From an uncultured Methylophaga sp. (GTDB lineage: Bacteria > Pseudomonadota > Gammaproteobacteria > Nitrosococcales > Methylophagaceae): DNA of 64,000 nt. Below, in pieces: positions 1 through 64,000 of this stretch. How positions within the stretch are numbered: the stretch's first letter is position 1; the number at the start of each line of letters is the position of its first letter. A program made the position numbers and the translations under genes. Location of the stretch: positions 434,001-498,000 of the forward strand of contig CAJXKF010000002.1 in the NCBI GenBank assembly GCA_913055695.1. Reading direction: 5' to 3'. Below the pieces are notes generated by a model, which was not told the origin of the DNA, ran no database searches, and worked only from the letters and a program-made list of their open reading frames with translations.

Positions 1-928
1 CGGCGATGCGGCCGGCGAGCTGTTCAACCAGCTGGTAAGACGGGCTGCTGTTATCGGGTTCCCAGTATAGATGATGCGCTTCATCGACAATCAGCATATC
101 CCAGTCTGCAGCAAGCAGATCTTCCTGCATCACCGGGTTTTCAAGCAAATCGCCAAGGCCGCATAAAACCAGCTGGGCGCTGTCAAAAGGATTGCCTTCA
201 TCAAGCTCAACCAGGGCCAGATGCCGTTCCACATCTATCAGGCTGAAACTCAGATTAAAGCGTCGCAGCATCTCAACCAGCCATTGATGCAACAAGGCAT
301 CGGGCACGATGACCAGCGCGCGCTTCACTTCACCGCTCAGAATCTTCTGATGCAGAATCAGACCGGCTTCAATGGTTTTACCCAGGCCGACTTCATCAGC
401 CAGCAGCACCCGTGGTGCGTGGCGCTGGGAAACCTGCCGGGCGATATATAATTGATGCGGCAGCAGTTGAACACGGGCACCGAGCAGGCCGAATACCGGC
501 GAGCTGTAGAGTTCATGCTGATAGGCAAGCGCCCTGGCCCGCAGTTCAAACTGGCTGTTTTTATCAACCTGGCCTGCGAACAGGCGATCCTGCGGCTGAT
601 TGAAATGCACCCGGCTGTCCAGATCCATTTCGTGAAAGCTCACTGCTTCTCCGTCAGCGGTCTCGCCCTGATAAATCATACAGCCGTTGAGCGGATGCAC
701 TGCAGAGATGGTGAAGCTTTGCTGTTCGCGGCTTTTGACCTGCTCGCCTTCTGAATAGATAACACGACTTAATGGCGCATTATTGGCGGCATAAAACCGG
801 CTTTCAGCGACTGCCGGGAAAAAAACCTCGATTTGACGGCCACTGATTTCTTTAATAATGCCCAGCCCCAGTTCTGCTTCACTGTTACTGACCCAGCGCT
901 GGCCAATGATAAATTCTATTTCTGACAA
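1..928 (-). CDS. rapA: RNA polymerase-associated helicase RapA (HepA), N-terminal part, cut by window edge
   Basis: Swi2/Snf2-family ATPase that binds RNA polymerase and recycles it after transcription. The visible ~309 residues hold the N-terminal Tudor-like region (IIGQRWVSNSEAELGLG), the linker QPQDRLFAGQ near residue 112-120, the Walker A motif DEVGLGKT at about 178-185 and the DEAHH box near 280, all in the order seen in E. coli RapA. Translation was read by hand because the frame runs off the left edge. The start is TTG at 928: it sits at the expected N-terminus with GGGAA just upstream, and no ATG precedes the conserved region. The C-terminal helicase half lies outside the window. Confidence 0.93.
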   Translation of the reverse strand, partial: MSEIEFIIGQRWVSNSEAELGLGIIKEISGRQIEVFFPAVAESRFYAANNAPLSRVIYSEGEQVKSREQQSFTISAVHPLNGCMIYQGETADGEAVSFHEMDLDSRVHFNQPQDRLFAGQVDKNSQFELRARALAYQHELYSSPVFGLLGARVQLLPHQLYIARQVSQRHAPRVLLADEVGLGKTIEAGLILHQKILSGEVKRALVIVPDALLHQWLVEMLRRFNLSFSLIDVERHLALVELDEGNPFDSAQLVLCGLGDLLENPVMQEDLLAADWDMLIVDEAHHLYWEPDNSSPSYQLVEQLAGRIA

Positions 929-945
929 TGTTGTTCCCGGGCTTT

Positions 946-1224
946 TCAGCCGAATTGATAATGTTTACGCAGATCCTGTTTAATCTGCCAGCGACAGCTG
1001 AGACCAGCAGCAAAAGTGACGAGGTCGCCGGCTTTGATGGTAACTGCTTCGCTGCCGTCATCGGCAGTGACAACGACCTCGCCTTCGAGAATATAAGCAG
1101 TCTCTTTCTCATCATAATGCCAGGGGAATTCTGATGCTTCTTTTTCCCAGATGGGCCAGGCATAAACCCCGAGTTCAGTGAGGCGCGACTGGTCAGGCTG
1201 GTGTTCCACTTGAATCGCTTTCAT
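946..1224 (-). CDS. Small single-domain cupin protein
   Basis: A 92-residue single-domain cupin. The characteristic elements are visible: a PWHYDEKETAYILEGEV stretch (first cupin box, metal-binding His and Glu) and IKAGDLVTFAAGL (second box). This matches the DUF861/EutQ-like cupins, small metal-binding beta-barrels whose substrate is usually unknown. It lies 17 bases upstream of rapA on the same strand, so the two may be co-transcribed. The upstream GGAGACG is an acceptable ribosome binding site. The fold is clear; the reaction cannot be stated. Confidence 0.8.
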   Translation of the reverse strand: MKAIQVEHQPDQSRLTELGVYAWPIWEKEASEFPWHYDEKETAYILEGEVVVTADDGSEAVTIKAGDLVTFAAGLSCRWQIKQDLRKHYQFG

Positions 1225-1307
1225 AATCGTCTCCTGCGAGCGCTAAAACGCGTGCTGTGGTGCGATATGTTAAATTGTTGCCTCATTTTTTCCTATAGCT
1301 GCGAGTC

Positions 1308-1886
1308 ATGGCTACCCAGTTCAACACCATTCACTGCGCCGCGGAAGCCGACTATGAAATCAAAAAATCCCGCTTTGTCGGCGTGATCATGCCCTGCCTG
1401 TCTGAAGATGAAGCCCTGCGTAAGCTGGGGCAACTGGCCCGGCAGCATCCCAATGCCAATCATCTCGCCTTTGCCTGGCGCATCCGCCAGCCGGAAGGTT
1501 TTCTGACCGAACGCTTTCATGATGCCGGCGAACCTTCAGGCACGGCCGGACGCCCGATTCTTGCGCCGCTGGAGGGTGAAAATCTGATCAATGTGGTGGT
1601 CGCTGTGGTGCGTTATTTCGGTGGTATCAAACTGGGAACCGGTGGATTAACCCGCGCCTATGGCACTGCAGCAAAAGAAGCCATTGCCGCCGCAAACATC
1701 ACACCCTGGGTAGAAATGGCGACATTGAAACTCGATATCGACTATCCGCAACTACAGCTGCTGGAATATCAGTTAAAGCAGATTGATGGTGAGATTATTG
1801 ATCAGCAATTCACTGATAAAGTGAGTTTGATTATCTCTCTGCCTGCTTCAGAGAAAGATGCCATCAGACAGCAGTTCAGCACTTGA
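1308..1886 (+). CDS. YigZ/IMPACT family protein
   Basis: 192 residues with the IMPACT-family core: the N-terminal KSRFVGVI element, the central EPSGTAGRPIL motif and the hallmark VVRYFGGIKLGTGGLTRAYG region, followed by a C-terminal DUF1949-like half (residues ~135-192). Family members (YigZ in E. coli) are two-domain proteins related to elongation-factor-G domain IV, and a role in translation or nucleic acid binding is suggested but unproven. It is divergent from the cupin gene with an 83-base gap, and its 3' end overlaps the convergent methyltransferase by 11 bases. Confidence 0.9.
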   Translation: MATQFNTIHCAAEADYEIKKSRFVGVIMPCLSEDEALRKLGQLARQHPNANHLAFAWRIRQPEGFLTERFHDAGEPSGTAGRPILAPLEGENLINVVVAVVRYFGGIKLGTGGLTRAYGTAAKEAIAAANITPWVEMATLKLDIDYPQLQLLEYQLKQIDGEIIDQQFTDKVSLIISLPASEKDAIRQQFST

Positions 1887-2508
1887 AAACCACTAATCTG
1901 CCGTCGATCTTATAATCTGAAAACTCATAATTATCAGCGATGTAAGCAAGCGTTTTCGCGTGATAGATAAAGACATGGGTGGGGTCGTTTTTATAATTCC
2001 AGCGATGAAATTCAATGCCCTCATGATACAGCTCGGTCATGCACAGCAGCATGCCTGACGGCTTCAATAACTGCTTCAGCAAGGCAAAACTGTCTGCCGG
2101 CCGGTTGAAATGTTCAATGACTTCACAGCTGCAGATATAGTCGTACTGCTGTTGCAGTAAAGCTGGCTTATCGAAAAACAGCGGATCATAAGCTTCAATA
2201 TCATAGCCCTGAGCTGACAGGAGATGGGTAATCACCGGCGCATGCCCGGCGCCAAAATCAAGACCTTTGTGGGCAGACGTGAAATGTTGTTTGACCTGGT
2301 CGGTGATAGGCGAGACAAAGTGCTGGAACCCGGGGTCTTCGACATCATTCAGATGTTCCAGATAACGCTGTTTTTCCGCATGCCTGTCCGGCCAGCTTGA
2401 AGGATCTTTGATAATGGCCTGACAAGCTTTGCACTGGAAGTAGAAACGCTGTTTGAAATCATAAAACAGACTTGTCGCACTCCCGCACAGCGGGCAAGCC
2501 GGCGCCAT
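1876..2508 (-). CDS. Class I SAM-dependent methyltransferase with N-terminal zinc ribbon
   Basis: 210 residues. The N-terminus carries two CxxC knuckles (CPLCGS and CKACQ), a rubredoxin-type zinc ribbon. A Rossmann methyltransferase follows: GLDFGAGHAP (SAM-binding motif I, about residues 81-90), an acidic loop AYDPLFF and YICSCEVIEHF (motif IV region). Proteins of this type (Methyltransf_23) are often annotated as modifying small molecules or wall precursors, but the substrate is not evident here. The start codon shares one base with the stop of the upstream DUF445 gene (TAATG), indicating translational coupling. The 3' end overlaps yigZ tail to tail. Confidence 0.85.
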   Translation of the reverse strand: MAPACPLCGSATSLFYDFKQRFYFQCKACQAIIKDPSSWPDRHAEKQRYLEHLNDVEDPGFQHFVSPITDQVKQHFTSAHKGLDFGAGHAPVITHLLSAQGYDIEAYDPLFFDKPALLQQQYDYICSCEVIEHFNRPADSFALLKQLLKPSGMLLCMTELYHEGIEFHRWNYKNDPTHVFIYHAKTLAYIADNYEFSDYKIDGRLVVFKC

Positions 2509-3230
2509 TACAAAGGCAGAAAACTGGTCGCGAGCCCTATCAGGCCGCCAAAAACACCGCCCCAGACAACCAGCCAGCCCAGGTGCTCGCGAATCATCCG
2601 CTGGATAATATCCTTGACCATCGGCGGCGTCAGTTCATCCAGCCGCGATTGCACAATGAGCTCAATCTGACCGTGAATATCATTGAACACCGGGTTGCTA
2701 CTGAGCTTGGCTTTGACACTATTCTGGAAGGAATCACTGTGCGCCATCTGATCCAATGCCACCCGCATTTTGTCGATAAACGGCTGTTTTAATGCCGCCA
2801 GCGATTTTTTACCGCCGAACATCGACAACATGCTACCGAAAGAGGATTCCATGATGGTATCGACCAGACTGTCATAGGCAGGCGCCAGATCGGTGTGCTC
2901 AATCACATCGCTGAAATCGAGTCGGTGCTGGGCATTATCTTTAATCAGCTCGGCCATAAAGCGATCGACATTGTCCTTGCTGAAAAACTGCGTCATCACC
3001 AGATCGTGGATGCCGGCTTTAAAGTCTTCAAAGCGCGCTGAAATAATGCCCGACCCGTAAAGGCCTGGCACTTTTTCAAACAGCATATGAATCGCCAGCC
3101 AGTTGGTGATGCCGCCGGCCAGTGCAAACAGACCGGTGTTTAGTATCGGCGCTTGATATGGCGCCGGAGCCAGCAGACCGCCGGCAACCACAGTGGTTGC
3201 CAGCAGATTGGTAATCAGACTTTTATTCAT
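2508..3230 (-). CDS. DUF445 family membrane protein
   Basis: 240 residues. An N-terminal hydrophobic stretch (LLATTVVAGGLLAPAPY) is followed by the DUF445 signature GGITNWLAIHMLFEKV, then GLYGSGIISARFEDFK, a soluble helical middle and a C-terminal membrane segment (GWLVVWGGVFGGLIGLATSF). This is the YheB/YjiN-like DUF445 family of unknown function, shorter than many members. The start codon lies inside the last codons of the preceding 94-residue gene (8-base overlap), so genes 3507 to 1876 form one tightly coupled minus-strand operon. Confidence 0.85.
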   Translation of the reverse strand: MNKSLITNLLATTVVAGGLLAPAPYQAPILNTGLFALAGGITNWLAIHMLFEKVPGLYGSGIISARFEDFKAGIHDLVMTQFFSKDNVDRFMAELIKDNAQHRLDFSDVIEHTDLAPAYDSLVDTIMESSFGSMLSMFGGKKSLAALKQPFIDKMRVALDQMAHSDSFQNSVKAKLSSNPVFNDIHGQIELIVQSRLDELTPPMVKDIIQRMIREHLGWLVVWGGVFGGLIGLATSFLPL

Positions 3231-3507
3231 TGGTCCATTTGGTTAGTGCATCAACAATCTGCGAAGCCTGGTCACGGCTGGAAATATTGAATTTGGAACG
3301 CTGGCTGTATTCACCGTTACGTTTTTGATAACGACGAATGGTGTATTTATCCGGACCGAAGTCACCGGTTTTACGGTCCAGATCCTGATAGCGGAACATT
3401 ACCGTCGCCCAGGCGCCCTTGGTCAATACGACCTTGTCCAGCTCTTTCACTGTCATGGTCTCGCCTTCGAAATATTCAACGGTCAGTTCATCTACGTTTT
3501 CAGCCAT
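3223..3507 (-). CDS. Conserved hypothetical protein, 94 aa
   Basis: Soluble 94-residue protein, charged, with no signal peptide. It contains a beta-rich stretch (WATVMFRYQDLDRKTGDFGPDKYTIRRY) followed by KFNISSRDQASQIVDALTKW, a terminal helix. The order strands-then-helix with basic and aromatic residues recalls the single-stranded nucleic-acid-binding PC4/Pur-type fold, but that is inference from pattern only. It is the first gene of an operon with the DUF445 and methyltransferase genes, overlapping the former by 8 bases. No specific function is assigned. Confidence 0.75.
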   Translation of the reverse strand: MAENVDELTVEYFEGETMTVKELDKVVLTKGAWATVMFRYQDLDRKTGDFGPDKYTIRRYQKRNGEYSQRSKFNISSRDQASQIVDALTKWTNE

Positions 3508-3527
3508 GTATTAGGGTTTCCTTTTGA

Positions 3528-4826
3528 TTAATGATTTTGCTGATAAAAAGCGGTCAAGACCTTGTGCAGCATCTCAGCATCACGACTGCCGGCCATTTCA
3601 CGGATAGAATGCATGCCGTAGGTAGGCACACCGATATCCAGCGTCCGGACACCGATATTCGACGCGGTAATTGGGCCTATCGTACTGCCACAGGCCATAT
3701 CGGTACGCACCACAAAGTCCTGTACCGGCACCTTCTGCTGATGGCAGAGCTGACGGAATACGGCGCTGGTCTCGCTGCTGGTCGCATAGCGCTGATTGGC
3801 ATTGGTTTTAATTACCGGGCCGCGATTGAGAATCGGGCCGTGTTCTGCATCATGCTTGTCCGGATAGTTAGGATGAATCGCATGGGCATTGTCCGCTGAA
3901 ATCATCATCGAACGGTCGACCATGCGCTGATAATTCTCCGGCGTCTGACAGAGACGTTGCAGTACTGAATGCAGGAAAGTGCCCTGCGCACCGCTACTGG
4001 ACTGGCTGCCGACCTCTTCATGGTCGTTACAGATCAATAAAGCCGGACGGCTGCCGTCGGCGGCGAGCAAAGACTGCAAGCCGACATAGCAGCTAAGCAG
4101 ATTATCAAGCCGGGCGCTGGATATAAAATCACCATAAAGCCCTGTTACTGCAGCTTTCTGAGTATCGTAAAGACAGATCTCATAATCCAGCACTTTGCCA
4201 ACCTGGCGGTCCGGATATTGTTGCCTGCACTGTTTTTCCAGCAAGGCACGGAAATCGAGCGTATCGCCCTCTTCCAGCTGGCACAGAACCGGTGGCAGAT
4301 GCAACTGCGGATTGACGCTACGGCTCTGGTTGGCTTCGCGGTCGAGATGAATTGCCAGGCTTGGAATCACGGCAACCGGGCATTCAAAATTAATCAAAAT
4401 CTGTTCGATGCGGCCATTATCAGTCTCGACACTGATCCTCCCTGCCAACGACAAATCGCGGTCGAACCAAGGGTTCAGCAAGGCACCGCCATAGACTTCC
4501 ACGCCGAGTTGAAACAGGGTCTGCTGCACTTTTCCCGGTTTGGGTTTGACCTTGAGACAGGGGCTGTCAGTATGGGCACCGACCATATGAATGCCGGTTT
4601 CGATCAGTTCAGCATCAGTCAGATTAAAAGCAATAATCGAAGAGTCATTGCGGGTGACATAATACTTACCCGCAGACAAGCGGCCCCAGCTGTCACCCTC
4701 GAAAAGACGCTTGAAGCCCTGCTGCTCGAGCAGCAGCATCATCGTGGCTACCGCGTGGTAAGGCGTGGGGGACTGGTCGAGGAAGTCACACAGGCCCTGA
4801 TTGAATGAATTGCTTGAATGCGCCAT
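3528..4826 (-). CDS. M18 family aspartyl aminopeptidase
   Basis: 432 residues, the usual length of the bacterial M18 (ApeB/DNPEP-like) family of tetrahedral cytosolic aminopeptidases, which remove N-terminal acidic residues using two zinc ions. Visible motifs include [14 protein letters not shown] (first metal His and Asp, about residue 80), [12 protein letters not shown] (catalytic and metal-binding HEE) and the C-terminal [15 protein letters not shown] (metal-binding His). The N-terminal [13 protein letters not shown] is also a family hallmark. It sits 21 bases upstream of the 94-residue gene, so it could be the promoter-proximal gene of that operon. Confidence 0.92.
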
Positions 4827-4892
4827 AACAAATCTATATCACAGGAAAGTGACCGGTATGATACCGATTTTATGCCGGTGGTTCGATAATTG

Positions 4893-5330
4893 TCAGTCCT
4901 GAACCGGACGACCGCGGTACATCCGGGCGGGTTTCTTCACAACATCACTGGCCGCTTTTTTTAAAGTCGGGATGACCCGCTTGGTCTCGACTTCAGCGCC
5001 CCGGTACATGCGTTTTCCTGAGCTAGCCGGTTGATCGGCATGATGCAGTCCGAGTGCGGCCAGCACATTTTCCGTATCATCGACAAAGGCCTTGCTGGGC
5101 AGCGGCATCGACACATTCTGCTGAAAAGAAAACCGCTCGACTTTGATAAAAGGTAGTGCAGCGACCACCGCTTTACCACGCTCTCTGCCATAGGACAGTG
5201 CTTTGATACGGCCTTTTTCCAGCAGAATATGACAGGCTTTGTTATCGTTGGTGGTAATAAAGAATGTGCCGGATTGCGCCTCGTGACAGAGGCTGGCAAG
5301 TTGTTTGAGAACATCCGTATTCGCGATCAT
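4893..5330 (-). CDS. PATAN/DUF4388-like protein with duplicated RMYRG tail motif
   Basis: 145 residues, soluble. The first ~85 residues (SGTFFITTNDNKACHILLEKGRIKALSYGRERGKAVVAAL) resemble the DUF4388/PATAN fold, in which a GxF-I-----I-F--GRI pattern recurs in bacterial signalling and gliding/twitching proteins. The C-terminal tail holds two copies of a K/A-RMYRG motif, at residues about 106-110 and 135-139, separated by a lysine-rich linker. No catalytic residues are recognisable. It is monocistronic between the M18 peptidase and the HGG-motif gene. The domain assignment is inferred from pattern, not from a search. Confidence 0.6.
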   Translation of the reverse strand: MIANTDVLKQLASLCHEAQSGTFFITTNDNKACHILLEKGRIKALSYGRERGKAVVAALPFIKVERFSFQQNVSMPLPSKAFVDDTENVLAALGLHHADQPASSGKRMYRGAEVETKRVIPTLKKAASDVVKKPARMYRGRPVQD

Positions 5331-5372
5331 AAGTTGGCAACAACCCGTGATTAAGAATGGTTGTTCACAAGA

Positions 5373-5807
5373 TTACATCACATCCTCATCATTATCATCG
5401 TTTAATTTCAGCGTTGCCCGTTTTGACAAGCCGCCATGTAAACGACAACGGGTAGCCAGCGCGCCCAGGCCCCAGGCTTCCGGTGGACGAATAGCGACTG
5501 AGCGTTTACAGCGCTTCCCTCCCGGCAGTTTGGCACCGCAGGGTGGACGATAACGTTTGATTTTCTCCCAGCCTTCCAGTGTTTGCGTGGCTTTGCGGAT
5601 GGTTTTGACTTCGCGCGGGGAAAGCTGGGTTTGATCCACCGGATGAGTTTCCTGATCAGTCTGGCGCCACCAGTAACGCACGACCGGTAATGGCAGACCG
5701 AAGCGGCGGGCGAGGTCATCGGGTTTGCGATAGATCTCCAACTCCAGCAGCAGGATGGCTGCCTGTTCCAGGCGGGCAGTGAACTCGCGGCTTTCTTCAG
5801 GCGTCAT
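5373..5807 (-). CDS. Hypothetical protein with Cys/HGG zinc-knuckle-like C-terminus
   Basis: 144 residues. The N-terminal half is helical with a WWRQ element that could be a helix-turn-helix ([17 protein letters not shown], residues ~34-50). The C-terminal half contains [16 protein letters not shown] and [11 protein letters not shown], that is two Cys pairs followed by Cys-x2-His-Gly-Gly. This CRxHGG pattern is known from small phage and plasmid-borne proteins of unknown role and looks like a metal-binding knuckle. The start overlaps the stop of ycgN by four bases (ATGA), so the two are translationally coupled. The tail is acidic (NDDNDED). Confidence 0.65.
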
Positions 5808-6274
5808 GCATCTGGATCAGGTTCATGACTGAGCTTGATCACCGCTTCGTTCAGGTCTTCCACCTCGGCTTCAGGCTGGGCAAACTCGCGAACTGAAATC
5901 CCGGCCTTATGCACACTATCAGGATCACCGGTAATGAGTGGATGCCAGTCCGGCAAAGGCTCTCCTTCTGCCAGCAGTCGGTAGGCACAGGTAGATGGCA
6001 GCCAGTCGAAATAATGCGCGTTCTTGATGCTGAGCTGAATACAGTCGGGGATAATCGACTGACGGTTTTCATAATCCTTGCAGCGGCAACTGTCGATATT
6101 CAGCAGGGAACAGGATGCCCGCGTGTAATACATGCGGCCGTCGTCTTCATCTTCCAGTTTGTGCAGACAGCAGCGGGCACAGCCGTCGCACAGACTCTCC
6201 CACTCGTCGTGAGTCATCTGGCTCAAGCGTTTGTGTTTCCAGAATTCAACAGATGTTTTATCCTGATCAATCAT
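5804..6274 (-). CDS. ycgN: YcgN family cysteine-cluster protein
   Basis: The YcgN/UPF0260 family is recognised by [13 protein letters not shown], the spaced cysteines in [18 protein letters not shown] and [26 protein letters not shown]. These are conserved cysteine clusters, presumed metal-binding, of unknown function. From the ATG at 6274 the protein is 156 residues and aligns with E. coli YcgN from its N-terminus ([21 protein letters not shown]), so the longer reading frame starting at 6358 is not used. The chosen start codon overlaps that of the divergent DUF6231 gene by two bases. It heads an operon with the HGG-motif gene. Confidence 0.88.
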
Positions 6275-6752
6275 GACCAATTCAGTTGCCCTATCCAGCC
6301 TGCTCGCGCCGTTTGTCAGCCAGTTCAACCCCAGGTCGATTCTGACTGCCGGTGACACGGCGGCAATGTGTCTGCAAATATCTAATGATACTAAATTGCA
6401 GCATCTGAAGACACCGTTCAGCCAGGATCAATTGCAAAAGACCCAGCCCGTGGACCTTGCCGTGATCAGTCATCTGACAGAATCGATGGATAAAGCGGCC
6501 GCAGAGCAATGGCTCGGGATGGTAAAAAACCGGCTTGCTCCGCATGTCATCCTGATAAGCCATCCTGCTATTGCCGACGATAAAGGCTGGCAGCTGACTG
6601 ATTATCTGGCAATGGGATTCCGACATCTAGCCGGCACAGAAGACGGACTGCAGGTTTTTACCTACGCGATTGAGAACTATCAGCCCAAACGGGACTGGCT
6701 CAACAGTCGTTACTGGGCCAACCCGGAAATGTACGACAAATACCGCTGGTAA
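6273..6752 (+). CDS. DUF6231 family protein
   Basis: 159 residues, soluble. The C-terminal [20 protein letters not shown] and the internal [22 protein letters not shown] strands are typical of the gammaproteobacterial DUF6231 family, whose overall layout resembles a degenerate Rossmann methyltransferase without a clear SAM motif. Function is unknown. The ATG at 6273 shares two bases with the ATG of the divergent ycgN, and no convincing ribosome binding site precedes it. A later start at the internal Met (residue 32) would remove family-conserved sequence, so the first ATG is kept with some reserve. It ends 79 bases before ppk1. Confidence 0.8.
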
Positions 6753-6831
6753 ACCCCGTCGTCATCTTGCTGTCATAAACAGCAAATACAATAAAAAGGA
6801 TCACTGCGCCCCGAGCGCTCAAGAAGGAAAC

Positions 6832-8919
6832 ATGAAACAAGAACAGCCCATCGACCTGAACAATCCTGAGCTTTACATCAACCGCGAGCTCAGTCTGCTC
6901 GAGTTCAACTGGCGCGTTTTGCAACAGGCGCTGGACAGCAGCGTACCCCTGCTGGAACGACTCAACTACCTGTGTATTTCCAGCACCAATCTTGATGAAT
7001 TCTTTGAAGTGCGTGTGGCCGGCCTGATTCAGCAGATAGAAATCGGTGACCCCTACATCGAGGCTGACCAGATTACTGCACAGGAATGCCTCAAACTCAT
7101 CAGCCAGCGTGCGCATGAGCTGGTGGAGGAACAATACCGGGTACTGAATGAAGTCCTGCTGCCAGAACTGGAACAACAGTCGATCCGCGTTCTGCCTCGT
7201 TCACAGTGGAATGATGAACACACTAAATGGCTGCAGAACTACTTCCAGGAGGAAATCCTGCCGATTCTGAGCCCGATGGGGCTGGATTCTGCCCATCCTT
7301 TCCCGCGCCTGCTGAATAAGAGTTTGAACTTTATTGTGTCGCTGGTGGGCAAAGATGCCTTCGGCCGTGATCGCGGCTATGCGATCCTGCAGGCCCCCCG
7401 TGCCTTGCCGCGGGTTATCCAGTTTCCGGAAGAGCTGTGCCAGCCCGGCGAATACAAGTTCGTATTCCTGTCATCGATTATTCATGCTTTTGCGGAAGAT
7501 CTGTTCTTCGGCATGAAGGTCAAAGGCTGTTATCAGTTCCGGGTTACCCGCAACAGTGATTTAGCCATTGATACCGAAGAGACCAGTGACCTGCTGGCCA
7601 CCATCGCTGATGAGTTAACACAGCGTAACTACGGTGATGAAGTACGGCTCGAGATTGCCCACAACTGTCCGGAAGACATGGTCGAGTTCCTGCGTAATGA
7701 ATGCGCCATGGAGCGCGATAATGTCTACCTGGTTAACGGGCCGGTGAATCTGAGCCGGATACAGGCCGTCTGCTCACTGGTGGATCGGCCGGATCTCAAA
7801 TTCAAGCCTTTCACCCAGGGCCGACCTGAAGGACTGACGCCGGATGTCGATATCTTCGCTGCTTTGCGCAAGCAGGATATGCTGCTGCATCACCCTTATC
7901 AGTCTTTTACTCCAGTCATTGATCTGCTGCGTCAGGCTGCGGCAGACAGCAGTGTGCTCGCCATCAAACAAACCCTGTATCGCACCGGCGCCAAATCACC
8001 GATTGTCGATGCGCTGGTGACCGCGGCGCAGGCCGGCAAGGAAGTGACTGTGGTTATCGAACTGCGCGCCCGCTTTGATGAGGAAGCCAACGTGGCACTG
8101 GCAGCCCGTCTGCAGGAAGCCGGTGCCCATGTGGTGTATGGCATTGTCGGTTATAAAACCCATGCCAAAATGCTGCTGGTATTGCGTCGTGAGAACAGCA
8201 AGCTGCGCCGCTATGTGCATCTCGGTACCGGTAACTATCACCGGGGCACCGCTCGGGTTTATACCGACTACGGCCTGTTGACTTCTGATAAACAGATTGG
8301 TGAAGACGTCAATAATCTGTTCATTCAGCTCACGAGTCTCGGCAAAATCCCGCAGATGCATAAACTGCTGCACGCGCCGTTTACCCTGCATGAGGGTCTA
8401 CTGAAAAAAATCGAGCGTGAAATCGAACAGGCTGAAGCCGGTAAAGCGGCCCGCATTATCATCAAAGTGAATGCGGTGGTTGAACAGGAAATGATCCAGG
8501 CGCTTTATCGCGCCTCGATGGCCGGTATCAAGGTCGATCTGATTGTCCGTGGTATCTGCTGCCTGCGTCCCGGCGTCAAAGGTCTGTCTGAAAATATTCA
8601 TGTACGCAGCATTATTGGCCGGTTTCTTGAACACACCCGCGTGTTTTATTTCGAAAACGGCGGTAACCCCGAACTCTGGTGCGGCAGTGCCGATTTGATG
8701 AAACGTAATCTGCTGCGCCGCGTTGAAACCTGTTTTCCGATTGAGTCCAAAAAGCTGCGCGAACGCATTCTTGATGATCTGCAAACCTACCTGGCGGATA
8801 ACAGCCAGGCCTGGCTCCTCAATGCCGACGGACGTTACCAGCTGGTGGAGAAATCCGCGTCAGAACCTGCTTTATCAGCGCAACTGACGCTGCTGGAAAA
8901 AATGGCCAAGACTTACTGA
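6832..8919 (+). CDS. ppk1: Polyphosphate kinase 1
   Basis: 695 residues. It makes polyphosphate from ATP reversibly. The N-terminus YINRELSLLEFNWRVL is the PPK1 hallmark. The autophosphorylated histidine is in GYKTHAKM (His444, equivalent to E. coli His435) and the second catalytic histidine is in FLEHTRVFYF (His601, equivalent to His592). Both are intact. The reading frame is open back to 6670, but the ATG at 6832 preceded by AGAAGGAAAC is chosen because family homology begins there. A ParA-like gene follows after only seven bases, suggesting co-transcription. Confidence 0.96.
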   Translation: MKQEQPIDLNNPELYINRELSLLEFNWRVLQQALDSSVPLLERLNYLCISSTNLDEFFEVRVAGLIQQIEIGDPYIEADQITAQECLKLISQRAHELVEEQYRVLNEVLLPELEQQSIRVLPRSQWNDEHTKWLQNYFQEEILPILSPMGLDSAHPFPRLLNKSLNFIVSLVGKDAFGRDRGYAILQAPRALPRVIQFPEELCQPGEYKFVFLSSIIHAFAEDLFFGMKVKGCYQFRVTRNSDLAIDTEETSDLLATIADELTQRNYGDEVRLEIAHNCPEDMVEFLRNECAMERDNVYLVNGPVNLSRIQAVCSLVDRPDLKFKPFTQGRPEGLTPDVDIFAALRKQDMLLHHPYQSFTPVIDLLRQAAADSSVLAIKQTLYRTGAKSPIVDALVTAAQAGKEVTVVIELRARFDEEANVALAARLQEAGAHVVYGIVGYKTHAKMLLVLRRENSKLRRYVHLGTGNYHRGTARVYTDYGLLTSDKQIGEDVNNLFIQLTSLGKIPQMHKLLHAPFTLHEGLLKKIEREIEQAEAGKAARIIIKVNAVVEQEMIQALYRASMAGIKVDLIVRGICCLRPGVKGLSENIHVRSIIGRFLEHTRVFYFENGGNPELWCGSADLMKRNLLRRVETCFPIESKKLRERILDDLQTYLADNSQAWLLNADGRYQLVEKSASEPALSAQLTLLEKMAKTY

Positions 8920-8926
8920 GCCCACT

Positions 8927-9688
8927 GTGGAAACGATTGCATTTTTTAACCTCAAAGGCGGTGTCGGCAAAACCACTTCGGCAGTAAATATTGCCTGGCA
9001 TGCCGCCAATGAAGGCATTCCTACCCTACTCTGGGATCTGGATCCGCAGGGTGCCGCCAGTTGGCTGCTTAATACCAAGGCCAAAGAAAAAACGCGGCCC
9101 AAGAAGATTCTGAGTGGAAAAACACCGCTTGGTGACTTGGTCAGATCCACTGATTATGAAAAGCTGGATGTGATTCCCTCAGATTTTTCGCTGCGGCATC
9201 TGGATCAGCAACTGGCTTCTCAAAGTGACCAGGGCAAACGCAATCTGATTGCCAAACTGGTTGAGCCTTTCAGTGAAAATTATGCCCTGGTGGTGCTGGA
9301 CTGCCCGCCCAGTTTTTCCTTACTCACCGAGCAGATCTTTGAAACCGCTGACTCCTTGTATGTGCCGATTATCCCGACACATCTGTCATTGCGAACATTT
9401 GAACAGACCCGTGATTTCTTCAAGGAAAACAAGCTCAAACCCAAACGCCTGCATGCCTTTTTTACGATGGTGGATCGTCGGCGCAGTTTACACCGCGTGA
9501 TGATCAGTCACCCGCCGAAAATGTTGAAAAATGGTCTGCAGACAGCGATTCCCTACGCGGCGGCGGTGGAGCGGATGGGTGATTATCGAGCTCCATTGCC
9601 GTCTTTTGACAGTGCCTCGCCGGTGAGCCGTGCCTACGCACAGCTCTGGCGAGACATCAAAGCAACACTGACAGAGTTTGCGGCTTAA
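8927..9688 (+). CDS. ParA family ATPase
   Basis: 253 residues, starting at GTG. The N-terminal deviant Walker A motif FNLKGGVGKTTSAVNIAW (residues ~6-23), Walker A' LLWDLDPQGAASWLL and Walker B-like LVVLDCPPSFS place it in the ParA/MinD/Soj P-loop ATPases that position chromosomes, plasmids or protein complexes. No partner ParB or MinE gene is adjacent. Orphan ParA proteins of this size often position metabolic or chemotaxis clusters. Its location seven bases after ppk1 could hint at a role in polyphosphate granule placement, but that is speculation. The 3' end overlaps a convergent 53-residue gene by four bases. Confidence 0.88.
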   Translation: METIAFFNLKGGVGKTTSAVNIAWHAANEGIPTLLWDLDPQGAASWLLNTKAKEKTRPKKILSGKTPLGDLVRSTDYEKLDVIPSDFSLRHLDQQLASQSDQGKRNLIAKLVEPFSENYALVVLDCPPSFSLLTEQIFETADSLYVPIIPTHLSLRTFEQTRDFFKENKLKPKRLHAFFTMVDRRRSLHRVMISHPPKMLKNGLQTAIPYAAAVERMGDYRAPLPSFDSASPVSRAYAQLWRDIKATLTEFAA

Positions 9689-9846
9689 TCATTCGTCCCG
9701 CTGACATAACCCTCCGGGTTTTCCCGCAACCATCGCTGATATGTCTGTGTGGGCGTGGTGAATTTGGGAAACGATTCACTGCCCTGATCGGGGCCGTACA
9801 TTTCCCACTCCTTCAAAGAATTAAAATGGCGTTTTGCTCCTGACAT
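9685..9846 (-). CDS. Small protein, 53 aa, unknown function
   Basis: Hand-translated small gene: 53 residues beginning MSGAKRHFNSLKEWEMYGPD and ending RWLRENPEGYVSGTND. It has a very strong ribosome binding site (AGGAGGATGACACC before the ATG), rich in Trp, Tyr and Pro rather than low-complexity, and codon use resembles its neighbours. It lies alone on the minus strand between the convergent ParA gene and the upstream rlmKL terminus. No family is recognised. Confidence 0.6.
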   Translation of the reverse strand: MSGAKRHFNSLKEWEMYGPDQGSESFPKFTTPTQTYQRWLRENPEGYVSGTND

Positions 9847-9936
9847 GGTGTCATCCTCCTGGTTGTGTCGGAAGCATTATGCGCAGCCAATATGACAATT
9901 TCGTGTGAATCTGGCGGGAAATTTTCGTGAAGATAA

Positions 9937-12138
9937 TCAAGGGGTTTTCGTTACCAGCCAGCACTGATGGATTTTCTTGTTACGTTCAAAATCCCGCGGG
10001 ATGGTCTGGGCGCTGATATCTTTTAAACTCAGGCCTGGCATTTCATCCAATGTCATTTTGAAATCGCGCCGGTTGGTAGAAAACAGCAGTTGGCCGTCCG
10101 GTTTCAGTAGATGGGATGCCATCTGAATCAAGCTCGCATGATCGCGCTGAATATCAAATACCCCTTCCATCCTGCTTGAGTTGGAAAAGGTTGGCGGATC
10201 CAGGAAAATCAGATCATAACGCTGCGCTTCCTGCTGCGCTGCCTGTAGCCATTCAAGGCAGTTCGCACGGATAAAGCGATGCTGTTCACCCATAAAGCCG
10301 TTCAACTGCATATTGTCCTCTGCCCAGCCAAGATAGGTGTTGGACATATCGACACTGGTAGTTGTGGCTGCCCCACCGGCAGCGGCATAGACAGTGGCCG
10401 ATCCGGTATAGGAGAACAGATTGAGAAAATCCTTGTCACGCGCCAGGGCCATCAGCATCAGCCGGGTATCACGGTGGTCCAGAAACAGACCGGTATCGAG
10501 ATAATCCTTCAGATTGACCCAGAACTTCAGGCCGTTCTCTTCCACTTCAAAGCGCTTGTTCTGCGCGGCCTGCGCCTCATACTGATTCAGCCCGCGCTGT
10601 TTCTGCCTGACTTTCAGACTGACGTTGTTTGCCGGCACTTCCAGCACATCCGGGATGATAAGCATCGCTTCTTTCAAACGCTCAACCGCTTTTTGCGGAT
10701 CAATTTGTTTGGGCGGTGCGTACTCCTGCACATGCACCTGATCATCATAAAGGTCGATAGCGAGCGCATAATCCGGCAAGTCGGCATCATAAATCCGGTA
10801 GCAGCTGACCTTATTATTACGCGCCCACTTCGCCAGATGTTTGATATTTTTCCTGAGGCGATTGGCGAACATTTGACCCTGTTTGCTGATTTCAACTTCC
10901 TGCAGATGCGGTGCCGTATCTGGTATCACGGGCTCCGGTGTCAGCTGTGGCTGTTTTGGCTGAGTCACCGCTTTGCTGGCACGGTAGAACAACACTTCAC
11001 ACTCAATCGGCCCGTTATCAAAAGGAATGCTTTCAAACAAGGTGAGACCGGTGAACTTGCCTAACTGCGGCTTATCGGTAATGACAGCAGAGCGCCATCC
11101 CGGCAAAGCTTCCCGCATAATATCGCCCAGACTCTCGTATAGCCGTGGCAGCGCATCGGCATCTCCCATACGTTCGCCATAGGGAGGATTACAGACCAGC
11201 AGACCCGCTGCAGGTAATGCCTGAGCTTCGGCCGGCCAGTCCAGCAGTCGACGCTGGAAGACCTGAATCCAGTCGCTAAGACCGGCTTCGGCAATATTGG
11301 CCCGAGCGGCTTCTACCGCTTTGGGATCGGCATCACCGCCCATGATTAGAGGCAGTCTGGACAAGCCTGCCTGACGGCGGCGTTCGGCGTCGGCTTTCAG
11401 TTTTTTCCAGGCTTCTTTGTCGTGCTGCTTCCAGTAACTGAAACCAAAGTAGTCCCGCAGCATACCGGGTGCGATATCGGCAGCCATCATCGCCGCCTCA
11501 ATCAGAAAGGTGCCGGAACCACACATGGGGTCAATCAAAGCCCAGCCCTGCCGAGCCAGTTTCGGCCACTCGGCACTGAGTAGAATCGCCGCAGCCAGGT
11601 GTTCTTTTAAGGGCGCCTCGGTGTTGCGGGCACGATAACTGCGACGGTGCAGACTCTCGCCGGATAAATCGATGCTGATGGTGGCCTGATTATGTCGGAG
11701 ATAAACATTCACACGAATGTCCGGTTGATGCAGATCCACAGAAGGTCGTATTCCGGTCAGCGCGCGAAAACGATCGACAATCGCATCTTTAACTTTCTGC
11801 GCCCCATACTGGTTATGTTTGATTTTGGAGCGGAAGCTGTTGAAGTCCACCGCCAGCGTGCTGTCTTCTGCCGCCAGGTGGTCTTCCCACGGCATCGCAG
11901 TAACACCGTCGTAGAGTTGCTCCGGTGATTCGGCACGGATGGTGGCAATGGGCATCAACACACGAATCGCGACGCGGGACCACAAACACACTCTGTACGC
12001 GTCTTCCAATGTGCCGGTGAAGCGGATATTGCCCTGTTCCTGTTTGCTTTGTCTGATACCGAGTTGCTTGAGTTCTTCAGCCAGCAACGGCAGCATGCCC
12101 CGCGCCGCAGTGACCGTGAACTTGTGTTGTTTAGCCAT
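9937..12138 (-). CDS. rlmKL: Bifunctional 23S rRNA (guanine-N2/N7) methyltransferase RlmKL
   Basis: 733 residues, the normal length of the fused enzyme that makes m2G2445 (N-terminal RlmL half) and m7G2069 (C-terminal RlmK half). The order is: an N-terminal ferredoxin-like/THUMP region (to ~160), first methyltransferase with DPMCGSGTFLIEAA (about 203-216) and the catalytic NPPYGER (about 319-325), then a linker, then the RlmK module with FLNLFSYTGSATVYAAAGGA and DPPTFSNS. All key motifs are present. It is divergent from yhbY with 48 bases between the start codons, where a shared promoter region must lie. Confidence 0.96.
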   Translation of the reverse strand: MAKQHKFTVTAARGMLPLLAEELKQLGIRQSKQEQGNIRFTGTLEDAYRVCLWSRVAIRVLMPIATIRAESPEQLYDGVTAMPWEDHLAAEDSTLAVDFNSFRSKIKHNQYGAQKVKDAIVDRFRALTGIRPSVDLHQPDIRVNVYLRHNQATISIDLSGESLHRRSYRARNTEAPLKEHLAAAILLSAEWPKLARQGWALIDPMCGSGTFLIEAAMMAADIAPGMLRDYFGFSYWKQHDKEAWKKLKADAERRRQAGLSRLPLIMGGDADPKAVEAARANIAEAGLSDWIQVFQRRLLDWPAEAQALPAAGLLVCNPPYGERMGDADALPRLYESLGDIMREALPGWRSAVITDKPQLGKFTGLTLFESIPFDNGPIECEVLFYRASKAVTQPKQPQLTPEPVIPDTAPHLQEVEISKQGQMFANRLRKNIKHLAKWARNNKVSCYRIYDADLPDYALAIDLYDDQVHVQEYAPPKQIDPQKAVERLKEAMLIIPDVLEVPANNVSLKVRQKQRGLNQYEAQAAQNKRFEVEENGLKFWVNLKDYLDTGLFLDHRDTRLMLMALARDKDFLNLFSYTGSATVYAAAGGAATTTSVDMSNTYLGWAEDNMQLNGFMGEQHRFIRANCLEWLQAAQQEAQRYDLIFLDPPTFSNSSRMEGVFDIQRDHASLIQMASHLLKPDGQLLFSTNRRDFKMTLDEMPGLSLKDISAQTIPRDFERNKKIHQCWLVTKTP

Positions 12139-12186
12139 ATTGGGTTCCTGTTATACTCCGCATATTTTAAACAGGTAACGCACTTC

Positions 12187-12480
12187 ATGGCAGTCACGGA
12201 CAAACAAAAACGCTACCTCAAGGGGCTGGCCCATTCTCTCAAACCGGTGGTGATGGTCGGTAACAGCGGCCTCACAGACTCGGTTGTCGCAGAAATCAAT
12301 AATGCTCTGGAACATCACGAACTCATCAAAGTCCGTATTAGCGGTCAGGAGCGCGCGGAACGCAAAGCGATGCTGGATGAGATAGCCGAAACAACTGGCG
12401 CCGATCTGGTTCTGGTTATCGGCAATATCGGTGGTTTCTACCGCCCGGCCAAAGAACCGTCGATTCAATTACCAAGGTAA
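12187..12480 (+). CDS. yhbY: YhbY family ribosome-associated RNA-binding protein
   Basis: 97 residues, the CRM (chloroplast RNA splicing and ribosome maturation) domain alone. The GxxG-type loop VVMVGNSGLTDSV (residues ~21-33) and the ending LVIGNIGGFYRPAKE are characteristic; in E. coli YhbY associates with pre-50S particles. The frame is open upstream to 12049, but the ATG at 12187 is chosen because the family starts there and the upstream part overlaps rlmKL. A TATACT sequence at 12152-12157 could be its -10 element. It begins a run of four closely spaced plus-strand genes. Confidence 0.94.
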   Translation: MAVTDKQKRYLKGLAHSLKPVVMVGNSGLTDSVVAEINNALEHHELIKVRISGQERAERKAMLDEIAETTGADLVLVIGNIGGFYRPAKEPSIQLPR

Positions 12481-12484
12481 AAAC

Positions 12485-13081
12485 ATGATTCAAAAACCAG
12501 CGGACACCGAACAGGAAATTGCCACATTACTGGCCGAACGCTGGAGTGGTCGGGCTTATGACCCGTATATGGCGGTCAGCGAAGAACAGATTATTGCGCT
12601 GACTGAAGCGGCCCGCTGGGCACCCTCCTGTTCCGGTGAAGAGCCCTGGCGTTATCTTATTTGCAATAAGTTCACTGATAAAGCGGCCTGGGATAAAGCC
12701 TTTGACTCCTTGATGCCGGGCAATCAAACCTGGGCACAGCATGCCCCCCTGCTGATTCTCGCCGCCTCGGTCACCGAGTTCCGTGAAAAAGACAAAAGCA
12801 ACCCCTGGGTTGGTCATGACACGGGCGCCGCCAGCCTCAGTCTCTGCCTGCAGGCGACATCAATGGGACTTGTGAGTCACCAGATGGGTGGTTACGATCC
12901 AGATAAAATGCGGGCGGCGTTCAATATTCCGGATAACATCCGCCTGTGGTCGATGATTGCGATCGGCCATCCTGCGCCGCTCGACAGCCTGACAGAAGAA
13001 CAAATGGAACGGGAACTTAAACCGCGTCAACGCCGTCCATTGAACGAACAATTCTTCCGCGGGAAGTGGCCCGCAGCGTAG
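12485..13081 (+). CDS. Nitroreductase family protein
   Basis: 198 residues from the ATG at 12485, four bases after the yhbY stop and preceded by a modest AAGGTAAAA site. FMN-dependent nitroreductase fold: RWSGRAYDPYMAVSEEQ at the N-terminus (FMN phosphate-binding Arg/Ser), ARWAPSCSGEEPWRYLI, VGHDTGAASLSLCLQATSMGL (dimer interface and flavin contact) and the end motif IAIGHPAP. Members reduce nitro compounds, quinones or flavins with NAD(P)H; the natural substrate is not predictable. It is probably co-transcribed with yhbY and the pentapeptide gene. Confidence 0.88.
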   Translation: MIQKPADTEQEIATLLAERWSGRAYDPYMAVSEEQIIALTEAARWAPSCSGEEPWRYLICNKFTDKAAWDKAFDSLMPGNQTWAQHAPLLILAASVTEFREKDKSNPWVGHDTGAASLSLCLQATSMGLVSHQMGGYDPDKMRAAFNIPDNIRLWSMIAIGHPAPLDSLTEEQMERELKPRQRRPLNEQFFRGKWPAA

Positions 13082-13093
13082 CAGGAGTAAATC

Positions 13094-13555
13094 ATGAATA
13101 AAGCGCTTCTTATCCTTGGCCTTGTTATCGCCGGCAGTGCCGCGGCCTACGAAAAAGTCTATCTGGATCGACTGCTTGAAACCCGTCAGTGCAATTTCTG
13201 CAACCTCAGTGAAGCCGAACTGAGTGGTGAAGATTTAAGTGGTGCTGATATGAGCGAAGCGAACCTGAAAGGCATCGATCTCAGTCATGCCAAGCTGGTC
13301 GGTGTCTGGTTTACCCACTCGCGTATGCAGGGTGCGAATCTGGAAGGCGCTGATATCTCCGGCTCACTAATGGATTACTCCGAACTGAATGGTGCCAATC
13401 TTAAAAACGCCAACCTGTCCGGTAGCCAGATGATTTTTGCTGATCTCCGTGAAGCAGACCTGACCGGCGCTAATATCGAAGGTACTCAGATGCGTGGCAT
13501 TCTCTACTGCAATACCATCATGCCCGATGGTGAAATAAATAATAACGACTGCTGA
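13094..13555 (+). CDS. Exported pentapeptide-repeat protein
   Basis: 153 residues. An N-terminal signal peptide (ALLILGLVIAGSAAAY, cleavage near residue 19) is followed by CNFCN and about 18 tandem A(D/N)LXX pentapeptides (residues ~36-140) that build a right-handed quadrilateral beta-helix. Conserved cysteines flank the repeats (CNFCN, and C at the end). Secreted members of this kind are common in gammaproteobacteria and have no known role; the signal peptide argues against a Qnr-like gyrase-protecting function. It starts 13 bases after the nitroreductase with AGGAG as ribosome binding site. Confidence 0.85.
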   Translation: MNKALLILGLVIAGSAAAYEKVYLDRLLETRQCNFCNLSEAELSGEDLSGADMSEANLKGIDLSHAKLVGVWFTHSRMQGANLEGADISGSLMDYSELNGANLKNANLSGSQMIFADLREADLTGANIEGTQMRGILYCNTIMPDGEINNNDC

Positions 13556-13576
13556 TTTTTTTCAGTTCCTGTCAGG

Positions 13577-13582
13577 TATAAT
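13577..13582 (+). promoter_or_regulatory. Possible -10 element upstream of the DUF481 gene
   Basis: A perfect TATAAT, preceded by AGG, lies 58 bases upstream of the DUF481 GTG start. No good -35 hexamer is seen at the standard distance. If used, transcription would start near 13589, at the base of the hairpin that follows, so the hairpin would form the 5' end of the message. Confidence 0.35.
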
Positions 13583-13587
13583 TCGCG

Positions 13588-13616
13588 GGCAGCGTCAATA
13601 TGGCGCTGCCTTTTTT
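13588..13616 (+). terminator. Intrinsic terminator after the pentapeptide gene
   Basis: Inverted repeat GGCAGCG (13588-13594) / CGCTGCC (13604-13610) followed directly by six T, 33 bases after the pentapeptide stop codon. It probably ends the yhbY-nitroreductase-pentapeptide transcript before the DUF481 gene. Confidence 0.75.
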
Positions 13617-13639
13617 ATTTCATTTACAGGAACTTAACA

Positions 13640-14611
13640 GTGTCTGTTAACAAGCTTTCTGCGCTCGTATCAGTCTTATTTTTCTTCTGTCTGAGCCCCT
13701 TGCTGCAGGCCGCGCCCTCCAGAATTGAACTAGTTAATGGAGATCAACTGACGGCTGAGCTAAAAAAAGAAACTGAAACGCATTTCACGCTGGTGCACCC
13801 GGTGCTGGGCGAAATCAAGCTGAATAAAAATCAGGTGTTAACTGTTGAACAGATCGTCAGCGAAACAGAGGCAGAAAAACTAGCCGCTGCACCCGATTCT
13901 CATCAAAAATCCAGTAAAAAAGTGGTTGATAATGGCTTGTTTGGAACCGGTTTATTGACTGACTGGAAGCGCCGCGTCGATCTCGGTATTGCCGGCAGCG
14001 CCGGTAAATCAAGGAACCACCAGGTCAACCTTGGATTTTCTGCAGATTACACCAGTGACTATACCCGTATCTCTCACAAGACCGCTTATTTCCGTGCCAA
14101 GTCAGAAGACGAATTGTCTGATCACAGTTTCTATTCATCTATTAACCGTGACTGGCTGCGCCCGGAAACCCCATGGTTTCACTTTGCTGGTGGCCGCATA
14201 GACTGGGATGAATTCAAGGATTGGGACTTCAGACTGAATGCCAATGGGGGTGTTGGTTATGAGTTCGTCAAAACGGATGACTGGTTATTACTGGGTCGTA
14301 CCGGTCTTGGTTTTAATCAGACCTTTGGCGGTGAGCGTGAGGAATTTACCCCAGAAGGTTTGATTGGTCTTGAAACTCAATGGGATATGAATGAATACCA
14401 GCATATCGAGTTCGCCAATACCTTTTATCCCAGCCTGCGCGATAACTCTGAATACCGTAACCTGACTTCGTTTGACTGGGTTTTGGATCTGAACAGCTTT
14501 GTCGGTGTGGCACTGAAACTCGGCTTGTTGAATGAGTATGACTCGGCCACCGAGGAAGATATCAGCAAAAATGACTTCAGATATACTGCGTCACTGGTCT
14601 GGAAGCTGTAA
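13640..14611 (+). CDS. Exported DUF481 family outer-membrane-type protein
   Basis: 323 residues from a GTG start preceded by AGGAACTTAACA. An N-terminal signal peptide (SVLFFFCLSPLLQAAP) is followed by a short SH3-like stretch on which DUF481 proteins often begin (IELVNGDQLTAELKKETETHFTLVHPVLGEIKL). A C-terminal DUF481 beta-barrel (YrbI/salt-induced outer membrane protein type) follows, with alternating aromatic strands and a terminal aromatic-rich strand FRYTASLVWKL typical of outer-membrane insertion. The function of the family is unknown. It lies after a terminator and 24 bases before hrpA. Confidence 0.85.
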   Translation: MSVNKLSALVSVLFFFCLSPLLQAAPSRIELVNGDQLTAELKKETETHFTLVHPVLGEIKLNKNQVLTVEQIVSETEAEKLAAAPDSHQKSSKKVVDNGLFGTGLLTDWKRRVDLGIAGSAGKSRNHQVNLGFSADYTSDYTRISHKTAYFRAKSEDELSDHSFYSSINRDWLRPETPWFHFAGGRIDWDEFKDWDFRLNANGGVGYEFVKTDDWLLLGRTGLGFNQTFGGEREEFTPEGLIGLETQWDMNEYQHIEFANTFYPSLRDNSEYRNLTSFDWVLDLNSFVGVALKLGLLNEYDSATEEDISKNDFRYTASLVWKL

Positions 14612-14635
14612 AATAAGGGCTTTTGCATTCCTATT

Positions 14636-17600
14636 GTGAGTAATCAAACGCCCGATCTCGACACCTTGCTGCAATCGACCATGCTGAGTGACAGGCACCG
14701 CCTGACACAGCGCTGGCAGCGATTGAAAAAAGAGCAGAATCAGGACAAGCTCGCTGCGCTGGCGCAGCAGGTCATCGCTTCTGTGGAGCGGGCAGAAAAA
14801 CGCCGGCAAAACATTCCCAAACCGACTTTCGAGGCCGATTTGCCGGTTATCGAGCGGCGCGAGGAAGTCAAACAGGCCATTGCCGATAATCAGGTGATTA
14901 TTCTCTGTGGTGAGACCGGTTCCGGTAAAACCACCCAACTGCCAAAAATCTGCCTGGAACTCGGCCGCGGCGTCACCGGCATGATTGGCCACACCCAGCC
15001 CCGCCGTATTGCAGCACGGACGGTCGCCACCCGCATTGCTGAGGAATTGCAGTCGGAAATCGGTCAGACAGTCGGTTATAAAGTGCGTTTTCATGATCAC
15101 GTTAATGCCGATCGCAGTTATGTGAAACTGATGACCGACGGTATTTTGCTGGCCGAAACCCAGAACGACAAGTTTCTGAACCAGTACGACACGCTGATCA
15201 TCGACGAAGCCCATGAACGCAGCCTCAATATCGACTTTCTGCTGGGTTACATCAAACAACTGCTGCCCAGGCGCCCGGATCTGAAAGTCATTATCACTTC
15301 CGCCACCATCGACACTGAACGCTTTTCCAAACACTTTGATGATGCGCCGGTGATTGAGGTCAGTGGTCGTACCTACCCTGTCGATATTCGTTATCGGCCA
15401 TTACAGACACCGGATGAGGAATCCCCGGATTACGATATGGTCTCCGGCATCGTTGCCGCCGTGGATGAGCTTTGCCGGGAAGGCCCGGGTGATGTGCTGA
15501 TATTCCTGGCCGGCGAACGTGATATCCGTGATGTGTCGGAAGCGCTGCGTAAGCATCATCCGCCACAGACCGAGATTCTGCCATTATTTGCCCGGCAATC
15601 TGCTGCCGAGCAGAACCGGGTGTTTAAAACAGGCGGCCAGCGCCGCATTATTCTTGCGACCAATGTCGCTGAAACTTCATTAACGGTGCCCGGCATTCGT
15701 TATGTGGTGGATCCCGGTAATGCCCGTATCAGCCGCTATAGCGTCAGGAACAAGGTTCAGCGCCTGCCGATTGAAAAAATCTCGCAGTCCAGCGCCAATC
15801 AGCGTGCCGGCCGTTGCGGCCGTGTCGCTGCCGGTATCTGTATCCGACTTTATGATCAGGAAGATTTCGACACCCGGCCGGCATTTACCGATCCCGAGAT
15901 TTTGCGCACCAATCTGGCTTCGGTGATATTGCAGATGTCGGCTTTAAAGCTGGGCGATCCGGCTAAATTCCCGTTTATTAATCCGCCACCGCAGAAGATG
16001 ATCAATGACGGTTACCGTCTGCTCGAAGAACTGGATGCCGTCGATCGTCAAAGACGGATTACTGACACCGGCCGCCAACTGGCCAGACTGCCGATTGATC
16101 CCCGAATCGCCAGAATGCTGCTCAAAGCGAGTGACCTCGGCAGCCTGACTGAAGTGCTGGTCATTGCCAGCGCGCTCAGCATTCAGGATCCGCGGGAGCG
16201 ACCGATGGACAAACAACAGACGGCTGATGAGGCTCACTCAAAATATAAAGACGAACGCTCTGACTTTATCGGCTTTCTCAAGCTGTGGGATTTGTACCAC
16301 GACAAGAAAAAACACCTGAGCCAGAATAAACTGCGTAAATACTGCAAGGAAAACTTCCTGTCCTTTCTGCGACTGCGGGAATGGCATGATATTCATCAGC
16401 AATTACATATTCAGCTGTCTGAACTCAAGCTCAAGTTCAATACACAGGAAGCGGCTTATGACAGCATTCACCAAGCTCTGCTCAGCGGCCTTCTGAGTCA
16501 TATTGCGGTTAAAACCGACAAGTTCGAGTATACCGGCGCCCGAAATCTTAAACTGGGCATATTCCCCGGCTCAGCGCTGCATAAAAAAGGGCCTAAATGG
16601 TTAATGGCGGCAGAACTGGTCGAGACCGGCAAACTCTACGCCCGTATTAATGCCAAAATCGAACCCGAATGGATTGAACCGATTGCCGGCAGTCTGGTTA
16701 AACGTCAGTACAGCGATCCGCACTGGGAAAAGAAACCGGCCCAGGTCGTCGCCTTTGAGTCAGTCTCGCTCTATGGCCTGCCGATAGTCACCCGCCGTCG
16801 TGTGCATTATGGTCCCCTGGATCCGGATCTCGCCAATCAGATATTTATCCGCGAAGCACTGGTCAATGGTGACTGGCATTGCCGCGCGCCCTTCTTCCGC
16901 CACAATCAGTCCCTGATTCAGGAAGTCGAACTGCTGGAGCAGAAATCCCGCCGCCGTGATGTACTGGTCGATGAAGAAATCCTGTTTGATTTCTATCGCA
17001 GCCGCATTCCCCATGACATTATCAATGGTGCCGGGTTTGAAAAATGGCGAAAAAAGGCGGAGAAAGACGATCCCAATCTGCTGTTCCTGAGCAGGCAGCA
17101 GCTGATGCAACACCAGGCTGAGCAGGTCACCGCAGATTATTACCCTGATCAGATGCTGGTCAACCGGGTACCGCTCAAGCTGGAATATCACTTTGAGCCG
17201 GGCAAACAACACGATGGCATCACCCAGACCATTCCCCTGTCACTGCTCAATCAAACCAGTGCCGAGCGCTATGAGTGGCTGGTACCGGGTTTACTTCGTG
17301 ACAAGATCATATTCCTGCTCAAAGCCCTGCCTAAATCCTTACGCCGGCACTTTATTCCGGTGCCGAAATATGCAGATGACTGCCTCAAGGATTTATCGCC
17401 GGAATCCGGCGCCCTGCTACCGGCATTAAGTGAACGCCTTCGTAAACTCACCGGCGTCGAGATTGATGAAAAAGACTGGCGCACCGACGAGTTACCGCTG
17501 TATCTGCAGATGAATTTCAAGCTGGTGGATGATGACGGCAAGCTGCTTGATGAAAGCCGTGACTTGAACCGGCTCAAAGAGGACTGGGCAAGAGAAGCCG

Positions 17601-18520
17601 CTGCCAGTTTCCGTCAGATCCCGGACAGCGACTATGAAAAAACCGGTCTCACCAGTTGGTCATTCGATAAGCTGCCGGAACAGATCACACTGGAACAGAA
17701 CGGCCTGCAAATGACAGCCTATCCTGCCCTGGTGGATAAAAATGACAGCGTCGATCTAACGCTGATGGACACAGCAGCACAGGCCCAACAGCTGACAAGA
17801 CTGGGCTTACGTCGCCTCTTCATGCTGGCGCAGGCAGATGCCGTTAAATATCTGCAGAAGAACCTGCCTGGTATCAAGGAGATGTGTCTGCATTATGCCA
17901 ATGTGCCGCCATCTCCCTATGATGCTAATTCGAACAGCAAACTGACACCCTGTGAGCAACTGAAAACCGACCTGATTCATGTCGCCTTTGATCGTTGTTT
18001 TATTCTCGAGCTACCGGCGATTCGTCACCGCGAGGCATTTGAACAACGACTCAACAGCCGCCGTGGAGATTTAATCAAGATTGCTTCTGATCTGGCGCAG
18101 AACATTGCCGCGCCATTGGCGGAATACCACGCTATCGCCAAGCGACTGAGCAGCAATATTCCCCTGGCTGCTATCAACGCGGTCAATGACATTAAAGAGC
18201 AACTGGGCTTTTTGGTGTATCAGGGCTTTGTCCACGACACGCCTGATGAAGCTTTGAAAAGACTGCCGGTATATTGCCAGGCTGCCGGTATCAGACTCGA
18301 TAAATTACTGACCGATCCTGCCAAAGACCGTCAGCGAATGGCGGAAGTGAAACCACACTGGCAAAAATTCATCAGCAAGGTGAATAAAATTGAGACCGAG
18401 GCCTTCCATGACTATCGCTGGATGCTGGAGGAGTTCAGAATCTCGGTATTTGCTCAGGAATTGAAAACAGCCTACCCCATCAGTGGCAAAAGACTGGAAA
18501 AGCAATGGCAGCTGTGCTGA
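14636..18520 (+). CDS. hrpA: ATP-dependent RNA helicase HrpA
   Basis: 1294 residues, the length of E. coli HrpA, a DEAH-box helicase linked to mRNA processing and stalled-ribosome rescue. Motif I GETGSGKT is at residues 92-99 and DEAH at 190-193; SAT (ITSATIDTERF), the motif V region and QRAGRCGR (motif VI) are intact. HA2/OB domains and the long HrpA-specific C-terminal DUF3418 region follow. The GTG at 14636 is taken as start since the family begins at this point. It ends one base before the convergent GGDEF/EAL gene. Confidence 0.95.
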   Translation: MSNQTPDLDTLLQSTMLSDRHRLTQRWQRLKKEQNQDKLAALAQQVIASVERAEKRRQNIPKPTFEADLPVIERREEVKQAIADNQVIILCGETGSGKTTQLPKICLELGRGVTGMIGHTQPRRIAARTVATRIAEELQSEIGQTVGYKVRFHDHVNADRSYVKLMTDGILLAETQNDKFLNQYDTLIIDEAHERSLNIDFLLGYIKQLLPRRPDLKVIITSATIDTERFSKHFDDAPVIEVSGRTYPVDIRYRPLQTPDEESPDYDMVSGIVAAVDELCREGPGDVLIFLAGERDIRDVSEALRKHHPPQTEILPLFARQSAAEQNRVFKTGGQRRIILATNVAETSLTVPGIRYVVDPGNARISRYSVRNKVQRLPIEKISQSSANQRAGRCGRVAAGICIRLYDQEDFDTRPAFTDPEILRTNLASVILQMSALKLGDPAKFPFINPPPQKMINDGYRLLEELDAVDRQRRITDTGRQLARLPIDPRIARMLLKASDLGSLTEVLVIASALSIQDPRERPMDKQQTADEAHSKYKDERSDFIGFLKLWDLYHDKKKHLSQNKLRKYCKENFLSFLRLREWHDIHQQLHIQLSELKLKFNTQEAAYDSIHQALLSGLLSHIAVKTDKFEYTGARNLKLGIFPGSALHKKGPKWLMAAELVETGKLYARINAKIEPEWIEPIAGSLVKRQYSDPHWEKKPAQVVAFESVSLYGLPIVTRRRVHYGPLDPDLANQIFIREALVNGDWHCRAPFFRHNQSLIQEVELLEQKSRRRDVLVDEEILFDFYRSRIPHDIINGAGFEKWRKKAEKDDPNLLFLSRQQLMQHQAEQVTADYYPDQMLVNRVPLKLEYHFEPGKQHDGITQTIPLSLLNQTSAERYEWLVPGLLRDKIIFLLKALPKSLRRHFIPVPKYADDCLKDLSPESGALLPALSERLRKLTGVEIDEKDWRTDELPLYLQMNFKLVDDDGKLLDESRDLNRLKEDWAREAAASFRQIPDSDYEKTGLTSWSFDKLPEQITLEQNGLQMTAYPALVDKNDSVDLTLMDTAAQAQQLTRLGLRRLFMLAQADAVKYLQKNLPGIKEMCLHYANVPPSPYDANSNSKLTPCEQLKTDLIHVAFDRCFILELPAIRHREAFEQRLNSRRGDLIKIASDLAQNIAAPLAEYHAIAKRLSSNIPLAAINAVNDIKEQLGFLVYQGFVHDTPDEALKRLPVYCQAAGIRLDKLLTDPAKDRQRMAEVKPHWQKFISKVNKIETEAFHDYRWMLEEFRISVFAQELKTAYPISGKRLEKQWQLC

Positions 18521-18521
18521 T

Positions 18522-20861
18522 TCAGACTGTCCAGGCTACCGGCGCCGAAATCAGGTAGCCCTGCACAAAGTCAACACCGATATGCTTCAGGCTGATCAAA
18601 GTCGCTTCATCCTCGACAAATTCCGCTACGGTTTTTAAACCAAGCACCTGGCCGATGCCATTGATGGAATTGACGATTTCGAGATTAACCGTGTTATGAA
18701 CACAGTCTCTGACAAACATGCCATCAATTTTCAGATAATCAATCGGCAGTTGTTTGAGATAGGCGAATGAGGACAGGCCGCTGCCGAAGTCATCGAGCGC
18801 GAACTGACAGCCAATCTGGCGCAGTTCATTAATGAAGTGTAAGGCGGAGCGCATATTGGTGATCGCTGCCGTCTCGGTCACTTCAAAACAAATAACGGCC
18901 TTATCATCGCTGAGCTTCGCCTCTATGATGAGCTTGATGATACGCTCGTAGAAACGTCCATCCCCTAGCGACTGGCCTGACAGGTTGATCGCATAGATAC
19001 CACTGATATCGCGCCCTGCCTCCCTCGCGCTGGATAACTGCGATAAGACATGCTCGACGGTCCACATATCAATCGCCGCAGCCAGATTATAGCGTTCCGC
19101 TGCCGGCAGAAACTCGGCCGGCGAGATCACCGAGCCATCATCATCCAGCATTCTGATCAGTAATTCGCAGTGTGGCAGGCCCGCATTTCTGCTCTGCAGA
19201 GGCTGGATTGGCTGACTGTAGAGGACCAGGCGATCCTCCGTTAAGGCTTGTTGAATCCGCGCCACCCAGCGCATTTCACCACTACGCTGGACCAAATCGG
19301 TATCAGTATCGGTAAAAAGGTGTAAACGATCGCGACCCGCTTCCTTGGCTGCATAACAGGCACTGTCCGCCTGTTTGAGCAGTTCTACCAGGGAGCTGTC
19401 ATGGTCGATCGCAACCAGGCCGATACAGGCTGTGACTTTAAAGATATAACTTTCATATTCGAAGCTGAATCTGCGAATCGATTCCAGCAGGTTTTCCAGC
19501 CTGTCACGTGCTTGTTCCTGTGAGCAGTCCGGCATCAGTACAGCGAACTCATCACCGCTGAAACGCGCCAGCATATCCTGCTCTCTCAGACCCTGACGAA
19601 GCAGTTGGCTGATTTGCTTAAGCAGTGCGTCACCGGCAATGTGGCCACAGGTATCGTTAATTACCTTGAACTGGTCCAGATCAAGATAACAAAGCACATA
19701 CTGCGAATGCAGCGGCTTTGACAACAGCGTCTGCAACTGTTTCTCCAGGGCGCGGCGGTTAGGTAAGCCGGTCAGCGCATCGTGTAAAGCCTGATGCTGC
19801 AGATCCTCACTCAGCAGATACTGCTCGGTGATATCCTGCGCCTGGACGACGACATACTCAATTTCGCTGTCCTCATTTCTCACCGCCGATAGCGTAGAGT
19901 TCAACCACAGGCTCCTGCCATGGCGAGTAATGTAGCGGCGGGTGATTTTGTATTGCTTGATGTCCCCCTGAAGCAGCTTCAAAAATTGCGGACTGATTTC
20001 TGAAGAGTCGTCCGGATGCAACAGTTCGGTGGCGTGTCTGCCCTGCAAGGTTTTCTTATCATAGCCGAAGAGTTCAGAGCCGGCTTTGTTCACATCCAGG
20101 ATCAGGAAACGCTTATCCATCAACAGCATGGGCACACCGGCATCTTCAAAGGTGTGTAACAGAAAGGTTTCTTTGGCGCGTAGCTCGTTGACCAGCTCCG
20201 ATTGCGCCTGATTGATCTCGGATAAATGACTGACCAGAGCCCGGTTTTCCTGGCGTAACCTCAGACTTTCCAGCATTTTTTGATTGAGATTTCGTGCCAG
20301 CAGCAGTATCGCAACCAGATAAACCAGTGTCATTAAGGCGATATAAGTGATACCTGCATTAAATATGCTGAAACTGACCGGGAGCACCATCGGCAATACA
20401 AATGCGCAGAAACTACGCAGACTGCTGAGATAAGAAAAAAGCGCGCCGGCAGACATGCCGCAGACGACCAGCGGAATCGTCATCTGCTGAATCAATGGCA
20501 GCCCCGTATTGAAAATGAAAGCTAATGTGCCCCAAATCAAGCCGCTGACAAACAAGGCGGCAGCGTACTGATTTTCACAACTTCTAACGAGTTCGCTGGT
20601 GGGATTGCGCATACTTTTGTTGCGCACACGGTGCCACAGCCAGAGACGTATACTATTGACTGCGACAGCTGTCCCCCACCACCAGTACAAGAAAAGCGGA
20701 TTGACTGCAGGATAGAGAACCACAGCTGTCAAAGAGCTCACTATTAGATTAGTGATGATTGCAATGACGCCCTGCTGCAACAGGATCTGCAAACGCATTA
20801 GTTCGATCGAGGCAGCCTCAGCGGCACGGACATCCTTATTCATGCTGATTTGGGTGTTCAA
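18522..20861 (-). CDS. Membrane-bound PAS-GGDEF-EAL c-di-GMP protein
   Basis: 779 residues. Roughly residues 25-200 form a membrane sensor of five or six hydrophobic segments (MASE-like). A PAS domain follows (~220-345, LLMDKRFLILDVNKAGSELFGYDKKT type), then GGDEF (~355-515) with the active-site variant SGDEF in ARFSGDEFAVLM, then EAL (~530-779). The EAL signature reads ELL, but other phosphodiesterase residues are present: NLSGQSL, CFEVTETA and DDFGSG. Both cyclase and phosphodiesterase activity are therefore possible. The upstream gap holds two CRP-type palindromes, the nearer centred about 45 bases before the start codon. Confidence 0.92.
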   Translation of the reverse strand: MNTQISMNKDVRAAEAASIELMRLQILLQQGVIAIITNLIVSSLTAVVLYPAVNPLFLYWWWGTAVAVNSIRLWLWHRVRNKSMRNPTSELVRSCENQYAAALFVSGLIWGTLAFIFNTGLPLIQQMTIPLVVCGMSAGALFSYLSSLRSFCAFVLPMVLPVSFSIFNAGITYIALMTLVYLVAILLLARNLNQKMLESLRLRQENRALVSHLSEINQAQSELVNELRAKETFLLHTFEDAGVPMLLMDKRFLILDVNKAGSELFGYDKKTLQGRHATELLHPDDSSEISPQFLKLLQGDIKQYKITRRYITRHGRSLWLNSTLSAVRNEDSEIEYVVVQAQDITEQYLLSEDLQHQALHDALTGLPNRRALEKQLQTLLSKPLHSQYVLCYLDLDQFKVINDTCGHIAGDALLKQISQLLRQGLREQDMLARFSGDEFAVLMPDCSQEQARDRLENLLESIRRFSFEYESYIFKVTACIGLVAIDHDSSLVELLKQADSACYAAKEAGRDRLHLFTDTDTDLVQRSGEMRWVARIQQALTEDRLVLYSQPIQPLQSRNAGLPHCELLIRMLDDDGSVISPAEFLPAAERYNLAAAIDMWTVEHVLSQLSSAREAGRDISGIYAINLSGQSLGDGRFYERIIKLIIEAKLSDDKAVICFEVTETAAITNMRSALHFINELRQIGCQFALDDFGSGLSSFAYLKQLPIDYLKIDGMFVRDCVHNTVNLEIVNSINGIGQVLGLKTVAEFVEDEATLISLKHIGVDFVQGYLISAPVAWTV

Positions 20862-20898
20862 CGATACTCCAGACTAAACACTTCGCTTTTTTCGTAAT

Positions 20899-20914
20899 TG
20901 TGAACTACGTCACA
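20899..20914. promoter_or_regulatory. CRP/Clp-type palindrome, site 1
   Basis: TGTGA-ACTACG-TCACA is a perfect match to the CRP/Vfr/Clp core TGTGA-N6-TCACA. It lies 38 bases upstream of the GGDEF/EAL start codon. Binding is inferred from sequence only. Confidence 0.6.
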
Positions 20915-20951
20915 GGCTGGCACAGTTAACCATATGTGACTCAATTCAACC

Positions 20952-20967
20952 TGTGAGACAGTTCACA
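20952..20967. promoter_or_regulatory. CRP/Clp-type palindrome, site 2
   Basis: TGTGA-GACAGT-TCACA is a second perfect TGTGA-N6-TCACA palindrome. Its centre is 53 bases from site 1 and about 110 bases upstream of the glycine-zipper start codon. The two sites together make a divergent control region likely. Confidence 0.6.
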
Positions 20968-21069
20968 ACTTAACAAAAAAACGGCTTTTGAAAACCATAA
21001 TCATTCAGTTCTGGTTCAGTTATCGATTGCTAATCTGCCTGCAACAGCTGACAAAAGAGGAGAGCTGTA

Positions 21070-21624
21070 ATGAAAACCATCATAAAAACCCTGGCTCTGG
21101 CTTCAGCTTTCACGCTGACCTCTGCTAACGTAATGGCTGATCACAATGATCAATATGAACGTGAATATCGGGATTATGATCGGAGCGAAAAAGCCCGCGT
21201 CACCCATGTCGAGCCGATTTATCGTACTGTCACAGTCACCCGTCCTGAACGCGAATGCTGGGATGAGCCCCGGCGCCATCGCAGTGGTCATCAGTCTTAT
21301 ACCAGCACTATCGCCGGTGGCTTAATTGGTGGTGTTATCGGTAATCAGTTTGGTGGCGGCAGTGGTAATACGGCGATGACCATTGCCGGTACGCTGCTCG
21401 GCGGTTCAGTGGGACGTGATATGGGTAACCGCTACCAGGATGTTGATTATACTTATCAGGAGCAATGCCGGGTAATAGACAGACAATACCGTGAACAGCG
21501 CGTTGATGCTTATGAGGTCAGCTATCGTTATCACGGCAGAATTTATACCACAGTGATGGATCATCATCCGGGAAAATTCATTCCAGTTGATGTCCACGTT
21601 GAACCGCGTCGTTCCTATTATTGA
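21070..21624 (+). CDS. Exported glycine-zipper 2TM domain protein
   Basis: 184 residues. A signal peptide (ALASAFTLTSANVMA, cleavage after VMA near residue 23) is followed by a charged region and the glycine-zipper segment IAGGLIGGVIGNQFGGGSGNTAMTIAGTLLGGSVG (~residues 81-117, described by its repeating G-x3-G pattern). The last part is aromatic and Arg-rich, with two cysteines (ECWDEP and EQCRV) that could form a disulfide. This is the Rick_17kDa/PcP-like glycine-zipper family, envelope proteins of unclear role. AGAGGAGAGC precedes the ATG. A c-type cytochrome follows after 10 bases. Confidence 0.85.
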   Translation: MKTIIKTLALASAFTLTSANVMADHNDQYEREYRDYDRSEKARVTHVEPIYRTVTVTRPERECWDEPRRHRSGHQSYTSTIAGGLIGGVIGNQFGGGSGNTAMTIAGTLLGGSVGRDMGNRYQDVDYTYQEQCRVIDRQYREQRVDAYEVSYRYHGRIYTTVMDHHPGKFIPVDVHVEPRRSYY

Positions 21625-21634
21625 GATGCTGACT

Positions 21635-22036
21635 ATGAAAAAACTGATACTGTCGATGACTGTGGCAATCGCCCTCTCTAACCTGGCCATATTACCCGCA
21701 CAGGCGGCGGGGCCTAAACCCTACACCGTCACCAACGGCAATAAGCTGGATGTCGACACCTATAAAGGTTACAAGCTATACCGTAACTGGTGTGCCCGCT
21801 GTCATGGCACCTACGGCCAGGGACTGGCCGGCCCTAATCTGGCAGCGAGTCTGAATAAAATCAGCTATGAAGAGTTTATGAAAACAGTCGCTGCCGGCAA
21901 AACCGGTCAGATCGGCATGATGCCGGCCTGGCAATCCAACCAGACTGTAATGCAGGGCCGCGACAATATTTACAGCTACCTGAAAGCACGTGCTGATGGT
22001 GCGATTGGCGAAGTCAAGCCTGAAAAAATGCAATAG
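21635..22036 (+). CDS. Periplasmic c-type cytochrome
   Basis: 133 residues from the ATG at 21635. A signal peptide (LILSMTVAIALSNLAILPAQAA, cleavage near residue 24) precedes a single-haem cytochrome c domain: haem-attachment CARCH at residues 53-57 and a distal Met in the GMMPAW segment. The size and layout suit the small class I cytochromes that accept electrons from alcohol or methanol dehydrogenases, but no dehydrogenase is nearby, so the partner is unknown. It directly follows the glycine-zipper gene and probably shares its transcript. Confidence 0.9.
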   Translation: MKKLILSMTVAIALSNLAILPAQAAGPKPYTVTNGNKLDVDTYKGYKLYRNWCARCHGTYGQGLAGPNLAASLNKISYEEFMKTVAAGKTGQIGMMPAWQSNQTVMQGRDNIYSYLKARADGAIGEVKPEKMQ

Positions 22037-22044
22037 GCTTTGTG

Positions 22045-22071
22045 CCAGGCAGCCCCCCAGTGGCTGCCTGG
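22045..22071 (+). terminator. GC-rich hairpin after the cytochrome gene, terminator-like but without T tract
   Basis: Ten-base perfect stem CCAGGCAGCC / GGCTGCCTGG eight bases after the cytochrome stop. The following sequence (ACTTGCTTT) has only a weak T run, so it may protect the 3' end or terminate inefficiently. Confidence 0.45.
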
Positions 22072-22077
22072 ACTTGC

Positions 22078-22112
22078 TTTAACAGCAGATGCTGTTAAAA
22101 ATACTGCTGTTA
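22078..22112. repeat. Overlapping inverted and direct repeats before the PepSY/two-component operon
   Basis: TTTAACAGCA (22078-22087) and TGCTGTTAAA (22090-22099) form a 10-base palindrome with a two-base centre. GCTGTTA recurs at 22091 and 22106, 15 bases apart. The cluster lies 17 to 51 bases before the PepSY start codon and could be a binding site for the downstream OmpR-type regulator. No protein is demonstrated. Confidence 0.4.
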
Positions 22113-22128
22113 GTGATAAGGTAAATCC

Positions 22129-22422
22129 ATGTTTATGTTCCGCTGTCTGCTCCTGATTTCTTTGTTATTGAGCCCGCTTATACATGCTGATGATCATATT
22201 CCCTATGAACAGCAACCGGGTAATATCATCAATGAAATTGCTTTGCCGTTAACCAAGCATACCGCGGCGGAGCTGGCAAAAATTGAAACCGGTGGCAAAA
22301 TTCTGTCGGTGGATGAGCAGCATCAAGGTGACAGCGTGATTTTTCGTGTCAAAGTGCTCCACAACAACGGTAAAGTCAAAGTTCACCGGATTGATCGTGA
22401 CACTGGCCACACCTTACCCTGA
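22129..22422 (+). CDS. Exported PepSY domain protein
   Basis: 97 residues. A signal peptide (MFMFRCLLLISLLLSPLIHA, cleavage near residue 20) precedes one PepSY domain: LTKHTAAELAKIETGGKILSVDEQ, then VIFRVKVLHNNGKVKVHRIDRDTG. The small exported PepSY partner immediately before a response regulator and sensor kinase is a recurrent arrangement, and the protein probably modulates the sensor from the periplasm. That role is inferred from context. The stop codon is six bases before the response-regulator ATG. Confidence 0.87.
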   Translation: MFMFRCLLLISLLLSPLIHADDHIPYEQQPGNIINEIALPLTKHTAAELAKIETGGKILSVDEQHQGDSVIFRVKVLHNNGKVKVHRIDRDTGHTLP

Positions 22423-22428
22423 GACAGC

Positions 22429-23109
22429 ATGCGCGTTCTACTGATAGAAGACGAGATTCATTTGCGTGAGCAGATCACGCGACAGCTCAATGACCAGAAT
22501 CTGACGGTTGATTCTGTAGCCGACGGCGAGGAAGGGCTGTTTATGGGCAGCGAATATGCCTATGATGTTGCGATTATTGATCTGGGCCTGCCCAAATTAT
22601 CCGGTATTGAAGTCATTCAGCAGCTTCGCCAGAAAGGACTGGATTATCCGATATTGATTCTCACCGCACGCGGACGCTGGCAGGATAAGGTCGAGGGTCT
22701 GGAGTCCGGCGCTGATGATTACCTCGTCAAGCCCTTTCATTTCGAAGAACTTTTGGCCCGGCTGAACGCCCTGGCGAGACGCGCTTCGGGCTGGGCCAAT
22801 TCAACTATCTGCTGTGGTCCTATCTGTCTCAATCCAAGCACCCAGCAAGTGACCAAGAATCAGACTGCCATTGATCTCACCGCTTATGAATACCGTTTGT
22901 TGCATTACCTGATGCTGCATGCAGGTGAAGTTATTTCCAAAACAGAATTAACTGATCATATTTACGAACTGGATCAGGACCGCGACAGTAATGTGATTGA
23001 AGTGTTTGTGAAACGCCTGCGCAGTAAACTGGACCCGGAAAAACAACTGAACCCGATTGAGACCCTGCGTGGTCGCGGCTACCGGCTGAACCTGCCTCGT
23101 GGTCAATAA
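22429..23109 (+). CDS. OmpR/PhoP-type response regulator
   Basis: 226 residues. Receiver domain with the acidic pocket IEDE (residues 6-9), phospho-acceptor Asp51 in VAIIDLGLPK and KPF (Lys ~101). The C-terminal winged-helix Trans_reg_C domain carries DLTAYEYRLLHYLMLH and VIEVFVKRLRSKLD, ending in RGRGYRL. It most resembles the PhoP/QseB group. It overlaps the kinase gene by 11 bases, so the pair is translationally coupled. Likely targets include its own operon via the repeats at 22078-22112. Confidence 0.92.
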   Translation: MRVLLIEDEIHLREQITRQLNDQNLTVDSVADGEEGLFMGSEYAYDVAIIDLGLPKLSGIEVIQQLRQKGLDYPILILTARGRWQDKVEGLESGADDYLVKPFHFEELLARLNALARRASGWANSTICCGPICLNPSTQQVTKNQTAIDLTAYEYRLLHYLMLHAGEVISKTELTDHIYELDQDRDSNVIEVFVKRLRSKLDPEKQLNPIETLRGRGYRLNLPRGQ

Positions 23110-24448
23110 ACTCTCCTTATCCAACCGCCTGTTAATCGCAGTCAGCCTGGTGCTGACGGCGTTTTTTGGTTTATCTGCGGTCAGCCTTAACAACGCTTTT
23201 GAAAGCAGTGCCGAGCACGAGCAGAAAAAACGTCTTAAAAATTATGTCTACACCCTGCTCACTGCCGCTGACCTCAATGCACAGGGAGAGTTGATGATGT
23301 CGACTGATCTGGCGGAACCCAAGTTTTCTATTCCCAACTCGGGTTTGTATGCCCAGATCACCAGTGAGGGGGAAATTGTCTGGCAATCACCCTCCGCTAT
23401 CGGCCATTTTCTGGCTTTGCCGTTCAATCCCGGTCCTTCGAATGAGGAATATCATACCGTTGAGATGGAAACCGGTATGACATTATTGAACCTGGCATTT
23501 GGCATCGTCTGGGAAACAGAAAGCGGTGAGGAAATCGCCTATACCATCAATGTCGCAGAGGATATGCAGGCTTTGCAGGAACAGACCGCAGGCTTTCAGC
23601 GCAGTCTCTGGTACTGGCTCGGTGGCACCGGTCTGATGCTGCTGATCGCACAATGGCTTATCCTGCGCTGGAGTCTGCGCCCGCTGCATGATGTGGCGAT
23701 AGATTTACATGCCATCGAAACCGGTGAACACCGCCGCCTTAACGACGAATATCCGAAAGAGCTGCAACAGCTGACTTATCGAATTAATGCCCTGCTCGAT
23801 CACGAGGAATCACGCCGCCAGCGCTATAAAAACTCTCTGGCCGATCTGGCACATAGCCTCAAAACCCCTTTATCCGTTTTCCGTGGCGAGCTGGAAAACA
23901 GTGACAGCACGCAACAGCTACGTAAAACCGGTTATGAACAGCTGGATCGGATCAGTACCCTGGTTGATTACCAGTTACAGCGCGCTTCGACTGAAGGCAA
24001 GAGCAGCCTGCTGGCGCCGGTATCACTCGGCGAAATTATCTATAAAATCACCGGCAGCCTGGATAAGGTCTACCGGAGCAAGCAGATCCGCAGTCAGTGC
24101 GAAATTGAACGGGATGCCTATATTCATGCCGATGAAGGCGATATGTACGAACTCCTCGGCAATCTGCTGGAAAATGCCTACAAATACTGTAAACATCAGG
24201 TGCACATCATTGTCACCACCTTGAACGGTAATGTACGCATCCGTGTTGAAGATGATGGCAGTGGCATTCCGGCCCGGGCCGAGGGGTTTGTTATTAAACG
24301 GGGTCACCGTATTGACACCCAGGCCGAAGGCCAGGGGCTGGGTCTGGCCATCGTCAGCGACATCATTGTCGCTTATGAAGGCAATATCAATCTGGAACGC
24401 TCACGCCTGGGCGGTGCGAGCTTTGTTATCGAATTGCCACGTCAGTGA
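23099..24448 (+). CDS. Sensor histidine kinase (PhoQ/QseC-like)
   Basis: 449 residues from the GTG at 23099, inside the end of the regulator gene. Transmembrane segment 1 is near residues 9-29, then a periplasmic sensor region of ~140 residues, TM2 at about 170-190 (WYWLGGTGLMLLIAQWLIL), a HAMP-like linker and the H-box LAHSLKTPLS with His252. The N-box is LLENAYKYCK, the G-boxes DDGSGIP and GQGLGLAIV. The sensing region is acidic (EME, EEYHTVEMETG), as in PhoQ, so cation sensing is possible but unproven. The 3' end overlaps the convergent darP gene by seven bases. Confidence 0.92.
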   Translation: MVNKLSLSNRLLIAVSLVLTAFFGLSAVSLNNAFESSAEHEQKKRLKNYVYTLLTAADLNAQGELMMSTDLAEPKFSIPNSGLYAQITSEGEIVWQSPSAIGHFLALPFNPGPSNEEYHTVEMETGMTLLNLAFGIVWETESGEEIAYTINVAEDMQALQEQTAGFQRSLWYWLGGTGLMLLIAQWLILRWSLRPLHDVAIDLHAIETGEHRRLNDEYPKELQQLTYRINALLDHEESRRQRYKNSLADLAHSLKTPLSVFRGELENSDSTQQLRKTGYEQLDRISTLVDYQLQRASTEGKSSLLAPVSLGEIIYKITGSLDKVYRSKQIRSQCEIERDAYIHADEGDMYELLGNLLENAYKYCKHQVHIIVTTLNGNVRIRVEDDGSGIPARAEGFVIKRGHRIDTQAEGQGLGLAIVSDIIVAYEGNINLERSRLGGASFVIELPRQ

Positions 24449-24969
24449 TGCTGCTGTAAGTCCTGCAGATACTGAAATACCTGCCTTGCTGATTTCGGCG
24501 GTTTGTTCTGCTTGGCTTCACGTACCGCGTTTCTGACCAGTTGTCTGACATGCTGGACATCAAAGTCCTCAAATTCATTTATCAGCTCACCATAAACCGC
24601 ATCATCCCCGGCCAGCAGACGATCCCGCCAGTCTTCCAGTTGATGAAACTGTTTTACTTGGCCCTGGTGAGGTTGTTGCAACTGAGCAAGCTGACGCTCA
24701 ATTGAAGCATGATCAAGCGCCGCTATCAGACCACCGATAAAGCCGGTCTGGCGTTTTAATGCCCCTTTACTCATTGACCGGGCATCATCCACGGCTTCTC
24801 GCAATTCGTCCGGCAGGTCCAGCTTATTCAAATCTCTTTTGGGCAGGTTAATCAATTCCCGCCCCAACTCTCTTAGTGCCTGAAGCTCTTTTTTGACCTG
24901 GGTTTTGCTTTTCTCGTTATCCCACTCCTGCGGCCAGTTTTCTTCACTGCCCTGTTCAAATTCACTCAT
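24442..24969 (-). CDS. darP: Ribosome-associated protein DarP (YjgA, DUF615)
   Basis: 175 residues, the standard DUF615 length. Characteristic segments are the start SEFEQGSEENWPQEWDNEKSKTQVKKE, the LGRELINLPKRDLNKLDLPDELREAV stretch and DWRDRLLAGDDAVYGEL. In E. coli the protein promotes late assembly of the 50S subunit. It is the third gene of a minus-strand run, starting two bases after the yjbQ stop, and meets the kinase gene tail to tail. Confidence 0.93.
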   Translation of the reverse strand: MSEFEQGSEENWPQEWDNEKSKTQVKKELQALRELGRELINLPKRDLNKLDLPDELREAVDDARSMSKGALKRQTGFIGGLIAALDHASIERQLAQLQQPHQGQVKQFHQLEDWRDRLLAGDDAVYGELINEFEDFDVQHVRQLVRNAVREAKQNKPPKSARQVFQYLQDLQQHH

Positions 24970-24971
24970 CT

Positions 24972-25388
24972 TTATTCACCCTGCACAGTGACGATAACGC
25001 GGCGGCGCTGCGGGTGGGTGCGGTGCTCCCACAGATAAATACCCTGCCAGACACCGAGATCGCACTGACCGCCACTGACCGGCACCGTGAGATCCGGGTT
25101 GGTTAATACCGTCCGTATATGAGCACTCATATCATCCGGCCCTTCATCCTGATGACGAAACATCGGATCGCCATCCGGTACGATATGCTGCATAAAGGTT
25201 TCCAGATCGTGGCGAACATCAGGATCAGCATTTTCACACAACATCAGTGAGGCACTGGTGTGCTGCACAAAAACATGGCAGGTACCGGTTTTGATTCCGG
25301 ATTCCGCCACCAGTTGCTGCACATCACGGGTGATATTGCTGGTACTACGACCACTGTTGTTATATGTAAGAGTCTGTTGATAAATCAT
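24972..25388 (-). CDS. yjbQ: YjbQ family protein (UPF0047)
   Basis: 138 residues. Hallmarks are VFVQHTSASLMLCENADPDVRHDLETFM and the end WQGIYLWEHRTHPQRRRVIVTVQGE. Conserved His and Arg residues line a putative active site; E. coli YjbQ shows weak thiamine-phosphate synthase activity, but the physiological role is unknown. It is located between darP and the glycosyltransferase-like gene with gaps of two bases on either side, so the three are probably one operon. Confidence 0.93.
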   Translation of the reverse strand: MIYQQTLTYNNSGRSTSNITRDVQQLVAESGIKTGTCHVFVQHTSASLMLCENADPDVRHDLETFMQHIVPDGDPMFRHQDEGPDDMSAHIRTVLTNPDLTVPVSGGQCDLGVWQGIYLWEHRTHPQRRRVIVTVQGE

Positions 25389-25390
25389 AA

Positions 25391-26431
25391 TTAAATAGCC
25401 GCCTCAAAATGCGCTTTGGCTTTTCCGTTATTGATAACAGCGCGGACATGATCTGCTGCTTGACGCTGGGATGACTGCAGGCCGGTATGCCACAAGGCTA
25501 TAGCAGCACCATAGACCAGACTGTCATAGGCCGGCCCCTGCTGGCCGTTCAATGCCTGCATTCCCTCTTCCAGTGTTCTTTCTGCGGTGACCTCGTCATC
25601 GACCTTAACACCGCGGGTGTCCTGTTCAATAGCAAAATCTACCGGGTCCAGTCTGCATGCCTGCATTTCGCCATCGATCATCCGATGATTGTTGGAAGCC
25701 TCCCGCAGAGTGGGCACTATACCGCCCTCCAGCCCCCGGGCAATCAATGCCGAATCATAACCGAAGGCCGCGGCCAGCCAGCCGAGAATGGCCGGATATT
25801 CTTTATGCACAAAACCAATCGCCAGATGTGTTCTGGATTTAGCTTTTACCGGCATGACCATCTTTTCCAGGGTCGCGATGCTCGGTCGTTTTATCATCTG
25901 TGTGCGCAGAGCCTGCAAGGCATAAACCAACGGACTCGCAGCGGATTGATCGAGATAGGCCCAGCCGATATCAGCATGATTGACGGCCTTGGTCGCTTCA
26001 GGCACCTGCATGACGTTGTTATAACCGGCAAGCTTCAAAACCTGGGCATGGGTCACGCCGAACTTGGGTCCCATTTCAAACACACCCTGAGAAACGGCGG
26101 GCAAACCGGAAGCGGCCAGCACTGCCGGTAAAAACGCTGTCACCGGACAATGCCGGTTAAATCCATTGAAAGGATCGGCAAAAATCAGTAGGTCATCAAC
26201 TTCTGCCTGCTGCTGCTCGGTCATCGCCTGTAAGGCTTGCAGAATACCTAGGTTTTCTTCATTGGTTTCACGCTTCATGCGCATGGCAATAAAGAAAATC
26301 GCCGCTCTTACCGGATCGGCCTCACCTGACAGGATTTCCATGGTCGCGGCATAGGCCTCTTCCTGGCTCAGATCCTTGCTTAAATGCGGTCCCGTCGCGA
26401 CTTTCTTGATTGCTTCAGCCACTGCTGTCAT
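25391..26431 (-). CDS. Anthranilate phosphoribosyltransferase-like (TrpD2/YbiB family) protein
   Basis: 346 residues with the two-domain nucleoside phosphorylase/TrpD fold: an N-terminal helical domain (LSQEEAYAATMEILSGEADPVRAAIFFIAMRMKRET) and a larger alpha/beta domain. The PRPP-binding glycine motif of true TrpD is replaced by SQGVFEMGPKFGVTHAQVL, as in the YbiB/TrpD2 group, which binds nucleic acid and lacks TrpD activity. The surrounding genes (darP, yjbQ, ligA) agree with a non-tryptophan role. It starts four bases after the ligA stop. Confidence 0.85.
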   Translation of the reverse strand: MTAVAEAIKKVATGPHLSKDLSQEEAYAATMEILSGEADPVRAAIFFIAMRMKRETNEENLGILQALQAMTEQQQAEVDDLLIFADPFNGFNRHCPVTAFLPAVLAASGLPAVSQGVFEMGPKFGVTHAQVLKLAGYNNVMQVPEATKAVNHADIGWAYLDQSAASPLVYALQALRTQMIKRPSIATLEKMVMPVKAKSRTHLAIGFVHKEYPAILGWLAAAFGYDSALIARGLEGGIVPTLREASNNHRMIDGEMQACRLDPVDFAIEQDTRGVKVDDEVTAERTLEEGMQALNGQQGPAYDSLVYGAAIALWHTGLQSSQRQAADHVRAVINNGKAKAHFEAAI

Positions 26432-26434
26432 AGA

Positions 26435-29225
<2,791 letters not shown>

Positions 29226-29283
29226 TTAATTTAATCTTTTAGTTAAGAGATAATAGTCGTTTAACTTCAATTTGAGATTGTCC

Positions 29284-29673
29284 ATGTCCACTCAACCAAG
29301 CAAACATCTGGAAACCTTTGATAATGCCACGCCCGAGCGTGATTATACCATTCACATTGAGACACCTGAATTTACCTGTCTCTGCCCCAAGACCGGCCAG
29401 CCCGATTTTGCCACGATTAAGCTTGAATATGTACCCGATGAAAAATGCGTTGAGCTGAAATCCTTCAAACTCTACATCTGGTCTTACCGTGATGAAGGCG
29501 CATTCCATGAGAAAGTCACCAACACTATTCTGAACGATCTGGTTGCCGCCTGCGACCCTCGTTTTATGCGGGTGACTGGCATTTTCAATGTCCGCGGCGG
29601 TGTTTACACCACAGTCGTTGCCGAGCATCGCAAACAAGGCTGGGTCCCGCCTACGCCGGTTCACCTGCCTTAA
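29284..29673 (+). CDS. queF: NADPH-dependent 7-cyano-7-deazaguanine reductase QueF (short, single-domain type)
   Basis: 129 residues, the unimodular (YkvM-like) QueF that converts preQ0 to preQ1 in queuosine synthesis. Visible: [16 protein letters not shown] with the nucleophilic Cys, [21 protein letters not shown] (NADPH-binding QueF motif E-S/K-S-K-x3) and RGGVYTTV. The ATG at 29284 is chosen because the family begins at MST. A gap of 220 bases follows. Confidence 0.93.
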
Positions 29674-29893
29674 TTCAAAACTTATCCTACTGGCCGCCGG
29701 TATCTGCGGGTGCCGGCGGTCCATCATCCTGGCGCGTTTCATTTCTTTCAGGCTGACAAGCCCTCGTGCCTGATCCAATCAGGCCTAATCAAACTGGCAT
29801 TGTGTCATTCCTGTGGCAGACTATGTCAAAGCGTTTGGGAAGTGACACTGAATATCGACATGTCACCCCCTCCACATTATTCCAGAGGTGTTT

Positions 29894-30628
29894 ATGCAGA
29901 ATATTGTCCGCGGTGCGCGTTACCTGCTTCAGGGATTCTCGCTGATTAATCAACCCGGCGTGCGCCGCTTTGCTTATCTGCCGATGTTGATCAATACGGT
30001 GCTGTTCAGCGTGGCTATCTGGTTCGGACTGGCAAATTTCGGCGGCTGGCTCGATGCACTGATGCCGAACTGGCTACCAGCCTGGCTCGAAAGTGTGCTG
30101 ACCTGGATCATCTGGCCGCTGTTTGTATTGCTGCTGGTGATTATCGTGTTTTTTACCTTTTCGGTCGTCGCCAATATTCTTGCCGCACCGTTTAACGGCA
30201 TTCTGGCCGAAATGGTCGAGAAAAATGTGGCTGGCACGCCGCCGCCGGAAATGCCCTGGTCACAGATGCTCAAAGACAGCCCGAAAATGATTTTTAATGA
30301 GTTGCGCAAGACAGGCTACTTGCTGGTGTGGGTCATCCCATTATTTATCCTGTCATGGATTCCGGGACTCAATTTATTCGCCCCGCCACTATGGCTGCTA
30401 TTTAGTAGTTGGACGCTGGCCTTGGATTATCACGATTATCCTATGGGGAATCATCAACTCGATTTTCGTCAGCAGCGCAGCATACTGAGAAATAACCGCG
30501 GCCTGGCATTGGGCTTTGGTGGTGCCACCATGCTGGCCACCATGATTCCGATAGTGAATTTTCTGGTCATTCCGGCCGCAGTCGCGGGCGCCACAGTCTT
30601 ATATCTGGAAAACCTGAAACAAGCCTGA
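29894..30628 (+). CDS. cysZ: Sulfate transporter/EI24 family protein CysZ
   Basis: 244 residues. Matches the CysZ family throughout: GFSLINQPGVRRFAYLPMLINTVLF, AAPFNGILAEMVEKN, PGLNLFAPPLWLLFSSWTLALDYHDYPMGNH and MIPIVNFLVIPAAVAGAT, with four to six membrane segments. CysZ mediates sulfate uptake for cysteine synthesis. The ATG at 29894 is chosen over the GTG at 29888 because AGAGG sits five bases upstream. It ends one base before the convergent BFD-like gene. Confidence 0.9.
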   Translation: MQNIVRGARYLLQGFSLINQPGVRRFAYLPMLINTVLFSVAIWFGLANFGGWLDALMPNWLPAWLESVLTWIIWPLFVLLLVIIVFFTFSVVANILAAPFNGILAEMVEKNVAGTPPPEMPWSQMLKDSPKMIFNELRKTGYLLVWVIPLFILSWIPGLNLFAPPLWLLFSSWTLALDYHDYPMGNHQLDFRQQRSILRNNRGLALGFGGATMLATMIPIVNFLVIPAAVAGATVLYLENLKQA

Positions 30629-30829
30629 TCAGAGTTTGGCGATAGCTTCGTCAAGTATGTTTTCGATATCCCACTCACAGGAACCGCAACCGGATATCGC
30701 GCCGGTTTTGCGGGAGATGGTGTCGGGGTCGATAATGCCCTGCTCGACCAGACTCAGGATCTTGCCACGGGTTGTCCCGCTGCAATCGCAGATCACTTCG
30801 TCCGGTTCAGCCTGATTCGAGTCACTCAT
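30629..30829 (-). CDS. BFD-like [2Fe-2S]-binding protein
   Basis: 66 residues from the ATG at 30829, or 90 from a TTG at 30901. It contains the bacterioferritin-associated ferredoxin type motif: VICDCSGTTRGKIL near the N-terminus and GAISGCGSCEWDIENIL, giving the C-x-C...C-x2-C [2Fe-2S] ligand set and a short helix-turn-helix fold. No ferritin gene is adjacent, so the partner is unknown. Neither start has a convincing ribosome binding site; the ATG is chosen because conservation in such proteins begins just after it. Confidence 0.72.
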   Translation of the reverse strand: MSDSNQAEPDEVICDCSGTTRGKILSLVEQGIIDPDTISRKTGAISGCGSCEWDIENILDEAIAKL

Positions 30830-30926
30830 AAAAAAATGGATACTGTCAGAAACATATTCATTATCGCTCAACTGACCTGTTTTCTCATCATCAGTTTCCA
30901 ATCGGTCAGCAATCCATCAGGATATG

Positions 30927-31541
30927 TCAGTGCTTGAGCAACAGACAGCCAGCAATAACGAAAAGCAGCAGCGCTGAAAAATAGCGTAAAAACTTGACGC
31001 CACTGGCTGGCAGCTTCTCGCCCAGCCTCAGTGTTACTGCTACGTAGGCCAATTTGCTCATGCCGACACTCATGACAGTAATCAGCAACATCACAAGGAT
31101 GTCACTGAGCGACAAATTGCTCAGTTCAATAAATGCCGGCAAGACAGCCAGGTAAAACAAAATGGCTTTAAAATCTGCCAGCGTCAGTATCAGCCCCGCC
31201 ATAAAACCCGACCATTGGCCTGCCTGCGTCATGCGCTGTTGACGCCCTGCTCTATCCTGTTTCTGCCAGCCAAGCTTCAGGGCCAGAACAATAAGAAAAA
31301 GAGCAGCCATCACTTTCAGCACAGACCCGTAATTTTCAATTAAGGGATATACAGCTGTAAGACCTGTCAAAGCCAGCAGCAGCCAGATGACATCGCCGGC
31401 AACGACACCCATCGCGGAAACGACACCTGAGCGAACGCCAGCAGCCAGCGTATTCGTAGTCACCAGCAAAGTGCTGAGACTCGGCAAGGCGGCGGCAGTA
31501 AACAGCGTCAGACTCAACATCAGCATCTCAACAGGCTGCAT
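30927..31541 (-). CDS. LysE/RhtB family amino-acid exporter
   Basis: 204 residues with six hydrophobic segments. LysE family features: TLFTAAALPSLSTLLVTTNTLAAGVRSGVVSAMGVVAGDVIWLL (G-x-R-x-G loop near residue 35) and FMAGLILTLADFKAILFYLAVLPAFI, in which the usual LxNPK is LADFK. This is a likely efflux pump for an amino acid or derivative; the cargo is not predictable. The ATG at 31541 is chosen because AAGGAGG lies at the correct distance upstream; the frame is open further back but without a site. Confidence 0.85.
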   Translation of the reverse strand: MQPVEMLMLSLTLFTAAALPSLSTLLVTTNTLAAGVRSGVVSAMGVVAGDVIWLLLALTGLTAVYPLIENYGSVLKVMAALFLIVLALKLGWQKQDRAGRQQRMTQAGQWSGFMAGLILTLADFKAILFYLAVLPAFIELSNLSLSDILVMLLITVMSVGMSKLAYVAVTLRLGEKLPASGVKFLRYFSALLLFVIAGCLLLKH

Positions 31542-31704
31542 CCTCTGCCTCCTTAAACACACAGGCTCTATCATAGCTATTTTTGTGAAGCGAGCCATAG
31601 CGGCGGTTCGGCGCGGTGCTAACCTCAATAAAGAACGCTGCCCATATTTCTTAACTGGCCTGAGTTCCATGGTGCTAAAATCTGAACTCCCTGTGGAGGC
31701 GCTT

Positions 31705-33375
31705 ATGAATAAGTTCTCTGTCCTGCTCTGCTTTCTGTGCTTTTTGTCACCGGCGGCCACCGCCGAGAAGCTATTATTTGTCCCTGATGTGACTCACGAG
31801 GTTTTTCGGGATCAAATAGTCCAGTTTGTCCGTGCTGCTGCTGAAGAACATATCCAGCAGGCGCCTCTGGCCGAGCTTAACCAGCTCGAACAACACTGGG
31901 ATAATCAGTATCAGCGCACCAACTGGCAGATCACTGTCAGCGCCTATCATCAGGGTGATAAGGTCGGCAAGGGCTACGCCAATGGCAGGGATCTCACCTC
32001 AACGCTTCGTCAGGCCACGCTGAAAGCGATGCAGGCAAATGGCGATGTGGATAGTGCCACACTGGATAATTACCACTTCAAAATTGACTTTGATTATCAT
32101 CCGTCACGCCGTTACAGCATTGTCGAGTTCCAGGGGCAAGGTCTGGAAGCCCTGGGAAACCGTGTCACAGTCAGAAGGGTCAACAGCGAGTCAATTCAGA
32201 AGCAGATTAATGCCAGCCTTGCCTACCTGCTGCGACAACAGGACCCGCAGTTACATGGCTTTTTCAAGTTCTATAATGCTGATAAAGACGAAGCGGAAAA
32301 TCTGCTGCGGACCACCTACTCCGCCACTGCACTTTATACCCTCATCAAATTGAATGCCTTACAGCCGGATCCGGCTATTGAAGCCCGCTTTACAGATATT
32401 GCCGACTTTCTACTGGCGCGACAGTTAAAAACCGGCCCGCATGCAGGTGGCTTTGATTATGGCTATAACCCCGAAACTGACAAAGGCACCTGCCGGATTG
32501 TCGTCGGCACCACGTCTAAAACCATCTACACCCTGCTGTTGATGCACCAGATTGATCCGGAGAATACGGTCTATCTCGATGCGGCCAGAGCCGCTGGCGA
32601 CTGGTTACTGACCATGATCAAGGATGACGGCAACGTGATTCCGGTAGCAAGGTGTAAACAGGGAAACTGGACGCTGAAAGATAAGCAGTCTTTTCTCTAC
32701 ACCGGTCAGGTTCTCTCTGCTTTATCCCGGCTTTATGCGGTAACTGAAAACCAGAGTTATCTGAACGGTGCTCATAAAATTGCCGAATTACTGCTGAAAG
32801 AAGTCGCAGAACAAGGCCCCTTAGTTGCGGACGACTACCGGCCTGCCAATTCGATTTCATCCAGCTGGGTCATGATGTCACTCATTGACCTGGCTAAAGT
32901 CGATCCGAACCCTGTTTATCGCAAAACCATTATCGATATCGCCGAGATGCTGCTGCAGCGACAGATTGTCAGTCAGAATGACTTGTTCAGTCATGGTCGC
33001 TATCTGGATGCCATGACAACCAGTGGTAACGGCTGGATTAATGAGGTGATGGGTGACTGGTATGACTTCTGCTCAAAACATCAGCTCACTGATTGTCAGC
33101 CTTACCGTGAAGCAATGTGGCGTACCAGTCGCTGGCTGATTCAGAATGCCTATAGTCCGCACAACAGTTATGACATTGCCAATCCGGGCCGGGCTGATGG
33201 CGGCATGATCACCAACTTCAATACCTGGACGGTAAGAACTGATGCCGTCTGTCATGCCCTGAACGGTATGATCAGCCTGCTGAGGATAGAGTCTGGGAAC
33301 AAGCAAAACCTGGTCATTCTGCAGGAGCAACCGCTACGCGAGATATTGCCGCTGATGAGAGCGGGGAATGAATAA
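31705..33375 (+). CDS. Exported alpha-helical-barrel (six-hairpin-like) protein, unknown function
   Basis: 556 residues from an ATG with GGAGGCGCTT upstream. A signal peptide (KFSVLLCFLCFLSPAATA, cleavage near residue 20). Residues ~25-170 form an alpha/beta domain. From ~180 there are repeated helical hairpins with aromatic residues and conserved motifs (GGFDYGYNPETDKGTCRIV, TGQVLSALSRLY, SISSSWVMMSLIDLAK), like the alpha/alpha barrels of glycoside hydrolases or terpenoid-cyclase-type folds. Aspartates and histidines could be catalytic, but no known active site is recognised. Several Cys are present (TCRIV, ARCKQ, DFCSK, DCQPY). Confident as a gene; function unknown. Confidence 0.75.
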   Translation: MNKFSVLLCFLCFLSPAATAEKLLFVPDVTHEVFRDQIVQFVRAAAEEHIQQAPLAELNQLEQHWDNQYQRTNWQITVSAYHQGDKVGKGYANGRDLTSTLRQATLKAMQANGDVDSATLDNYHFKIDFDYHPSRRYSIVEFQGQGLEALGNRVTVRRVNSESIQKQINASLAYLLRQQDPQLHGFFKFYNADKDEAENLLRTTYSATALYTLIKLNALQPDPAIEARFTDIADFLLARQLKTGPHAGGFDYGYNPETDKGTCRIVVGTTSKTIYTLLLMHQIDPENTVYLDAARAAGDWLLTMIKDDGNVIPVARCKQGNWTLKDKQSFLYTGQVLSALSRLYAVTENQSYLNGAHKIAELLLKEVAEQGPLVADDYRPANSISSSWVMMSLIDLAKVDPNPVYRKTIIDIAEMLLQRQIVSQNDLFSHGRYLDAMTTSGNGWINEVMGDWYDFCSKHQLTDCQPYREAMWRTSRWLIQNAYSPHNSYDIANPGRADGGMITNFNTWTVRTDAVCHALNGMISLLRIESGNKQNLVILQEQPLREILPLMRAGNE

Positions 33376-33385
33376 AGAGCTGATA

Positions 33386-33418
33386 TAAAAAAACGCCCCG
33401 GACTAACCGGGGCGTTTT
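33386..33418. terminator. Bidirectional intrinsic terminator
   Basis: Stem AAAACGCCCCGG / CCGGGGCGTTTT with a five-base loop (centre ~33403), flanked by A and T runs on both sides. It lies between the convergent exported-protein gene (stop 33375) and the OB-fold gene (stop 33441) and can serve both. Confidence 0.9.
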
Positions 33419-33440
33419 TATATTAAGATAAGCCTGTTAA

Positions 33441-34073
33441 TCAGGCATCATCAAGAATGACAATATTGTCTGCCATCAGCTCCATGGACTCTGTAATATC
33501 ATCTTCCATATCACCGCTGATGCTGACCAAATCGCCTTCATCAACCTCTTGATAACCCCAGCTATCTACCGGGTTATAGTCCATCATTGCAGTGTCGACA
33601 GTGATTTCCTGCACACCCTGGTCGACAGTAAACTCACGACCATTGACGGAGGTGACTGTACCGATGATTTCCGTTTCCCCTACAACGATAGGGGTAGTGT
33701 CTGTGTAGGTAGCACTCTCTTCGTCATCAGCGCTGGCATAAAAATACATGCCCAGGTTCTCGACATAGACTGATGAGGCTTCAATTTTTGCTGTTTCAGC
33801 AAAGTCATCATCGACTTCACCATATACTCTGACTTCATCACCATCAAAAATAGCAGCCCCTTCCTTTGTATCCCAGGACCAGTCGTCCATTTCAACCAGA
33901 ACGGTGCCTGAGCCATAATCCAGTGTAAAGCTGCTTGCATCAGTCTCAACTGCAGTACCGCTCATACTGATCCAAGTTCCGTCAGGTTTAGTAAACGGTG
34001 TGGGTGTATCAGCAGCAACTGCTACCGGAGCAAGAAATGGAACTATCAATGCAAGTAGTTTAGCGTGTCTCAT
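33441..34073 (-). CDS. Exported acidic protein with two OB-fold-like repeats
   Basis: 210 residues. A signal peptide (MRHAKLLALIVPFLAPVAVAA, cleavage near 21). Two similar ~70-residue segments follow, the first around WISMSGTAVETDASSFTLDYGSGTVLVEMDDW, the second around EIIGTVTSVNGREFTVDQGVQEITVDTAMMDY. Both show the GxV-x-S--FT-DxGxGxx-V pattern of periplasmic OB-fold (YgiW/YdeI, bOB) or DUF5666 proteins. It is very acidic (many Asp and Glu). A role in envelope stress is plausible by family, not shown. It is preceded by a plausible AGGAGGAAC ribosome binding site. Confidence 0.75.
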   Translation of the reverse strand: MRHAKLLALIVPFLAPVAVAADTPTPFTKPDGTWISMSGTAVETDASSFTLDYGSGTVLVEMDDWSWDTKEGAAIFDGDEVRVYGEVDDDFAETAKIEASSVYVENLGMYFYASADDEESATYTDTTPIVVGETEIIGTVTSVNGREFTVDQGVQEITVDTAMMDYNPVDSWGYQEVDEGDLVSISGDMEDDITESMELMADNIVILDDA

Positions 34074-34185
34074 GCGTTCCTCCTTTTCATTTGGACTAGC
34101 AAGTGACTTACAGCGTCTAAAGCGCTGTTACTGGTGTCGACACAACTTAGCGCTGATTGTTCCTTTTTTGTGATGAACTTCTCAT

Positions 34186-34335
34186 TTATGGGGTGATATT
34201 GAGACTGCCGCCAAACAGCCCGACCAGACCGATAAGAATCAGATAGAAAGCGACGATATAGTTCAACAGACGCGGAACCAGTAAAACAAGAATACCGGCA
34301 ATCAGAGAGATGAGTGGCGTTAAAGAAATGGTCAT
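34186..34335 (-). CDS. DUF3096 family small membrane protein
   Basis: Hand-translated 49-residue protein starting MTISLTPLISLIAGILVLLV and ending LFGGSLNITP. It consists of two hydrophobic helices separated by PRLLNYIVAFYLILIG, the DUF3096 signature. The strong ribosome binding site GGAGGAAACC precedes the ATG. The family is widespread, short and of unknown function. It lies between the OB-fold gene and a DUF202 membrane gene, both of the same orientation. Confidence 0.85.
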   Translation of the reverse strand: MTISLTPLISLIAGILVLLVPRLLNYIVAFYLILIGLVGLFGGSLNITP

Positions 34336-34405
34336 GGTTTCCTCCTTGGCTTATTTCGAATGAATGAGTATGCCCCTGAGCTCTCCAGTGATGCAAGCAA
34401 CTGCT

Positions 34406-34762
34406 TCAAAAACGCAGGAACACCAGCAGCAACAGCATGATAAGCCCTGCCGTTGCGACCAGCAGGTTCAAGCCCAGGCTGATACCGACCCGATAACCGG
34501 CAGGCCGTTCAAGTTCTGAAAAAGAAGGCAGCAGCCGCGAAAACTGAAACACCGCAATAACGATGGTGAGCACTCCCAGCAGCATAAAAATGACACCCAG
34601 CCAGAACAGCGTCAGATCATGAACTGGATTGACCTGGCCCAGCGCTTTGAGCAAAAGCCCCGCCCGCTCGACCACAAATCCAAACGCCATCAGCACCATG
34701 CCGGTGCGTTGCCATGCCAGCAAAGTGCGTTCAGCGGCGAAAAATACTCTGGGATCTTCCAT
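34406..34762 (-). CDS. DUF202 family (YidH-like) membrane protein
   Basis: 118 residues with three hydrophobic segments. Begins MEDPRVFFAAERTLLAWQRTGMVLMAFGF; the A-x-E-R-T-x-L-A-W-x-R-T motif is the DUF202 signature. The ATG at 34762 is chosen since GGGAG lies eight bases upstream; the longer TTG start at 34777 has a poorly spaced site. Family function is unknown. It is flanked by other small membrane genes (DUF3096 and the 70-residue protein). Confidence 0.85.
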   Translation of the reverse strand: MEDPRVFFAAERTLLAWQRTGMVLMAFGFVVERAGLLLKALGQVNPVHDLTLFWLGVIFMLLGVLTIVIAVFQFSRLLPSFSELERPAGYRVGISLGLNLLVATAGLIMLLLLVFLRF

Positions 34763-34874
34763 AAAACTTGCTCCCAAGCTCCAGGGTTTAGTTCTTCAGG
34801 CTTTGCTGCATTTGGGCTTCGGTGGATGGAATCAATGCAAGACGATAGTTTCGGTATTCCTTCTCCAGCACTTA

Positions 34875-35087
34875 CTTGACTGCCCAGATACCGCCAATAA
34901 TGGCACAAGCAATGCCCACAAGCTGAGACCAGAGTAAGGTTTTTTCCTCCAGCCCCGCAAGTGCCAGCAAAAATCCGGTCAAAAAGCCGAACACCACAGC
35001 CAGCAGGGCTGTGATCAGAAAAGTACGCCAGAAAATACTCCACCACACTCTGGCGGCTCTACCCCAGGTAACATCCATGATTTGCAT
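34875..35087 (-). CDS. Small two-helix membrane protein, 70 aa
   Basis: About 70 residues with two membrane segments (FWRTFLITALLAVVFGFLTGFLLALAG and LLWSQLVGIACAIIGGIWAVK) after an amphipathic start. CAAGGAGTGAGTA gives a clear ribosome binding site. No family is recognised. It is near the DUF202 gene on the same strand, 112 bases away. Confidence 0.6.
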
Positions 35088-35150
35088 TACTCACTCCTTG
35101 AAAGCTTTATCTGATTCAGGTCTTACTCATTGTTGCCTTATTTCAGGCAA

Positions 35151-35179
35151 AAAAATGGGCCGCCTGGCGACCCATTTTT
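35151..35179 (-). terminator. Intrinsic terminator after the cytochrome b561 gene
   Basis: AAAAATGGG (35151-35159) pairs with CCCATTTTT (35171-35179). Read on the minus strand the stem is followed by a run of T, so it fits the end of the transcript that reads through the cytochrome b561 gene (stop at 35197). Confidence 0.75.
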
Positions 35180-35196
35180 CAGCATTTTTGCTGTTT

Positions 35197-35739
35197 TTAC
35201 CAGCGCATCATGCGACGCACTATGCCGTCATTTCTGAATGCATGATAAATCGCACCACTGACATGGACAGCGATAATGCCCAGCAGGAACCAGGCGGTCC
35301 ACATGTGCAACTCACCCCAGTACTCGTTGAGGTCTTCGCTAGGCGGAGCAATACGAGGAAACTCGATGGTCCACCACCAGACTGTATCCCAGCGGGTATG
35401 AGCAGATGACAGATAACCGGTCACACAGACAGCCAAGATAAGGCCGTATATAGCGACATGTGACAGGATAGCCAGCCAGTGCATCCATGGCTTCATATGC
35501 GTTGAATCAACCGGCGCCGGTCGATGACGCAAGCGAACATAGAGCAGCATCAGAATGATAATCACCAGCGTGATACCGATGTTTTTATGAAGTTGGAAAG
35601 GGAAAGCCCGGAACTGCAATTCCGGTGATGGCAGCGGCAGCCCCATCATCCACCAACTGGAAATGAATAAAAAGAAAATTGAAACAGCCAGCAACCAATG
35701 CAGGATTACCGCCGTTCTGTTAAAACCTTGTCTTTGCAT
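35197..35739 (-). CDS. Cytochrome b561 family membrane protein
   Basis: 180 residues, four membrane helices. FNRTAVILHWLLAVSIFFLFISSWWM carries the first haem-ligand His; FQLHKNIGITLVIIILMLLYVRLRHRP, WLAILSHVAIYGLILAVCVTGYL and ELHMWTAWFLLGIIAVHVSGAIYH contain the other histidines expected in the bacterial CybB-type two-haem protein. It oxidises quinol or acts as a superoxide:quinone oxidoreductase in the inner membrane. It is 39 bases downstream of the following 183-residue membrane gene and may be co-transcribed with it. Confidence 0.92.
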   Translation of the reverse strand: MQRQGFNRTAVILHWLLAVSIFFLFISSWWMMGLPLPSPELQFRAFPFQLHKNIGITLVIIILMLLYVRLRHRPAPVDSTHMKPWMHWLAILSHVAIYGLILAVCVTGYLSSAHTRWDTVWWWTIEFPRIAPPSEDLNEYWGELHMWTAWFLLGIIAVHVSGAIYHAFRNDGIVRRMMRW

Positions 35740-35778
35740 AACAGCTTCCGTTTGTTTTTCGTTGCAATGATTGAAGTA

Positions 35779-36330
35779 TTAAGCTTCAGCTTCAGTATGT
35801 CTGCCGGCCAGTGCACCGACGACCAACATCAGGTGGATGATAAACCAGAGCAGAATGCCACCCAGGTATACCTCACGCAGTGTCGGACCGGTATTCACCA
35901 CCGCAGCAAACTGCAGTAAATCAATAGCAGCCAGTCCACCGAAAACCGTGACAGCCGCTTTGGAAGCCCACGGCGTGTAATTCACCAGCGCACCGCCAAT
36001 GATTATCGACAGAAACGCAAGCACGGCACCGATAGCCGATAATGTCATCTGTGCAGTGGGGAACCAGTCAGGGGCGGCCAGAGCAATACCTTTGACGTGG
36101 TCAATCAGATATTCACATTCAGCAACGCTGATTCCTTCCTCTTCGAGTTCTTCCTCGGGACAATCTGCTTCCGGCATCACACCACTGGCTGGCATGTTAT
36201 TGACGATTACAGACTGTTTCATTGCTTCGTTGCCATGAACGGCAGTTAGAAAAACCCCCAGCATGATAGCCACCACACCAAGGATGCTGGCCCACGAAGG
36301 GGTGTTGTTGTTTAAACCTTCAGACACCAT
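35779..36330 (-). CDS. Integral membrane protein, unknown function
   Basis: 183 residues. Four hydrophobic segments (SILGVVAIMLGVFLTAV, MTLSAIGAVLAFLSIIIGGALV, AAVTVFGGLAAIDLLQFAAVV, LGGILLWFIIHLMLVVGALAG). The loop between the first two, PEADCPEEELEEEGISVAECEYLIDHVKG, is acidic and holds two cysteines, so it is probably periplasmic with a disulfide. It precedes cytochrome b561. No family is recognised. Confidence 0.65.
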   Translation of the reverse strand: MVSEGLNNNTPSWASILGVVAIMLGVFLTAVHGNEAMKQSVIVNNMPASGVMPEADCPEEELEEEGISVAECEYLIDHVKGIALAAPDWFPTAQMTLSAIGAVLAFLSIIIGGALVNYTPWASKAAVTVFGGLAAIDLLQFAAVVNTGPTLREVYLGGILLWFIIHLMLVVGALAGRHTEAEA

Positions 36331-36560
36331 ACAGCACCTGTCCTCTCGTTGTTATTGATGGATTTATCTCTCTCTTTGGCTGAAAGCTGCGACTGTCAGG
36401 CCCCTCACCTCTTGCAGCCCTATTTTCAACACAATTAACTAAGCTAACACAGCATAAACAGCTTAATCAAAAGCTTGTGACAGGCGGTAAAGACTTTGGT
36501 TCATTTGTGACGCCTGACCTCAGTGTGGCTGGGGATCAAAGCCTGATTGTCGTTGACGGT

Positions 36561-37277
36561 TCAGGGTGTCAGTTGCATATGGCCAATCAGACCCAACAGA
36601 AAACCCCCAACGGCCGCCAATGGCGGCGCGAAGTGATAATTCAATCTGGACTGCGGCGCAATATCCTGAAATATAAGATAAAGAATACCACCAGCAGCGA
36701 AAAGCATGATGCCGGCAATAAGCCTTTCATAGTCTGCCAGAAAAAAATGTCCGGTCAGGCCGGCAGCCGGCCCCAGCAAGGCCAGCAATAAGAAAACCGT
36801 GATCAGATAAAGCGGTCTGTTTGGTGTTGATTCAGCCAGTTCCCTGTAGGCATTGAAGCCCTCAGGCAGATTCTGCAGTGCGATAATCAGGGCTAACAAC
36901 AGACCGGCATCGGGCGACACAGTAAAGGTGGCGCCCATTGCCATGGCTTCAGGGATAAAATCCGATAGCATAGCAGCCAATTGACTGGCAGATGTTTTCC
37001 TGGCTGCGAGAAATCTGTCCAGCAGCATAAATGCCAGGCCACCGGCAGTGAAACTGAAACAGACGATAATGAGCGGTGTGTCTTTGATGCCCTGCGGAAT
37101 CAATACCAGTGCCACCGCCGCCAGCAATGCCCCACCGCCAAAGGCGATGATAGCGTGCCTGAATTCCGTTTCCAGCCAGCGCGGTTGAATACGTTCAACG
37201 CTGGCAAAAGCAGCACCCAGGGGCATCATCAGCCCCGCCATCAGGGTGAGAAGGCTCAGATGAAGCCAGTCACTCAT
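36561..37277 (-). CDS. ZIP family divalent metal transporter
   Basis: 238 residues with eight short hydrophobic segments. The TM4 motif SDFIPEAMAMGATF and TM5 IALQNLPEGFNAYRE carry the conserved metal-binding His/Glu/Asn pattern of ZIP proteins (E-x3-G and NLPEG), although the His-rich loop is absent. It likely moves zinc, iron or manganese inward. It is 76 bases downstream of the Nramp gene stop-to-start in the same direction, which makes a metal-uptake pairing reasonable. Confidence 0.85.
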   Translation of the reverse strand: MSDWLHLSLLTLMAGLMMPLGAAFASVERIQPRWLETEFRHAIIAFGGGALLAAVALVLIPQGIKDTPLIIVCFSFTAGGLAFMLLDRFLAARKTSASQLAAMLSDFIPEAMAMGATFTVSPDAGLLLALIIALQNLPEGFNAYRELAESTPNRPLYLITVFLLLALLGPAAGLTGHFFLADYERLIAGIMLFAAGGILYLIFQDIAPQSRLNYHFAPPLAAVGGFLLGLIGHMQLTP

Positions 37278-37352
37278 AAAATTTATTCCTGTTGAATTAT
37301 CAATTTATGACGGGCTCCTAATCTATCCCTGTAGACTCGCATTCAGCAACAG

Positions 37353-38798
37353 TTAACCAGCCCCACCATGCTGGGAAAACCAGTCCCATACATATAACCC
37401 GGCAAATCCGAGATAAAACAGGCCCGCCAGACACATGGCGCTGGTCTCGAACCCATTCGGTCTGATCTGCTCCGGCAAACGGGTGCGGTTCACATACAAG
37501 GCCGTCAGTGCAATGAATGGCGTATGCAAAGCTGCGATAATGCCCGATAACGACATGACTTTGACCGGGTCTTTGAATAACATCACTATCACTACCGGTA
37601 TGAGGCCGGTGACCGTGGCCACATAAAGTCTTTTCAGATGCAGGCGTTTAAATAACAGAAAACCTGTTTTCCCGACCAGTGCCTGAATCGCTCTCAAGAT
37701 GACGTTTAACTCACCCTCCTGCCTTTGCTCACGAGTCAGAATCAACGTGATATCGGCAAAGCTCCTGCCCCATCCATCCTGATTGGCAAGCACACTGCCG
37801 CCAAGCGCAATAATGATCGCAGCAAGCAACATATATTCACCCGCCTGTCCCCAGACATCTGAAAACAGGCTGGTTAAATCCACCGCCACATCGGTCCCCT
37901 TCGGAACAGTACCATCCGGAGCCAGCAACTCAGTACCGAGGATCAGAAATGCGCTGATCACAATCAAACCGCCCACCACACCCAGAGTAGCCGCGCCCGT
38001 CATCACTCTGAGCCAGTCTCTGGCACGGTTAAGACGTGCCTGGCGACTCTGGTCCAACTCGGTTTCGGTAGACCCGTTTTCCTGTTCATCATCCCGATCC
38101 AGTGTTTCCAGTCCGCCACCAAATCCACGGGTCGCGGTCCAGTAACCGAACCAGATGATACCCATCGATCCTGCCAGAATGGTCCCTACCCAGGGCAGAA
38201 TAATATACAGATCAGGCTTATCCGGCCAGGACGGCTTAAGGCCCTGTAACATCTGACTGAGATCAGGGGAGACAACAACAGCCGAAATGATAACCATGGC
38301 CATCAGCATGATGGCCATAACCCGGCTGAAGCGTTCAATAATCAGATATTTGCCTGAGGCAACAAACACGGTGCTGGCGATAATGAGCAGACTGGCATAC
38401 AAGCTACCGCTCCCCGGTAATACACTTTGCAAGGCACTGCCGACTACGCCGGACAGCCCCGCAATGCCCACGCTGGCAGCCAGTAATTGCGGCAGGAATA
38501 TGAACCAGACTGCCCAGCCTTTTGGTCCTCCCAAGGTATACATGCCCTCCAGCATGGTATTGCCGCTGGCGATAGAAAACCGGGCCATCTCACGGATCAT
38601 GACCCACATAAAAAACACCACCAGCACTAAAAGCCAGAAAAGCTGGTATTCGTAGACAGCGGCGACGCGTGGTGTGAACAGGATAGAGCCCGTGCCCACA
38701 GCAGAGAGCATCCATAGCAGACCGGGGCCATACCATTTCAATCTGGCCCCTGATTCGGGCGCTTCAGGTGATGTTCGTCTGAATAACAGATTACGCAT
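37353..38798 (-). CDS. Nramp-like divalent metal transporter
   Basis: 481 residues, eleven or so membrane helices. The start GPGLLWMLSAVGTGSILFTPRVAA replaces the canonical Nramp DPGN of TM1 with AVGTGS, so metal selectivity may differ from classic MntH. A charged loop (DRDDEQENGSTETELDQ) lies near residues 233-250. TM6-like VSAFLILGTELL and the ANQDGWGRSFADI region match Nramp-related carriers (the Nramp-related magnesium transporter-like group). Named by overall resemblance; the transported ion is unknown. Confidence 0.8.
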   Translation of the reverse strand: MRNLLFRRTSPEAPESGARLKWYGPGLLWMLSAVGTGSILFTPRVAAVYEYQLFWLLVLVVFFMWVMIREMARFSIASGNTMLEGMYTLGGPKGWAVWFIFLPQLLAASVGIAGLSGVVGSALQSVLPGSGSLYASLLIIASTVFVASGKYLIIERFSRVMAIMLMAMVIISAVVVSPDLSQMLQGLKPSWPDKPDLYIILPWVGTILAGSMGIIWFGYWTATRGFGGGLETLDRDDEQENGSTETELDQSRQARLNRARDWLRVMTGAATLGVVGGLIVISAFLILGTELLAPDGTVPKGTDVAVDLTSLFSDVWGQAGEYMLLAAIIIALGGSVLANQDGWGRSFADITLILTREQRQEGELNVILRAIQALVGKTGFLLFKRLHLKRLYVATVTGLIPVVIVMLFKDPVKVMSLSGIIAALHTPFIALTALYVNRTRLPEQIRPNGFETSAMCLAGLFYLGFAGLYVWDWFSQHGGAG

Positions 38799-39053
38799 AA
38801 AAAAACCGAGATGTTAGCTCATATTGCCCTGGGGCTTGTTGCTCTTTCATGTCCACCACTGCTGGCGGCTATTTTTGTGTCCGGCAAGTCGGGAAAGCGC
38901 GCGGTGTAGTTGTTCCACATAAGCGATTGACAACGTAAGCCGGGCGTTAAAACAGCCCTCGCCCTGCATCCCCTCATCCTGTCTGAAACATGAGGAAAAC
39001 CTGCTAGTTTTTCAAGTCAGCATAAAAACTCGGAAGCCAGCATTAAATTTGGA

Positions 39054-39650
39054 TCAACCGGGCGTTTTTGTCCTAAAAAAACGTTTGAATAGAAGGTGTG
39101 AAGGCAGATAGACCAAAAACACCAGCGCCAGAAAGAATAGCGTTAAATAAAGCAGTGGTGGTAACAGAGTCTGTGGTCCACCTAAACCATAAACCCAGTT
39201 GATATTATCTTCGGGTCCTGTCAGCACAAAAGTCAGCGGCAGAACTATCATTGCAATGATGCTCTGTAAAAGAAATGCCCGCCTGTCGTAGCCAAGCCGC
39301 AACAGCAGATACAGCAGTAAAGGCGGTAAAAGCAGATGAAAAGCCCCTGATAACAGCCTGATAAGCCAGGGTTCATCCTCAGCGAACATGTAAGCGGCGA
39401 CGCTCATCAAGCGGCCACCGCTGAGAAAGTCCACCACCCAGCCGAGTTCCAGAAACAGGACACTGACTGCCATGATGCTGGCTATCAAACGGTTTTCTAG
39501 CCAGACTGCAACCACCAGTGATATCAGGGCAATATCTGAGAACCAGAGGAAATTGCTGGCTCCCAACACTCGCCAGTACACCGCGACGATAATACAAACC
39601 AGCAGTGTATAGCCCAGTTTCAGCCAGCTCGGAATGACATTATTAGCCAT
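39054..39650 (-). CDS. Polytopic membrane protein, unknown function
   Basis: 198 residues with about six hydrophobic segments (LVCIIVAVYWRVL, LISLVVAVWLENR, SIMAVSVLFLELGWV, LLLPPLLLYLLLRLGY, IIAMIVLPLTFVLTGPED, LPPLLYLTLFFLALVFLVYLPSH). A conserved-looking GPEDNINWVYGLGGPQ lies in a loop near residue 145-160. No family is recognised. A 255-base gap separates it from the Nramp gene. Confidence 0.65.
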   Translation of the reverse strand: MANNVIPSWLKLGYTLLVCIIVAVYWRVLGASNFLWFSDIALISLVVAVWLENRLIASIMAVSVLFLELGWVVDFLSGGRLMSVAAYMFAEDEPWLIRLLSGAFHLLLPPLLLYLLLRLGYDRRAFLLQSIIAMIVLPLTFVLTGPEDNINWVYGLGGPQTLLPPLLYLTLFFLALVFLVYLPSHLLFKRFFRTKTPG

Positions 39651-39734
39651 GTGCTCATCCTGTCTTGTATCTGCTCAAGCTTTTTCAGTGTCAGCAGCCG
39701 CTGTTCCCGTCCTGTTGGTGATAGATCGCCGTTT

Positions 39735-40592
39735 CTATTGTTTACTTTTAATCAGCTCGGCCACCGCTATCCCCATCAGTAGCCAGAAACTGCCGACCAG
39801 GAATCCGGCTGCAACATCACTGGCGTAATGCACGCTTAAAAGCATCCGGCTGAAGCCGACAAGCAGGATTAATACGACAGTCCAGTAGACCAGCTCGAAT
39901 CGCTGGCGGGAAGTGTTCAGCTCCCGGCTGATGACATAAGCCATGAATCCGTACACAGCCAGGGCGCTGGTAGCATGGCCGCTGGGAAAAGAAGGTGTGA
40001 TTTCGACCAGCTCGGTCACCGATTCAGGTCGCTGACGCTGTAGCAGGAATTTACCGGTATAGGTCATCAACTGAGAGCCCAGCACAGTGAGCCACATAGG
40101 CGCAATATAGACGCACTGTTGGTGTGCCCATAAAACACCGGTAGATACCACGGCAACGGCCAAAAGCGCCGGCGATCCGCCCAAATCCGTCAGCCAGGCA
40201 AATACCGTCAGCATACTGTCGGTTCTTACCGGCGCCAGTTGATCATTAATCCAGTTATCTACCCGGATTAACTCTTCGGCTTCCAGCAATTCTTCCACCA
40301 GTCCGCCGAACAATGACAAAAGATAGAGCATCACCAGGACGATGAGGCTTAACAACAGTCCCGAAAAGTGTCTGGTTGTCAGCCTTGCTTCCAGTAATTG
40401 ACTCGTTGCAGGAAAACGTCTGCTGAACCGTGACCATAAACCGGCCACCTCGGTTCGTTGTTTGGCCTTTGCCATCCATATCAGAAATTGCTGATACAGC
40501 GCTGTGGCTATGCGCATTCCCCACCAGCATAGCGGCCACAACAGAATGATAACCAAAAACAACAACAGCAATGGTGAATAAGTCGCGAGCAT
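39735..40592 (-). CDS. PAP2 family membrane phosphatase
   Basis: 285 residues from the ATG at 40592 (CAGGGAGATAGAC upstream). A long N-terminal membrane region precedes the PAP2 core. The three signature motifs are seen: KFLLQRQRP (K-x6-RP), SFPSGHATSALAVYGF (PSGH) and SRMLLSVHYASDVAAGFLVG (S-R-x5-H-x3-D). Family members dephosphorylate lipid phosphates such as undecaprenyl diphosphate or phosphatidic acid. The frame is open beyond 40592 but without a ribosome binding site. Confidence 0.88.
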   Translation of the reverse strand: MLATYSPLLLLFLVIILLWPLCWWGMRIATALYQQFLIWMAKAKQRTEVAGLWSRFSRRFPATSQLLEARLTTRHFSGLLLSLIVLVMLYLLSLFGGLVEELLEAEELIRVDNWINDQLAPVRTDSMLTVFAWLTDLGGSPALLAVAVVSTGVLWAHQQCVYIAPMWLTVLGSQLMTYTGKFLLQRQRPESVTELVEITPSFPSGHATSALAVYGFMAYVISRELNTSRQRFELVYWTVVLILLVGFSRMLLSVHYASDVAAGFLVGSFWLLMGIAVAELIKSKQ

Positions 40593-40851
40593 GTCTATCT
40601 CCCTGAACCCGGCGGATTTGTGTTCATTGTGTCTGCCCTCATCTCTGCTGACAAATCCCTGCTGCATAAAACTAACAGCCACAAGCAAAGTAAAGCGGCC
40701 AAAGTTATTGTCAGCTGTTAGGAACGATGCGCTGTGGCGCAAACTCAACCTGGAGTCATTGGATTGGCTTCTATCTTACTCATGACAAACTGGATACTTA
40801 ATCTGAAACCGGCTCAATCCGGATTAGCAGTTATCCAGTAAGGAGGTCTTT

Positions 40852-41286
40852 ATGCACGTCACTTCAGAAACAGCAGAAAAAGCTATAAAGGGTGCTTTGG
40901 ATAAAGCTGAATCAACCGAAACGCGTATGTGCATTGCCATAGTGGATTCAGGCGGTGCTTTAAAAGCGTTTTATCGAATGGACGATGCCTGGGTGGGCAG
41001 TATCGATATTGCGATTAAAAAAGCACAAACCGCACTGTATTTCGGTATGCCCAGCGGCGAAATAGGCCAATTATCGCAACCCGGTGAGCCTTTATACGGC
41101 ATTGAACACTCCAACAATGGCCTGATCACTTTTCCCGGTGGTGTACCAATTGTGGATGAAGATGGCTATATGTCGGGCGCTATTGGCGTCAGCGGCAGCT
41201 CGGTAGATAACGATAATCTGGTCGCACGCGCCGGTGTGGAAACCATCGGCGTCTGTGATTTACCTGATCACCCCTGGAGAACGTAA
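40852..41286 (+). CDS. GlcG/HbpS family heme-degrading/binding-like protein
   Basis: 144 residues. Pattern of the GlcG/HbpS (DUF336) family: [89 protein letters not shown]. The octameric HbpS of Streptomyces binds heme and senses oxidative stress; GlcG proteins have undefined roles. AAGGAGGTC is an excellent ribosome binding site seven bases upstream of the ATG. It is divergent from the PAP2 gene. Confidence 0.88.
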
Positions 41287-41318
41287 GCAAGGCCATTCAA
41301 TTTGAATGAGCTCATCTG

Positions 41319-41373
41319 AAAAAAGCTGCTATCCAGCCATTCTGTGGTAGTCCCACAGAACGGATAGCAGCTT
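41319..41373 (-). terminator. Long hairpin terminator of the zf-TFIIB gene
   Basis: A 51-base imperfect hairpin: AAGCTGCTATCC (41323-41334) with GGATAGCAGCTT (41362-41373) and inner TTCTGTGG / CCACAGAA. On the minus strand it ends in a T run (41319-41322 A on the plus strand), placing it after the minus-strand gene whose stop is at 41403. Confidence 0.8.
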
Positions 41374-41402
41374 CAGTTTATGAGGTCAGTAACCAGGCAA
41401 AT

Positions 41403-41651
41403 CTAAAAATCAAATAACTCGCCCAGCAGCGAGCTCTTTTTCTTCTTTTGATAGCTTTTGTCGCCGCCATAGCGGGATTGTTCATGATAATCATTCCCGG
41501 GCTGCTGCTGACCGGGACCGCTACGTTCAATAATTTTATCCAGCTCCCCCCGGTCGAGCCAGACACCGCGACATTGCGGGCAGTAATCGATTTCTATTCC
41601 CTGACGATCAGTCATCACCAGGTTTTCACTGACACAGATTGGACACTTCAT
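41403..41651 (-). CDS. zf-TFIIB domain protein
   Basis: 82 residues. N-terminal zinc ribbon of the TFIIB type: MKCPICVSENLVM and CPQCRGVWLDRGELDKII (C-x2-C ... C-x2-C, WLDRGELD hallmark). A low-complexity QQQPGNDYHEQ and Lys-rich linker follows, then SSLLGELFDF. This family is abundant and its role is unknown. It ends in a long hairpin terminator. Confidence 0.85.
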   Translation of the reverse strand: MKCPICVSENLVMTDRQGIEIDYCPQCRGVWLDRGELDKIIERSGPGQQQPGNDYHEQSRYGGDKSYQKKKKSSLLGELFDF

Positions 41652-41758
41652 AGCGACTCCATAACGCGTTTCGACGATTGTTAATCCCCATTCACCCGAT
41701 AAGGTGAAGAGCTTTTACCCCAGCTTGAGACACTGGCCGCGAGTCATGGGTTTCAGAC

Positions 41759-43450
41759 TTATTCAACTGAGTCTGCATTGATTACATTTGGCTTGGTCAG
41801 CTCTGTGGCAGACGAGACACGATTGCGACCATTTCGTTTGGAAAGGTACAGTGCCGCATCTGCCGTGCTGATTATGCCTTCCCAGCTTTCACCATGTGTC
41901 GGGAAAGTCGCTACGCCCCAGGAAGCACTGATAGGAGGCAGACTGACACCGTTCAGATTAACCTCAAGGGTGGTCGTGGTGTGGCGAAGAATCTCAGCCC
42001 GATCCATACCCTGCTCATGTGTCGCGCCGACAAGCAAAATCAGGAACTCCTCACCCCCATAGCGACAGATCACATCCTCACCCCTGAGATTGTTCTGTAG
42101 CAGGCTGGCAAAGGCTTTGATGACGGCGTCACCGGCCTGGTGTCCATAGGTGTCATTAAAGGTTTTGAAATGATCAATATCAGTCATCACTACCGTGAAC
42201 TGACTATGATTTCGGCGAGCGCGCACCTGCTCCCGGGCAATACTTTCTTCCAGATAACGCCGGTTGAAAAGCTGCGTCATCGGATCGCGAATACTGTGTT
42301 CACGCAGTGCTTCGCGCAGGAATATGCCGGACAGGGCTGCACTGATGTGATGAATCATGCTATCCGAGCGTTCCCGTACTGCGGGCAGAAGTTTTTTATC
42401 TTCAAGCCGCAGATGCAGCATGCCAATCGTTTCGCTTTGAGATATCAGCGGCACACACAGACTGGCGCGTGAATCATGATTCAGGTGACGACAACTCAGT
42501 TCAGTATTCATATCCACAATTTCGTGGGTTTTACCCCGCCGCAAAGCCCAGCAGTCACGCGGTTCCATTGCCTCCTCAAATGCTGCATCACCCTCGTTCC
42601 AGCTGGTCGCCATATGCAATAAATTACGAGAACTGCGCATGATATACAGCGCGCCGCTGCATTCGGGGAATAGGCGCTGCATGTAGTGCCTGAAAAGCTC
42701 ATGGGCCTCATTGACATTAGAGCATGACTGAAGATTACTGCTGAACTCGTTGATACTGGCAATTTCTGAGGTCTTGTGATTGACCTCTTCCAGCAGCTGC
42801 GCGTTGCGGTCTGTTGCTTTGCGGACAACACGATAGGCCAGGCTCAGTAGCAGCAAATTCAAGATTGCAGCCCCCAGTAACAGATGAATCCGTTGCCGTG
42901 CACTCTGATTGGCTATCGCGGCACGCTCAGTAATAAACCGTCTTTCTTGCTGGTTAATCTGATCTGCAATATCCCGCAAGCCATCCATCATTTGCTTACC
43001 TTCCTGGCCCTGAATGGATTGAGTGACCGCTTTTAAACCTTGTTCAAAAGGCATCGCCAGTTTCGACTCTAATTGCCCCACTCTTTTATTAATGAGTAGC
43101 AGCAAACGGGAAGTATGATTAACAGAGGCTGGTGGCAACATGGCGTCCACTTGCTCAAGCTTGGCCATCTCATCTCCGAGCTGGGCCACCGTATCCTGTA
43201 CCTCTTCCTTGTATGCTGGCTGACCACTGAGAAAATAAGCACGCTGACTGGCTTCCGCCTGTACCACAGACCGAACCAGACTTTGCACCAATACGATCTT
43301 CTGATTGCCCAGTGAAGCCATCTCACGATTTTGCTCTTCAGTCCGGGCCTGTAAATAAGCCAGCAAGGTCAGAACGAGAATACTGAGGATTGTAAAACCA
43401 AAGATGGCAATGAGAGAGCGCTGTAAGCTGTCGGTATTTTTAATCATCAT
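41759..43450 (-). CDS. Diguanylate cyclase with CHASE3-like sensor and GAF domain
   Basis: 563 residues. TM1 at ~12-32 (SLIAIFGFTILSILVLTLLAYL), a periplasmic four-helix CHASE3-type sensor (~33-190), TM2 (IHLLLGAAILNLLLLSLAYRVV), a coiled linker, GAF-like region (~235-370) and GGDEF domain (~385-550). Its active-site motif GGEEF is intact (CRYGGEEFLILL), so it probably makes c-di-GMP. It is the second c-di-GMP gene in the window, with no EAL domain. The start may be either of two adjacent ATG codons. Confidence 0.92.
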   Translation of the reverse strand: MMIKNTDSLQRSLIAIFGFTILSILVLTLLAYLQARTEEQNREMASLGNQKIVLVQSLVRSVVQAEASQRAYFLSGQPAYKEEVQDTVAQLGDEMAKLEQVDAMLPPASVNHTSRLLLLINKRVGQLESKLAMPFEQGLKAVTQSIQGQEGKQMMDGLRDIADQINQQERRFITERAAIANQSARQRIHLLLGAAILNLLLLSLAYRVVRKATDRNAQLLEEVNHKTSEIASINEFSSNLQSCSNVNEAHELFRHYMQRLFPECSGALYIMRSSRNLLHMATSWNEGDAAFEEAMEPRDCWALRRGKTHEIVDMNTELSCRHLNHDSRASLCVPLISQSETIGMLHLRLEDKKLLPAVRERSDSMIHHISAALSGIFLREALREHSIRDPMTQLFNRRYLEESIAREQVRARRNHSQFTVVMTDIDHFKTFNDTYGHQAGDAVIKAFASLLQNNLRGEDVICRYGGEEFLILLVGATHEQGMDRAEILRHTTTTLEVNLNGVSLPPISASWGVATFPTHGESWEGIISTADAALYLSKRNGRNRVSSATELTKPNVINADSVE

Positions 43451-43809
43451 GTTGCTAAATTACAGCCAAAAAGTTTTAGTTACAACAACAGCTTAGCTTG
43501 GTTATATGAATAACTTCAAATAATGATAAGCGTCGATACTGCAGGGAGCTCAACCCCACGTATCAACTAAAAACGGTTCAGACGAGTGAACTACTCATGC
43601 CAATTCTGTACACACTGAGCTTTCTTCTAAAGCGCTACCACACCTGACTTCTCGGAAATATCACAAGGAACTCTTCGTCTAGCAAGGGGAATTGGTCAAA
43701 AGCCCCAAATTCAGAACTGAATATGTGCAAAAAAAGAGAGTCTCAGGCTCGCACAATACCCTGCGATCATAATACTAAACTAATGTATATGGCCTTAGAC
43801 CTCCGGTTT
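43451..43809. other. Gap of 359 bases without recognised gene
   Basis: Sequence between the cyclase start and the PhnB cassette end. It is more AT-rich than the flanking core genes. No open frame of note, no attC core pair and no convincing terminator were seen here, although a third attC would be expected after the PhnB gene. Confidence 0.5.
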
Positions 43810-44277
43810 CTATGCCTTAACCGCAGCTTCAATTTCAGCAATGTCGATTTTCATTTGCTTCATCATTGCCGCCATAGCCCTGCCAGCCACCTTCTTATCT
43901 GCATTCAAAGTCAATTCGGTGAGTTTTTTCGGGAAAATCTGCCAGGACACGCCGTAGCGGTCTTTCAGCCATCCGCAGTGGCTTTCCTCGCCGCCATCGG
44001 CAGTGAGTGCATTCCACAATCGATCCGTTTCAGCCTGATCCACCGTTTCGACCGAAATCGATACAGCCTCCGTTAATGTGAAATACGGTCCGGCATCGAG
44101 GATCTGGTAAGGCACTCCGCCGAGCGAAAAGTTAATTAACCAGGAAGTGCCGTGTTCGTTATCAATAGTAAAAGTCTCTTCGACCCGGCTGCCATCAATC
44201 AAAGAGCAGTAGAATGCTGCCGCCTCACGGCCTTTGCCGTCTTGGAACCACAAACAAGTACGAATTGAGTTCGACAT
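43810..44277 (-). CDS. PhnB/VOC family protein (integron-cassette-type gene)
   Basis: 155 residues of the VOC superfamily PhnB type (3-demethylubiquinone methyltransferase-like): an N-terminal CLWFQDGKGREAAAFYCSLIDGSRV, FSLGGVPYQILDAGPYFTLTEAVSISVETVDQAETDRLWNAL, GGEESHCGWLKDRYGVSWQIFPK. The catalytic residues of other VOC enzymes are not all evident and no reaction is assigned. GGAGCAGCATC precedes the ATG. It lies directly after an attC site and is oriented like the other cassette genes. Confidence 0.8.
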   Translation of the reverse strand: MSNSIRTCLWFQDGKGREAAAFYCSLIDGSRVEETFTIDNEHGTSWLINFSLGGVPYQILDAGPYFTLTEAVSISVETVDQAETDRLWNALTADGGEESHCGWLKDRYGVSWQIFPKKLTELTLNADKKVAGRAMAAMMKQMKIDIAEIEAAVKA

Positions 44278-44314
44278 GATGCTGCTCCTTGATATAAATA
44301 ATTAAATTACTGAA

Positions 44315-44384
44315 AATTAACGCTTGGCTTTGCGGTGCGCCGGAGCGCAGCGTAGGTGCGTCCGCCAACAGCCACTTGTTAGGC
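44315..44384 (-). other. Integron attC site 2
   Basis: Core boxes GTTAGGC (plus 44378-44384) and AATTAAC (44315-44321) flank 56 bases with an internal hairpin (TGCGC-CGGA-GCGCA at about 44336-44349). Read on the minus strand it is GCCTAAC ... GTTAATT, that is the R'' and R' boxes in cassette orientation, located between the DUF1801 fragment and the PhnB gene. Confidence 0.65.
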
Positions 44385-44401
44385 GAATGCCCTCGATGTG
44401 C

Positions 44402-44554
44402 TTACATCCAAGTTGCGCCATCTTCAAGAGCCAGCTGGATACGATAATTTGCCAATTTTTCAATTAGATCCATTGGCAGAGGTTTATCCAAAGGGAACTG
44501 GATAGTGCTGCTTGACGTTTTGAATTCTTTAAGATCATTTTTTGCTTGTCGTTT
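44402..44554 (-). pseudogene. DUF1801 C-terminal fragment
   Basis: Hand-translated remnant of about 50 codons between the YCII-like gene and attC site 2. It contains TIQFPLDKPLPMDLIEKLANYRIQ and ends in LEDGATWM. The segment -QFPLDKPLP-DLI-K- matches the C-terminus of DUF1801/YdhG-type proteins, whose N-terminal two thirds are missing. No start codon with a ribosome binding site lies in this frame, so it is a truncated relic. Confidence 0.6.
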
Positions 44555-44579
44555 TTATTCATACGAACTGTCTCAGCCC

Positions 44580-44921
44580 TTAATTCTGAGGAATCTCCAT
44601 ACACTCTATGACCTCAATAGAATCACCTGGGAAGACGTTGAAGTGTGGATGATTTCTAAACATTTCGGCAGCTTTTTCCTGCGATTCTGCTTCAACGATT
44701 ATATAGCCCGTAAGGCTGTTGGCGTGGTCTGCGATGCCATCCTTTGAAACTCTTTTGGTCTTACCGAGGGGTGCTCCAAAATCAACTACCGAGTCAGAAT
44801 GCTTTTCAATCCAACGGCCCCATTCCAACATTCCCTCTTGCTTTTTTTCATCAGAAATTTCTTTTTGTGCCTTTTCTTCCTGAGACAATTTTCCAATATA
44901 GACAGCCAAGAACTTCTTCAT
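44580..44921 (-). CDS. YCII-related domain protein (integron-cassette-type gene)
   Basis: 113 residues. A start at MKKFLAVYIGKLSQEEKAQKE and an end at GYIIVEAESQEKAAEMFRNHPHFNVFPGDSIEVIECMEIPQN match the YCII-like (ferredoxin-like alpha-beta) fold common in mobile cassettes; function unknown. The ATG at 44921 is preceded by CAGGAGGTGCGT, a strong site, and starts 31 bases from the core of attC site 1, as cassette genes usually do. The longer frame back to 45026 crosses attC and is rejected. Confidence 0.8.
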   Translation of the reverse strand: MKKFLAVYIGKLSQEEKAQKEISDEKKQEGMLEWGRWIEKHSDSVVDFGAPLGKTKRVSKDGIADHANSLTGYIIVEAESQEKAAEMFRNHPHFNVFPGDSIEVIECMEIPQN

Positions 44922-44951
44922 ACGCACCTCCTGAGCAAGATTAGACCGATC

Positions 44952-45007
44952 GCCTAACGCTTCATTCAGTCGACGTGTCAGCGGTCGGCTGAAGTGATTT
45001 GTTATGC
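44952..45007 (-). other. Integron attC site 1
   Basis: Core boxes GCCTAAC (44952-44958) and GTTATGC (45001-45007) flank a 42-base imperfect palindrome; TCAGTCGAC and GTCGGCTGA pair with a single G-T mismatch. Read on the minus strand the site starts GCATAAC and ends GTTAGGC, matching R'' and R' boxes of attC sites. Confidence 0.75.
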
Positions 45008-45081
45008 CTTTGGGCAATGAAATCACCGCCTGCGCCTTTTATAAAATTTGAGTTATTTCGGCTGAAGCAATCACCTGATAA

Positions 45082-45426
45082 TTACCAAAAATCACCTCTA
45101 CCGCGAGAGTGGATTACATATTCAATTACCTGTGACCCGGTGGCGAATATGATTACATTATGACCATCTGATTTAAGTACATCTGTATATTCCGATATCT
45201 GCCAATTAAAACCTAGGGCCTTTTCTGACATTTCATTGTATGGTCCAAGAAAGCATACTTTCGTCCAATCATGACCGCCTAACTCTGACAGATCTATAGT
45301 TTCGAAATTGTTAGCCTTTAGTTCCGTATAAATCTCTTCACTTGTTTTACTGGTCATGTACTGGTTGTCACTGCAACCAAAGAGGGTAACTAAAGTGCAA
45401 ATAATCACGTTTCTACTCATAGGCAT
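45082..45426 (-). CDS. Small lipoprotein (integron-cassette-type gene), unknown function
   Basis: 114 residues from the ATG at 45426, or 112 from the ATG at 45420. A short hydrophobic N-terminus ends in a lipobox-like TLFGC (Cys18), so it should be a lipoprotein. The mature part (TSKTSEEIYTELKANNFETIDLSELG ... YVIHSRGRGDFW) shows no recognisable domain. The first ATG overlaps the recombination core GTTATGCC. No clear ribosome binding site precedes either ATG. It is the cassette closest to the integrase stub. Confidence 0.65.
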   Translation of the reverse strand: MPMSRNVIICTLVTLFGCSDNQYMTSKTSEEIYTELKANNFETIDLSELGGHDWTKVCFLGPYNEMSEKALGFNWQISEYTDVLKSDGHNVIIFATGSQVIEYVIHSRGRGDFW

Positions 45427-45471
45427 AACAGCATGTTAATGAGGCCGCTGGCCTCATAATAATTATTAGCG
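45423..45471 (-). other. attC-like or attI recombination site 0
   Basis: GCATAAC at 45423-45429 (GTTATGC on the minus strand) flanks the palindrome ATGAGGCC-GCT-GGCCTCAT-type element (45439-45457), with an ATTAGC-like degenerate box near 45465-45470. Position between the first cassette and the integrase stub fits either the attI junction or a leftover attC. Confidence 0.5.
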
Positions 45472-45558
45472 TGAATGGATCATAATTTGATTAGCAAAAT
45501 GAGTCACTTTTAATTTATTGAAATTTAATACTTTTTTTGGGGTGTTTTTTGATAGCTC

Positions 45559-45585
45559 ATCAAGCGTGAATCATTCACGCTTGAT
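45559..45585. repeat. 27-base perfect palindrome
   Basis: ATCAAGCGTGAAT, one base, ATTCACGCTTGAT. It has no T run on either strand, so it is not a usual terminator. It lies between the first cassette and the integrase stub, in the position of an integrase promoter or attI region. Confidence 0.75.
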
Positions 45586-45645
45586 TCCGAGCTTCTGTCT
45601 TGGACGACAGCCATTGAATAAGACTTCAGGGACGAGGTTAATCCG

Positions 45646-45702
45646 ATGTCATCATCTCCGTTTCTCAACTCCATTCGAGAATTCATGATGGTCAGGCATT
45701 GA
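45646..45702 (+). pseudogene. Truncated integron integrase (intI) N-terminal stub
   Basis: An ATG opens MSSSPFLNSIREFMMVRH followed by TGA and then the codons for Ser-Leu. The start matches the N-terminus of Vibrio/Shewanella-type IntI proteins (SxFLxSVREFMxxRxYSxRT), with the stop codon sitting where a Tyr is expected. Homology then ceases. The stub points away from the cassettes, as intI does in intact integrons. Assignment rests on recalled family similarity over ~20 residues. Confidence 0.5.
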
Positions 45703-45830
45703 AGCCTTGGTCGTTTTTCTAACTATTGGCCTAATATTTCATAGGCTTGGGATTGTGGCAAGCACTCGGTAGATTACCGCTCCGTCGCCTCCTCGCATTG
45801 TCTGGATGCACTAAGCACTTCCCTCTCGCT

Positions 45831-47012
45831 TTATGACTTATTCAGTGCTTTGCCTATTCTGTCTGCCGCTTCCAATAATCGCTCTTCACTAGTGGTGTAG
45901 GCAAAACGACAGTGCTTATCCGCTTCGAAAAGCCCAAAATCCAGGCCAGGTGTGATGGCAACCCCTGCTTCTTTTAGCAGGAAGCGTGACAGTGCCATGC
46001 TATCTGGGATTTGCTCGTTCAAAAACGCTGAGCAGTCAGCATAGAGGTAAAAGGCGCCTTGTGGCTTGACGGCGAATTTGAAGCCGACTTGTTCTAATGC
46101 AGGCATTAGCGCATCCCGGCGCTGCTGCAGAATCTGGCGGCGTTGTTCGAGTGTAGCAAGTGTGTCAGGTTTAAAGGCTGCCAGGGCAGCATATTGCGAC
46201 ATGGTGGGCGCCGCAAGATAGAGGTTTTGAGCCAGGCGATCCATGATTTCGGTATAGCCCTCAGGCACGACCAGCCAACCCAGTCGCCAGCCGGTCATGC
46301 CAAAGAACTTGGAAAAGCTGTTGATGACAAATGCGTCCTTATCGACTTCGAGCGCCGTTGGTGCATCGAAACCGTCATAGGTAAGACCGTGATAGATTTC
46401 ATCAACGATGAGCGTGCCCTGCTGTTTTTTAACCGCCGCTGACAATGCGGCCAGTTCGGTTTTGGTCAAGACGGTACCGGTTGGATTGGATGGCGAGGCC
46501 ACAAGAGCAAGACTGGTCTGTGAATCCCAGTAGTCCTCAACGTGTTTTGCGTTAAGTTGATAATGACTCTCTGCCGTGACCGGGACAGCGTTACCCCCTG
46601 CTTCCACAAACCGGGCAAAATGGCGGTTACAGGGATAACCCGGGTCAGCCAGCATGACTTTACGGCCGTTATCCAGCAAAGCGCCCATGACCAGTAACAA
46701 CGCCCCTGAAGCGCCGGGGGTGACGATAATGCGATCAGACGAGACCTTAACTTTGTAATGCGTTTGATACCAGTCAGCAATGGCTTGTCTGAGTTCAGGT
46801 AAACCCAGTGCTGGCGTGTAATGGGTGCGGGCCTGTTCCAAAGCTTTGATACCAGCCTCAATAATGGGCTTGGGCGTATCAAAATCAGGCTCGCCCACTT
46901 CCATATGAATGATATCGTGGCCGCGCGTCTGCAGTGCTTTGGCCTGGGCCAGAATATCCATCACATGAAATGGCGAAATTGCCTGTGCCCTATGACTGAT
47001 TGGCCTAGTCAT
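45831..47012 (-). CDS. Class I/II pyridoxal-phosphate aminotransferase
   Basis: 393 residues, aspartate aminotransferase fold type I. Key features: GEPDFDTPKPIIEAGIKALEQARTHYTPALGLPELRQAIADWY at the N-terminus, SPSNPTGTVL, VDEIYHGLTYDG and the PLP lysine in NSFSKFFGMTGWRLGW. It closely resembles AspC-like or alanine/aromatic aminotransferases, but substrate specificity cannot be told. It directly follows the integron remnant and is a core gene. Confidence 0.9.
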   Translation of the reverse strand: MTRPISHRAQAISPFHVMDILAQAKALQTRGHDIIHMEVGEPDFDTPKPIIEAGIKALEQARTHYTPALGLPELRQAIADWYQTHYKVKVSSDRIIVTPGASGALLLVMGALLDNGRKVMLADPGYPCNRHFARFVEAGGNAVPVTAESHYQLNAKHVEDYWDSQTSLALVASPSNPTGTVLTKTELAALSAAVKKQQGTLIVDEIYHGLTYDGFDAPTALEVDKDAFVINSFSKFFGMTGWRLGWLVVPEGYTEIMDRLAQNLYLAAPTMSQYAALAAFKPDTLATLEQRRQILQQRRDALMPALEQVGFKFAVKPQGAFYLYADCSAFLNEQIPDSMALSRFLLKEAGVAITPGLDFGLFEADKHCRFAYTTSEERLLEAADRIGKALNKS

Positions 47013-47132
47013 GAATCTCCCTTAAGAATTAGGTGTTTATCTCGCTGTTAAAGTCGGCAAGCATAAAAGTATGACTTCACGCTGGCAAAATGCTGCCGAT
47101 CAGGGCTTGATCTTACGCTTTTTATCAGGCGT

Positions 47133-47306
47133 ATGATGGGACCGTTGGAGCTAATAACACGGGCTTGGTTGAGCCAAATGATGGATAAGCTATCAGCATG
47201 CTTTGTGTCGGCCCAATCACAGCTCGATGCTAATCATTCCAATGCGCGCCCGAGTGCGCCAGAGCCGTTTTTGAGCAGGATTAAAAGTATCTGCGAAGAT
47301 GACTAA
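47133..47306 (+). CDS. Possible small protein, 57 aa
   Basis: Hand-translated frame of 57 residues (MMGPLELITRAWLSQMMDKL ... SRIKSICEDD) in the 430-base gap before dksA. Composition is not low-complexity, but no convincing ribosome binding site or family is seen. Listed only because the gap otherwise holds nothing but the dksA promoter. Confidence 0.25.
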   Translation: MMGPLELITRAWLSQMMDKLSACFVSAQSQLDANHSNARPSAPEPFLSRIKSICEDD

Positions 47307-47377
47307 AAAATTAGCGCTTTTAATTGCTCCATTAGTGATTTTTGCCGGCTGAATTGGGCTAAAATGAAATTTTAGTT

Positions 47378-47406
47378 TTGCACATGCGAGGACGTTCTGG
47401 TATAGA
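47378..47406 (+). promoter_or_regulatory. Sigma-70-type promoter of dksA
   Basis: -35 TTGCAC (47378-47383), 17-base spacer and -10 TATAGA (47401-47406), 35 bases upstream of the dksA start codon. Good match to the housekeeping consensus. Confidence 0.7.
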
Positions 47407-47440
47407 TTCGCCCTTGGTTTTAAAAGTATGAGGTTTCAAC

Positions 47441-47863
47441 ATGGAAAACACTCAAGTCGACGCTAAGTTCACTCCATACCAGGAGCAGGCAGGCGAAGAA
47501 TATATGAACGACGCTCAGGTTGAGCATTTCCGTCACATTCTGCTGACATGGCGCGCCCAATTGCGTGAAGAAGTTGACCGTACTGTCCACCATATGCAGG
47601 ACGAAGCAGCTAATTTCCCGGACCCGAATGATCGCGCCACCCAGGAGGAAGAATTCACCCTGGAGCTGCGTACCCGTGATCGTGAACGCAAACTGATCAA
47701 GAAAATCGACGAGTCACTGGTTGATCTTGAAAAAGGTGACTACGGATTCTGTGAGTCATGCGGTACTGAGATTGGCATCCGCCGTCTGGAAGCCCGACCA
47801 ACCGCAACGCTGTGCATCGACTGCAAAACACTGGACGAAATCAGAGAGAAAAACCGCGTTTGA
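47441..47863 (+). CDS. dksA: RNA polymerase-binding transcription factor DksA
   Basis: 140 residues. Long coiled-coil with the conserved tip [12 protein letters not shown] (E. coli DxxDxA at the tip) and a four-Cys zinc finger [25 protein letters not shown] (C-x2-C-x17-C-x2-C). It potentiates ppGpp at ribosomal and stringent-response promoters. It has an evident promoter and is followed by a strong terminator, thus monocistronic. The zinc-coordinating Cys are all present. Confidence 0.95.
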
Positions 47864-47922
47864 TGCCAGACTGGCTCAAGTTTCTAGGCAGCCAGCTGCT
47901 ATAGAACCTCATACGCCATAAC

Positions 47923-47948
47923 AAAGCCCTGCACTGCAGGGCTTTTTT
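47923..47948 (+). terminator. Intrinsic terminator of dksA
   Basis: AAAGCCCTGCA / TGCAGGGCTTT stem (11 bases, one-base centre) followed by T6, 60 bases after the dksA stop. It may also act for the convergent tamB. Confidence 0.9.
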
Positions 47949-47955
47949 GTGGCGA

Positions 47956-50900
47956 TCAATCTTCAGGACCGCCACGCTCATAGGTATACAGCAAGTCGAC
48001 CCCGCTCTCGGTACCGGACTCGGCTTTCAGGGCCCAGATTTTACTGAGCTGATAACGCAGCTCTACCGTACTGACTGATTCGAAAACACCGATGCCGTAA
48101 CTCAGATAAAGTTTCGGTGACAGATATTTACCCACCTGAACTGCCGCATTTTCAGCGCTGTCCCCCTCAATCGAAAACTCATCGAGGCCGAAGGTACTGG
48201 CAATCTCATCACCAATCATCGCTCCATTCTGCAGACCCATGCCGGTTGCCGCCGAGGCCAGCAGAGCAGCATCAGTGGCACTGGCCTGGTTCAATGGTTT
48301 GCCCAGCAGCAGGTAAGACAGGATATCGTCCTGGCTCATAGTCGGATCAGAGAACAAATCAGCCTGTGGTGACGCGGCGGTGCCCTGAATATGCAGCCCT
48401 GCCTGGTAGTCTCTGCCTTTACGCACCGCTTTGATATCAAGTTGCGGATTATCAATCGGACCGCCGGCAAAGCGAATACTGCCGTCATCAACATGCAAAG
48501 TCTGACCATAAGCCACATAGCTGCCGTCTTTAATCTTAATTTCACCATTGGCCAGCAGAATATCGCTGGTCTTACCAAACACTCTGAGAGAGCCTGTCAG
48601 ACGCCCCTGGAACCCCATGGCTTTAAGTTTGACCTTATCACCCAGACTGACGGTGATATCAATCTCGGTGACCGCCTCGGTTGCATCGGTTTTTTCCTCA
48701 TCACTGACAACAACGACATCTCGGCTGGGACTCACGGTGGAATTAAACTGTGTCGGTTCTATCTGCGCCCGGGGAATATGTACCTGACCCTTGACCAGGG
48801 TCTTATTGGGTGTCATTGACACTGTTAAATCCGGCTCGGCAATGACCAGTGCTTCTGGTGTGTTCATGGCCTCAAAATCGCGGCCTTTGATCTGAGTCGT
48901 TAGCTCCCAGCTGGATTCAGTCAGTTTGAACGTGCCCTCACCCGTCAATCTGCCTTCACCGGAATGGGCCTGGAAGTCAAAATTCACTTGATCGAGGTTG
49001 CCCTCAACATCCACCTGAATCTGCTTCAGAACAATGCCGGCATCGACAATGGCGACTTGGCCATCCTGCAGGCTGGCTTGCCCCTCAATGACAGGCTGAG
49101 CGACAGTGCCGCCGATATCGAGGTTGATATTGATCTGGCCTTTCAGATCATCAAAGGCAGGATGAGAAAGTTCCAGCTGTGACAGTTCCCGTATTGTCGT
49201 CGTGATGCTACCGTCCAATGGCGCCTGCTGTGGATTATTAATCACAGTAGAAAGACCGGCCGTTTGCAGTTCCGCATTGATTGCTGAGACGCCGTCCAGC
49301 TGCGGCTCGAGATGAAAGCTGGCAGTGCTCTTGTTCGCCTCAATTTGATAACGCAGGCTGACATTGTTGAGTGGCACCGGCTTTTGCTGATTCAGTGCGA
49401 TCTGATTCATTTGCAGACTGGCATTATCGAGGAAAATTTCACCCTCACCCGTCATCACTGATTCTGCATTGGATGCCATAGAGAAATGACCGCGTAGACT
49501 GCCCTGAAGCTGCTCAATTTGCACGACAAAAGCCTCAAACAGGCTGAGCGGTACGTCGGCAAAATTGCCGGCTGCCTGCCATTGCTGATTCTGATGACTG
49601 GCTTTAAGACAAAACTCACCGCTGCTTGAAGTCCAGCAATGTTGCGGAATGCTTTGTTTTTGTAGCGACAGGCTCAGTGGCCCCTGCTCAGTCAGTTGCC
49701 ATTGCCCGGCTTTGTCATTACTGAAACTGAATTCTGTGAACTGACCTTGCCATATCTGATCTGCTTGCAGCCCGCCTGTGGCACGCAGCGACAAATCCAG
49801 TGGCTTGGAAGCGAGCGAGAGCGCAATAGTATGCTGATTTTCCCGCCCCTCAATAGTGAGCTTGAGGCTCTCAGCGTTTAACTGTGGCAGCTTGAGATTT
49901 TGCAGCGCAATATTGGCGTTCAAATCAGCATTGTCTGCCAGGGTAATGCTGGCATTACCGTCAACAACACCTGCCTGAAACTCACCGTAAGCTACATCAT
50001 CGCCTTTTAATCTGGCATCAATCGAGGGCTTTTCCAGACTGCCAGAGAGCTTGCCATCGGCATTGAGACTACCTGATAAAGCCGGATAAAAATCCTGTAA
50101 ATCAGGTGATTGCAATGACCAGTTAAAGTTAATATTCTTGTTCTGTAATTGGCCGTTCGCCGCCAGGATGGATTGTCCTGACTGCAGTTTCAGATTACTG
50201 ACATCAATCAAAGTATCACTGTAACTGAAAGACCCGCTCAGCCTGACGGGTCTGTCACGCAACTCGCCATTGATATTGATATCCTCTGCTTCGACGGTGA
50301 TGCCGGTTTCGTCAGAAGTCAGTGTGATACCGGTCTGACCACTCAGACTGCCGGGCCAATCGGAGACCAGCAAGCCCGGATTCAGTTTATTCAGCACCAG
50401 CTCGCCATTGACCAGGGTTTCGCCCTGCCACAGCAGCGGACCCTGGTAACGGATTGACCCGTCTGCCAGTTGTATTTTGAATTCAGCATTATCAAAACCG
50501 CGGCTGGTCTCACCGCTGCCCTCAGCCTTCAGGCTGGCTTTAATATCGTCGATGACGAGATCGGCCTGTGTTGAAAGCTGTAATGTTTCGGGATTGCCTT
50601 CCAGTTGTATCTGCCCTTGTTCCAGTCTGACCACGCGCTGTGCAAGGCTTTCGGGCAGTACGATATTCTGCCAGTCGGCATTGAGTTGATATTGCATTGG
50701 CGAAGCCTGCCAGTCCAACATACCAGTTGCCTCAAGACTGCCTTGAAAAGCCGCCAGTTGCAGCGACTTGATTTGCAGCTGGTTAAGACTGCCCGTAGCG
50801 TTGGCAGTTAACTGCAATGGATGCTGTTCCCAGCTGAGGTTTGATTGTAACTGCGCCTGATAGTCATCCAGTGTGCCCGTGATGGCAAGAGAGCCGTCGG

Positions 50901-51999
50901 TATTGCTGACCACTGTTTCATCGCCGCTTAATGGCCAACTGAGGTTCTGCCAACTGGCCTTTAAATCAGCTTCCGGCGCCGCACCGCTGATATCCACCGT
51001 GCCGGCAAGCTGCATTGTTTTTACTTCGCTGATCGCACTGTTCAGGCTCAACTGCCAGTTCTTGAGATTATCGGAGCTGATATCCGCTTTGACGCTGAGC
51101 GTTGGTAGCTCAGGCTGTAATACCTGTCCGTTGAGACTCGCATTGAGGTTGTTAAGATTGCCCTCTGCATTAATATTCAGATCTTCAATCCGGGTAGCCT
51201 GTTCAGGCATCACGGCTGCCAGATCGAGTTGTTCGGCATCAGCTTCAAGTGACCATCGCAGTTCGTTTAATACATCAGTCACTACCACGGTTTGCTCTGA
51301 TGCCAGTGGTTCTGACACGCTTTGTGTGAGTGTAAGCTTGTCAAGATTGCCATCGATGTTGCCGTTGAGCTGTAATGGCGATTCAAACAACTGCTTTAGT
51401 GTGACTTCATAATCAATTGAAAGCGGATAAGGTGACTGCAAAGCAATTTTACCGTTCAGACTGGCATCAAGATCATCACGACTGACCGCTAACTCTTTGA
51501 TTATCAGTTCGTTGTAGTTGACTTCAGCAGCGCTTTGAAAGGATTTTATCAGGCTCGTATGCTCGCCCTTTTCAGTGATTAAATCGACATCATTCAAATC
51601 AAAGTTGGCAATTTTGATCTGAACTGGTAATTGAATCTCGGGCAGGCTGAGCTCGCCCTCATCAGCCTGGGCTTCGCTGGCAACTGTGTAAATATCAAGC
51701 TCATTTATGCGCAAAGAATCGATCATCAGCGTCGCGCTGAAAAGCGCGGTGGGCTCCCAGTCGAGCCTGAGCTGTTTTATTTCAGCACCACTGCTGTTTT
51801 CAGGGCGGTATTCAATGCCTTGTATCGACAGATTGCCGAGCAGACGACCCTGTGCCCGGTCAATCTGCAGCGCTGGCACGAAACGCTCGGCCAGGCTGAC
51901 AACGGTATTGAGACCTGACTGAGTGCCCAGCAGCCAGGCCATGGTTAACAGAAGCAGTAACAGAAGAACAATAAAGGAATAAAAAAGCTTTTTTCGCAT
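47956..51999 (-). CDS. tamB: Translocation and assembly module subunit TamB
   Basis: 1347 residues. One N-terminal inner-membrane anchor (FYSFIVLLLLLLLTMAWLLG), then a very long beta-helix-rich periplasmic body with AsmA-like repeats, ending in the conserved DUF490/TamB C-terminus (ELRYQLSKIWALKAESGTESGVDLLYTYERGG). It bridges inner and outer membrane and works with TamA in phospholipid transport or beta-barrel assembly. It abuts tamA: the TAA of tamA is directly followed by the tamB ATG. Confidence 0.93.
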   Translation of the reverse strand: MRKKLFYSFIVLLLLLLLTMAWLLGTQSGLNTVVSLAERFVPALQIDRAQGRLLGNLSIQGIEYRPENSSGAEIKQLRLDWEPTALFSATLMIDSLRINELDIYTVASEAQADEGELSLPEIQLPVQIKIANFDLNDVDLITEKGEHTSLIKSFQSAAEVNYNELIIKELAVSRDDLDASLNGKIALQSPYPLSIDYEVTLKQLFESPLQLNGNIDGNLDKLTLTQSVSEPLASEQTVVVTDVLNELRWSLEADAEQLDLAAVMPEQATRIEDLNINAEGNLNNLNASLNGQVLQPELPTLSVKADISSDNLKNWQLSLNSAISEVKTMQLAGTVDISGAAPEADLKASWQNLSWPLSGDETVVSNTDGSLAITGTLDDYQAQLQSNLSWEQHPLQLTANATGSLNQLQIKSLQLAAFQGSLEATGMLDWQASPMQYQLNADWQNIVLPESLAQRVVRLEQGQIQLEGNPETLQLSTQADLVIDDIKASLKAEGSGETSRGFDNAEFKIQLADGSIRYQGPLLWQGETLVNGELVLNKLNPGLLVSDWPGSLSGQTGITLTSDETGITVEAEDININGELRDRPVRLSGSFSYSDTLIDVSNLKLQSGQSILAANGQLQNKNINFNWSLQSPDLQDFYPALSGSLNADGKLSGSLEKPSIDARLKGDDVAYGEFQAGVVDGNASITLADNADLNANIALQNLKLPQLNAESLKLTIEGRENQHTIALSLASKPLDLSLRATGGLQADQIWQGQFTEFSFSNDKAGQWQLTEQGPLSLSLQKQSIPQHCWTSSSGEFCLKASHQNQQWQAAGNFADVPLSLFEAFVVQIEQLQGSLRGHFSMASNAESVMTGEGEIFLDNASLQMNQIALNQQKPVPLNNVSLRYQIEANKSTASFHLEPQLDGVSAINAELQTAGLSTVINNPQQAPLDGSITTTIRELSQLELSHPAFDDLKGQININLDIGGTVAQPVIEGQASLQDGQVAIVDAGIVLKQIQVDVEGNLDQVNFDFQAHSGEGRLTGEGTFKLTESSWELTTQIKGRDFEAMNTPEALVIAEPDLTVSMTPNKTLVKGQVHIPRAQIEPTQFNSTVSPSRDVVVVSDEEKTDATEAVTEIDITVSLGDKVKLKAMGFQGRLTGSLRVFGKTSDILLANGEIKIKDGSYVAYGQTLHVDDGSIRFAGGPIDNPQLDIKAVRKGRDYQAGLHIQGTAASPQADLFSDPTMSQDDILSYLLLGKPLNQASATDAALLASAATGMGLQNGAMIGDEIASTFGLDEFSIEGDSAENAAVQVGKYLSPKLYLSYGIGVFESVSTVELRYQLSKIWALKAESGTESGVDLLYTYERGGPED

Positions 52000-53742
52000 T
52001 TAGAGGTCCGGACCTATCACAATATGCAGTGCAATGGCGTCGTTTTCAGAGAGCGCTTTGGCCAAATCGACCCTGATAAGTCCAACCGGCGAACGCCAGC
52101 GCACACCGATACCGACGCTGTATTCAATCGGGTCGCTGAAGCTGTTGTAAGCATTACCGAAGTCGGTGAACACCGCTCCGCCCCAGTCACCCAGAAACAT
52201 ATTTTCGTATTCCAGACTGCCGACAGCTAAATAGCGGCCGCCTTCCACTTCACCATCATCGCCTTCCGGCCCCAGCGCCTGATAATCAAAACCGCGGATA
52301 CTGTTATCACCACCGGCAAAGAAACGAAGCGAAGTCGGTAATTGTTCAAAATCACTGACTTCTGTAGCACCGATAGCGGCGCGGGTAATAATTCGACTGT
52401 TCTCACCGATACTGCGGATGTATTTTCCCCGCACTACGACCTGGCCGAAGCTCACATCAGACAATAACGCTTCTGAGGCACCGGAAAGCGATAAAGACAG
52501 TCGGCCACCATGACGCGTATAGAGCGTGTTATCTGCCCATGTGCGACTCCAGGCAATGCCCGGAATAAGCAGCAAAGCGGACTCGCTGTCATCAGACACA
52601 TCAAAGTCTTCCTGCAGGAGTTTGAGTGAACCAGTTTCATCCCAACCGAATCGTTGTCGTTGGTAGTAACTGCCTACGGCAAATGACTGGCTTTCGCTGG
52701 TGTCAGTATCCTGCTGCTTGTACTCGGTGTTGAAGCCCACGGTGTTTATGGTCTCGCTCCAGAACGGCATGATGTAATCAGCAGAGACACTGTTTGCCAC
52801 CTGTGACAACCTGGCATCGGTTGTCAGCCGGTGACCACGGTCATTGATATAGCGATTTTCCCAGCCCAGAGCCAGTCGCGCCCCGGTGTCGGTGCCATAT
52901 CCAATACCAGCCGTGTAGAGATGCTTGGGTTTTTCATTCAGACTGACTGACAGTGGCACCTGTCCTTCTTTTCTCTGCCCACGCTCTGCGCGCACTGTTA
53001 CTGAATCAAAATAGCCACTGTTGCTGAGGTTGTTACGCATGGCCAGCACATCGGCATCGGTATAGGCCTCGCCCGGTTTAATCGGTTGCAGTTTTGACAA
53101 CAGCCTTTCACCGATAACCGTATCAGGATAGCTGATCTGACCAAAGTGATAACGCTCACCAGAATCATAATGTAAATAGACGTTTGCAATATATTTGTCA
53201 GGATATACTTTAACTTCTGAACGGGTCAGTTTACCGTCGAAATAACCGCGACTGGCTGCCAGTCTGAGAATCGATTTTTTGGCGCTTTCGTATTGCTGAT
53301 GATTGAGCTGCTGGCCGGACTCCAGAGCAAAATCTTCAATCAGTGCGTCAAACGCGGCATCCTCTTTGGCTTCACCGCTGATTTGCAAATCCACCTGTTC
53401 CAGTTTGACCGGACAACCGAGTTCGATCTGATAAGTGGCTTTCCAACCATTGTCGACGGCAGTCAGATCACCCTTGATTTCCGGTGAATAATAGCCGAAC
53501 ACGGTCAGCATTTGCTGCAATGTCTCCAGTCCGCTCTGGTACAGCTTTTCAATATAACGCGGATTCAGCCGCTCACTGTTTTTTTGCTGTTCTATGCTGA
53601 GACCGTTTTTAAGGGTTTGTGCCATCGCTTTGTCGACACCACTGATCTCAACGCTAATCCGGCTCTCTTCTGCACGCAGAGGCAAGCTCAGCAGCATCAA
53701 GGCAATAAAAATAGTACGAAGAACGACTGGCGTTATCGGCAA
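52000..53742 (-). CDS. tamA: Translocation and assembly module subunit TamA (Omp85 family)
   Basis: 580 residues. A signal peptide (IFIALMLLSLPLRAEE), three POTRA domains (residues ~25-265) and a C-terminal Omp85 16-strand barrel with GGDNSIRGFDYQALGPEG (the VRGF/Y loop-6 motif) near residue 480, ending in VRWRSPVGLIRVDLAKALSENDAIALHIVIGPDL. Outer membrane partner of TamB. It precedes tamB with no spacer. Confidence 0.93.
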   Translation of the reverse strand: MPITPVVLRTIFIALMLLSLPLRAEESRISVEISGVDKAMAQTLKNGLSIEQQKNSERLNPRYIEKLYQSGLETLQQMLTVFGYYSPEIKGDLTAVDNGWKATYQIELGCPVKLEQVDLQISGEAKEDAAFDALIEDFALESGQQLNHQQYESAKKSILRLAASRGYFDGKLTRSEVKVYPDKYIANVYLHYDSGERYHFGQISYPDTVIGERLLSKLQPIKPGEAYTDADVLAMRNNLSNSGYFDSVTVRAERGQRKEGQVPLSVSLNEKPKHLYTAGIGYGTDTGARLALGWENRYINDRGHRLTTDARLSQVANSVSADYIMPFWSETINTVGFNTEYKQQDTDTSESQSFAVGSYYQRQRFGWDETGSLKLLQEDFDVSDDSESALLLIPGIAWSRTWADNTLYTRHGGRLSLSLSGASEALLSDVSFGQVVVRGKYIRSIGENSRIITRAAIGATEVSDFEQLPTSLRFFAGGDNSIRGFDYQALGPEGDDGEVEGGRYLAVGSLEYENMFLGDWGGAVFTDFGNAYNSFSDPIEYSVGIGVRWRSPVGLIRVDLAKALSENDAIALHIVIGPDL

Positions 53743-53829
53743 AACATAAAACCCGTGAAAATTGCAAAGACAGTCACATTATGACAGCCCACTCGCGGCT
53801 TGCCATAATTTTGAGACAGAGCTGAAGGC

Positions 53830-54747
53830 TTATTCGTTGCCTGATTGCAGGCGATACTGGCTGGGTGAACAGCCAAAGAAACGGGTAAAACGGCGACTGA
53901 AATGGCTTAAGTCATTGAAACCAAAACTGTAACAGGCATCAGTGACACTTTTACCGGCTCGGATGGCTTCGGCGGCAGACTTCAAACGCAGTTGTTGCTG
54001 AAATTCGCCCGGCGTACAGCCCAACTGTTTTTTGAACTCGACATACAGCCGGCTACGGCTCATACAGGCGCGGCGGCAGAGTTGTTCGACATCAAGCGGT
54101 GTGGTGAGCGTTTGTTCCAGATAATGAATGGCAGCAGTGATGCCGGTCGCGTCCGGATCCTGCTGACAATAGCTGAGCAGGACTTCCCGCCCCTGTTCTC
54201 TCAGCAGGCGAATCACCAGCTCAGTCACGCTCAGATCGAGCATGATTTCCTTGTCAGGGTTATTCTGGGTATACAGGGACACCATCTTCTCCAGCAACTG
54301 CTGGGTATCGGTAGTGTGATGGGTATGAATAATTTTGGGTTGATATTCCCAGCTGTGGTCGACCATTTCCAGCTTGGTCAGATCGCGCATCCGCTCGGAA
54401 ATTTTACTGATGCGATCTTTTGAGATTTCTATTGTCAAACAGGTTGTAGGTGCCTCTTCCTTGGCATCGGGGAAATCGATTTCCACGTAATCGCCCGGGG
54501 GCATCACATAGGATTCGTGAGGGAGAAATAATTCTCCTTCCTGATGACGCAGATCATGCATGACCTTACGACCACTGACCATGCCACAGAACAGCAATTG
54601 CTCAGCAGCAAGTCCGACGCCAGTGGCGGCACGATAAGTATCGTAGACGCTTAATTCGGAATCAGGGCCTGCAAATTGCAGTTTATTTTCGATCAGTAAT
54701 TGTCGTTTTTCACGCCGTTTTGACAGCGAGAGTTTCTCAATCTGCAT
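53830..54747 (-). CDS. AraC family transcriptional regulator
   Basis: 305 residues. The N-terminal ~200 residues form a ligand or co-regulator domain without a clear family match. The C-terminal DNA-binding domain contains two HTH motifs, CRRACMSRSRLYVEFKKQLGCTPGEF and VTDACYSFGFNDLSHFSRRFTRFFGCSPSQYR, the latter being the AraC/XylS signature. It is divergent from the aldehyde dehydrogenase gene with 161 bases between them, and the intervening direct repeats suggest it controls that gene. The inducer is unknown. Confidence 0.9.
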   Translation of the reverse strand: MQIEKLSLSKRREKRQLLIENKLQFAGPDSELSVYDTYRAATGVGLAAEQLLFCGMVSGRKVMHDLRHQEGELFLPHESYVMPPGDYVEIDFPDAKEEAPTTCLTIEISKDRISKISERMRDLTKLEMVDHSWEYQPKIIHTHHTTDTQQLLEKMVSLYTQNNPDKEIMLDLSVTELVIRLLREQGREVLLSYCQQDPDATGITAAIHYLEQTLTTPLDVEQLCRRACMSRSRLYVEFKKQLGCTPGEFQQQLRLKSAAEAIRAGKSVTDACYSFGFNDLSHFSRRFTRFFGCSPSQYRLQSGNE

Positions 54748-54800
54748 CGTAGCTTCTTTAATACGTTTGTAACAAAATTTTGAAACTGTTCTGGACTATA

Positions 54801-54828
54801 AGTCAAGTAATTGGGAATTACAGTCAAG
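54801..54828. promoter_or_regulatory. AraC-type direct-repeat operator
   Basis: AGTCAAG at 54801-54807 and again at 54822-54828, start-to-start 21 bases (two helical turns), with GTAATT-GGG-AATTAC palindromic spacer. This layout matches AraC/XylS operator half-sites. It lies 80 to 108 bases upstream of the aldehyde dehydrogenase start. Confidence 0.55.
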
Positions 54829-54908
54829 CGTATTGATAACGGCGGGATTTATCCTGCATCATCACTCTTATATTAATTATTAGATCATTAGACAGAGAGA
54901 GAAAAACC

Positions 54909-56429
54909 ATGATTTACGCTAAACCAGGAACTGAGGGTTCCGTTGTCAGTTTTGACAAACGCTATGAAAACTATATTGGTGGCAAATGGGTTGCCCCGGT
55001 TAAGGGTCAGTACTTTGATAATGTCACACCGGTGACTGGTGAAGTTTTCTGTCAGGTACCTGAATCAACTGAAGAAGACATCAATCTGGCGCTGGATGCA
55101 GCGCATGCTGCGAAAGATGCCTGGGGCAAGACTTCCGTCACTGCCCGTTCCAATATCCTGCTGAAAATTGCCGATCGCATTGAAGAAAATCTGGAAATGC
55201 TGGCTGTGGCGGAAACCTGGGATAACGGTAAAGCCGTTCGTGAAACCCTGAATGCCGACGTGCCGCTGGCTGCTGATCACTTCCGTTACTTTGCCGGTTG
55301 TATCCGGGCCCAGGAAGGTACCATGGGTGAAATCGATGAAAACACCGTTGCCTATCACTTCCATGAGCCACTGGGTGTGGTCGGTCAGATCATTCCGTGG
55401 AATTTCCCGCTGCTGATGGCCGCATGGAAAATCGCGCCCGCGCTGGCTGCCGGTAACTGCATCGTGATGAAACCCGCTGAATCCACTCCCGTGTCGATTC
55501 TCAAGCTGATGGAAGTCATCGGCGACCTGCTGCCACCGGGCGTGCTGAATATTGTTAATGGTATGGGCCGTGTTGCCGGTGAAGCGCTGGCCTCGAGCAA
55601 ACGTATCGCCAAGATCGCCTTTACCGGCTCTACCCCCGTTGGCTCACACATCATGTCCCGTGCCGCGGAAAACATTATTCCTTCGACCACTGAGCTGGGT
55701 GGTAAATCACCGAACATCTTCTTTGAAGACATCATGCAGCAGGAAGAAGACTTCATTAATAAAGCTGCTGAAGGCATGGTTCTGGCCTTCTTCAATCAGG
55801 GTGAAGTCTGCACCTGCCCGTCACGTGCGCTGATTCAGGAAAGCATTTACGACCAGTTCATCGAAAAAGTCATTGAACGCGCCAAACTGATTAAACGTGG
55901 TAACCCGCTGGATACCGAAGTGCAGGTCGGTGCCCAGGCATCACAGATGCAGTTCGACAAGATTCTGAGTTACGTCGATATCGGTAAACAGGAAGGCGCT
56001 GAAATTCTGATGGGCGGCGCAGTAGAACAACTGGGGGCTGAATTTGACAGTGGCTATTACATTCAGCCTACGCTGATGAAAGGCCACAACAAAATGCGGA
56101 TCTTCCAGGAAGAAATCTTTGGCCCGGTGGTTTCTGTCACCACCTTTAAAGATGAAGCCGAAGCGCTGGAAATCGCCAACGATACCGAGTTCGGTCTGGG
56201 CGCCGGGGTCTGGACCCGTGATATGAACCTGGCTTATCGCATGGGCCGCGGCATTCAGGCCGGTCGTGTCTGGACCAACTGCTACCATGCCTACCCTGCT
56301 CACGCTGCCTTTGGCGGTTACAAGAAGTCTGGTGTCGGTCGTGAAACCCACAAAATGGTGCTTGAACACTACCAGCAAACCAAAAACCTGCTGGTCAGCT
56401 ATAGCACCAGCCCGCTCGGCTTCTTCTAG
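54909..56429 (+). CDS. Aldehyde dehydrogenase (ExaC/AldB-like)
   Basis: 506 residues, the AldB/ExaC/acetaldehyde dehydrogenase length. NAD-binding [10 protein letters not shown]-type region (FTGSTPVG), catalytic Glu in [12 protein letters not shown] and the nucleophilic Cys in [13 protein letters not shown], with [22 protein letters not shown] upstream. It oxidises short aldehydes, probably acetaldehyde to acetate, using NAD(P). An acetyl-CoA synthetase gene follows after a terminator, so acetaldehyde can be carried to acetyl-CoA. GAGAGAGAAAAACC precedes the ATG. Confidence 0.9.
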
Positions 56430-56442
56430 AATCCGTCTCTGT

Positions 56443-56482
56443 AAAAACTCTCCCTTAAGCCCTGCTTTCGGGAGAGTTTTTT
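56443..56482 (+). terminator. Intrinsic terminator after aldehyde dehydrogenase
   Basis: AAAAACTCTCCC pairs with GGGAGAGTTTTT with a 15-base loop, then T. It separates the aldehyde dehydrogenase transcript from acs. Confidence 0.85.
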
Positions 56483-56559
56483 ATGTCTGCTTAACAGGCA
56501 TTCTGTTCAGGGGTAAAGTGTTACTTTGACCTTGAGAATAATCATAAAGGTGTCGTTAT

Positions 56560-58524
56560 ATGGCTCAAGAAAATATCGAATCCAACCTGCATGAAGATCG
56601 TCAGTTTCCACCCAGCGAATCTTTCGTTAAAACTGCCGCACTCCATGCTGACGACCTGGAAGCGCTTTACAGCAAAGCCAAACAGGACCATGAAGGCTTC
56701 TGGGCCGATCTGGCGCGTGAACTGATCGACTGGAAACACCCCTTCACAACAACACTCGACAGCAGCAATGCGCCGCATTACCGCTGGTTCCCGGATGGCA
56801 AGCTGAATGTGTCCTACAACTGTCTTGATCGCCAGTTGGAGAAAAATGCAGATAAAACGGCCATCATATTCGAAGGTGAAAAAGGCGATGTTGCACATGT
56901 AAGCTATCGCGAATTGCACCAAAAAGTATGCGTCTTTGCTAACGCGCTGAAATCACAGGGTGTTAACAAAGGGGATCGAGTCGTTATCTATATGCCGATG
57001 ATTACTGAGGCGGTGATCGCCATGCAGGCCTGTGCCCGTATCGGTGCCATCCACTCGGTTGTTTTTGGTGGCTTCTCGGCCTCATCATTAAAAGACCGGA
57101 TTGAAGACACTGCTGCCAAAGTCGTGGTCACCGCCGATGGCGGTAACCGTGGCGGCAAAGTGGTTCCGCTCAAACAAACCACCGATCAGGCGCTGGAAAA
57201 CGGCTGCGACAGCGTGGAAACAGTGATCGTCTATCAACGTTGCAACCAGGGCGTTGAAATGAAAGACGGCCGTGATATCTGGTGGCATGATGCCACTGAT
57301 GGCCAGTCTGAAGACTGTGAACCGGAATGGATGGATGCCGCTGATCCACTGTTTTTGCTTTACACCTCCGGCTCTACCGGTAAACCCAAGGGTATTCAGC
57401 ATGGCTGCGGTGGTTATCTGCTCAATGCCATTACCACCATGCGCTGGGTGTTTGATATTCAGGATTCAGATGTATTCTGGTGTACCGCTGATGTCGGCTG
57501 GATCACCGGTCACACTTATGTCGCCTATGGTCCACTGGCTACCGGTGCCACCCAGGTGATTTACGAGGGTGTGCCGACGGTGCCGGATGCCGGTCGTTTC
57601 TGGGATGTCTGTGCCCGTCATGGCGTCACCATCTTCTACACTGCTCCGACCGCGATTCGCGCTTTAATGAAAGTCGGTGATGACGTGCCTAATAGCTATG
57701 ATCTCTCCAAACTTCGTTTGCTGGGCACCGTTGGTGAGCCGATTAATCCGGAAGCTTGGATGTGGTACTACAACGTGATTGGTCAGGGTCGTTGCCCGAT
57801 TGTTGATACCTGGTGGCAGACCGAAACCGGAGCGCATATGATTGCACCGGTACCCGGTGTCACCCATGCCAAACCGGGTTCCTGCACACGGGCCCTGCCC
57901 GGCATTGATGCGGCTATCGTCAATGATGAAGGTGAGGAAATTACCAGAGCCAATCAGGGCGGTTATCTGGTCATCCGTAAACCCTGGCCATCAATGATTC
58001 AGACTATCTGGGGCGATGATCAGCGTTATAAGGACACCTACTGGCCTTATTTCGGCGGTAAATTTTACCTGGCCGGTGACAGTGCCCGCCGTGATGAAGA
58101 CGGCTTCTTCTGGATTATGGGCCGGATTGATGATGTATTAAACGTCTCGGGCCACCGTTTGGGCACCATGGAAATTGAATCTGCCCTGGTCGCCCATGAA
58201 CTGGTGGCGGAAGCCGCTGTGGTCGGTCGTCCGCATGATGTCAAAGGCGAAGCCGTGTTTGCCTATGTGGTGCTCAAAGGCACACGTCCTGAAGGTGGTG
58301 TCGATGAGAAACTGACCCAGGAACTTCGGAACTGGGTGGGTGAGCAGATCGGCCCTATCGCCAAGCCGGATGACATTCGCTATTCGGATAATCTGCCCAA
58401 AACCCGTTCGGGCAAGATTATGCGGCGTCTGCTTCGCGCCATTGCCAAAGGAGAGGAAATCACGCAGGATACATCGACTCTAGAAAATGAATCGATATTA
58501 CTGCAACTCCAAGGTAAGGCTTAA
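56560..58524 (+). CDS. acs: Acetyl-CoA synthetase (AMP-forming)
   Basis: 654 residues. Adenylate-forming signature [15 protein letters not shown] (~residues 268-282), [13 protein letters not shown], and the C-terminal domain with [11 protein letters not shown] and the catalytic, acetylatable Lys in [13 protein letters not shown] near residue 613. It activates acetate with ATP and CoA. In the same direction as the aldehyde dehydrogenase and directly upstream of hslR, with which it shares one base (TAATG). Confidence 0.96.
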
Positions 58525-58925
58525 TGGCAGATCAGAACGAACGATCTGAATCACAACGTTTAGACAAATGGTTATGGGCTGCGCGGTTTTATAAAACCCG
58601 CGGCCTCGCCGTCGAGGCTATCAGCGGCGGTAAAGTCCATCTCAATGGTCAGCGGGTCAAACCCAGCCGAACGGTTCGCGTCGATGACCGGCTGACCATT
58701 TCCAAACCACCTTATGAGTTCGATATTATCGTTCAGGGCCTCAACCTGCAGCGTCGCCCCGCCACTGAAGCCCAGGAACTCTATCAGGAAACCGGGGAAA
58801 GTCGTGAAAAACGCGAGCTGTTGCGAGAACAAATCAAAAACGAGCCGCTCGGCTTTCGTCAGCAAAAAGGCCGCCCCAGTAAACGCGACCGCCGCAATAT
58901 CATCCGCTTTACCCGTCAGGATTAA
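58524..58925 (+). CDS. hslR: Ribosome-associated heat shock protein Hsp15 (S4 domain)
   Basis: 133 residues. An S4 RNA-binding domain spans residues 10-70 ([40 protein letters not shown]), with a basic C-terminal tail ([10 protein letters not shown]). Hsp15 rescues stalled 50S-peptidyl-tRNA complexes. The ATG overlaps the acs stop by one base, and the stop overlaps the next gene by one base, so translation is likely coupled. Confidence 0.93.
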
Positions 58926-59356
58926 TGATGGCAGACAAGGATTTTCTGCTCAATCAACTTGATAATCATCAGGATGCCCTGCGTTATGCGGTAGCAATGC
59001 AGAAAAAAGCCGCTGAAGTCGGCTTTGACTGGCCGGATATTCAGGGCGTCATTGCCAAAATTCATGAAGAACTCGATGAACTCGGCGAAGAAATCGCTGA
59101 TGATGCAGATAGAGATCGCCTAAAAGATGAACTCGGTGATGTGCTGTTTGCCTGCTGCAATCTGGCCAGACATTTAGGTGTTGATCCTGTTGAGGCGATG
59201 ACCAGCACTAATCAGAAGTTTTACCGGCGCTTTAATTTTGTTGAAACCTGCGTTACAGCTGCTGACAGAGGTTTTCATGATTTCAGTCTGGAAGAACTCG
59301 ATGCTTTCTGGGACCAGGCCAAACAGCTGGAAAAGCTGGATGACGGCGAGATTTAG
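58925..59356 (+). CDS. MazG-like nucleotide pyrophosphohydrolase, single domain
   Basis: 143 residues, with either of two adjacent ATG codons as start. It carries one MazG NTP-pyrophosphohydrolase core: EVGFDWPDIQGVIAKIHEELDELGEEI ... DRDRLKDELGDVLFACCNLARHLGV, which holds the EExxE and ExxD Mg-binding pattern. It corresponds to the second half of E. coli MazG (263 residues), so the N-terminal copy is absent. It hydrolyses non-canonical or stress-related nucleotides. Third gene of the acs-hslR unit; it overlaps fdhD tail to tail by four bases. Confidence 0.88.
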   Translation: MMADKDFLLNQLDNHQDALRYAVAMQKKAAEVGFDWPDIQGVIAKIHEELDELGEEIADDADRDRLKDELGDVLFACCNLARHLGVDPVEAMTSTNQKFYRRFNFVETCVTAADRGFHDFSLEELDAFWDQAKQLEKLDDGEI

Positions 59357-60183
59357 CTGACGGTTTCAGACTGACTGAAGGCTTCAATGCCGTTATAAAC
59401 TAGAAAATGCTTGCCCTTGGCACGAGCGACCATACCGATGCCAATCTGCTGTGCCAGCTTCAGGCCCATCTCGGTTACGCCGGAGCGGGATAACAACAAT
59501 GGCACCTGCATCTGGGCCACTTTAATCACCATCTCTGAAGTCAACCGGCCGGTGGTGTAAAACACCTTGTCATGTCCCTCAATACCATTCAGCCACATCC
59601 AGCCGGAAATGGCGTCAACGGCGTTATGTCTGCCTACATCCTCGACAAACATCAGAATATCAGTGCCATCGCATAAAGCGCAGCCATGCACCGCCCCCGC
59701 CTGCTTGTACATTTCGTTATATTCAGTCAGCGCCTTGAGCACATCATATATCGATTCAGCACTGAATCGCGGACATTGCAGTTTCAATTCTGACAGCGAA
59801 TCCATCACATGGCCGAACATCGTGCCCTGACCGCAACCGCTGGTCACGGTACGGCGTGACGTGAGTTGTTCGATATTATCTTTGGGGGTGCGGGTGGTCA
59901 CCGCCACGGCTTCGACATCCCAGTCGACTTGAATCGATTCAATGTCTTCCAGTTTGTCGACCAGACCCTGGTTCCGGATATAGCCCAGCGTCAGCAATTC
60001 CGGCTGTGCACCGAGTGTCATCAAGGTCACAATTTCAATCGTATTAAGGTAGATGGTCAGCGGTCGCTCACCGGTCAATGACACTTCGCGGCTTTCACCG
60101 AGTTCATCAATGACGGTGGTGGTATGAAGCCGGTGAATCCCGGCCTGGCTCATCTCTGGTTTTAACTCAGCCACCCGTGACAC
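59353..60183 (-). CDS. fdhD: Formate dehydrogenase accessory sulfurtransferase FdhD
   Basis: 276 residues. It delivers sulfur to the molybdenum (or tungsten) cofactor of formate dehydrogenase. Family landmarks are RPLTIYLNTIEIVTLMTLGAQPELLTLGYI, VEDVGRHNAVDAISGW, FYTTGRLTSEMVIKVAQM and LLSRSGVTEMGLKLAQQIGI. The usual CxxC sulfur-carrying pair is SGCGQGTMF here, retaining one Cys only. The end of moaA overlaps its start by 17 bases. No formate dehydrogenase subunit is in the window. Confidence 0.9.
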   Translation of the reverse strand: MSRVAELKPEMSQAGIHRLHTTTVIDELGESREVSLTGERPLTIYLNTIEIVTLMTLGAQPELLTLGYIRNQGLVDKLEDIESIQVDWDVEAVAVTTRTPKDNIEQLTSRRTVTSGCGQGTMFGHVMDSLSELKLQCPRFSAESIYDVLKALTEYNEMYKQAGAVHGCALCDGTDILMFVEDVGRHNAVDAISGWMWLNGIEGHDKVFYTTGRLTSEMVIKVAQMQVPLLLSRSGVTEMGLKLAQQIGIGMVARAKGKHFLVYNGIEAFSQSETVS

Positions 60184-61174
60184 TCATATGGCGGAAAATC
60201 ACCGGTTTGGCTTCAATATCAAAGTCATGCCCTTCCGGCTTGATATCCATGGATTTCACAATCGCCTGCTTGAGCTTATCCATATCCCCCGGATGACGAC
60301 GGATGATATCTCGCAGGTCCATCGAATGTTCCTGCCCCAGACAAAGCAGCAAACGGCCCTCAGTGGTTACTCGGACGCGGTTGCAGCTGCTGCAGAAATT
60401 ATGACTGTGTGGTGAAATAAAACCGATACGGCTATCAGTGCCGGCCATCTGGTAATAACGTGATGGTCCGCCGGTGCTGGCAATACTCGGCTGCAAATCA
60501 AAGCGGCTCTGCAGCGTTTCCAGCACTTCATCACTGGAACAGTAACTCTCACCGCGATGATGGTCGACCTGCCCCAACGGCATTTCTTCGATATAAGAGA
60601 TATCCATGCCGTTATTGATGGCAAATTCGGCCAGATCAATGATTTCATCTTCATTGCGGCCTTTCATGATAACGGCATTGAGTTTGATGCGTTTAAAACC
60701 CGCCTGCTTCGACGCCTCAATCCCTTTCATGACCTGGTCCAGCTCACCGGTGCGGGTCAGGGCTTTAAACCGCTCAGAGTTCAGAGAATCAAGGCTGATA
60801 TTAATGCGATCAACCCCTGCTTTGACGAGTGCCTCGGCATGTTTTGGTAACTGTGAGCCGTTGGTGGTGAGAGTCAGCTCTTTGAGTGAGGTCGTCTGCT
60901 TGAGTAAGCCAATCTGGTCGAATAACCAGTCGACATTGCGACGCACCAACGGCTCACCACCAGTAATACGGACTTTTTCCACACCCAGCTCGCAAAAAGC
61001 CTTGAGCAGAAAAACAATTTCTTCCAGTGTCAGCAATTTCTCGCGTGGCATGAACGTCATTTCCTCGTCCATGCAGTAGACACAGCGAAAATCACAGCGG
61101 TCGGTTATCGACATACGTACGTATGTGACTTTGCGTCCGAAGCGGTCAACCAGTTGTGTCGGTAATTCGCTCAT
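60167..61174 (-). CDS. moaA: GTP 3',8-cyclase MoaA
   Basis: 335 residues, radical SAM enzyme of the first step of molybdenum cofactor synthesis. Radical SAM motif DRCDFRCVYCM (C-x3-C-x2-C), MGRNEDEI region, C-terminal [4Fe-4S] ligands in HNFCSSCNRVRVTTEGRLLLCLG, and the conserved C-terminal GG. Read before fdhD in the same direction, with which it overlaps; the pair supports the formate dehydrogenase cofactor. Confidence 0.95.
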   Translation of the reverse strand: MSELPTQLVDRFGRKVTYVRMSITDRCDFRCVYCMDEEMTFMPREKLLTLEEIVFLLKAFCELGVEKVRITGGEPLVRRNVDWLFDQIGLLKQTTSLKELTLTTNGSQLPKHAEALVKAGVDRINISLDSLNSERFKALTRTGELDQVMKGIEASKQAGFKRIKLNAVIMKGRNEDEIIDLAEFAINNGMDISYIEEMPLGQVDHHRGESYCSSDEVLETLQSRFDLQPSIASTGGPSRYYQMAGTDSRIGFISPHSHNFCSSCNRVRVTTEGRLLLCLGQEHSMDLRDIIRRHPGDMDKLKQAIVKSMDIKPEGHDFDIEAKPVIFRHMSVTGG

Positions 61175-61185
61175 TTCTTTATCCG

Positions 61186-61407
61186 TTATTCCGGCTTGTT
61201 GGTACCGGCGTTGCTGTCACAACTTCTGGCAGTAGAAAAGCCCAAAATAGCATAGGCGCCGCAGCGAGCGGTGACACCATTCAAAATCAGAGCCAGCCCG
61301 AGCAACGCCCACCAACTCTGATAATACAAGGCTATCACTATTATAGCCGTGCCGCTGATAATCCGTAAAAGCCGATCCCAGTTTGCCAGATTTTTCTGCA
61401 TTGTCAT
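61186..61407 (-). CDS. DUF2892 (YgaP-like) small membrane protein
   Basis: 73 residues with two hydrophobic helices (LLRIISGTAIIVIALYYQSWWALLGLALILNGVTARCGAYAILG). Pattern N-R-x-L-R-x2-x-G and CGAYAILGFSTARSC resemble the DUF2892/YgaP C-terminal membrane domain. The role in isolation is unknown. It is 11 bases before moaA in the same direction. Confidence 0.8.
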   Translation of the reverse strand: MTMQKNLANWDRLLRIISGTAIIVIALYYQSWWALLGLALILNGVTARCGAYAILGFSTARSCDSNAGTNKPE

Positions 61408-61415
61408 CTGATAAA

Positions 61416-61442
61416 AATAAACCCCGCAGGGCGGGGTTTATT
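61416..61442. terminator. Bidirectional-looking terminator between Bax-inhibitor and DUF2892 genes
   Basis: AATAAACCCCGC / GCGGGGTTTATT stem with a three-base loop, with T-rich sequence on the minus strand. Its position, after the Bax-inhibitor gene on the minus strand, fits termination of that transcript. Confidence 0.85.
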
Positions 61443-61478
61443 AGAAAACAAATTAAACGCTCAGTTCACTAATTGTGT

Positions 61479-62150
61479 TTAATTATCGCCTGAGAAGGCA
61501 CCCAGCAGATGCAACAGGCTGGTAAACAGGTTGTAGATAGAAACATACAGCGTCACTGTCGCCATGATGTAGTTGGTTTCTCCGCCATTCACGATCTGGC
61601 TGGTTTCATACAGAATCAAACCCGCCATCAGTAAAACGAACATGGCAGAAACGGCCAGTGACAGACCCGGCATTTCAAAGAAGAAAGCCGCAAGACCCGC
61701 CAGGAAGGCGACCAGGATACCGACAAACAGAAAGCCGCCCATGAAGCTGAAGTCTTTCTTACTCTTAACCGCATAGGCTGATAAAGCAAAGAAGATAATG
61801 CCGGTGCCGCCCAAGGCCTGCATTACGATTTGGCCACCATTTGGTAAACCAAGGTACATATTGACAATCGGGCCCAGTGTGAAGCCCATAAAACCGGTCA
61901 AGGCAAAAACTGAAGCCAGCCCCCAAACGCTGTTACGCAGCTTGGCAGTTAGAAACAGCAAACCAAAGTAACCAATTAGGGTTAACAGGATGCCCGGATG
62001 TGGCAGATTCAATGCCATGGAAAGACCCGCTGTCATGGCACTGAACACCAGTGTCATGGCCAGTAAGCTATAGGTGTTTCTCAATAGCTTGTTGGTCTCA
62101 AGTACGGACTGTTGCGAACGGGCAACGGTCGATTGAGCATCGTAATTCAT
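61479..62150 (-). CDS. Bax inhibitor-1/YccA family membrane protein
   Basis: 223 residues with seven hydrophobic segments. BI-1 family features: NTYSLLAMTLVFSAMTAGLSMAL at the N-terminus and the C-terminal YETSQIVNGGETNYIMATVTLYVSIYNLFTSLLHLLG, whose Asp/Glu residues line the proposed pH-sensing ion channel. In E. coli YccA modulates FtsH; the homologue YbhL is uncharacterised. Monocistronic by appearance. Confidence 0.92.
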   Translation of the reverse strand: MNYDAQSTVARSQQSVLETNKLLRNTYSLLAMTLVFSAMTAGLSMALNLPHPGILLTLIGYFGLLFLTAKLRNSVWGLASVFALTGFMGFTLGPIVNMYLGLPNGGQIVMQALGGTGIIFFALSAYAVKSKKDFSFMGGFLFVGILVAFLAGLAAFFFEMPGLSLAVSAMFVLLMAGLILYETSQIVNGGETNYIMATVTLYVSIYNLFTSLLHLLGAFSGDN

Positions 62151-62265
62151 CAGAGTGTCTCCATTTGATGTTGATGAAATTGTCTATTGCACTGACAACA
62201 TCCTACCTTATAAGTTCTAAATGGCAATAGGATTCAGACTGGCAGAAATAATTTTGCTTTAGCGG

Positions 62266-62293
62266 TTGTGCTGGCGGGTATTATCTGTATAAT
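62266..62293 (+). promoter_or_regulatory. Promoter of the tRNA-Ser gene
   Basis: -35-like TTGTGC (62266-62271), 16-base spacer, perfect -10 TATAAT (62288-62293). The tRNA begins 12 bases after the -10. Confidence 0.65.
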
Positions 62294-62304
62294 TTCGCAA
62301 CTTC

Positions 62305-62394
62305 GGAGGGATGGCAGAGCGGTTGAATGCACCGGTCTTGAAAACCGGCATGGTTTAACGACCATCCAGGGTTCGAATCCCTGTCCCTCCGCCA
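62305..62394 (+). tRNA. tRNA-Ser (anticodon UGA)
   Basis: 90 bases including the encoded CCA. Acceptor GGAGGGA pairs with TCCCTCC. The anticodon loop CTTGAAA has TGA between the CCGGT/ACCGG stem. The T arm is GGTTCGAATCC. The long variable arm (class II) is typical of tRNA-Ser. It is followed by an island-type toxin-antitoxin module. Confidence 0.95.
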
Positions 62395-62494
62395 TTATTA
62401 CAATAGTTATTGGGGTTTAGGTAGACTTATCCAATCTACCCAACTACCTACCTAACTACGCACAAAGTGCTGGGAACCCCCAGTCCAATGCCTA

Positions 62495-62523
62495 AAAAGG
62501 CCGCTCATTGAGCGGCCTTTTTT
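62495..62523 (+). terminator. Intrinsic terminator downstream of tRNA-Ser
   Basis: AAAAGGCCGCTC / GAGCGGCCTTTT with a three-base loop, followed by T6, 100 bases after the tRNA end. Confidence 0.9.
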
Positions 62524-62550
62524 CGTTTCAGCTTCCCAAAAAATTATAAT

Positions 62551-62563
62551 TCCCATATTGGGA
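62551..62563. promoter_or_regulatory. Toxin-antitoxin operator, palindrome 1
   Basis: TCCCATATTGGGA, related to palindrome 2 (shared TCCCA-x-ATTGGGA). Located about 60 bases upstream of the higB start, a normal place for autoregulation by the antitoxin. Confidence 0.6.
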
Positions 62564-62595
62564 GCTTGCACACCTTTTTTTATTCATGTATATTT

Positions 62596-62610
62596 TTCCC
62601 AAATTGGGAA
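62596..62610. promoter_or_regulatory. Toxin-antitoxin operator, palindrome 2
   Basis: TTCCCAAATTGGGAA, palindromic apart from its central base, ending 11 bases before the higB start codon. Centre-to-centre distance to palindrome 1 is 46 bases. Confidence 0.65.
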
Positions 62611-62621
62611 ATTTAATAATC

Positions 62622-62876
62622 ATGCGAATTGTTGGTAAAGAAAAACTACAACACCTTCTGAGCTCCGATGAATCGGCGCGAGCATGGTTGTGCGCATGGA
62701 TCGCTGAACTCAACAATGCGCACTGGAAACAACCTGCGGATGTTAACAACCAATTCCCTAATGCCCGCTGCTCTGACTCAGGAAAATTTATTTTTCCCAT
62801 TGCTGACTGTGATAAAGAGGTTTGTTTACAAATTGCATTTCAACAAGGCATCGCCGTCATCACCGGCTTACAGTGA
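62622..62876 (+). CDS. HigB-type toxin
   Basis: 84 residues starting MRIVGKEKLQHLLSSDESA. The HigB family pattern is clear: a start MR(V/I)IGRDKL, a helical WxxxWxxEL segment (ARAWLCAWIAELNNAHWKQPADV), FPNARCSDSGKFIFPI and VCLQIAFQQGIAVITG. The C-terminus is short: the usual TH-x-EYD ending after the last strand is missing, so the protein may be slightly truncated. Order toxin then antitoxin is typical of higBA. It stops 11 bases before the antitoxin gene. Confidence 0.8.
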   Translation: MRIVGKEKLQHLLSSDESARAWLCAWIAELNNAHWKQPADVNNQFPNARCSDSGKFIFPIADCDKEVCLQIAFQQGIAVITGLQ

Positions 62877-62887
62877 AGAAAGAAATT

Positions 62888-64000
62888 ATGGAAGCTAAGG
62901 TAATTCGTACAGAAGAACAATACACCGCTTACCTCGATGAGGTTCAGGCTCTCATTTCTGAAAGCCCGAAGTTGAACTCGGAAAAGAGCGAACGACTTGA
63001 GCTACTGACAGTACTCTTAGAATCGTATGAAAACTCAAAGTATCCGGTAGAAAGCCCCGACCCCATTGACGCCATCCTGTTTCGCATGAATGAAAAAGGG
63101 TTGAAGCAAGCTGATCTTGTTCCATATTTTGGCACCAGCAGTCGCGTGTCGGAGGTATTGAATCGCAAACGCCCTCTAACAGTTCAGATGATTCGTGCCC
63201 TGACAATTGGTCTCGGTATCTCGGCTGAAACGCTTGTCGGAGCATCACTCACTGATTCCCCCATAAAGAAAAAGCCTGTTGATTGGTCTAAATTCCCAAT
63301 TAAGGAAATGTCCCGTAGAGGCTGGATCGGCAAAGTCGGAAAAATTGCCAAAGATAACGTTGAAGAACTGGTGAAAGGTTTCATATCAGATGCCGGTCTA
63401 GAATTTGGGGCGGCATCGTTCAGAAAAACATTTTACGGAGAAGCTGAAACTCCCACATCAAGATATGCCTTATACGCTTGGTTGGCGAGAGTGATTCAAA
63501 AAGCTCGAGAAAAGAAATCGAGTATTGGCAGCTTTATCTCCGATGACCTATCTGCAAATTATTTGAGAGAACTAGCACAGTTAAGTCGATTTGATTCAGG
63601 TCCATTGTTGGCTATAGAGCAATTAGAAAAATCAGGTATCGTCGTAATCGTAGAACCTGCATTGAAAGGTACGTTATTGGATGGTGCTGCTCTTAAAGAC
63701 GCCGATGGAACGCCTATCGTCGGCCTCACCCTAAGATACGACAGGCTTGACCATTTTTGGTTTACGCTCGTACATGAGGTTGCTCATATCTGGAAGCATG
63801 TAGACAGTAACGAAGCATTTTTGGATGATTTAGATTCCTCATCTGAAGATCGCAAAGAAGCTGAGGCCAATCGCTTAGCTACGGAAGCATTCATACCCAG
63901 AGTACAATGGCGAAGAAGTGATGCCTACACAGCACCTAGTAAAGACTCCATAGAGCGCTTTGCCAAAGATTTAAAGATTCACCCCGCGGTAGTGGCGGGT
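62888..64000 (+). CDS. HigA-type antitoxin fused to an ImmA/IrrE metallopeptidase domain, incomplete at window end
   Basis: Hand-translated 371 codons with no stop before the window end. Residues ~1-115 are HigA-like: MEAKVIRTEEQYTAYLDEVQALI, then the HTH region GLKQADLVPYFGTSSRVSEVLNRKRPLT. From ~140 an alpha-helical linker leads into a zinc-peptidase with HEVAH at residues 296-300 and the downstream EAEANRLATEAFIP of the ImmA/IrrE family. A ribosome binding site is weak (AAGAAAGAA). The protease domain could cleave a regulator or the antitoxin itself; this is inference. Confidence 0.82.
   Translation, partial: MEAKVIRTEEQYTAYLDEVQALISESPKLNSEKSERLELLTVLLESYENSKYPVESPDPIDAILFRMNEKGLKQADLVPYFGTSSRVSEVLNRKRPLTVQMIRALTIGLGISAETLVGASLTDSPIKKKPVDWSKFPIKEMSRRGWIGKVGKIAKDNVEELVKGFISDAGLEFGAASFRKTFYGEAETPTSRYALYAWLARVIQKAREKKSSIGSFISDDLSANYLRELAQLSRFDSGPLLAIEQLEKSGIVVIVEPALKGTLLDGAALKDADGTPIVGLTLRYDRLDHFWFTLVHEVAHIWKHVDSNEAFLDDLDSSSEDRKEAEANRLATEAFIPRVQWRRSDAYTAPSKDSIERFAKDLKIHPAVVAG

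Follow-up and report, generated by a model that had tools for sequence, protein, structure and literature searches.

Among the systems closest to the locus presented here, lrbR of Shewanella putrefaciens is alike in that a CRP acts directly upstream of the gene encoding a c-di-GMP enzyme; according to the available part of that report, cAMP-CRP acts there together with LrbA, and the authors failed to find a CRP site (PMC12415220). The Methylophaga locus, in contrast, shows two perfect tandem sites, and it is cAMP that is in doubt. Clp of Xanthomonas (3iwz) has the recognition residues, a replaced Ser83 and a gap-free alignment in common with the Methylophaga CRP. However, the Clp residues reported as key for c-di-GMP are D70, E99, R154, R166 and D170 (PMC6637768, in the sections available), and none of the five is found in any of the 16 CRPs aligned from the family Methylophagaceae (hereafter the family). 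The best structural match to the CRP by sequence is Vfr of Pseudomonas aeruginosa (2oz6), which keeps Ser83, whereas Methylophaga has Met at this position and the class I cyclase homologue of the family is degenerate. Finally, the CytR/CRP tandem operators of enterobacteria, as far as the accessible text of PMC3454398 describes them, have, as here, a pair of CRP sites whose distance is conserved and which enclose a conserved element, although this genome has no LacI-family match.

Tandem CRP-type sites

The stretch analyzed, called the window, comprises 64,000 nucleotides of an uncultured Methylophaga sp. (contig CAJXKF010000002.1, positions 434,001 to 498,000), whose genome (G000) amounts to 2.61 Mb in 12 contigs. 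An earlier note on this DNA had described two perfect TGTGA-N6-TCACA palindromes, 53 bp apart, between a c-di-GMP gene and a glycine-zipper gene. Coordinates, absence of mismatches and placement were all reproduced. Site 1 (TGTGAACTACGTCACA) is located at 20899-20914, proximal to the GGDEF/EAL gene, and site 2 (TGTGAGACAGTTCACA), the candidate activating site, at 20952-20967; the distance from start to start is 53 bp and the core of both is conserved. They are intergenic, flanked by the PAS-GGDEF-EAL gene on the minus strand (18522-20861) and the glycine-zipper gene on the plus strand (21070-21624). A degenerate third site (TGTGACTCAATTCAAC, two mismatches, plus strand) lies between them at 20935-20950 and is also present in the relatives G003 and G005.

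The scan for further sites that the earlier note had proposed gave 13 perfect matches genome-wide against none for the same pattern read backwards, which served as control; with up to one mismatch allowed, the figures were 81 and 39. Within the window no perfect site was found besides sites 1 and 2. Two more CRP-like sites with one mismatch each were observed there, at 34169-34184 and 60016-60031. Additionally, single-base shuffles of the upstream regions of the seven named relatives that carry the pair (20,000 per region) produced no equally good pair at 51-53 bp. Some of the perfect sites may have no operator role, since four of the 13 fall within ORFs of 100 aa or more (L005, which is a short and doubtful ORF, L007, L008 and L011) and one within an inverted repeat. 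The site of L011 is within an ORF but also upstream of a diguanylate cyclase. The one in the inverted repeat (L012:1501-1516) belongs to a long structure resembling a terminator and is probably no operator.

Conservation of the sites and the gene they accompany

The leftward gene encodes a PAS-GGDEF-EAL protein of 779 aa with an N-terminus that appears hydrophobic by eye. Its N-terminus was matched in 14 of the 24 genus genomes, and the 12 with at least 40% identity were used for comparison; the TTG start is aligned in all 12. Nine named records encode the orthologue, all of them Methylophaga, including M. thiooxydans DMS010, M. aminisulfidivorans MP and M. sulfidovorans DSM 11578. A pair with up to one mismatch per site and a spacing of 51-53 bp was detected upstream of 9 of the 12 genus orthologues, corresponding to 7 of 10 distinct sequences, as G023/G014 and G022/G008 are identical in this region. 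Specifically, both sites are perfect in G000, G003, G006 and G002, while G023, G014, G013, G022 and G008 have one mismatch in each. A tenth pair, 53 bp apart, with 0 and 2 mismatches, is present in G015; G005 has site 2 alone (one mismatch) and G004 a remnant alone with two mismatches. Concerning the named records, the pair is present in seven of the nine, counting the case with 0 and 2 mismatches. The spacing between the sites differs by 2 bp among species.

Across the 10 distinct sequences, the share of the commonest letter at core positions is 0.92 for site 2 and 0.90 for site 1; the same measure gives 0.67 and 0.70 for the spacers and 0.54 for the unassigned rest. Core columns thus have a mean of 0.91 against 0.56 for spacers and rest together, a difference that none of 100,000 permutations reached. 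Outside the genus the picture is different. G025, G026 and G033, which belong to other genera, carry a distantly related GGDEF homologue at this position (29, 33 and 34% identity, respectively) and no site with up to two mismatches, so conservation is confined to the genus. G026 and G033 nevertheless encode a CRP above the cut-off. The earlier note had regarded absence of the sites from close relatives as evidence against its reading; the pairs in 9 of the 12 genus orthologues speak for it, though the three distant homologues are without sites.

The other gene that the sites could serve is the glycine-zipper gene on the right. With its protein 58 relatives were searched, 39 of which match at some level, and upstream regions were read for 17 same-family glycine-zipper genomes, G033 included; for seven matches from other families, the preceding 500 bp contain no site at up to two mismatches. 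A search of a plasmid collection for the gene found nothing similar. If CRP acted here as a class I activator of this gene and not of the GGDEF/EAL gene, the sites would be centered near -83.5 and -136.5 from a start inferred near 21043. Site 2 would then be roughly in phase with the positions that class I activators occupy, and its spacing to the start of the glycine-zipper gene is equal in G000, G003 and G005. The distribution of the sites makes such an arrangement unlikely, because the pair is kept in five genomes without a match to the glycine-zipper protein (those with one mismatch per site), and all eight family genomes whose glycine-zipper gene has no GGDEF neighbor in the stretch examined (G016, G009, G012, G030, G029, G031, G032 and G034) lack a site with up to one mismatch in the 400 bp upstream. 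Two of these eight loci have a single match each with two mismatches. The ORFs of M. aminisulfidivorans give the gene order hrpA-type helicase, GGDEF/EAL, cytochrome, regulator and kinase. Since pairs are kept without the glycine-zipper gene and absent without the GGDEF neighbor, the sites within the genus go with the GGDEF/EAL gene, and the neighboring glycine-zipper gene looks incidental, even if dual control of both genes is possible.

The CRP sites do not track the glycine-zipper gene, and the latter has a candidate promoter of its own at 21004-21036 on the plus strand, composed of TTCAG-N6-TTCAG (21004-21019, conservation 0.84) and TGCTAATCT (21028-21036), and recognizable also where CRP sites are absent. 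The gene order to the right is glycine-zipper protein, cytochrome c, short protein, response regulator and sensor kinase, and the response regulator, which is of the OmpR type and encoded at 22429-23109, may have its site at 21004-21036.

The CRP orthologue and the question of its ligand

The earlier note had correctly reported no crp gene in the window and had left the regulator open. A CRP orthologue is encoded elsewhere in the genome, at C2:527394-528077, 29 kb past the window end (C2:498000), and the concern that the genome might have no such regulator is thereby removed. It scores 276.1 bits on the NCBIfam CRP model (cut-off 266) and is one of two cNMP-binding proteins of the genome, the other being an FNR above its own cut-off. 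R180, E181 and R185, the recognition residues of CRP, are intact. All 12 genomes bearing the GGDEF/EAL orthologue have a CRP above the cut-off. The gene is flanked by trpC and an OsmC-type gene, an arrangement that presumably resembles the vfr locus; E. coli crp also has a neighbor of the OsmC family. No site with up to two mismatches was found in the stretches upstream of crp-osmC and cyaA.

The two palindromes are probably operators of the genome's own CRP orthologue, which would regulate the leftward PAS-GGDEF-EAL gene. This explanation is drawn from four observations, namely the sites themselves, their genome-wide excess, their conservation together with the gene among members of the genus and the fact that the regulator is encoded. 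The assignment of the palindromes to a CRP-family core in the earlier note agrees with it, as judged from sequence, in view of a CRP with intact recognition residues and of genus-conserved sites upstream of a c-di-GMP gene.

Which signal such a CRP would answer is a separate matter. In CRP, cAMP is contacted by E72, R82, S83, T127 and S/T128; in the protein presented here E72, R82, T127 and T128 are present, while S83 is replaced by M. Sixteen family CRPs, those with loci among the 28 above the cut-off, were aligned, and Ser83 is replaced in every one (12 M, 2 Q, 1 T and 1 G), whereas it is kept in E. coli CRP, in Vfr and in 10 of 14 relatives outside the family, a set that left out G049. The four outside-family CRPs without Ser83 come with no class I cyclase match, but the same applies to 5 of the 10 in which Ser83 is retained.

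A loss of Ser83 is also a feature of Clp, and the earlier note had raised the idea that c-di-GMP inhibits the regulator in the manner of Clp. According to this explanation, c-di-GMP would bind the CRP and detach it from its operators, so that the GGDEF/EAL enzyme would feed back on its own gene. The CRP aligns without gaps to 3iwz over 199 residues and several of the targets are c-di-GMP genes, but at the five reported c-di-GMP positions it has E, M, D, A and E, with R166 replaced by A and E99 by M, and D162 and V165 of Clp, which the accessible part of the Clp work reports for promoter binding, differ as well. The Clp-type inhibition is accordingly improbable. A feedback loop through the GGDEF/EAL gene is in itself possible.

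The other option of the same note was cAMP. A CRP orthologue is encoded, R82, E72 and T127 are kept, and the genome has a class I adenylate cyclase homologue (L139:4-2625 on contig C9, minus strand). Ordinary control would require cAMP made by the cell, with cAMP-CRP on both sites as part of a carbon- or energy-status regulon. The cyclase homologue, however, is a candidate pseudo-cyclase that lacks both the GS...DxD motif and a GS(T/A)Q loop; this, together with the loss of Ser83 in all 16 family CRPs, weakens the cAMP option. GS...DxD is the active-site motif of class I adenylate cyclase, and at positions 102, 103, 114 and 116 the homologue has N, P, R and E. The protein was aligned with those of 20 of the 36 other matching genomes and of E. 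coli, and the segment is covered by 16 family sequences (G022 does not cover it). An intact GS is absent from all 16, G102 being lost in 16 and S103 in 15 (it is kept in G006); D114 is lost in 15 (kept in G027) and D116 in 10. The GS(T/A)Q loop is likewise missing from every one of the 16, and residue 300 is D in 12 of them and E in four. All these motifs are retained by the five comparators (E. coli and four outside relatives). On two Pfam models the homologue obtains 104 and 111 bits, above the cut-offs, compared to 278 and 859 for E. coli. A class III cyclase search of the genome gave no match.

The homologue nevertheless has a full-length frame under purifying selection, with a dN/dS of 0.13 against G003 (dS 1.1) and of 0.21 against G005, where dS is near saturation. 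In G028 and G030 it is interrupted by stops, and in G028 crp is split too. With both genes broken in G028, the two may still work together. Among the three site-less genomes with a neighboring GGDEF homologue, G025 and G026 have no cyclase homologue, which would fit cAMP-CRP control, but the third, G033, has one, and the correlation is weak. The proposal that the sites track the cyclase gene rested on G025 and G026 and was rejected, as G033 has the cyclase homologue, a CRP and the distant GGDEF homologue but no site; a missing cyclase does not simply account for missing sites. A literature search on cyclic AMP or adenylate cyclase in Methylophaga or methylotrophs found no title on the subject, and in the available part of PMC8879981 the two search words occur unrelated to each other.

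Judged by its residues, the textbook cAMP source of this genome looks inactive, and ordinary cAMP-CRP control of the sites is doubtful. It is a tentative possibility that CRP in the Methylophaga family has been uncoupled from cAMP, with a broken but selected cyclase and Ser83 lost. The pair would then answer another input (another ligand or the pseudo-cyclase), while CRP would direct several c-di-GMP genes via such operators. Against this it counts that the cyclase search covered classes I and III and that a CRP may still bind cAMP when Ser83 is its sole loss.

Putative mechanism and other c-di-GMP genes

For the GGDEF/EAL gene, a Shine-Dalgarno-like GGAG is located at 20867-20870 on the minus strand, five bases 5' of the TTG, and GGAG or GGAA is found there in 12 of 12 genus sequences. 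Between the two sites a conserved block on the same strand (TGGTTAACTGTG, 20921-20932), which reads TGNTTWACT in 10 of the 12, is a candidate extended -10 of the GGDEF/EAL promoter. Its TTAACT hexamer (20924-20929) is 30 bp from the center of site 2, and this distance is 29 or 30 in the 10 block-bearing sequences, which comes close to the spacing of class II CRP promoters. CRP at site 2 could accordingly activate from a class II-like position, some 30 bp upstream of the block, with transcription starting near 20917 and site 1 just downstream. A second dimer at site 1, on the same face, might limit transcription, and with growing amounts of active CRP the output of the GGDEF/EAL gene would first go up and then reach a ceiling. 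The limiting role of site 1 is a guess, and so are the promoter and the class II geometry, since no consensus sigma-70 promoter was found in 20800-21100 and the block has no A at the second position of a -10.

The conserved block between the sites could also be seen as the binding place of an anti-activator, held in the manner of CytR by two CRP dimers at a distance of 53 bp. According to the part of PMC3454398 available, CytR promoters are served by flanking CRP sites, and for a given gene the distance between these tends to be conserved. CytR itself was rejected, as a PF00356 search of the genome gave no match, and the CytR-like arrangement as a whole is very improbable here. An anti-activator other than CytR between the sites is possible.

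Operators of the CRP acting on the GGDEF/EAL gene may have counterparts at other c-di-GMP genes, of which the genome has a high density (41 GGDEF matches in 2.6 Mb). When the region from -300 to +60 of the longest start was scanned for all 41 genes with up to one mismatch, six sites were detected at five genes, against 0.44 expected at the genome-wide density, and four perfect sites against 0.07; these expectations assume an even density, whereas real sites are concentrated in front of genes, which makes the true expectation higher and the enrichment smaller than these figures suggest. Leaving aside the gene of the window, which accounts for two of the six, four sites at 4 of 40 genes are left. 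One perfect site (L013:1501-1516) is located in front of a GGEEF diguanylate cyclase (1569-2627), after a CheV-like gene. This site is kept in 5 of 21 genus orthologues, perfect in G000, G003, G006 and G015 and with one mismatch in G002, while the other 16 have no site with up to two mismatches in 160 bp.

Other perfect sites were observed beside genes of different kinds. The one at L014:1501-1516 lies 94 bp upstream of a PQQ-dependent methanol/ethanol-type dehydrogenase, which is divergent to another glycine-zipper protein. That at L015:1501-1516 is upstream of a FIST-domain protein, whose match to the NosP model is below the cut-off, and another is upstream of a glycine-rich protein without a family match. 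For M. nitratireducenticrescens GP59, four Crp/Fnr-family genes, fnr and seven c-di-GMP riboswitches are given in the available part of PMC12530212, in which nothing was found on CRP sites.

Control of c-di-GMP genes by CRP is a familiar theme, met here in a methylotroph with a seemingly inactive textbook cAMP source. The most interesting part of these data is located outside the window, in a CRP regulon whose cAMP source seems to have lost its active site. With that source looking inactive, the operators of the global regulator seem to have been retained, whereas its signal may have changed, which, if true, would show the re-wiring of a second-messenger regulon.

Follow-up and report, generated by a model that had tools for sequence, protein, structure and literature searches.

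Clusters of attC sites that lack an integrase (CALINs) account for about half of the detected integron elements (PMC9024848), and their origin is debated, the proposed routes (listed in PMC8618304) being off-target insertion of cassettes, loss of intI, and rearrangement. The attI sites outside class 1 integrons are poorly described and are not detected by IntegronFinder (PMC9024848). The locus described here, from a Methylophaga bacterium, resembles a CALIN in that it has at least two attC sites (two were found) and no intact intI nearby, but CALINs are defined without an attI (PMC9024848), whereas this locus has an attI site and a relic of intI. It can also be compared with the degenerating integrons of Xanthomonas, for which the available part of the report (PMC12444791) describes an ancestral platform beside one conserved gene (the ilvD locus), truncation or loss of intI in many lineages, residual arrays, and further CALINs at conserved loci elsewhere. 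All of this has its parallel in Methylophaga, but that part of the report mentions no attI at the outlying CALINs, whereas the Methylophaga attI copies head arrays whose cassettes differ between sibling species. In Treponema phagedenis, as in the present case, attC sites and cassettes have outlasted intI; unlike here, the accessible text of that study (PMC3607928) describes neither an intI relic nor an attI family, and states that there is one attI per integron. Multiple copies of attI are known from Delta-attI-type cassettes and duplicated attI1, which, according to the accessible portion of PMC12901181, are usable by IntI1, but these lie within arrays of mobile integrons, whereas the Methylophaga copies are found at separate chromosomal loci. 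No earlier description of attI copies forming a family at different chromosomal sites, or of Methylophaga integrons, was found in the open-licence literature searched. The locus itself is an element of a known kind, and the multi-attI arrangement to which it belongs looks like a new variant. The reading that we favor, and hold to be very probable, is that this decayed integron, with its intI relic, attI and two cassettes, is one attI platform in a genus-wide distributed integron that is served in trans.

A decayed integron beside an aminotransferase gene

The window, i.e. the whole 64-kb stretch of DNA that was analyzed (G000:C2:434001-498000), comes from a genome of 2.6 Mb (G000), whose nearest named relatives, as judged via the flanking aminotransferase, are Methylophaga species. 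Reading along the minus strand, the intI relic on the opposite strand is followed by attI, the lipoprotein-like gene, attC2, the YCII-like gene, an ORF fragment, attC1, and the VOC gene. The features of the locus are as follows.

45831-47012, minus strand: aminotransferase (Aminotran_1_2, E=1e-65), anchor gene of the integron site, with orthologues at the same place in L029, L026, and L027
45646-45702, plus strand: intI relic, an 18-codon ORF (MSSSPFLNSIREFMMVRH*), found by blastn against the intI genes of relatives
45559-45585: perfect palindrome of 27 bp between the intI relic and attI, from sequence and alignment
45423-45478, minus strand: attI, with core G^TTATGC at 45429-45423 (model R2, 74.4 bits, E=1.1e-12, the window copy being one of the ten rows of that model)
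45439-45457: attI hairpin, ATGAGGCC-AGC-GGCCTCAT, with compensatory changes in relatives
44958-45428, minus strand: cassette A, 471 bp, bounded by the attI and attC2 cores, with the lipoprotein-like orphan gene at 45082-45426
44952-45007, minus strand: attC2, 3' end of cassette A (model R1, 34.1 bits, E=1.6e-6)
44321-44957, minus strand: cassette B, 637 bp, bounded by the attC2 and attC1 cores, with the YCII-like gene at 44580-44921 and the ORF fragment at 44402-44554
44315-44384, minus strand: attC1, 3' end of cassette B (model R1, 29.7 bits, E=2.4e-5), with a degenerate R' box (GTTAATT)
43810-44277, minus strand: VOC/PhnB-like gene (PF06983, E=2.6e-34), possibly a last cassette that has lost its attC, or no cassette

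A preliminary description of this DNA had read the locus as a decayed chromosomal integron, on the basis of paired boxes with attC architecture, three small minus-strand genes and an intI-like stub, and had named as checks two or more attC sites, a match to the IntI N-terminus, and a relative with an intact integrase and a longer array. That reading holds. The attC model R1 was built from 20 attC sites in the arrays of relatives whose integrases are intact or nearly so, without any window sequence, as a 46-column alignment of the arms with 13 pairs, in which 84% of the cells were paired and the covariation exceeded that of all 500 shuffles; a MAFFT alignment of full attC sites had been dropped in its favor, since the inner arms were misplaced. 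When both strands of the window were searched, R1 gave exactly two matches, both at the integron locus, and these coincide with the two pairs of minus-strand boxes, GCATAAC...GTTAGGC (45007-44952) and GCCTAAC...GTTAATT (44384-44315). Because these are the sole matches in 64 kb to a model that was built without them, the boxes exceed chance. Both sites carry the L''/L' arms and extrahelical bases of the R''/L''/L'/R' architecture, and a motif-plus-arm scan that was independent of R1 returned 44952-45007 as its sole site in the whole window. The full-length attC1 was not recovered by R1 with the filters off, although the default search gives 29.7 bits for it, and we think that this loss is caused by the maximum hit length of the short model. 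In the R1 search of G000, 150 of the 757 candidates were scored and attC1 was not listed, so that this search is not a complete attC count. An Rfam scan gave no match at E up to 1.

The intI-like stub is placed and oriented as had been claimed, at the aminotransferase site that holds an intact IntI in G005, and its MSSSPFLNSIREFMMVRH* reading frame is the true N-terminus of IntI, of 18 codons. By blastn the relic matched the intI of L026 over 58 bp (77.6%, E=3.5e-8) and that of L105/L106 over 39 bp (82%, E=1.5e-6), and colinear similarity to intI runs beyond the stop codon to about 45744, with a further match at 45724-45744. The N-terminal match was thus obtained by alignment to the intI of relatives and not by HMM, the stub being too short for Pfam; neither Pfam nor NCBIfam gave a match to it. 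In G005 (L029/L104), a sister Methylophaga, the gene immediately downstream of the orthologous aminotransferase encodes an intact IntI (316-aa IntI-family match, 441 bits), and beyond it lie about ten attC sites, the longer array that had been looked for. The distance between the aminotransferase and attI is 773 bp less in the window than in G005, a net loss of about 770 bp. N-terminal stubs of IntI are also present at the same aminotransferase site in OBS4 (L026, G015) and M. thiooxydans (L027, G002). A protein and family search of G000 found no IntI elsewhere in the genome; its three tyrosine recombinases were considered and rejected, as none of them reaches E below 1e-30 against the IntI family, and they look like XerC and XerD, as judged by their length and score, and like a longer integrase. 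With an 18-codon stub in the place of a functional intI beside attI, the locus is not a complete chromosomal integron; as in a decayed integron, the relic is divergent from the cassettes and orthologous to an intact intI, and an attI with a core of the G^TTRRRY type (GTTATGC) heads the array. The palindrome next to the relic reads ATCAAGCGTGAAT-C-ATTCACGCTTGAT; its counterpart in relatives differs yet is also palindromic (TTAATCGTGAATxATTCACGATTAA), and it is possibly an operator for intI.

Neither the attI nor the ORF fragment in cassette B had been recognized in the preliminary description, in which the locus was a cassette cluster with an integrase relic next to it. The relic does adjoin the array, and to this are now added an apparently intact attI, as judged from its sequence, and the fact that the array is one of three attI-headed arrays in G000. 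The window attI corresponds to a conserved site at the head of arrays in integrons with an intact IntI (TTATTATGAGGCC-NNN-GGCCTCATTAACANNCTGTTA); over 47 bp it shares 96% identity with the attI that adjoins the intact IntI of G005.

The three small genes are as described at the outset, and two of the three proposed cassettes are well supported, being bounded by sites. The protein of cassette A is an orphan with a lipoprotein-like N-terminus, for which the only homologue among 57 genomes of the family is in G009 (46%). The YCII match of the cassette B gene (E=2.7e-4) is just under Pfam's cut-off; homologues of this gene were found in two other family members (38%) and in none of the other congeners searched, and those on plasmids are distant (54% at best). 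The ORF fragment beside it has a weak DUF1801 match (E=0.065). The third cassette is doubtful, because the VOC gene, which belongs to PF06983 (3-dmu-9_3-mt, a VOC-fold/PhnB-like family), is not followed by an attC of its own: none was detected in 43460-43810 by R1 with the filters off. In the G005 array, a VOC relative (36%) with two stops adjoins an attC. The block had also been called AT-rich, which is true of attI and cassette A (GC 0.38-0.43 vs about 0.50-0.52 outside) and not of the VOC gene (0.48-0.50).

The attI family and its hairpin

Model R2, which was built from the conserved attI site, found three copies of attI in G000, namely the window copy and those at C4:136355 and C11:33225, all of which are followed by attC-bearing cassettes and none of which has an intact intI. 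A strong R1 attC match is present at each of the other two loci (C4, 29.7 bits; C11, 37.8 bits). In the C4 array (L159:814-1506 and 1604-2677; G000:C4:136445-138308), the second integrase-less attI array of this genome, the first cassette encodes a TIR protein with a full-length match to Thoeris ThsB (E=5e-116); a gene of 357 aa without known function and a GNAT fragment come next. The C11 locus (L157:113-1557; G000:C11:33216-34660) consists of a single two-gene cassette without known function and one attC.

Across the genus, attI occurs in 0-9 copies per genome, with at most one intact intI in each. For instance, the numbers of attI and intact intI are 9 and 1 in G007 (one contig), 8 and 1 in G014, 7 and 1 in G013, 4 and 1 in G005, and 8 and 0 in G022; draft genomes may hide an intI, and G022 is a single contig. 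Among the 58 attI loci examined, 45 are followed within 4.5 kb by an R1 attC of the same orientation and 13 have none by this model; over all of these loci, a single attC is oppositely oriented. Stubs of intI are found at several of the dispersed attI loci (G022_d, G022_h, G002, and G009), and these loci may, to judge from the stubs, be relics of complete integrons.

The stem of the attI hairpin varies in relatives (GAGGCC/GGCCTC, GAGGTC/GACCTC, GAAGCC/GGCTTC, and GTGGCC/GGCCAC). In 80 distinct sites, five of the eight pairs were changed on both sides (29 cells), and none of 500 shuffles reached the covariation score; a further test of the hairpin gave z -3.7. The alignment of the 80 sites was fitted to the model, so that the counts lean toward structure, and ten unfitted sequences agree with them. 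Pairing in the hairpin is under constraint. The covariation would also fit a palindromic site that is bound as double-stranded DNA, and the hairpin could, for example, serve for docking of the integrase, for folding of the single strand, or for stabilizing the cassette transcript. The attI1 of class 1 integrons, to which at least 5,000 plasmid records gave a match, carries an inverted repeat (AGGGC-AGTC-GCCCT) that immediately precedes AAAACAAAGTTAGGC and is placed similarly to the Methylophaga hairpin; L007 also has a hairpin before the core (ACCCCC-GCT-GGGGGT). A hairpin before the core as a universal feature of attI was rejected, since it was seen in L007 and attI1 and not in L005/L006.

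Probable cassette exchange at sites without intI

The loci of five sibling species (G008, G013, G014, G022, and G023) were grouped by their upstream flank, which gave 42 within-group pairs of orthologous sites. The flanks of these pairs are typically 80-95% identical and their attI sites are similar, and in none of the 42 pairs are the first 400 bp after the core common to both. In the group that holds the intI-bearing locus the flank identity is lower, due to the presence of intI in some members and its deletion in others. At the best-sampled sibling site, the flanks are about 93-95% identical and the cassettes differ pairwise. Nine pairs were compared by blastn, which showed both flanks to be common, and in all nine the upstream homology stops at +3 to +6 of the core G. 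For example, G008_c and G022_a are 94.5% identical up to +3 and 94.7% identical again from +694/+708, so that exactly one cassette differs at the head of the locus and nothing else. There is a counter-example, in which the attI loci G022_c and G023_b have the same first cassettes (98.7%). The C4 site of G000 is common to G003 and G002, and the homology to G003 stops at +4 and resumes past the arrays, with different cassettes between. Furthermore, the attI locus G022_g, which has no intI and is in a closed genome without intI, carries a block of 2,250 bp that matches a stretch of the G007 array with intI at 99.2% identity; this block begins at the core G and ends within 2 bp of an attC end. In this genus, attI is found at several loci, and at those without intI the cassettes differ between species, with breaks at the core.

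It is most likely, from these sequence comparisons, that cassettes have been exchanged at attI sites served in trans. We infer exchange by IntI in trans because all of the sampled species are without intI at those sites and the breaks fall at the recombination core. We propose that, in this Methylophaga clade, the locus in the window represents the ancestral integron site with an integrase gene; its intI has shrunk to its 18-codon start and a short degenerate tail, with attI and two cassettes remaining. Several attI platforms of about 65 bp or more, nearly identical to one another and located at separate chromosomal sites in the genus, would be filled and refilled by an IntI that is encoded at one site and acts in trans. 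G000 being without an intact IntI, its three platforms would be frozen unless an integrase arrives from outside, and cassette A, which adjoins attI, would be best placed for expression. An attI family that is overlooked by standard tools would explain integrase-less arrays, and such arrays need not be static. In addition, a native IntI with about eight attI targets in one chromosome, together with a covarying attI hairpin, offers a directly testable system.

A further-reaching version, which we put forward tentatively, is that the attI unit, hairpin included, spreads as copies to new chromosomal sites, perhaps through the action of the integrase, and that a single resident or transient IntI loads all of them in trans. 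If this distributed reading is true, the integron would not be a single locus but a network of platforms, and CALINs elsewhere could in many cases be attI platforms that have gone unrecognized.

Exchange in trans has to be weighed against ordinary decay, in which the attI loci all started out as separate complete integrons, through acquisition or duplication, and each lost its own intI independently, after cassettes had diverged under a live local intI with no action in trans. The stubs at several dispersed loci are what decay of this kind would leave, as are those at the aminotransferase site in three species, and each lineage might until recently have had a local intI. However, the five siblings are all without intI at the same sites and their cassettes still differ; since intI is absent there in all of the sampled species, their ancestor was most simply without it there too. 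At the C4 site, moreover, only about the last 60 bp of the attI in G000, G003, and G002 are common with the intI-linked attI units, and the nearly identical cassette block at the G022 site without intI also speaks against decay alone, which we regard as unlikely. It is highly improbable that the attC cluster arose from off-target insertion of cassettes at attG-type sites or from rearrangement, with the intI-like stub being coincidental: both have been proposed as routes to CALINs (cited in PMC8618304; attG in the available part of PMC12444791), but the array head is nearly the same as the attI that accompanies the intact IntI of G005 at the corresponding genomic position, and the stub is colinear with intI and has an intact orthologue there. 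That there is no integron, merely chance inverted repeats between unrelated small genes, is hardly credible, since models R1 and R2 both single out the integron locus and nothing was left in its favor after testing.

Surroundings of the locus in relatives

Several minor observations concern the neighborhood of such arrays. A full-length orthologue of the GGDEF gene was found only in G003, where it has other neighbors, so that the far end of the array is not fixed by it. Adjoining this orthologue, at about 200-750 of L282 (G003:C141), is an ORF that by eye resembles class D beta-lactamases; this spot in the closest relative is where the array would be expected. No attI or intI relic was found in the 438 bp available downstream of the G003 aminotransferase (L024/L117), and a gene that by eye is GFA-like lies directly downstream of it. 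In G019, a second copy of attI with its upstream region lies in the middle of an array (L105:10412-10467, minus strand), a few kb from the first, and is a possible clue to how attI spreads.
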